The notes under the pieces: model-generated
What the model was told of the DNA's origin: nothing
What the model saw: only the letters and a program-made list of their open reading frames with translations
The model's database searches: none
IMG/VR virus record: IMGVR_UViG_3300021961_000738
Location: 1 to 21,394 of that record
Direction: 5' to 3' (one strand)
Source of the DNA: a virus
DNA length: 21,394 bases
Position numbers and translations under genes: made by a program
Shown here: positions 1 to 21,394 of the stretch, one piece after another
Numbering within the stretch: position 1 is the first letter of the stretch
How the letters are laid out: each line of letters opens with the position of its first letter

Positions 1-707
1 ATTACATCTGCTGGATCTATTGCGCCAACAGAACTAGTAAACTGGATTCCAGTTACAGGGACAGCTACCGATCCTGTTCCAACTAATATACCTAAAGTAG
101 ATTCTAATTCTAAACCAGATAATGTAACATCTTCATTCGGTACAATTACACTTCCAATATTAAAGCTTGCAGCAATACCTGTTAGTTCAACAACTGTAAT
201 TGTATCAACAGTAAGAGTGCCTTGAGCTGAAGTAATTTCAAAACCAGATATAGATACATCTTCATTTGGTGCTACCGCTGTACCTTGAGCTGATGTAATT
301 TGTTGACCTGTTAAACCTAGTACTTGGTCTGCTGGATCTAGTACACCAACTGCAGTTGCAATTTCTTGTCCTGTGATAGTTGGAGTAACAGCAATTTCTG
401 TTGTAATAGTTCCTTGTGCAGAAGTAATTTCTTCTCCTGTCAAAGAAGTTGTTACATCAATAACATTAGTAATTGAACCTATAGAGAAAGTTGCAGCAAT
501 ACCTAGTGGTTCTACTAAACCAGAAATTTCAAATGTAACTGAAGGATTGAGTGTTGAATTAATTTGTAAACCAGTAAGACTTACAACTTCACCAGAGAGA
601 TCTCCCCAGTTACTTGTACCATAAGGTTTAGCACCCCAACCTGTTGCGAGTAAATCATCCTCACCCCAGTAAGCTTGGCCCCAGGTAAATCGTCCCCATC
701 CCGACAT
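1..707 (-). CDS. Tail/fibre-like structural protein, partial (3' end off window)
   Basis: The frame is open from ATG at 707 to the window edge, giving 235 codons with no stop. The N-terminus is a Trp-Gly block (GWGRFTWG, then AYWGEDD and TGWG, within residues 3-36). After about residue 40 the protein is built of imperfect beta-rich repeats of roughly 20-25 residues with a core like LTGxxITSAQGT. SAQGT occurs at residues 96-100, 139-143 and 160-164, with looser copies TAVGV (118), STLGI (203) and SSVGA (225); DPAD occurs at 124 and 231. There is no enzyme motif. WG-started, Ig-like or beta-repeat proteins near the end of neck modules in marine phages are usually annotated as tail fibre or virion surface proteins. 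A good SD (AGGAG) precedes the start. The function is inferred from context and composition. Confidence 0.7.
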   Translation of the reverse strand, partial: MSGWGRFTWGQAYWGEDDLLATGWGAKPYGTSNWGDLSGEVVSLTGLQINSTLNPSVTFEISGLVEPLGIAATFSIGSITNVIDVTTSLTGEEITSAQGTITTEIAVTPTITGQEIATAVGVLDPADQVLGLTGQQITSAQGTAVAPNEDVSISGFEITSAQGTLTVDTITVVELTGIAASFNIGSVIVPNEDVTLSGLELESTLGILVGTGSVAVPVTGIQFTSSVGAIDPADV

Positions 708-716
708 GGGTTACTC

Positions 717-1157
717 CTAAGCTAATCTTATGATTGCGTTACTTGCGTCTGCTGTTGGAAATTGAATTGTGAAAGTTCCGTTAGTTGCAGTTTTGTCTGA
801 ACCAAAAGCGATTGCACAAACAGCAGGGTCTCCTGCTACAGTATCATTATAAATTAAACAACCGTTTGCAGTAAAAGAAGCTGATGTCCAAGAGATGTCA
901 TCAAAATCACAAAACGCAGTTGTTCCAGAAGTTGTTGGTGTAACACTTGTTAATGCTTCACCACCTGCAACGTAAGCAGAGCCAGCGTCATTTGTAATTT
1001 CATTTGTAGCTGAATAAGCGGTTGTTGCTGCACCTAAAGTTGCTGAACTTGTATATAATGCAAGTTTAAACGTATCACCTGTAGTTGCTGTAAAGTCATG
1101 TGTACCAACTAAAATTTGTTGTTTGAAACTTGTACAAATTGCCGATGTTATTGCCAT
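717..1157 (-). CDS. Conserved phage structural protein, unknown role
   Basis: This 146-aa protein starts MAITSAICTSFKQQIL and is rich in Thr, Ala and Ser, with very few charged residues. That composition fits a beta-structured virion protein. I recognise the N-terminal pattern (short MAITSAICxSFK lead, then a predicted beta domain) from marine phage contigs, where it sits between neck and fibre genes. A strong SD (GGAGAT) lies 7 nt before the ATG at 1157. It has three cysteines in the first 120 residues and no signal peptide or membrane span. It lies 9 nt upstream of the partial fibre-like gene and 15 nt downstream of the adaptor gene. A tail, collar or decoration role are all possible; the sequence does not decide. 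Confidence 0.7.
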   Translation of the reverse strand: MAITSAICTSFKQQILVGTHDFTATTGDTFKLALYTSSATLGAATTAYSATNEITNDAGSAYVAGGEALTSVTPTTSGTTAFCDFDDISWTSASFTANGCLIYNDTVAGDPAVCAIAFGSDKTATNGTFTIQFPTADASNAIIRLA

Positions 1158-1172
1158 AATTTTTATCTCCTA

Positions 1173-1874
1173 TTACGGTGACGGTGAAGGTATTGGAATA
1201 CGTACAGTACCATCTGTGTAGTCATCCCTTTTACGTCTACCAAGTTGCTCTCCAGCAAACTTTTGTACTTCCTGTGTATACTTATTTTCATATAATGTCA
1301 ACATATCCATTGGACCTTTTAAATATCCATATGCTTCTACTAGACAAGCATATAATAAGCCATTAGGAAAGTATTGACTAATATAAGTTGTAGTATTTGA
1401 GCTGGATAACCCATCTGGAATAGCTTCATAATGGATTTTAAATACATAAGTGTTATCAGGTGCAGGCGCTAGAAACAATCTTCCTGAAGTAGTATCCGAA
1501 ACACCAGTTGCTCCACCAAACATAGCATAGTATTTTGGCATACCAGTTGATGTTTCTGCTGGAATATATTCTTGTAAATAAGTTTCATCTTTTTTCTCTA
1601 ACCAAGTATTAGAACCTGTAGAAACAGAAGTAGAATCATAAACTTGTACACCTTTTACAAATAAAGTTTTAGCTGGAACGTTTATAGTTGTTTGACCAGT
1701 AACTAAATTACCAATAGATTGTTTTTTATATGCATCAATAGGTACATCTCTTAAAATTCTAAATTCTGCATTTTCAATAAACTCATCTGTAATTGTAGAA
1801 GTTAAAACATTACTATCTACTTCAGTATAATTTTGAATTGCAGTAGTTAAACTTGCGTAAGTAAATCCAGCCAT
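1173..1874 (-). CDS. Phage adaptor protein (SU10 adaptor-like, neck)
   Basis: This 233-aa protein matches the general pattern of the SU10-type phage adaptor family. It has an N-terminal FTYASLTTAIQNYTE helix, then EFIENAEFRILRDV (residues 29-42), a beta region, the segment TGMPKYYAMFGG (about 110-121), and a C-terminal helical part with YFPNGLLYACLVEAYGYLKG (about 168-187) and LYENKYTQEVQKF. In this family the protein forms a ring under the portal and joins it to the tail or nozzle. The C-terminus is basic and ends in a Pro/Ser repeat (IPIPSPSP). Its ATG at 1874 overlaps the stop of the preceding 55-aa gene as TAATG, which implies translational coupling. The adaptor assignment is from remembered family pattern, not a search. 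Confidence 0.78.
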   Translation of the reverse strand: MAGFTYASLTTAIQNYTEVDSNVLTSTITDEFIENAEFRILRDVPIDAYKKQSIGNLVTGQTTINVPAKTLFVKGVQVYDSTSVSTGSNTWLEKKDETYLQEYIPAETSTGMPKYYAMFGGATGVSDTTSGRLFLAPAPDNTYVFKIHYEAIPDGLSSSNTTTYISQYFPNGLLYACLVEAYGYLKGPMDMLTLYENKYTQEVQKFAGEQLGRRKRDDYTDGTVRIPIPSPSP

Positions 1875-2041
1875 TAGTTAACTGCCTCCTGACATTTTAA
1901 ACAACGATGTTTATATTTAGGATGTTCATCACAGTGTTGTGATGGTGTTACGTATAAAGTTAAATGTTCATCTTCTTCAGGACAAGCACATTGCTTAATA
2001 TTAAATAATGAACAAATGAAATTTTTAATTTTTCTTATCAT
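1874..2041 (-). CDS. Small Cys/His-rich protein, possible zinc-binding
   Basis: This 55-aa protein starts MIRKIKNFIC. A longer frame with a start at 2071 exists, but ATG at 2041 is preferred because it gives an ATGA overlap with the preceding gene's stop (2038-2040). The C-terminal 38 residues contain C18-x-C20, H26, H36-C37, H40, H45 and C47-x2-C50, enough ligands for one or two zinc sites. The N-terminal 16 residues are basic and hydrophobic. Its stop shares an A with the adaptor ATG (TAATG), so it is sandwiched by coupling between a structural gene and the adaptor gene. I do not recognise a named family. A virion-associated zinc-ribbon or a small regulator are both possible. Confidence 0.6.
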   Translation of the reverse strand: MIRKIKNFICSLFNIKQCACPEEDEHLTLYVTPSQHCDEHPKYKHRCLKCQEAVN

Positions 2042-2613
2042 GGTGATATTGTTACAGGGCCCACGGAGCATCCGTAACCTCCTCCTTTTATATTTCCAAT
2101 TGTAGCAGTATCTGTATTAACTGTAAAATAGAAAAAATTAGTAGCTAAATAATCAGTAGATGCATCTCTTGCACCACTAATAAATTGACCTGTTCTAATC
2201 ATATATCCAGATGGATTTGCAATGTTTGCTCCTGTAATTCCATCAAAGTCACTAGGGTTTGCATAATTACCCCCTATTGTTGTTGGTCCTCTAAAAACAT
2301 AAATTGTTGAATCAGTTAAACCATGACCTGGAGAATATACATTTATAATTCCTGATCCGGCTTGATAAGTTTCAAAACCATTATCAGGTATACTAACTGT
2401 AGTTGCTGGTTCTGTTCTTGCAGGTCTAACATTTAATAATGCAACACCATCTGCTGAAACAGGTTTAGGTTCAAGTTGTGGTTGTTTAGGATCATACTCT
2501 GTGTAATGAACTAAAGAACCATTCCATTCTTTGACCATTTCTCTGTATGGAAATTGAGCACCTGATCTATCTGATATTGCTATTGCATGTTTACCTGTTG
2601 CAAATTTTGACAT
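2038..2613 (-). CDS. Conserved marine-phage virion-associated protein
   Basis: This 191-aa protein starts MSKFATGKHAIAISDRSG. It has FPYREMVKEWNGSLVHYTEY at about residues 21-40, then QPQLEPKP and a VRPARTEP segment. I recognise this N-terminal half from marine cyanophage and pelagiphage contigs, where the gene sits among head-tail joining genes; no function is established that I know of. The C-terminal half is Gly, Thr and Asn rich and probably beta-structured (SPGHGLTDSTIYVFRG and onward). The ATG at 2613 overlaps the stop of the upstream 250-aa gene as TAATG, and its own stop overlaps the next ATG as ATGA. A structural or neck-associated role is inferred from context. Confidence 0.72.
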   Translation of the reverse strand: MSKFATGKHAIAISDRSGAQFPYREMVKEWNGSLVHYTEYDPKQPQLEPKPVSADGVALLNVRPARTEPATTVSIPDNGFETYQAGSGIINVYSPGHGLTDSTIYVFRGPTTIGGNYANPSDFDGITGANIANPSGYMIRTGQFISGARDASTDYLATNFFYFTVNTDTATIGNIKGGGYGCSVGPVTISP

Positions 2614-3365
2614 TAAACTCCTGGGTAATAAGCTTTAGGAGTAATGAAAGTGCTTGATGCAGATCCATCCGCTTGTAAAGCTCTTTGAAACTCATCTTCA
2701 TAAACAAGTTTCATTGGTTGAATTAATTGTGGATTAAATTTCATAGCTAGATAATAAGATAATCCTGCTACCATACAAGGTACAAATCTAAATGGTACAT
2801 CAGTTGCATTTGTATAATCACCAACATCTTGAATTCTATTGATATAATACATATGCATATAATATGCAGCAGTTGTTGCATCAGGTGTTGGATAAATATG
2901 TACTGTTACTTTATCAATAAATCTTTCAACCCAATATTGATTAGGAGTTCCTTGAGAAAGTTTATTTGAAAAACCAGCATAAGTAGATCTATCTACTTTA
3001 ACCATTGGAGAATCTGATTGAGTAGTAGTATTATAATTTTGTCTTAATTGAGCTTCTAAAATATCTGACATTCCATAAATGCCATTTGTTGGAGTTGTAG
3101 TGGCACTTGTACCATCGGAACTTGCTCTGTAAAAATCATATTCAGCTTGTCCTTGAACAAGATCAATATTTGTATCTGCTATTTCCCAATAGTGAATACC
3201 TCTATTGCCCCATTCCTGAAGCATAATATTTAAAGATCTTCTAGCTAGTCTTAATTGATTACCAGAAACTCCTTGTATACCAAGTCGTTCGTAAGCTTCT
3301 TCTATAATTTCATCAATAGAAAAAGTTTTATCGAATGTAGTTGTACCCGAAGTAGTGTTAGCCAT
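2613..3365 (-). CDS. Head-completion / tail accessory factor-like protein (P22 gp4-like)
   Basis: This 250-aa protein has an early helical pair, SIDEIIEEAYERLGIQ (17-32) and LRLARRSLNIMLQEWGNRGI (38-58), followed by beta-rich sequence and a C-terminal region with RFVPCMVAGLSYYLAMKF (about 191-208). The pattern 'AxxSLNxMLxxWxxRGxxxW' near the N-terminus is typical of the packaged-DNA stabilisation / gp4-like neck proteins of short-tailed phages, which bind below the portal after packaging. An SD (AGGAG) lies 6-7 nt before the ATG at 3365. It follows the 107-aa gene by 8 nt and is coupled to the next gene through TAATG. The precise ring it forms (stopper or adaptor) is inference. Confidence 0.65.
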   Translation of the reverse strand: MANTTSGTTTFDKTFSIDEIIEEAYERLGIQGVSGNQLRLARRSLNIMLQEWGNRGIHYWEIADTNIDLVQGQAEYDFYRASSDGTSATTTPTNGIYGMSDILEAQLRQNYNTTTQSDSPMVKVDRSTYAGFSNKLSQGTPNQYWVERFIDKVTVHIYPTPDATTAAYYMHMYYINRIQDVGDYTNATDVPFRFVPCMVAGLSYYLAMKFNPQLIQPMKLVYEDEFQRALQADGSASSTFITPKAYYPGV

Positions 3366-3373
3366 TTAGACTC

Positions 3374-3697
3374 CTAGTTAGCTGTTAAGCCTGGACCAGA
3401 ATACTTATCTGTCAATAATGTATAAGCTGCAACGTTAGTTTTAGTTTTACAATAAATACCTTTTGGAAATAAAATTCCATCTTCTGGAAAAGATAAATTA
3501 ATTACATCTCCAGTTGGAACATCACCAATGAATAATGTAGTTCCAGAATTTGAAGTTGTTGTAAGTTCTAAAACACCTGCACCAACACCATCAGAAGCAA
3601 TTATAATACCTCTTAATCTTATTGGTTGTGCAACAATTGCACCAGCACCTGCTGCTGCAGTTGATCTTGTAGCTTGTATATCGCCTTTTGATGCCAT
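3374..3697 (-). CDS. Small predicted virion protein, unknown
   Basis: This 107-aa protein (MASKGDIQATRSTAAAGAGA...) is Ala, Gly, Thr and Ile rich and almost certainly beta-structured after residue 25 (PIRLRGIIIASDG, then LELTTTSNSGTTLFIG). It has no membrane span or catalytic motif. A strong SD (AAGGAG) lies 6 nt before ATG 3697. It sits between two likely structural genes, just downstream of a GC hairpin. The size and composition suit a minor tail or head-decoration protein, but I cannot place it in a named family. Confidence 0.6.
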   Translation of the reverse strand: MASKGDIQATRSTAAAGAGAIVAQPIRLRGIIIASDGVGAGVLELTTTSNSGTTLFIGDVPTGDVINLSFPEDGILFPKGIYCKTKTNVAAYTLLTDKYSGPGLTAN

Positions 3698-3718
3698 ATT
3701 TTTCTCCTTAAATTTTTA

Positions 3719-3738
3719 TGTGGGGCCGAAGCCCCACA
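3719..3738 (-). terminator. GC hairpin with UUCG loop, no U-tract
   Basis: This is a perfect 8-bp stem, TGTGGGGC / GCCCCACA, around a 4-nt loop that reads TTCG on the coding strand (an exceptionally stable UUCG tetraloop closed by C-G). It begins 12 nt after the stop of the 150-aa decoration-like gene. The transcript continues with an A/U mix (TAAAAATTTAAGG), not a U-run, so it is not a standard intrinsic terminator. mRNA 3'-end protection or attenuation is equally possible. Confidence 0.6.
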
Positions 3739-3750
3739 CTAAATTATTTA

Positions 3751-4203
3751 TTAGTTACTCTCTGCGCCAGAGTCAGCTACTGTGTAAGTAAATACACCTG
3801 TAACAGTTCCAGTACCTGGAGTTGCTCCTGCTGAAGCAGTAACTTCAGTGATTGCAGTAATACCTGCTGGTACTACTAAAGCACCATCTGCTCCTTTAAG
3901 AGTTCCTTTAGTTACTGATGCAATTTCATTAAAGAAACCATCTGGGTCAGCTGTTGAACCAATGTCACAAGTAGAACCTGCACCTGCTGATGCTGCTACT
4001 ACTGAAAATGAAATTGGAATTGCTCCTACTGGTAATTTAAAAGTGTTACCTGCTGTTGCTGATGTACCAATTCTAACTGCTACGTTTGAACCTGCAGCGT
4101 TAAAAGAGATTACTTCAGACATTGCTACAACACTTGGTGTTGAGTTGCCTTTTCCAGCGCCGCCATTTGATCTAACGACACCTTGGAATGTAGTTGTTGC
4201 CAT
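3751..4203 (-). CDS. Putative head decoration / surface protein
   Basis: This 150-aa protein is very rich in Ala, Gly, Thr, Ser and Val with few charges, which fits a beta-sandwich virion protein. Motif-like stretches are QGVVRSNGGAGKGN near the N-terminus and NTFKLPVGAIPISFSVVAAS (about 53-72). A strong SD (AGGAGG) precedes ATG 4203. The gene is isolated from its neighbours. Upstream is a 162-nt leader with a good sigma70-type promoter and a dyad, and downstream is a GC hairpin. That layout suggests a separately and strongly expressed unit, as expected for a protein present in many copies per virion. The family is not recognised; an abundant tail protein is the main alternative. Confidence 0.6.
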   Translation of the reverse strand: MATTTFQGVVRSNGGAGKGNSTPSVVAMSEVISFNAAGSNVAVRIGTSATAGNTFKLPVGAIPISFSVVAASAGAGSTCDIGSTADPDGFFNEIASVTKGTLKGADGALVVPAGITAITEVTASAGATPGTGTVTGVFTYTVADSGAESN

Positions 4204-4224
4204 AGTTTTATCCTCCTAATTGTA

Positions 4225-4268
4225 TTGATATAGTTGTTAGGCCAATCGACTATACTCGTCCATATCAA
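4225..4268 (-). promoter_or_regulatory. Structured leader (imperfect inverted repeat)
   Basis: The outer arms TTGATAT and ATATCAA are complementary. Inside them, ATAGTTG and CGACTAT pair except for one position, and the centre contains GGCC. This lies between the predicted promoter and the SD of the 150-aa gene, ending about 10 nt before the SD, so it would be in the mRNA leader. It could stabilise the transcript or be a DNA-binding site. Confidence 0.4.
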
Positions 4269-4287
4269 TTTATTTTGTATAGTGATT

Positions 4288-4318
4288 ATTATATATACTA
4301 GTTTTTAGTAGAGTGCAA
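4288..4318 (-). promoter_or_regulatory. Sigma70-like promoter for the decoration-like gene
   Basis: The minus strand reads TTGCAC (4318-4313), then 17 nt, then TATATA (4295-4290); with a 19-nt spacer the -10 reads TATAAT (4293-4288). It is intergenic and points at the 150-aa gene, giving a leader of roughly 80 nt. The same TATATAAT box occurs behind the TTGACA at 8362-8367. Confidence 0.55.
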
Positions 4319-4365
4319 GAGGGCTCACAGTTCGGAGTGGATTTATCCAACAATGTAGCTTTTTA

Positions 4366-4590
4366 TTAAGTAGCTACTGAAACTTGGGGAGCAATTTCAT
4401 TAACTTTATTTTCAAAATGAGCTTTTTTAGCTTCAGCCATTTTGATGTGGTTAATTACTTCTTTAACCTTATGGTCAATTCTAACCATATTGAGAGTATA
4501 TCTACCCTCGTTAAGATGCTCCTGCTCCCATTGTAGATCCAATACTTTTTTCTGTTTGTATAGATCCTCTAGATGTTGTTGCATCATCAT
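4366..4590 (-). CDS. Small helical protein, overlaps the preceding gene
   Basis: This 74-aa protein starts MMMQQHLEDLYKQKKVLDLQ. It is charged and strongly helical, and probably a short coiled coil through residue about 65. The start is well supported: GAGGAGG lies 6 nt before the first of three consecutive ATG codons. The first 80 nt overlap the end of the upstream gene in another frame. A TTGACA/TATAGT promoter-like pair lies about 70-95 nt upstream, inside that gene. There is no recognised family. Its position between the capsid gene and the decoration-like gene suggests a small morphogenesis or accessory role, which is inference. Confidence 0.6.
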   Translation of the reverse strand: MMMQQHLEDLYKQKKVLDLQWEQEHLNEGRYTLNMVRIDHKVKEVINHIKMAEAKKAHFENKVNEIAPQVSVAT

Positions 4591-4783
4591 TTATAACCTC
4601 CTCATAGGTTATTCTATATTTATTGGAGTCATACATTTTTTCTCCAACAAATTCCCAAACTATACTATTTTCTCCTAGTTTGTCAACTATAGCTTGTTCA
4701 AGGGAAATCGGGTCATCTTTTGATTCTACGGTAAATTGACCGTAGTGATCGTAAGCATATATTTTTACTATGAATTTTGTCAT
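4511..4783 (-). CDS. Small uncharacterised protein downstream of capsid gene
   Basis: The product is 90 aa from ATG 4783 (MTKFIVKIYAYDHYGQF). An in-frame ATG at 4795 would add four residues but has no SD; 4783 has a weak GGTGAG before it. The sequence looks like a small alpha/beta fold (KFIVKIYAYD, SLEQAIVDKL, SIVWEFVGEKMY, YRITYEEV). The last 80 nt are shared with the next gene, where the C-terminus becomes low-complexity (GSTMGAGAS), as if it had been constrained by the overlapping frame. It starts 25 nt after the capsid-distal hairpin. The function is unknown. Confidence 0.55.
   Translation of the reverse strand: MTKFIVKIYAYDHYGQFTVESKDDPISLEQAIVDKLGENSIVWEFVGEKMYDSNKYRITYEEVINDDATTSRGSIQTEKSIGSTMGAGAS
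4659..4686 (-). promoter_or_regulatory. Possible internal promoter (TTGACA-16-TATAGT)
   Basis: The minus strand reads TTGACA at 4686-4681 and TATAGT at 4664-4659 with a 16-nt spacer, inside the 90-aa gene. It would fire into the 74-aa gene, with a leader of about 60 nt before its strong SD. It is within coding sequence, so chance is a real alternative. Confidence 0.4.
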
Positions 4784-4807
4784 GAATCTCACCATTATAT
4801 TTTGTAA

Positions 4808-4833
4808 ATGGGGCCGTTTTAAGGCGGCCCCAT
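4808..4833 (-). terminator. GC hairpin after the capsid gene
   Basis: A perfect 9-bp stem (ATGGGGCCG / CGGCCCCAT, 8-nt loop) begins 12 nt past the capsid stop codon. The coding-strand sequence after it is TTTACAAAATA, which is only a three-T start, so termination would be partial at best. It is similar in position and composition to the hairpin at 3719-3738. Confidence 0.6.
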
Positions 4834-4845
4834 AAAAAAGGTTAA

Positions 4846-5757
4846 TTACGCACCTTGTACGCCAAAGATACCTCTAGGGTCAGATACACCAAAAGAGTAT
4901 CTCTCTCTTGCTTTGTATCTTACGTTACCAGTATCGAAGTCACCTTCCATTCCAGTAGTTAGAGCTGCTCTTTGGAACATTTTCATACCATTTGGTACGT
5001 CTGTAATGATGTAGAACGCATCAGAGTCAGTTAAGTAGTTATTAACTCTGTATCCTTGTGGAATCATACCCATAGATACGATTGCGTTAACGTCATTGTC
5101 AGCTGTTCCTACTCTACCTTGAGACTTCATCAATCTTTCAGCTGTGAATTGAAGTTCAGAAGGAATAATCATTTTTACTCCTCTTGCAGCAATTCTTAAA
5201 CCTCTTTCGTCAGTCATTGCAGCGATGTCAATTAAAGACTGCTCCAATGATGTTTCGTTAAGGTCAGCTTGAGTTTGCAAAGTGTTTGCGAAAGTACCAG
5301 CAACTGTTGGGTGAGCTGTACTAAATAGTGCAACACCGTCACCAGATTTAAATGTAGCCGTTCCAGGCAGACCATTTATCAAAGGCTCAACTGCTTTTAC
5401 TTGTTTCGCATTACTCATAGATCTAGCTAAAGCTTTTGTATATCTAGAAGAAATTCTATCATACAAATTGTCCTCGATCGCTTCTTCAGTGATCGCGAAC
5501 GCTAAAGCTACAGTCTCGTGAGTGTAACGAGCTGTGAAAGTTTCTTGTGCTTCGTCATAAGAAACGCCTGCACCTTCACCTTTCACTTGTGCGTTTGCAA
5601 AGCCAGATAACATAACTTCTTCTTCAAAAGCTCTGTCAGATGACTCAGTGGCATAAATTTCAGCATGCTGATTTTCATACCTTTTATATTCCAGGCCGAA
5701 TAGTGCATTCAATCCTGGCTCTAGTTCTTTAACTAGTTGTGATCGTGATATAGCCAT
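4846..5757 (-). CDS. Major capsid protein (Mu gpT-like, HK97 fold)
   Basis: This 303-aa protein resembles the Mu-like gpT major head subunits common in marine phages. It has an N-terminal helix with LEPGLNALFGLEYKRY (12-27), then an extended E-rich segment, VALAFAITEEAIEDNLYDRI (83-102), a catenated core with STAHPTVAGT (146-155), KMIIPSELQFTAERLMKSQG (195-214), and a C-terminal GVSDPRGIFG block (290-299). Length, position after scaffold and decoration-like genes, and the 'HP' plus 'IIPxxLxxxAxxLL' pattern all agree. The product would assemble on the scaffold into the procapsid. SD GGAGAT precedes ATG 5757. A GC hairpin follows the stop. The fold assignment is from pattern recognition only. 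Confidence 0.88.
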   Translation of the reverse strand: MAISRSQLVKELEPGLNALFGLEYKRYENQHAEIYATESSDRAFEEEVMLSGFANAQVKGEGAGVSYDEAQETFTARYTHETVALAFAITEEAIEDNLYDRISSRYTKALARSMSNAKQVKAVEPLINGLPGTATFKSGDGVALFSTAHPTVAGTFANTLQTQADLNETSLEQSLIDIAAMTDERGLRIAARGVKMIIPSELQFTAERLMKSQGRVGTADNDVNAIVSMGMIPQGYRVNNYLTDSDAFYIITDVPNGMKMFQRAALTTGMEGDFDTGNVRYKARERYSFGVSDPRGIFGVQGA

Positions 5758-5778
5758 AATTTATCTCCTATTCTCCTA

Positions 5779-6342
5779 TTACGATTGTAGTTCTAACAAG
5801 TTAGCAACAACTACAACAGATCTGTAAGCAGCATCAGTATCATTTTCAGGATCCTCTGCTGATCTTAATAATCTATATTGTTTGTCGTCGTTACCTGTTA
5901 CACCAATGTTCAAAGTTGCCTCTGATTTACCAGTAGTGTTATCACCAGTAGAAGTATTCATATCATAAGTTTCTAAATACCCTGCTTGTGCTACTGCGTC
6001 ATCAGTTGCAACAATGTATTGTTGTGTTGGGTTGTCTATTACAAAAGCGTCGATGTCTTCGCTATTTGCAGGTGTAATTGGTTGAAGGTAGAAATTCGAC
6101 CAAGTTGGCTTTAAAGTGTTAGCCGCATTGTAGAATATCCCATTCAGCACACCGATAACCGGTGCAGCTGCTGTTTGACCATTAACTATATAACCTGCAG
6201 CGCTTGCTACAGCTCCGCCATTGTAGATAGTAGTACCATAGCCGGCATCGATTTTATATTTCCCTTGACCAGAAGTCGCTGGAGTTGATCCAAGCGTTCC
6301 TGCAGGAACTAAACCGAAACCTTGTGTGTTTCTATTAGCCAT
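5779..6342 (-). CDS. Putative capsid decoration/stabilisation protein
   Basis: This 187-aa protein has the pattern MANxNxxGFGLVPAGxLG, then KYKIDAGYGTTIYNGGAV (28-45), GVLNGIFY, and a mid-section LKPTWSNFYLQPITPANSED. Proteins with this order (GFxPxG start, GYxTxIfxGdxV, GVfxGxxYxxxxxxPxxSxyw) are typically encoded next to gpT-like capsid genes in phages and are annotated as structural or cement proteins. It is Ala, Thr and Asn rich with a mostly beta prediction and no membrane span. It is 21 nt upstream of the capsid gene with its own SD (GGAGAC). It probably binds the outer capsid surface; this is inferred from family context. Confidence 0.68.
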   Translation of the reverse strand: MANRNTQGFGLVPAGTLGSTPATSGQGKYKIDAGYGTTIYNGGAVASAAGYIVNGQTAAAPVIGVLNGIFYNAANTLKPTWSNFYLQPITPANSEDIDAFVIDNPTQQYIVATDDAVAQAGYLETYDMNTSTGDNTTGKSEATLNIGVTGNDDKQYRLLRSAEDPENDTDAAYRSVVVVANLLELQS

Positions 6343-6408
6343 ATTATTGTCTCCTATTACAATAGTTTGTTAGTTGTTAGTTTCGATGATCTAGAAATAA
6401 CAAAAAAA

Positions 6409-6867
6409 TTATTTCTTTGTACCACCGAAGGTTACACGAGACTGCCTATCAACATTGATTGGCATCCTCTGGTCCTGCTCCTTCATTAAATCGTTTTTAA
6501 TAGCTTCGTCTCTTTGTTTATGACGATCAGTCATATACGCTTGACGTTGTTGCGCGATTTCTTCAGGTACCTTCGCAAGTAAAAGGCCACCGACCCCAAT
6601 CACTCCCTTGTATTTGCCGTCTTCGACAACAGGATAATCAGATGCATTTTCGATTTCTTCAGATCTAACTAATTCATATCCTTCTCTTAAACGTCCAGAT
6701 ATATTTTTAGTGTCTTGAAAGCCGACGCTTTCTGCTCTTATCCATCTATACCTGAATCCATCAGGTGCAGGGGGTGCATCTAGAGAAGATGGTGGAATCC
6801 ACACTTTTGGTCTTTCAGACTTTGACCGTGTTTGATTCGCACGAGAAGTGTTTTTGTCTTTTTCCAT
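6409..6867 (-). CDS. Conserved phage head-module protein, unknown function
   Basis: This 152-aa protein has a basic, Ser/Arg-rich N-terminus, then VWIPPSSLDAPPAPDGFRYR (22-41) and WIRAES, then SGRLREGYELVRSEEI (57-72) and a hydrophobic VIGVGGLLLAKVP segment (about 89-101). The C-terminus is a charged helix (MTDRHKQRDEAIKNDLMKEQ). I recognise 'PPSxLDxPxxPxGxxxRWxRxE' and 'RLxxGYExVxxxE' from marine phage genomes, always close to scaffold and capsid genes. The hydrophobic VGGLLLA piece is too short for a membrane span and probably packs in a core. It starts 1 nt after the scaffold gene stop. A minor head component or assembly factor is the likeliest role. Confidence 0.68.
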   Translation of the reverse strand: MEKDKNTSRANQTRSKSERPKVWIPPSSLDAPPAPDGFRYRWIRAESVGFQDTKNISGRLREGYELVRSEEIENASDYPVVEDGKYKGVIGVGGLLLAKVPEEIAQQRQAYMTDRHKQRDEAIKNDLMKEQDQRMPINVDRQSRVTFGGTKK

Positions 6868-6868
6868 G

Positions 6869-7810
6869 TTACGCTCCTTCCGTGAGTTTTAGTTGTTTTG
6901 CGTATTCTTCGAGTGGCACTCCTAATTTTTTAGCTATTGCTACCTGTGATGAAGTGAGTTTCACAGTTTTGCGACCTGGCTTTACGCTTCTTGAAGCTGA
7001 AGCCACTGTCTGAACAGGGGCGGTCGATTGCTTATTATTAGTATTACCAAATTTATGTGGAAAGTCAACACGTATTCTTTTGTCAACTTCTGCATAATAC
7101 TCGTTAGAGTTAGGATCATATCCTTCCTTTTCAGTCAGTTCTTTGTGTATTTCAAAAGCCGTATAAGTCATAGCTTTATCTGTACCAAACCATGGGTTTT
7201 TTGAAGCCCATGCTTCTGCTCTAGGATCAGGATTTGATTCTTCAGATGAATCTGGAATATATTGATCCATCCGCGCTGTTGGTTGTATTGGTGTTTCCAC
7301 CGGTTTTCTTACTTCTCTCCCTTGTTTAGCTTCTTCTAGTTTTGCATTCTCAAAAGCAAGAGTTGCAATTCTTTTATTAGCCTCAACTTGAGCAGTAGCA
7401 TCTCCCGCTTCGATTGCTGCAGCTAATTCTTTTTGTGCAGAGTCTAAAGCAGTTTTAATACTTGTCTCAAATTTCTTAACATATTCAGAATCAGTTTTTT
7501 CAAACCTTTCTTCTAATGCTTTTCTTTTTTCTTCTACAGCTCTAGCATAATCAATTGCAGCTTTTTCCCTTCTTTCAGCTTCTCTCATCTTACGAGTTAA
7601 TTTCGCAATACGAGCTTGTACGCCTTTACTGTATTCTTCTAAATCTTCGTCCTTCTTTTCTGTTTCTTCTTTTGATGTTTCTTGATCCGTGTTTTCTGTT
7701 TCTTGACTAGCAGTTTCTACAACCGTTTCGTCTTTCGCTTCTTCAATAGTTATTTCTGCATCGGGACCCGATGTATCAATATCTACTGTTTTTTTTTCTT
7801 CGTCTGGCAT
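6869..7810 (-). CDS. Capsid scaffolding protein
   Basis: This 313-aa protein has the usual scaffold architecture. The N-terminus (about 1-62) is highly acidic and Glu/Thr rich. A long charged helix or coiled coil runs over about residues 63-170 (ARIAKLTRKMREAERREKAA, later DSAQKELAAAIEAGD). A Pro-rich linker follows, then a PWFG-containing segment (about 215-222), and a C-terminal basic helix KLTSSQVAIAKKLGVPLEEY, the kind of end that docks to capsid protein. It has no protease motif. It lies between the GroES-like gene and the capsid genes, as expected. It would direct procapsid assembly and then leave. Family membership is inferred from architecture and order. Confidence 0.82.
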   Translation of the reverse strand: MPDEEKKTVDIDTSGPDAEITIEEAKDETVVETASQETENTDQETSKEETEKKDEDLEEYSKGVQARIAKLTRKMREAERREKAAIDYARAVEEKRKALEERFEKTDSEYVKKFETSIKTALDSAQKELAAAIEAGDATAQVEANKRIATLAFENAKLEEAKQGREVRKPVETPIQPTARMDQYIPDSSEESNPDPRAEAWASKNPWFGTDKAMTYTAFEIHKELTEKEGYDPNSNEYYAEVDKRIRVDFPHKFGNTNNKQSTAPVQTVASASRSVKPGRKTVKLTSSQVAIAKKLGVPLEEYAKQLKLTEGA

Positions 7811-7824
7811 AGTATCCTCCTATG

Positions 7825-8265
7825 TTAAAACTCATGCAAGATGTCCTCAGGACTATCAATTGTTGCTAAAACTTCATCGTCGTTTAGCATACGAATCTCC
7901 CCACCTTCGATCTTAACTCGGCTGCCTGCATAACGTGCAAACATAACCCAATCGTTGACCTTGCACCATGGACCTTCAGGATACCTCTCTTTATCCATAT
8001 AACATTGAGGACCCATAGCTAAAACCAAACCTACTTGTGAAGCAACTTGTTGTCGCTCTAAAGTATCTTCGGCTAGTATTACTCCACCTTTAGTTTTCTC
8101 CTTCATTTTGAAAGGTAAGACTAAAAGTCTCCAGCCCGTAGGCTTCGGTAATTTTGCTTCTTCTGTTTCTTCTGATTTTTTTTCTGATTTTTTAACGCCG
8201 ACTAAATCATTGTTCGGCATTATGATCTTTCGATCTGATGTCGATGACTGTTCTCTTTGTTTCAT
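7825..8265 (-). CDS. GroES-like co-chaperonin (Cpn10 fold)
   Basis: This 146-aa protein has about 40 charged residues of N-terminal extension followed by a GroES-like domain. GWRLLVLPF (44-52) matches the first Cpn10 strand. KEKTKGGVIL (55-64) resembles the GroES mobile loop with its GG-hydrophobic tripeptide that binds GroEL. VGLVLAMGPQCY (78-89) matches the 'GxVLAVG' strand. CKVNDWVMFARYAG (101-114) matches the 'VKVGDxVxF' strand, and it ends with NDDEVLATI (128-136). Such phage co-chaperonins (T4 gp31 is the classic functional case) work with host GroEL to fold capsid protein, and the next genes are scaffold and capsid. The start at 8265 has SD AAGGAG 7 nt away; ATG 8220 is an alternative, weaker start. 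Confidence 0.85.
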   Translation of the reverse strand: MKQREQSSTSDRKIIMPNNDLVGVKKSEKKSEETEEAKLPKPTGWRLLVLPFKMKEKTKGGVILAEDTLERQQVASQVGLVLAMGPQCYMDKERYPEGPWCKVNDWVMFARYAGSRVKIEGGEIRMLNDDEVLATIDSPEDILHEF

Positions 8266-8455
8266 TTTTTTGCTCCTTATCTTCTAGCAGGTTAGAGAGT
8301 TCCTGTTTAGTTGCCTCAAAGGCATTTATTTGTCCTATTATATACTTGTATTTTTCCATACTGTCAACCCCACCAGAAGTTATGTTAACTGAAAGAGAAT
8401 CGAGTCTATTATTTAAAAATCTTATTAGTTTATTTATTACTGTCTCTAATTGCAT
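8207..8455 (-). CDS. Small helical phage protein, unknown
   Basis: This 82-aa protein starts MQLETVINKLIRFLNNRLDS. Two predicted helices flank a short SVNITSGGVDSMEKYKYIIG turn, and the C-terminus is charged. The pattern 'INKLIxFLNxRLDxLSxxITSGGVxxMExYKxIxGQ' is familiar from marine phage contigs as a small protein near the portal or scaffold genes. Its last 59 nt overlap the start of the GroES-like gene in another frame. It also contains the promoter-like pair at 8337-8367. The start has only a weak purine-rich SD. A role in head assembly is suggested by location alone. Confidence 0.62.
   Translation of the reverse strand: MQLETVINKLIRFLNNRLDSLSVNITSGGVDSMEKYKYIIGQINAFEATKQELSNLLEDKEQKNETKRTVIDIRSKDHNAEQ
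8337..8367 (-). promoter_or_regulatory. Promoter candidate before the GroES-scaffold-capsid block
   Basis: The minus strand has a perfect -35 TTGACA at 8367-8362, a 17-nt spacer and TATATA at 8344-8339, extending to TATAAT at 8342-8337 (19-nt spacer). It lies within the 82-aa gene, about 70-100 nt before the GroES-like start. The same TATATAAT box occurs at the intergenic promoter at 4288-4318. Confidence 0.5.
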
Positions 8456-8621
8456 TAATTTCCGCTACCTTTCCTTTATTTTCGCCTTTCTTAATGACAT
8501 ATTTCTGAGTGCCATTTGCCCCAGTCTCAACTTCTTTCTTCAAGTTTATAAACAAAGATTTTTGTTTATCTTTTAGTTTTTTTTCTTCTAGAAAAGATTC
8601 TAATTTTTTTGAGTCTCGCAT
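8430..8621 (-). CDS. Small charged protein, unknown
   Basis: The product is 63 aa from ATG 8621 (MRDSKKLESFLEEKKLKDKQ). The frame also opens at 8657, but that start would lie across the -35 box of the promoter at 8630-8657, so 8621 is preferred. The protein is Lys/Glu rich and helical at the N-terminus, then has TGANGTQKYVIKKGENKGKV, a likely small beta hairpin. It overlaps the next gene's start by 26 nt. If the predicted promoter is used, the message would begin only a few bases before this ATG, and no SD is visible, so translation may be leaderless or weak. The family is unknown. Confidence 0.5.
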   Translation of the reverse strand: MRDSKKLESFLEEKKLKDKQKSLFINLKKEVETGANGTQKYVIKKGENKGKVAEINAIRDSNK

Positions 8622-8629
8622 AACAGTTA

Positions 8630-8657
8630 GGTATAATTCTATCAAATAGAATGTCAA
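8630..8657 (-). promoter_or_regulatory. Promoter with dyad in the spacer
   Basis: The minus strand reads TTGACA at 8657-8652, a 16-nt spacer, then TATACC at 8635-8630. A perfect inverted repeat, ATTCTAT-TTG-ATAGAAT (8636-8652), fills the spacer between -35 and -10, as an operator would. It lies in the short gap after the basic-protein cluster and faces the assembly genes. Confidence 0.5.
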
Positions 8658-8693
8658 GAGAACCTAATATTCGATACATAAATTTATCGAACA

Positions 8694-8975
8694 TTAGCAA
8701 TTCCATTTTCTAAGTGATTTGTTTATTCTTGAATTTGGATCATTTGCAGTCTTAGCTGAAGTCAATCTTTTCTTCATCCCGGACATTCTCGCGCAGAAAC
8801 TCTTTCTACGTTTTGCAGCTTTAGATCCTGCTTTTAATTTTGATGGTTTAGTAGTAACTGCAGTTTTTAATTTTGATCCAGGGTTTGCTGCTCTGTAAGA
8901 TGCAACGCCTTTTCTATTTAATCCACCTGATTCAGATTTACCTTCTTTTCTTTGCCATGCTGCTGTTCTTGCCAT
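8694..8975 (-). CDS. Basic DUF6321-like phage protein
   Basis: This 93-aa protein starts MARTAAWQRKEGKSESGGLN and ends with FCARMSGMKKRLTSAKTAND followed by a short SLRKWNC tail. It has about 26 Lys/Arg against 3 acidic residues, and cysteines at 61 and 93. Both the 'WQRKEGKxxxGGLNxKG' start and the 'KSFCARMSGMKKxLTSxKTAxDPxSRINKxLRKW(N/K)C' end are conserved in many T7-like, cyanophage and pelagiphage genomes; I recall the family as DUF6321, function unknown. SD GGAGG lies about 12 nt before ATG 8975, which overlaps the previous stop as TAATG. Nucleic-acid binding or virion packing are plausible from charge only. Confidence 0.78.
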   Translation of the reverse strand: MARTAAWQRKEGKSESGGLNRKGVASYRAANPGSKLKTAVTTKPSKLKAGSKAAKRRKSFCARMSGMKKRLTSAKTANDPNSRINKSLRKWNC

Positions 8976-9178
8976 TAGCTTTTACTTCCTCCAATGTATC
9001 CACCTATAACTCCAATTAATCCTGTAACTGACATTTTCATAAGTACTATTATACTATCATCTATAGATCTATCTTCTTTAACAGCTACCCAATAGTCTCC
9101 AATAATAATGATACCCAATAAAATTAAAACACCAGTTGTGATTAATAAAACTACAATGTCTTTAAAATTTTTAATCAT
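8975..9178 (-). CDS. Small two-span membrane protein
   Basis: This 67-aa protein has a hydrophobic span at about 8-27 (IVVLLITTGVLILLGIIIIG), a charged loop (VKEDRSIDD, 33-41) and a second span at about 43-63, followed by a GGSKS tail. Size and topology resemble class II holins or small phage inner-membrane proteins, but a better holin candidate lies at 10250-10642, so this could be an antiholin, a second holin or something unrelated to lysis. The start is coupled by TAATG to the upstream gene, with SD GAGG 8 nt away. It is one of only two clear membrane proteins in the basic small-gene cluster. Confidence 0.65.
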   Translation of the reverse strand: MIKNFKDIVVLLITTGVLILLGIIIIGDYWVAVKEDRSIDDSIIVLMKMSVTGLIGVIGGYIGGSKS

Positions 9179-9420
9179 TATTTTTTCCTCACAATAGTTT
9201 TAACATTAGTTGGTTTTGGTCCTGTATTTCCTGCAGCTCTTTTTCTTCTAACTGCTGAAGCTTTTTGTGATGCAGACATTGAACTTGCTTTTGCAAGTGG
9301 AACACATTTAGGATATTTTCTTTTTGACCCTTTACTTCTTCCACACGGTTGATACTTACCGTTTTTTTTAGGTGCTCCGATGTCCACCCATTTTTCTGAA
9401 ACCCATTTTCTTAAGCTCAT
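9178..9420 (-). CDS. Basic DUF5872-like phage protein
   Basis: This 80-aa protein starts MSLRKWVSEKWVDIGAPKKN and continues YQPCGRSKGSKRKYPKCVP (23-41), then SASQKASAVRRKRAAGN. The 'KWVDIGAPKKxGKYxPCGR...GSKRxYPKCVP' signature is widely conserved in marine phages and I recall it as DUF5872, without a known function. The two cysteines (26, 39) bracket a basic GSKRKYPK stretch and could bind metal or form a disulfide. The protein is strongly positive. Both ends overlap neighbours as TAATG, so translation is coupled through the cluster. Confidence 0.78.
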   Translation of the reverse strand: MSLRKWVSEKWVDIGAPKKNGKYQPCGRSKGSKRKYPKCVPLAKASSMSASQKASAVRRKRAAGNTGPKPTNVKTIVRKK

Positions 9421-9560
9421 TATTTTTTCTTTTTCTTTTTTCCACCTGGTTTTACTTTACCAGAACAAACAGCAGAGCCATACATGTTAGCATACGCTGA
9501 AGGGTAAACTTTAAATTTACGCTTCGCTGCCGCTTTTCCTTTTGCACAAAGTTTAGCCAT
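9420..9560 (-). CDS. 46-aa lysine-rich phage protein
   Basis: The translation runs MAKLCAKGKAAAKRKFKVYP then SAYANMYGSAVCSGKVKPGG, and the protein ends in six lysines. It has 15 Lys/Arg, no acidic residues and two cysteines (5, 32). The 'KLCxxGKxAAKxKFxVYPSAYANxYxxxxC' motif is conserved in many marine and T7-like phages. The reading frame fits exactly between its neighbours: its stop shares an A with the ATG at 9420, and its start follows the upstream stop by 2 nt. It is too short for common gene-calling cut-offs. The function is unknown; charge suggests nucleic-acid or capsid-interior binding. Confidence 0.75.
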   Translation of the reverse strand: MAKLCAKGKAAAKRKFKVYPSAYANMYGSAVCSGKVKPGGKKKKKK

Positions 9561-9562
9561 TA

Positions 9563-9856
9563 TTAGTCTGTGTTTTTTCCTTTTGAAAAACCAGATTTAG
9601 TTGGTTTCTCTCCTCTTAATTTTTGTAAATCCTGTCTTGTTCTTGTTAAAGCGCTATCAACCATTTCATTTGTCTTTTTAAATTTATTAGAAACTTCACC
9701 GGGTATTCTAGCCATTTTAATTTTATGAGCTGATATTATTTTATCTTTTTCTGTTTTTGGAACATTTGGTTTTATAGATTTGATTGCACCTGTTCCATAA
9801 GTTTTTTGTTTAGAACCTGGTATAATCATTTTTATTACGTTGTATAATCTAGACAT
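9563..9856 (-). CDS. Basic small protein, unknown
   Basis: This 97-aa protein starts MSRLYNVIKMIIPGSKQKTY. It is lysine-rich and mostly helical after residue 35 (KTEKDKIISAHKIKMARIPG, then NKFKKTNEMVDSALTRTRQD), ending in a Ser/Gly/Lys tail. There is no membrane span, cysteine or recognisable domain. Its ATG at 9856 overlaps the stop of the 37-aa gene as TAATG. It belongs to the coupled basic cluster by charge and spacing. I do not recognise the family. Confidence 0.6.
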   Translation of the reverse strand: MSRLYNVIKMIIPGSKQKTYGTGAIKSIKPNVPKTEKDKIISAHKIKMARIPGEVSNKFKKTNEMVDSALTRTRQDLQKLRGEKPTKSGFSKGKNTD

Positions 9857-9969
9857 TATTTTACCTTCTTTCCTTTTTTGTAGCCCATTCGTTTTGCAAC
9901 TTCTGGTGCTTTCTTTTTTAGCATTCTTATGCCTTTTCCTTTTTTACCTGCTGGTATTGGTTTTGTCAT
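9856..9969 (-). CDS. 37-aa lysine-rich phage protein
   Basis: The translation is MTKPIPAGKKGKGIRMLKKK followed by APEVAKRMGYKKGKKVK. It has 15 Lys/Arg and one Glu. The 'KPIPAGKKGKGxxxLxxxxPEVxxKMGYxxxG' pattern is one I associate with small proteins in pelagiphage and cyanophage small-gene clusters. Start and stop both form TAATG overlaps with the flanking genes, which is hard to explain unless the frame is translated. The function is unknown. Confidence 0.7.
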   Translation of the reverse strand: MTKPIPAGKKGKGIRMLKKKAPEVAKRMGYKKGKKVK

Positions 9970-10250
9970 TATGAATTTACTCCTCTCGCTTTTTTGTTCA
10001 TTCCTTTTTTACACATTCCGCCACCACGAAAATTTACTCTGCCACCTGTTTTCATATTTTTAGTTTTTTTTAATTCAATAAGTTTATCATCTGTTATTAA
10101 TTCCAATGTTTCTAATTCCGGTAAATATTTTTTTGGTTTACCTGTGGTTTTAGGATTAATTGTTTTATATGCATCATCAGATGTCATATCTTGTTTGACT
10201 TTATCTTTCATAGGTATTTTTGTTCCACCTTGTCTGATTCTTCTTGGCAT
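9969..10250 (-). CDS. Basic small protein with Gly-rich Cys tail
   Basis: This 93-aa protein starts MPRRIRQGGTKIPMKDKVKQ, has a central LPELETLELITDDKLIELKK helix (43-62), and ends with GGRVNFRGGGMCKKGMNKKA then RGVNS. The tail 'RGGGxCKxGxNxxAxGxNS' is a recurrent marine-phage motif that I have seen at the C-termini of otherwise different small proteins. Its GGRVxFRGGG stretch resembles the GGRVGLRGGG repeats of the 841-aa protein in this window. Both termini overlap neighbours as TAATG. The function is unknown. Confidence 0.68.
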   Translation of the reverse strand: MPRRIRQGGTKIPMKDKVKQDMTSDDAYKTINPKTTGKPKKYLPELETLELITDDKLIELKKTKNMKTGGRVNFRGGGMCKKGMNKKARGVNS

Positions 10251-10642
10251 TATTTTTTTCCTCCATTAGTTTTAATTAAATCTGTAGCTTTTATACCATA
10301 AATTGCTGCTACAACGCTAACCCAAAGTGAAACTATCCACCAAGGCATTTCCTGAAGCTTTTGAAAATATAAATCTAGTTTAGCTTGTATCTCTTCGTCT
10401 TCAGCAAATACGGAATAAAATAAAATAGCCAGAGGGGATGTCAATACTAAAAGTACGAATTCGTCTTTCCAGTCGCCTTTTTGATTTTGAGCAATCTGTC
10501 CACTGTACTCGATCTCTCCTCGTTTCATCTTTTCAGCATGCACGATTCGTGCCTCTGACATAATGATCTCGCTCTTTTTTTTATTTTTATAGATTTCAGC
10601 ACCCGTCTTTAACGCCGTGCCAATGATACTCCACGGGAACAT
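10250..10642 (-). CDS. Putative holin (3TM / GTA-type holin family)
   Basis: This 130-aa protein has a short hydrophobic N-terminal stretch (FPWSIIGTAL), an amphipathic charged helix with HAEKMKRGEIEYSGQIAQNQ (35-54), then KGDWKDEFVLLVL leading into a span at about 62-79, and a second span at about 101-117 ending GIKATDL. The order 'AExMxRGExEYSGxIAxxxxxDWKDEFVLxxxSxPxxxxxxxVF...WxxxxxxxVxAxYGIKxxD' matches the 3TM phage holin family described for gene transfer agents. It would permeabilise the inner membrane at lysis. No endolysin is visible in this window. The TAATG coupling to the 93-aa gene ties it to the basic cluster. Confidence 0.72.
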   Translation of the reverse strand: MFPWSIIGTALKTGAEIYKNKKKSEIIMSEARIVHAEKMKRGEIEYSGQIAQNQKGDWKDEFVLLVLTSPLAILFYSVFAEDEEIQAKLDLYFQKLQEMPWWIVSLWVSVVAAIYGIKATDLIKTNGGKK

Positions 10643-10646
10643 AAGA

Positions 10647-10829
10647 CTAATACCAGGTAGCTTTTCTTTTTTTCTCAGCTAACATTCTTTTTTGACCTTG
10701 AACTTGTTCTTTGTCTCCTGTTGGGATTCTGTTGAACGAAGCTCTTTCCGCTGTAGTCTTAGATCTTACATCTATTTCTACATTTTGATCAGGAATGCTA
10801 ATTGTTTTTTCTTTTTTATAGTTCATCAT
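10647..10829 (-). CDS. 60-aa phage protein, unknown
   Basis: This protein starts MMNYKKEKTISIPDQNVEID and ends with GQKRMLAEKKRKATWY. The N-terminal half is a probable beta hairpin (TISIPDQNVEIDV), and the C-terminal half is basic and helical. The 'GQKRMLxxKxxxATWY' ending is familiar from marine phage small proteins encoded next to portal genes. The start forms an ATGA overlap with the 45-aa gene, and the stop is 4 nt before the holin candidate. There is no functional assignment. Confidence 0.65.
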   Translation of the reverse strand: MMNYKKEKTISIPDQNVEIDVRSKTTAERASFNRIPTGDKEQVQGQKRMLAEKKRKATWY

Positions 10830-10963
10830 GATTTTTTACCTTTTTCTACCCCTTTTATAACACCTTTATTCTTAGATGCATAGAATATCTTTTCACCTTT
10901 TTTCTCTCCATACTTTTTTTTCATGGATTTCATAATTTTTTTACCTTTTTTAGTCATTGGCAT
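10826..10963 (-). CDS. 45-aa lysine-rich phage protein
   Basis: The translation is MPMTKKGKKIMKSMKKKYGE then KKGEKIFYASKNKGVIKGVE and a KGKKS end. It has 17 lysines and 3 acidic residues. The 'KIMxSMKKxYGxKKGExVFYASxNKGxIxG' motif is one of the most recurrent small-protein signatures in marine phage genomes, with unknown function. It starts 2 nt after the portal stop codon (ATG 10963; an in-frame ATG at 10957 would drop two residues) and its TGA overlaps the next ATG (ATGA). It is a compact helix-turn-strand type sequence, possibly nucleic-acid binding. Confidence 0.75.
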   Translation of the reverse strand: MPMTKKGKKIMKSMKKKYGEKKGEKIFYASKNKGVIKGVEKGKKS

Positions 10964-10965
10964 GG

Positions 10966-13416
10966 TTAATCATCCATCATTATGTTAGCTTGACTGATTC
11001 CTTTGCCTGCAAGGCTTACTCCAGCTCTTAATTTAGCTAATTCTTCGTTTTGATCCATCTTATCTTCAGCTAATTCTCTTGATTGCATCAATTTTGCTCT
11101 GTTTAACTCTACTTGAGCCTTATCATATTCCTTTTTACGTTCATTTTCCATTGCTCTTAGGTCAACTTCACGTGCTTTTAGCTTCAATAGTGGGTCTGAA
11201 TCAAATTGAGAAGTAATTTTGTTCTCTTCTTTCATAAAATCATCAGTCATTTCAGCTATCAACACCGCTTTTCTTGCTTCTACTTGTTGTGTCATCTGTT
11301 GAAGTTGTTGTTGAATCTGTGGATTGTTAACTGCTTGCTGTTGCATCATCTGCATTTCCATTAATTGTTCTCTAAATTCAAGTTGAACTTGTTCTTGAGC
11401 CATGATTGAGATGTGTTCAAGTATATTTTTTTGTATCGCAGCCATGATTGCAGGATTATTTCTAACCATGTTAGTCGACATGAAGTTTAAATGTGCTGTG
11501 ATGTGTGCTTGATGATCTTGTCCAGGGAAAGCTTGGAAAGGTTTACCACCTAAAGCATTAATGTGTTCAATACTTGGGTCCACTGGCGAAGGGGGTGGAG
11601 GTGGAGGCAATACTGCATCAACATCCTTAACACCAATTGCTTCATACATGTTTCTATAAATTTGATACATGTTATGTAATTGTGGATTAGATGTTGCAAT
11701 CTGCAACTGTGTCTGTGCTAAAGTAATTCTTTGTGACATTGAAAATATATTTGGATCCGCAACTGGAACAACATCCACTCTATCATCAAAGTCAGCTTGT
11801 TTAATATTTCTTTGACCACCTACAACATCATAAGGATATTCAGGAGGTAAATACTGTGCAACGATTTTAGCTAGTAATTTAAATTCATTCTTCATAGCTG
11901 CATAACATCTTTTGTGTATTGCAGACATAACTCTTGAACCTCTTTCAAGTAATGCAACTGTAGTTCCAACAGCAGCGCCTTGATTACCATCGCCCACTTG
12001 CATATCAGCAATAGCCGCGAATCTTTGTCCTGCACCTACTACAACACCCATTAATTGTAATAGTGTTTGTGAAGGTTCTTTGTAAGGTAATGGGAAGAAA
12101 GCATCTCTTAACGAACCACCAGGTGCATCTACGTCTTTAAACTCACCAGGTTGTATTGGAGAAGCTTCATCTCTAACTCTAACTCCTCTTTGTTTAAATC
12201 CAGCAGGTAAATTAGATAATGTTCCTGCATCTAATAATTGTCTTAAAGCTTGTGTTGCAGTTCTGCTTAATCCACCAATCATGTGAATCAAACCAAAACC
12301 ATAAAAACCTAAACCAGGTAAAAATTTGAAATGAACAAAGTATTGTATTTTATTTTTCTTAATATCATTAGGAGCATAATTTCTTCTAATAGCAAGAACT
12401 GTTCTGCTGCCTTCTTCTACAGTTACAATGTAAGGAAGTTTAATTCCTGTTTCTTCTCCTTCAGAGTTTTTATCTTCAAAACCTTCTAAATCTAAATTAA
12501 CGTGACACTCTAACAAAGTATATATATCATCTTGTTTTCCAGATTTTCTTGTACCTTCTAGCTCACGTTCTTTTTTTTCTAACTCATTATTATTATCTGA
12601 ATTAGGAGCTGTTAATTCTACGTCAGAATAAAAACCGTTGACTTGTTGTTTTCTTAATTCGTTTTCAGAAATCTTCACAGTATGAATTACTGCCTCCGCA
12701 TCGTCTAATGAGGTAGCCGTATACGGGACAATTAATTCATCTGCTGGTATAAACTTTGATACTACTCTGCCCATGTTAGTATCATAGTAAACTTTTTTAA
12801 ATGTAGATCCTGAAAGAGGTAAATGAAATAACATAGAATCAAATTCTGATTCATATTCTTTCATTTGATCCATGATTAAATAGTTCATGTAATCTTTTAC
12901 ACGTTGTGACTGTTGTTCAGTTTGTGGAGTTTTAATTCCAACAACTTGAGTTCTTACTGGACCATCTGCTGGTAATAATTCTTTATAAGCTTGTGCTTGA
13001 AATTGTGTAACTGCTTCAGCAAGTACAGGATGCGTTGCACCACTTGCTCCTTGAAAAGGTTCTGTTCGATCATCGTATTTAAACCCTAATAAATCTAAAC
13101 CTTTAGTATAAGTTTGTTCCCAATCTTTTCTAGACATTTTATAGTCCATGTAATTTTGAACCATTTCGTTTCCAATAGGTTCTAGAACTTCGTCTGGTAA
13201 AATATCTGCTAGGTTGTCAAAATGATTTTGTGTTCCAGGTACATTGACAGAACTTGGATCAAAATTAATAGTTGCACCACCATCTTCTTCTGGTGTTACT
13301 TCAACGGGTCCTTTTTCTACTTCCTCCTCTTGAACATCAACTTCTTTTAGTTCTTCTTCCGAAGGAACTTCAATTTCAGTACGAGTGTTAGGGAGTCCTT
13401 TATCTATGTCTGCCAT
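10966..13416 (-). CDS. Portal protein (short-tailed phage type)
   Basis: This 816-aa protein opens with an acidic tail (1-50). The portal body follows: NMADILPDE-like lead, GLDLLGFKYDDRTEPFQGAS (106-125), THPVLAEAVTQFQAQAYKEL (128-147), LSGSTFKKVYYD (201-212), then GFGLIHMIGGLSRTATQALR (373-392) and LLDAGTLSNLPAGFKQRG (394-411), and AGQRFAAIADMQVGDGNQGA (462-481). A PPPPPP stretch at 604-609 is followed by a Gln/Met-rich coiled coil (about 670-800), which probably forms the portal barrel or crown. The portal dodecamer is the DNA gate at one capsid vertex. The length is large but within the range of P22/SU10-type portals with extended barrels. It starts 9 nt after the 794-aa gene. Confidence 0.88.
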   Translation of the reverse strand: MADIDKGLPNTRTEIEVPSEEELKEVDVQEEEVEKGPVEVTPEEDGGATINFDPSSVNVPGTQNHFDNLADILPDEVLEPIGNEMVQNYMDYKMSRKDWEQTYTKGLDLLGFKYDDRTEPFQGASGATHPVLAEAVTQFQAQAYKELLPADGPVRTQVVGIKTPQTEQQSQRVKDYMNYLIMDQMKEYESEFDSMLFHLPLSGSTFKKVYYDTNMGRVVSKFIPADELIVPYTATSLDDAEAVIHTVKISENELRKQQVNGFYSDVELTAPNSDNNNELEKKERELEGTRKSGKQDDIYTLLECHVNLDLEGFEDKNSEGEETGIKLPYIVTVEEGSRTVLAIRRNYAPNDIKKNKIQYFVHFKFLPGLGFYGFGLIHMIGGLSRTATQALRQLLDAGTLSNLPAGFKQRGVRVRDEASPIQPGEFKDVDAPGGSLRDAFFPLPYKEPSQTLLQLMGVVVGAGQRFAAIADMQVGDGNQGAAVGTTVALLERGSRVMSAIHKRCYAAMKNEFKLLAKIVAQYLPPEYPYDVVGGQRNIKQADFDDRVDVVPVADPNIFSMSQRITLAQTQLQIATSNPQLHNMYQIYRNMYEAIGVKDVDAVLPPPPPPSPVDPSIEHINALGGKPFQAFPGQDHQAHITAHLNFMSTNMVRNNPAIMAAIQKNILEHISIMAQEQVQLEFREQLMEMQMMQQQAVNNPQIQQQLQQMTQQVEARKAVLIAEMTDDFMKEENKITSQFDSDPLLKLKAREVDLRAMENERKKEYDKAQVELNRAKLMQSRELAEDKMDQNEELAKLRAGVSLAGKGISQANIMMDD

Positions 13417-13425
13417 TCAATTCTC

Positions 13426-15810
13426 CTATGAGTTAATAACACGGTTTTTAAGGGATAGCAACCCTTCTGATTGTGGACCACTTTCAGGTGGTATTGTTTT
13501 AGTTAAATTAGCTAATCCTCCACCTGCAAATCCATATAAGTATCCACCAGTTGCTTCTCTCATTCCCGGTATGTTAAAAGCGGGATTAACAACAGAAGAA
13601 GCATCTAAAATTCTTTCCTGTCTTGATTGTTCATATTTAGGAAATACTTTACCAAAAAATTCAGGACCTTTTGATGTTAGTTTATCAACAGTAGCTAAAT
13701 TTTGTGCTTCTTGTAAAATTTTTAAATTACTAGGATCAAGAGCAGCAATTAATCTTTGTTCAGGATCTCCTGCTCTATACAAATCTTGAACATCTGCTTT
13801 TGCTTTAAATAAATTTTTTTGTAATTCTTCTACAGTACCTGGAAATAAAGTTGGATCAATTAGTTGAGTTGCTTCATTTAATTTTTGTTCAGCTGTTGCA
13901 GCTTTTTCAAATGTTTTATCAAATTTTTCTAAATCCTGTAATGCACTTTCATAAACACCTATTTTACCAATATCTTGTTCACTAACACCTAACTTCTTAA
14001 ATCTTTTATTTCTCTCTTCAATAGAATCTATTTTTGTTTTAGGTCCAAGTGCATAATTAAATAAACTATCTCCAACTGCTTCTCTAAATGTTTTACCTTC
14101 AGCCAACATATCATAACCAACAAAACCTGCCTCTGTTGCAGCAGTAAAAGCAAGTGCTGCTGGTCCAAACAATCCTCTTAAAGATACCGCATCTTTTAAT
14201 AATGGCCCTGCTTTTAAAATTTGTTTAGCTAACGTTTGTTCTGTTGTGTTCCCTGTACCTTTTAAAAGAATTTGTTCTAGTTTATTACGACCCTTCATTG
14301 CACATTTTGTTAAACCCATTGCACCTTCATTATAAAAAACTCTACCTCCTGCTGCTTTACCACAACCTAATCTTTCTAAATAAGAAGCAACTGTCTTAAC
14401 ATTGAATTGACCACTCTTAGCATACTCAACTGCTTTTTTTTCTATATTAGCAATCTGCCTGTTTGGATCTAAAAAACCTCCACCTACAACTTTACCGTCA
14501 AAATCTATAATTTTAGCTCCATAGTTTTTTAATTTTAAAACTTCATCAGGATTTAATTTTCTAGCTGGAGTATTAACAGTACCTCTTACAATTTGTTCAA
14601 GAGTTTTAACTTTGTCATTAACAGCTCCAGTTAATAACTGTAAATCTTTTGTTGCTGCCGCCGTTGCTAAATCTCCACCTACTCCTTTAGTGTGGTGTAA
14701 AACAATTTGTCTTTCAATTAATTTTTTTGGAGCAATATCACTAAGATTACTAAAATATCTTTCATGACTTAATACGTCATTTAATGTAAGAACACTTTTA
14801 TCTCCCATTAATTTAGTAATGCCTTTGTCGTCTAATATTTTTTGAAGAAGTTTACTAGGATCATCTACTTGTGCTCCTTTTGCTATGTCTAAAAATTTAT
14901 TAACTCTACTAAAATTACCATGAGCAGTCCAAGGTGTAGCATTTTCAGGAGTATTCTTTTTTAAACCATAATATGTATTACCTCCTCCAGCTGCTGTGTT
15001 ATCTTTAAAACCAATTATAATCCCTTTCTCATTTTTAACTGGTTGATAAGTTAAATCTTTAGGCTTAACACCTTTTTTAATTTCATTTTTATATAATCTA
15101 TTCATAGCATTCATCATCCAACCGGAAGGGTTAGCTGAATCAGCAGCTATTGTAAATTTTTTAGGTCCATCTAATTTTCTTTTAATTCTTTCAGCCAAAT
15201 TTGGATTTTCATTTATATTGATTCCGTACTTTTGATTTTTAAAATCCCAATTTTTTTGTCCTTTGGGTAATTCAAAGTTATCTACTATAAAATCTTGCTG
15301 AGATTTATTTAAACGGTCTGCGGTATCTATTTTAAATTTAGAATATTTTTCATCATTTTCTAAAATACTATTTAAAACTTTTTTATATCTTCTTTTGTCA
15401 TAATCATCTTTAAACTTTATATTTTTTGTAACTTCTTCAAATGAAGGATTTGTTTTATTATTTTCTAAAAATTTATCTAAGCTTTTTCTTAAAACATATC
15501 CTCTAGTACCTTTTTTAACTGTTCCTGTTTTTTTACGAGGTTCTGTTTCAAGAGCTTGATCTCTTACTCTTCTTGCATCTGTTATTTTTTCAAAAGTTCC
15601 TAAAGATTTTCCTTTGTAACTTACTTCATATTTTCCAGATCTAAATCTAATATTAGACTCAATTGTTTCACCGGAATAACTACTGCCTTTGTAACCAGGT
15701 CTTGATCCGTCATCACTAGGTTGAACTAACATGCCTCCATCTTCTTTTGGTACACGTTCACTTGGTTTTGAAATATTACTGTATTCTACGATTCTATCAA
15801 AAATAGACAC
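13426..15810 (-). CDS. Large uncharacterised virion-associated protein (794 aa)
   Basis: The start is GTG 15810 with SD AGGGGA; the SD lies at the end of the upstream gene. The N-terminus has DGSRPGYKG (34-42), a marine-phage motif, then RFRSGKYEVSYKGKSLGTF (55-73) and ITDARRVRDQAL (76-87). This segment looks like a three-strand plus helix AP2 or integrase-arm DNA-binding module. A lysine-rich helical region follows, then IVLHHTKGVGGDL (369-381) and LQLLTGAVNDKV (390-401), which resemble an HNH-like HH...N pattern. A hydrophobic segment (547-570, LFGPAALAFTAATEAGFVGY) and coiled coil (595-710) come next, and the C-terminus carries FAGGGLANL (761-769) and PPESGPQSEGL. It is perhaps an internal or ejected protein; the enzymatic readings are tentative. 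Confidence 0.7.
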   Translation of the reverse strand: MSIFDRIVEYSNISKPSERVPKEDGGMLVQPSDDGSRPGYKGSSYSGETIESNIRFRSGKYEVSYKGKSLGTFEKITDARRVRDQALETEPRKKTGTVKKGTRGYVLRKSLDKFLENNKTNPSFEEVTKNIKFKDDYDKRRYKKVLNSILENDEKYSKFKIDTADRLNKSQQDFIVDNFELPKGQKNWDFKNQKYGININENPNLAERIKRKLDGPKKFTIAADSANPSGWMMNAMNRLYKNEIKKGVKPKDLTYQPVKNEKGIIIGFKDNTAAGGGNTYYGLKKNTPENATPWTAHGNFSRVNKFLDIAKGAQVDDPSKLLQKILDDKGITKLMGDKSVLTLNDVLSHERYFSNLSDIAPKKLIERQIVLHHTKGVGGDLATAAATKDLQLLTGAVNDKVKTLEQIVRGTVNTPARKLNPDEVLKLKNYGAKIIDFDGKVVGGGFLDPNRQIANIEKKAVEYAKSGQFNVKTVASYLERLGCGKAAGGRVFYNEGAMGLTKCAMKGRNKLEQILLKGTGNTTEQTLAKQILKAGPLLKDAVSLRGLFGPAALAFTAATEAGFVGYDMLAEGKTFREAVGDSLFNYALGPKTKIDSIEERNKRFKKLGVSEQDIGKIGVYESALQDLEKFDKTFEKAATAEQKLNEATQLIDPTLFPGTVEELQKNLFKAKADVQDLYRAGDPEQRLIAALDPSNLKILQEAQNLATVDKLTSKGPEFFGKVFPKYEQSRQERILDASSVVNPAFNIPGMREATGGYLYGFAGGGLANLTKTIPPESGPQSEGLLSLKNRVINS

Positions 15811-15811
15811 G

Positions 15812-18337
15812 TTATTCCCCTAACATTTTTGCGATACCACCTGATGCATAATCAGGAGCTTCAGGAACATCACCATACTTACCACCTAAATATTCAGCTG
15901 CTTCATAACTATCGTCGTTGATTTTTGCAACTTTTTGTTTTCTTTTTTTAGATTTTACAAATTCTTTCATAGTAGGTCCTTTACCCGTTGCAAATGTTTT
16001 TAAGTTAGTTAAATCGGACTCTACATATGAAATATCAGGACCACCACTCTCACCTACAAATTCTATATCTGCATCTTCCGGTCCACCAACATATTGTGGT
16101 TCTGTTTCTACAACATCAAATTTATCAGCTGGTTTTTTACCACCTGTTGTTTCATCAGCCATACCTGGTTTATATTGCATCATTACTGGTTCTTCACCCA
16201 TGTTAGTAGGTGAATCATACTCCACTCTTATAGCTCCATCATCTAAATCTTGAGTTACAGTAACTGATTCTTGATCATTTAATTTTTTAGTATGAACAAT
16301 TTCTCTATCTTTAGTTGCAAGTTTTTTAGTTACATCATCTCCTTCTAAAATAACTTTATTAACTAAAGCATCAAACCATTCTGGTTTACCTCGAACAGGA
16401 GGAGTTTTAATAACTTCTTTAACAACTTTTTTAGTAGCTCCTTTTTTACCAGAACTTATTATTCCAGATTTAACTGCTCCAATTCCTGCAGCGACTCCAC
16501 CCATTAATTTTAAAAATGCTCTACGGGTCATACCTCCTGCTAAACCAATTCTACCACCTCCTTTAGCTTCTACTTCTCTTGGTAAATCATTTCTAACATC
16601 ATATCCTGGAAAAAGACCACTACCACTTGATAAAGCTTCTTGTAGATCATATAAAATACTTTTATCTATTGGTCCTGAATCTAAATGAGGCATTTTTCTT
16701 TTTAAAAATTCTCTAATTATTTTCATTCTATTTGTGTTCATTTTCTCTGTTGGAATAAAATCTGCTCCACCACCTCTTAATCCAACACGTCCACCTGACT
16801 CAAAACTCATTAGACGAACAATATCTTCTCTTAATAAATCTCCTTTAGAACTAGAATATATTCTATCTTTTAAACCTCCAGATGAAGTTGTTGAACCTTC
16901 AGGTATATAAACTTTAGTTCCATCCATTAATGTAATAGTTTTACCACCATTTTTTAATCCAACACGTCCGCCGTCTTCAAATCTTTCTGCTAATGGACCT
17001 GCTGCTCCTATAAATCTTTCAGCGGCACTGCTTAATGGATTTTCTGCATCTAATGCTTTTGCAAAACCTCTAAGTCCAGAACCTGGTTCCATTCTATCAA
17101 AAGCTTGACCAGCATCATAAAAAGGACTCATTACTAATGCTCCTGCAGGAGCAAATATATCTTTTACTATTCCTCCTGGTAAATTTTCTACCATATCTTT
17201 TGTAGCTCTTATGTTATAATCTTTTTGTGTAGGAGATGTAGCTTTTATATTTTGAAGATTTCCTTCTGGAAATAATGTTTTACCTAATTTATCTACTGCT
17301 GAATTTAATGTTAAATCTTCTTCGGAATAAACTGGGTTTTTAGTTTGATTGTATAAACCTTTTAATGCCATCAATATTCCAATAGGAGTTGTACCTATAC
17401 CTAAGGTAGATGCAATTTTTTGTCCTGCAAGATTTTTTCCTGTATTGATTGCAATGTCTTTTACAATTTGTTTTGGTACAGTGTAATCATACTGTTGACT
17501 ATCTCTTGCTCTACTGATTGCTTCTTGATGACTACGTTCTTGTTGTGCAGAAACTTTAGATCGATCTGGACCAGGACTAGATTTAGATTTATCATTCTTA
17601 CCACCCATGGTATCTCCGCCATATCTTAATCCAACACGACCTCCTGTTGCAAAAAAGTCTTCTGGGTCTCTTTCTACATCTCTTCCAAATATATGATCTT
17701 CTGTTTCTTGTAATATTTTTTTTGCATCTTTATCAGATAAATTTTTATAATAACCTTCTCGCTTAATAATTTTATTTGCTTCTTTCATAGCATCGATTGG
17801 TTCTAATCTATTAATATTTTTTATGATGGTGTTTACATCTGTTTTAGGTTTACCTAATCTTTCATTCGCAGTTCTAAACATATCTCGGTCAGTTACTTTT
17901 TTACTTTTCTTAGTAACCGTTCCTTTAGTAACATCTCCTGATTTCATTAATGACTCAATGGATTCACCGCCCATGATCCCTGATCCTTCAGGAATGACAT
18001 TGCCTTTCATGTCTACGACTGTACCTCTCTTACCAAACAAAGCTTCAGTGATTTTTTTACCTTCTGGAGAGTCTGCTGCAATAGCTCTAGTATTTTTTAA
18101 TTGGTTTGCTTTATAGGCATCTAAAATATTTAAATACTTAACAACGTCTGCTTCACTTCTTATGAAGTCATCCATCATCTCTGGTTTTAAACCTGCTTCT
18201 ACTAAGTTTGTAAACATCTCGGACGCTTTAGCTTCTGCTTGCATCGCAGAGGGGATTTTCGTGATCCCTGATCCTTGGCCCTTGGTCAATGTTTTACGAG
18301 CCAATGAATGTATAAATGATAAAGCTTTTGGTCCCAT
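15812..18337 (-). CDS. Large uncharacterised protein with GGRVGL repeats (841 aa)
   Basis: The N-terminal part is helical (1-225), followed by low-complexity linkers punctuated by four Gly-Arg motifs: GGRVGLRYGG (232), GGRVGLKNGG (456), GGRVGLRGGG (515) and GGRIGLAGG (594). The motif TRRAFLK (604-610) plus a hydrophobic stretch LMGGVAAGIGAVKSGI (611-626) looks exactly like a twin-arginine leader, but it is internal. A predicted beta domain follows (EWFDALVNKVILEGDDVTKK, 653-672; VTVTQDLDDGAIRVEYDSP, 692-710). The protein ends YASGGIAKMLGE. Similar sequences are known to me from uncultured marine phages, always of unknown function. ATG 18337 follows the terminase stop directly, and the stop is 1 nt from the next GTG. 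An internal, ejected or membrane-active virion protein is a reasonable guess. Confidence 0.68.
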   Translation of the reverse strand: MGPKALSFIHSLARKTLTKGQGSGITKIPSAMQAEAKASEMFTNLVEAGLKPEMMDDFIRSEADVVKYLNILDAYKANQLKNTRAIAADSPEGKKITEALFGKRGTVVDMKGNVIPEGSGIMGGESIESLMKSGDVTKGTVTKKSKKVTDRDMFRTANERLGKPKTDVNTIIKNINRLEPIDAMKEANKIIKREGYYKNLSDKDAKKILQETEDHIFGRDVERDPEDFFATGGRVGLRYGGDTMGGKNDKSKSSPGPDRSKVSAQQERSHQEAISRARDSQQYDYTVPKQIVKDIAINTGKNLAGQKIASTLGIGTTPIGILMALKGLYNQTKNPVYSEEDLTLNSAVDKLGKTLFPEGNLQNIKATSPTQKDYNIRATKDMVENLPGGIVKDIFAPAGALVMSPFYDAGQAFDRMEPGSGLRGFAKALDAENPLSSAAERFIGAAGPLAERFEDGGRVGLKNGGKTITLMDGTKVYIPEGSTTSSGGLKDRIYSSSKGDLLREDIVRLMSFESGGRVGLRGGGADFIPTEKMNTNRMKIIREFLKRKMPHLDSGPIDKSILYDLQEALSSGSGLFPGYDVRNDLPREVEAKGGGRIGLAGGMTRRAFLKLMGGVAAGIGAVKSGIISSGKKGATKKVVKEVIKTPPVRGKPEWFDALVNKVILEGDDVTKKLATKDREIVHTKKLNDQESVTVTQDLDDGAIRVEYDSPTNMGEEPVMMQYKPGMADETTGGKKPADKFDVVETEPQYVGGPEDADIEFVGESGGPDISYVESDLTNLKTFATGKGPTMKEFVKSKKRKQKVAKINDDSYEAAEYLGGKYGDVPEAPDYASGGIAKMLGE
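16541..17644 (-). repeat. Four dispersed GGRVGL-encoding repeats
   Basis: Four 18-nt units lie at 17627-17644, 16955-16972, 16778-16795 and 16541-16558. The first three match each other at 17 of 18 positions or differ only at GGx and CGw (plus-strand form TAATCCAACACGwCCnCC); the fourth differs more. They encode GGRVGL, GGRVGL, GGRVGL and GGRIGL and sit at the borders of otherwise unlike segments, with spacings of about 670, 180 and 240 nt. Confidence 0.75.
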
Positions 18338-19846
18338 CTAATAGTAACTCCGTTTACGTTTTTCTTGTGGTTCATCCACATAGTCTTCAGGGTGATCAAT
18401 AAGTCCTCCCTGTCTAAATCGCATGATTGCTTGAGTCGTAGAGTCAACTAAGTCATCATGATCGCCGTAAGGAAAAGCTGCGCACTCTTCCATGACGTCG
18501 TCCGCGAATTTTTGTTCAGGACACCATATCATACCAGATTCAAATAAAGGTGCAACAGCATTTACACGGGCATGCTTATCGTTTCCTTTAGATGGAGTAA
18601 AGTTTACTACCGGTATATCCATCTGTCTTAACTCATAAGTTAGGGGTAGACCTGACGCTTTTGCCTCTACAATCACTGATTCAGGTTGCCAATACTTATA
18701 CTGCTCTAGGGCTAATCGCCTTAATTCTGGAAACTCATATCGACCTTTTATAGCATCCAGTAATATTAAATTAGCGGCACTGTCCTGATCTGGATAAAAT
18801 ACACCCCATGTAGTAATTGCACTATAGTCAGCAGTTTCCTTTTTAAGGAAAGCAGTATCATAAGATTGTATGACATGATGCAATTTAGGAATCCAATCAT
18901 GTTTCCAAATACGCCACCACTCTCGTTTTAATATTGCCCCTTCTTCAGCCGTTGGGTTTTGCATCCACTGTGCATTCCATTTACCTGTCGGTAGTGTTGC
19001 TTGAACCTTTTCAAGTTCTTCTAACTTCCAATACTCAGGCCATACTGGTTTAGCGTTCTTTGATCCGTGATCCAAGATTGCTGGAAATTCGACCACGTGC
19101 CATTGATCTGCTTTTGCTTCCTTTTGATTCTGAATTAATTTACCAGTTAGATCTTTATTACTCCATCTCGTCATAACCAGAACGATCTTAGCACCAGGTT
19201 GTAAACGCTGACGAGGACCTGATGTATACCATTCATATGCAGACTCCATTGCTGTTGGAGATAACGCATCTTGCTCTGAATGAGGATCGTCAATGATTAG
19301 AAGATCCGCACCCCGTCCTGTGATTGCTCCACCAACCCCAGCTGCAAAATACTCTCCACCTTGAGCTGTCTCCCAACGTCCAGCAGCTTGCGAGTCTTCT
19401 CGTAAAGTTGTTTGAAAAACTTTTCTATAGTCATCACTATCAATCAAGTTTTTTGCTTTACGACCAAATCGTATTGCAAGTTCTCCAGTGTGTGTTGCTT
19501 GAATGATCTTGAGTCTTGGTTCACGGCCCACCATCCACGCTGGTAACAAGTAAGATGCAAATTCTGATTTAGTATGACGTGGAGGCATATTAATAATCAG
19601 TCGGTTTATTTCACCCGATGCAAGTTTATTAAATTTATCTGCAATGTGTCTATGATGCGAGCCTTCTACAAATTCTGGCCACACACATTTTACAAATGAT
19701 AGAAAATCATTTTTAGCTTTGTTTTGTATTTTCTTTTCAGCATGCATGACTTGCAGCTGTTTAAATGTTCTTCTTACATCAGAAGGTAATTTACTTATAT
19801 CTATATCATTCAAAATCATAAAAAAATTTTTAAAATTTTTTTGCAC
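18338..19846 (-). CDS. terL: Terminase large subunit
   Basis: The product is 502 aa when read from GTG 19846; an in-frame ATG at 19819 (MILNDIDISKLP) is an equally good start, and neither has a clear SD. The ATPase part has INMPPRHTKS (85-94), a Walker A-like loop; DLLIIDDPHSEQDA (181-194), the Walker B; and LVMTRW (223-228), a coupling motif. The nuclease part has SYDTAFLKKETADYSA (328-343), VIVEAKASG (391-399) and GDHDDLVDST (461-470), which supply the acidic residues of an RNase H-like site (D330, E394, D464/465/468). It cuts concatemers and pumps DNA through the portal. The whole reading frame is intact. No small terminase is evident; one of the short upstream genes could be it. Confidence 0.93.
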   Translation of the reverse strand: MQKNFKNFFMILNDIDISKLPSDVRRTFKQLQVMHAEKKIQNKAKNDFLSFVKCVWPEFVEGSHHRHIADKFNKLASGEINRLIINMPPRHTKSEFASYLLPAWMVGREPRLKIIQATHTGELAIRFGRKAKNLIDSDDYRKVFQTTLREDSQAAGRWETAQGGEYFAAGVGGAITGRGADLLIIDDPHSEQDALSPTAMESAYEWYTSGPRQRLQPGAKIVLVMTRWSNKDLTGKLIQNQKEAKADQWHVVEFPAILDHGSKNAKPVWPEYWKLEELEKVQATLPTGKWNAQWMQNPTAEEGAILKREWWRIWKHDWIPKLHHVIQSYDTAFLKKETADYSAITTWGVFYPDQDSAANLILLDAIKGRYEFPELRRLALEQYKYWQPESVIVEAKASGLPLTYELRQMDIPVVNFTPSKGNDKHARVNAVAPLFESGMIWCPEQKFADDVMEECAAFPYGDHDDLVDSTTQAIMRFRQGGLIDHPEDYVDEPQEKRKRSYY

Positions 19847-20023
19847 TTCTAATTAAAGTGTTCAACATGTTTTTACCAGCTAAAACTGTCTAAATCAAGC
19901 AATACAACCTAAAGTAGTGGGACCCCTTTTTTAAATAAAGGGGGGTGGGGTCAAGGTTTTTTTCGAGATTGGGATTGGATAGGGATCCGTGAACCCTGGC
20001 GCGTTAGCGCCAGGGCAGAAAGG
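19847..20023. other. Gene-free gap with G-rich dyad, upstream of terminase
   Basis: This 177-nt gap holds no convincing reading frame. Near 19921-19953 the plus strand carries GACCCC and, about 20 nt on, GGGGTC, with a competing CCCCTTT / AAAGGGG pair inside, so two alternative hairpins are possible. A run of G (GGGGGGTGGGG) and a T7 tract (19957-19963) follow on the plus strand, giving a shape like an intrinsic terminator for plus-strand transcription, although no plus-strand gene is seen. Gaps next to the terminase gene often carry packaging signals, which is a guess here. Confidence 0.45.
19994..20015 (-). terminator. Strong GC hairpin after the DUF3846-like gene
   Basis: A perfect 9-bp stem, CCCTGGCGC / GCGCCAGGG, with a 4-nt loop, starts 8 nt after the stop codon at 20024. 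It is followed on the coding strand by TTCACGG, not a U-run. In an AT-rich genome this stem stands out. It is likely a transcript 3'-end or stability element between the small-gene block and the terminase, but not a textbook terminator. Confidence 0.6.
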
Positions 20024-20332
20024 TTATGCCCAACGTTTGAGCGCTTTCTTCTTGATCAAGATGGCAGGGCCACACACCCAGTCATCATAACCAAACAAGT
20101 ACTTGTCTTTAGTAAATGTCATACGCCATAACGCTGTACCCTCTGGGTTTAATGGTAGACCCATTAACTTACCTTCTTCATTTACTATTAGATAGTCACC
20201 ATTTGGAAATGGTATTCCTTCAACGTAACCACCTACAAACTCTTGTGCTTGTTCAAGTGTTGGTTCATCTTTAACATCTTCGATGATCTTGAACTCAACT
20301 GCATCTGTGTTTACTTTTTGTTTTAGTTCCAT
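20024..20332 (-). CDS. DUF3846-like protein
   Basis: This 102-aa protein has EPTLEQAQEFVGGYVEGIPF (23-42), then NGDYLIVNEEGKLMGLPLNP (44-63) and a C-terminal WVCGPAILIKKKALKRW. The pattern 'LexlQexVGGyVexv...ivNEEGkl.glplN...vxGpaxi' is that of DUF3846, frequent in phages and plasmids and of unknown function. It has a single domain filling the protein. Its start lies 10 nt inside the previous gene, so the two are co-translated. A GC hairpin lies just beyond its stop. The family call is from pattern memory. Confidence 0.75.
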   Translation of the reverse strand: MELKQKVNTDAVEFKIIEDVKDEPTLEQAQEFVGGYVEGIPFPNGDYLIVNEEGKLMGLPLNPEGTALWRMTFTKDKYLFGYDDWVCGPAILIKKKALKRWA

Positions 20333-20541
20333 AAGTTCCTCACTAGTTCGCCGTTAGTTGCTTTGTTTAATGCCTCAAGATACTCCGTCTCAGTCATCTT
20401 TAGATACGTTAAACAAAACTCATGTTTAATGTTTTGAGTTGCTCCAGGTGTTCTTAAGTAGTCAACTGCTTTGTCTAAGATGTGTTGTCTCTTAGCACCG
20501 CCTGGTAAGTACTCTGCTTTTAATGTTTTTGCTTTTGTCAT
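20323..20541 (-). CDS. 72-aa uncharacterised protein, operator-controlled
   Basis: This protein starts MTKAKTLKAEYLPGGAKRQH and continues ILDKAVDYLRTPGATQNIKH and EFCLTYLKMTETEYLEALNK. It is all-helical, and the middle part (roughly residues 20-62) could be a small helix-turn-helix-like bundle, though I see no clear DNA-recognition helix. SD AGAAAGG lies 5 nt before ATG 20541. A promoter with a 32-bp dyad (20555-20593) sits immediately upstream, giving a leader of about 17 nt. It could be a regulator, a small terminase-like protein or a host-takeover protein; none is shown. Confidence 0.65.
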   Translation of the reverse strand: MTKAKTLKAEYLPGGAKRQHILDKAVDYLRTPGATQNIKHEFCLTYLKMTETEYLEALNKATNGELVRNLWN

Positions 20542-20554
20542 ATATACCTTTCTG

Positions 20555-20593
20555 TTATGGGATTATCCTATATTATAATCCCATAACTGTCAA
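20555..20593 (-). promoter_or_regulatory. Promoter with 32-bp dyad operator (copy A)
   Basis: The minus strand reads TTGACA (20593-20588), 17 nt, then TAGGAT (20570-20565). A perfect inverted repeat covers 20555-20586: arms TTATGGGATTAT and ATAATCCCATAA, 8 nt apart. It covers the spacer, the -10 box and the likely start point, so a bound dimer would block RNA polymerase. The copy at 21222-21260 is the same to the base apart from five changes over 58 nt. Confidence 0.75.
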
Positions 20594-20601
20594 CATACTA
20601 T

Positions 20602-20928
20602 TTAAGAGTTATCCACATTTTTTTCTGTTATCTTTGTATCATAATAAGTATATCCATAACTTGTTGTATGTTTAGTTTTTTCTGGGTCATTGATTGGTGT
20701 TTCAAGTGGCTCGGTCCTTGGTGCAATCGCAATGACTTGTTGAATGTATTTATTTGCAAATTCATTGTAACATGTATTACTACAAAAATAAGAATACATA
20801 CTTATATATTCTGGATTAAATTGTACCTTACGAGTTCGTAAAACTTTACTACCCTTACTGCCTCGCACTCGGTCAACTGTGTGATTTAAATGGCAAGTTG
20901 GTCCATGGCACCATACATAATCAGACAT
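20602..20928 (-). CDS. Cys-rich zinc-finger-like marine-phage protein
   Basis: This 108-aa protein has WCHGPTCHLNHTVDRVRGSK (6-25), then GSKVLRTRKVQF and YSYFCSNTCYNEFANKYI (45-62). Four cysteines (C7, C12, C49, C53) in two C-x(3,4)-C pairs, with an F-x2-KY tail, suggest a MYM/TRASH-type zinc finger. I recognise the 'MSDYVxCHGPxCHxxHTxDRxRGxKGSKVLRTRK' start from cyanophage and pelagiphage genomes; no function is established. The ATG at 20928 overlaps the 28-aa gene's stop as TAATG. The C-terminal 40 residues are polar and probably flexible. Confidence 0.75.
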   Translation of the reverse strand: MSDYVWCHGPTCHLNHTVDRVRGSKGSKVLRTRKVQFNPEYISMYSYFCSNTCYNEFANKYIQQVIAIAPRTEPLETPINDPEKTKHTTSYGYTYYDTKITEKNVDNS

Positions 20929-21014
20929 TATAATATCCCCCCAACTAATTTTAAAAAGATTAAAGTTGTCAATACAATTAATATATTGACAGTTAAAAAT
21001 ATTCCATTGTTCAT
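20928..21014 (-). CDS. 28-aa single-span membrane peptide
   Basis: The translation is MNNGIFLTVNILIVLTTLIF followed by LKLVGGIL. It is almost entirely hydrophobic after residue 4, giving one transmembrane helix with no charged residue except a lysine at 22. A GAGG SD lies 8 nt before ATG 21014, the start is 3 nt after the upstream stop, and the stop overlaps the next ATG as TAATG. These junctions argue for real translation. Similar tiny membrane peptides in phages can be lysis regulators or membrane-association factors, but nothing here decides. Confidence 0.65.
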   Translation of the reverse strand: MNNGIFLTVNILIVLTTLIFLKLVGGIL

Positions 21015-21016
21015 GT

Positions 21017-21208
21017 TTAGTACCTCACTTTCCATGTTGTTGTTGCAGTTCTATAACCATTACTATCTAAATCATAATAAACATAATATGGAACACCTTG
21101 CTTTGATGTACCAAAACGAGATTTGTCATCATGCTTACCTTTTCTAGTAATATGTTTTTTGTGCTTACTAGCCCAATAAGTTATTTTAAATGTTTTATCT
21201 GTTGTCAT
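21017..21208 (-). CDS. 63-aa uncharacterised basic protein, operator-controlled
   Basis: This protein starts MTTDKTFKITYWASKHKKHI. It has a basic middle (TRKGKHDDKSRFGTSKQG) and a likely beta hairpin, VPYYVYYDLDSNGYRTATTT. It has no cysteine or membrane span. SD AGAAAGG is 5 nt before ATG 21208. The promoter and dyad at 21222-21260 are directly upstream and nearly identical to those of the 72-aa gene. It begins the mini-operon that continues to the membrane peptide and the Cys-rich protein. The family is not recognised. Confidence 0.65.
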   Translation of the reverse strand: MTTDKTFKITYWASKHKKHITRKGKHDDKSRFGTSKQGVPYYVYYDLDSNGYRTATTTWKVRY

Positions 21209-21221
21209 ATATACCTTTCTG

Positions 21222-21260
21222 TTATGGGATAATCCTATAAGATTATCCCATAAGTGTCAA
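21222..21260 (-). promoter_or_regulatory. Promoter with 32-bp dyad operator (copy B)
   Basis: The minus strand reads TTGACA (21260-21255), 17 nt, then TAGGAT (21237-21232). A perfect inverted repeat spans 21222-21253, with arms TTATGGGATAATC and GATTATCCCATAA, 6 nt apart. Distances from -35 to start codon equal those of copy A exactly (offset 667). Two of the differing bases are symmetric changes that keep the arms paired. Confidence 0.75.
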
Positions 21261-21263
21261 TAC

Positions 21264-21394
21264 TTAATTTAAACTTTCTTCGTATTGTTTTCTCGCTAAT
21301 ATTTTAGCCTCTCTTGATTGATGTTTATTTTTCATTCCTTTAATCATACTTGCTAGATTACTAGGATTATAAATTGTTAGACCTGTACTATTAG
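21264..21394 (-). CDS. Partial gene, C-terminal end only
   Basis: The frame is open from the window edge to a TAA at 21264-21266. The visible 42 residues include NSTGLTIYNPSNLASMIKGM and later REAKILARKQYEESLN. It is a charged, helical, basic end with no recognisable domain. Its stop codon is 3 nt before the -35 box of the promoter at 21222-21260, so the next transcription unit starts right after it. The true start is outside the window; an internal ATG at about 21350 is possible but less likely because the frame continues upstream. Confidence 0.55.
   Translation of the reverse strand, partial: NSTGLTIYNPSNLASMIKGMKNKHQSREAKILARKQYEESLN

Follow-up and report, generated by a model that had tools for sequence, protein, structure and literature searches.

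Genes and promoters at the locus

The window, that is, the whole stretch of 21,394 nucleotides analyzed here (positions 1 to 21,394 of IMG/VR record IMGVR_UViG_3300021961_000738), is a fragment of a pelagiphage of the HTVC027P/HTVC023P type, the nearest named phages being HTVC027P and HTVC023P. HTVC023P-type pelagiphages have been described as widespread viruses of SAR11. HTVC027P, which is of this type, is described as obligately lytic, with no lysogeny genes and no RNA polymerase of its own (PMC12753301); promoters of the host sigma70 type fit the lack of a phage polymerase. A paper on 80 HTVC023P-type genomes does not use the words promoter, terminator or hairpin in its main text, and in literature titles and abstracts nothing specific was found on promoters that overlap hairpins or RNase III sites.

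All features discussed below are on the minus strand, and are taken here in the direction of transcription. The 3′ end of a gene homologous to gp35 of HTVC027P (21,264–21,392) was identified from the list of open reading frames and the C-terminus of gp35. The −35 box of the promoter that we refer to as copy B begins 3 nt past the stop codon of this co-directional gene, and the same 3-nt gap was found in 177 of 241 unique loci. Copy B precedes a gene for a 63-aa protein (21,017–21,208), characterized through Pfam, AlphaFold and PDB fold matches. Against the Pfam family WYL_2 (PF10902) this protein scores 13.9 bits, and two of its relatives 19.8 and 23.3 bits, all below the cutoff of 26.7. Its AlphaFold model (pLDDT 88) is all-beta, and the best fold matches in the PDB are the WYL regulators PafBC and BrxR (TMq 0.59–0.65), with E-values of 0.036 or weaker. 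The predicted structure is thus a small beta-barrel that resembles the WYL domains of transcription factors, at weak E-values. Between the two promoters, the open reading frames include a 108-aa Cys-rich gene (20,602–20,928), a homologue of HTVC027P gp37, whose product gave sub-threshold zinc-finger-like matches only. Copy A, the second promoter, precedes a 72-aa gene (20,323–20,541) that is homologous to HTVC027P gp38 by a tblastn match in that genome; searches of Pfam and PHROG with the 72-aa protein gave no match. Copy A and its gene lie within the same small-gene cluster as copy B.

The two promoters are near-identical blocks of 58 nt, copy A at 20,536–20,593 and copy B at 21,203–21,260, with 5 mismatches. 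Their coordinates, strand and equal box spacing, as given in a first-pass annotation of this DNA, were verified. Copy A reads TTGACA g TTATGGGATTATAATATAGGATAATCCCATAA cagaaaggtatatATG and copy B reads TTGACA c TTATGGGATAATCTTATAGGATTATCCCATAA cagaaaggtatatATG; a weaker similarity reaches past the block, over 109 nt at 80%. Both conform to TTGACA-N17-TAGGAT, i.e., the −35 and −10 boxes are 17 bp apart. In copy A the −35 box was located by sequence match (20,588–20,593) and the −10 box by its spacing from TTGACA (20,565–20,570). In copy B the −35 box is at 21,255–21,260, and the −10 box, again placed by the 17-bp spacing, is in the right arm of an inverted repeat, beside the loop (21,232–21,237). 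Sigma70 promoters start transcription 6–8 nt past the −10 box.

Each copy contains a perfect inverted repeat, with arms of 12–13 bp, that spans the spacer, the −10 box and the expected start point. In copy A the arms are at 20,554–20,566 and 20,575–20,587, and the whole element, GTTATGGGATTAT-AATATAGG-ATAATCCCATAAC (20,554–20,587), is predicted to fold as RNA with −17.5 kcal/mol (z −4.9). In copy B the arms are at 21,222–21,234 and 21,241–21,253, and the corresponding values for TTATGGGATAATC-TTATAG-GATTATCCCATAA (21,222–21,253) are −18.1 kcal/mol and z −4.3. Dyad positions 10 and 23 form a compensatory pair, T-A in copy A and A-T in copy B. No other short-range inverted repeat in the window ranks above these two, and 100 dinucleotide shuffles of the window contained no match to the dyad when up to 3 mismatches were allowed. 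The perfect symmetry and the compensated exchange described in the first-pass annotation are real. Upstream of copy A, at 20,609–20,617, there is a DnaA-box-like motif, TTATCCACA, and GTGGATAA stands at the matching place in the related loci L111, L115, L116 and L156.

A second, GC-rich hairpin follows the last small gene and precedes terL (CCCTGGCGC-TAAC-GCGCCAGGG, 19,994–20,015). In relatives its stem varies and the TAAC loop recurs in 38 of 124 stems; no U-tract was visible in the examples read, and the mismatches, a noisy count, were 16 G.T and 6 A.C. With one hairpin in the promoter of the 63-aa gene and another before terL, the small-gene operon is bracketed by hairpins. No Rfam family reached its gathering score, and the one sub-threshold match was on this terminal hairpin.

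The promoter and the repeat in related phages

The first sample of relatives was motif-anchored, by an exact scan of viral contigs for the dyad. This search of related phages, which had been proposed along with the first description of the dyad, yielded 45 stretches, most of them with TTGACA 1–2 nt ahead of the dyad, and in loci found in this way the next gene mostly encodes the 63-aa protein family. The same scan of bacterial and archaeal genomes gave 8 stretches in unrelated organisms, on which ground a bacterial origin of the dyad was rejected. When the phage collection was searched by blastn with a 47-nt consensus of the element in relatives, no match was obtained. To lessen circularity, homology searches with the 72-aa protein and four queries from the 63-aa family were added; the motif-found loci were pooled with the homology-found ones, and from each the region ahead of the 63-aa gene was extracted. 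A promoter was recognized by a −35 box with at least 5/6 matches to TTGACA and a TAnnnT 16–18 bp away.

By this rule, 262 of 279 unique regions upstream of the 63-aa gene have sigma70-like boxes, with a spacing of 17 bp in 223, which confirms the proposed promoter. A long inverted repeat lies downstream of the −35 box in 255 of the 262, a figure somewhat enriched by the inclusion of motif-found loci. There are 112 distinct stems among these promoters, and 111 of the stems have the −10 box in their right arm. The orthologous promoters of HTVC027P have the same boxes as the window and different arms.

In these phages, divergent promoters are without the repeat. A stem of at least 10 bp is present in 248 of the 262 promoters of the 63-aa gene as against 1 of 95 gp35 promoters in the same phages, the latter being a rough control, since a promoter was recognized by the rule in only 95 of 209 gp35 regions. 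At the gp35 promoters of L432, L210 and HTVC027P (L107, upstream of 18219), a short palindrome, TTGACAATcccATTGTCAA, sits on the −35 box itself; it is possibly a −35 box shared by divergent genes.

Among relatives of the 72-aa gene, 66 promoters could be classified, and in 57 of these the boxes are present with no repeat of at least 9 bp. Thus, the similar arms of copies A and B do not establish general co-regulation of the 72-aa gene and the 63-aa operon, whose joint control through the dyad had been suggested earlier. Relatives that keep the boxes and lose the symmetry had been named beforehand as the observation that would speak against the dyad; this is what is seen in most relatives at the 72-aa gene, whereas at the 63-aa gene the symmetry is retained. 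A repeat is present in 6 of 13 promoters of the 72-aa gene whose −35 box lies past the upstream stop codon, against 3 of 53 that overlap coding sequence (Fisher p = 0.001), and for promoters inside coding sequence, coding constraint alone can explain the lack of a repeat. Hairpins occur alone as well, in 8 upstream regions with no recognizable promoter, 7 of which have a CCATGG-type stem. With promoters that lack the repeat and hairpins that lack the promoter, the two are separable both ways. A CCATGGACCATG-type hairpin stands upstream of the 72-aa gene, with no recognized boxes, in L112, L113, L114, L117, L159 and L183, with its left arm overlapping the 3′ end of the preceding coding sequence.

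Pairing and strand preference of the stems

The sequence of the arms differs widely among phages with similar 63-aa proteins (for example, TTATGGGATTAT, ATGTAAGGGATAT, CCCTATCCTAT and GGGGATAATAT), while their pairing is kept; loop length, arm length and the position of the center are all variable. A covariation test was carried out on 37 sequences that share one geometry. In this subset 94.6% of the cells are paired, and the covariation score is 0.214, compared with 0.094 for shuffled sequences; none of 500 shuffles reached it. When the partner is slid by 1–3 columns, pairing falls to 34–46%. These results support the earlier observation that the symmetry of the dyad is kept through compensatory changes.

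The mismatches within the stems are not distributed equally between the strands. Interior mismatch contexts on the sense strand comprise 13 G.T and 1 A.C (p = 0.002), or 7 and 1 outside the −10 box (p = 0.07), p-values that overstate the certainty because the contexts, which are few, are related by descent, like the cores considered next. The stem that gave the lone A.C context (L244) looks mis-assigned. Of 175 unique cores, 92 have a sense-strand fold that is better by more than 1 kcal/mol, and 19 an antisense fold better by that margin, as against 36 and 57, respectively, in a control of flanking coding sequence. Strand-biased mutation was rejected as the source of the G.T bias, since fourfold sites show little strand skew. 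Taken together, free sequence, preserved pairing and sense-strand bias are more readily explained by a single strand that folds than by an operator with strand symmetry, and they favor selection on a sense-strand hairpin.

The operator of a dimeric repressor or activator was the simplest reading of the dyad in the first-pass annotation, and it is still the main rival, in a form in which the specificity of the protein changes fast, so that the arms diverge and the symmetry stays. The repeat covers the spacer, the −10 box and the start point, as repressor sites do; the arms at the two promoters of the window are nearly the same, and in some relatives (L116, L121) the arm cores are partly common to two promoters; and the symmetry survives many changes of sequence. 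However, neither half-site sequence nor spacing is common among the 112 stems, a variable loop, arm length and center would be unusual for one family of dimers, and in L113, L117 and L130 the two promoters of one genome have unrelated arms. A strand-symmetric DNA site also predicts neither the G.T bias nor the better folding of the sense strand, and the repeat is missing at divergent promoters. As to the protein, no helix-turn-helix family is among 25 of the 42 Pfam families listed for 44 HTVC027P proteins, and the reported obligately lytic life cycle of HTVC027P, with no genes for lysogeny, also counts against the operator and led us to reject a lysogeny-type repressor. An operator is therefore not supported as the simplest explanation, and we consider it unlikely. 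One small protein of HTVC027P, gp21 (59 aa, L107:11641-11820), appears ribbon-helix-helix-like by eye; it has a TTGACA box upstream and no Pfam match.

A proposed hairpin nested in a promoter

The reading that we favor, with a probability of about 0.48, is that the repeat would fold in RNA, as a hairpin in which the message of the preceding gene ends; this hairpin would be a boundary of the transcript or a site of its processing, and it is nested within the promoter of the next operon. Two devices would share about 40 nt, one inside the other: the promoter of the small-gene operon, which is of the host sigma70 type, and a hairpin on the sense strand, usually of 10–15 bp, that takes up the spacer, the −10 box and the expected start point. 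The promoter's own transcript would begin where the right arm ends, which would place the hairpin in read-through RNA; RNA containing it would come from transcription entering from the co-directional gp35 homologue. The folded strand is thus probably the RNA of the preceding gene, although the identity of the folded molecule as RNA, its origin by read-in and its role at a boundary or in processing are what we infer from the arrangement. The hairpin would most likely mark or protect the 3′ end of the gp35-homologue message, or serve for processing where the two messages adjoin; the promoter would start the next message just ahead of its ribosome-binding site. A hairpin in the transcript had at first been discounted unless transcription reads in from upstream. 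A co-directional gene ending 3 nt ahead of the −35 box makes such read-in plausible. An intrinsic terminator was rejected, as a U-tract follows the stem in 0 of 255 cases; with simple intrinsic termination excluded, another mechanism at the 3′ end must be assumed. Against the nested arrangement, the interlock of hairpin and −10 box is seen in almost every variant, a closer tie than one would expect of two independent functions that share the same space.

That interlock is accounted for if the folded molecule is DNA, i.e., if the non-template strand, upon melting, replication or supercoiling, forms a hairpin or cruciform that keeps the −10 box within its stem and tunes the promoter. The sequence would then be free and the pairing fixed, and a lone DNA strand folded on itself would tolerate G.T. 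Yet a cruciform of both strands predicts no preference for the sense strand, the repeat is missing at divergent promoters of these phages, and some hairpins stand with no recognizable promoter, all of which makes this explanation quite improbable. We give slightly less credence still to a hairpin-dependent switch, in which the folded sense strand, as read-through RNA or single-stranded DNA, would control the enclosed promoter and the stand-alone WYL-like protein would be the sensor. Autoregulation by the 63-aa protein, which would putatively bind the hairpin in either its RNA or its single-stranded DNA form, would agree with the place of its gene next to most dyad-found elements and with its predicted fold; however, the PDB matches are weak, and in copy A and in some relatives the hairpin precedes other genes, and so we find this version very doubtful. 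Neutral upkeep of the palindrome by replication template switching would match the arms with no selection on structure and yield compensatory-looking changes, but it leaves unexplained why the palindrome persists at the orthologous position across hundreds of loci and why divergent promoters do not have it, and is highly improbable.

In HTVC027P, a phage for which RNA-seq of infection exists (BioProject PRJNA1253180), the element would define a specific transcript boundary that can be tested. It is also a case in which covariation among relatives speaks against the natural reading of a promoter dyad as an operator.

Among known systems, the RNase III sites of phage T7 adjoin or overlap promoters, and are similar to the nested arrangement in that a hairpin separates genes on a read-through message and a promoter coincides with it. 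They differ in that the T7 promoters are those of the phage's own polymerase, the stems are longer and irregular, and cleavage has been mapped, whereas the element described here has a promoter of the host sigma70 type. Repressor operators over sigma70 promoters share the inverted repeat across the −10 box and start point, but not the unconserved arms, variable geometry and sense-strand bias. Intrinsic terminators likewise place a stable hairpin soon after a stop codon, and are set apart by their U-tract. Lastly, the 63-aa protein is like the WYL domains of PafBC and BrxR in its predicted fold; unlike them, it is a stand-alone domain with no DNA-binding part, and its WYL_2 score is below the cutoff.
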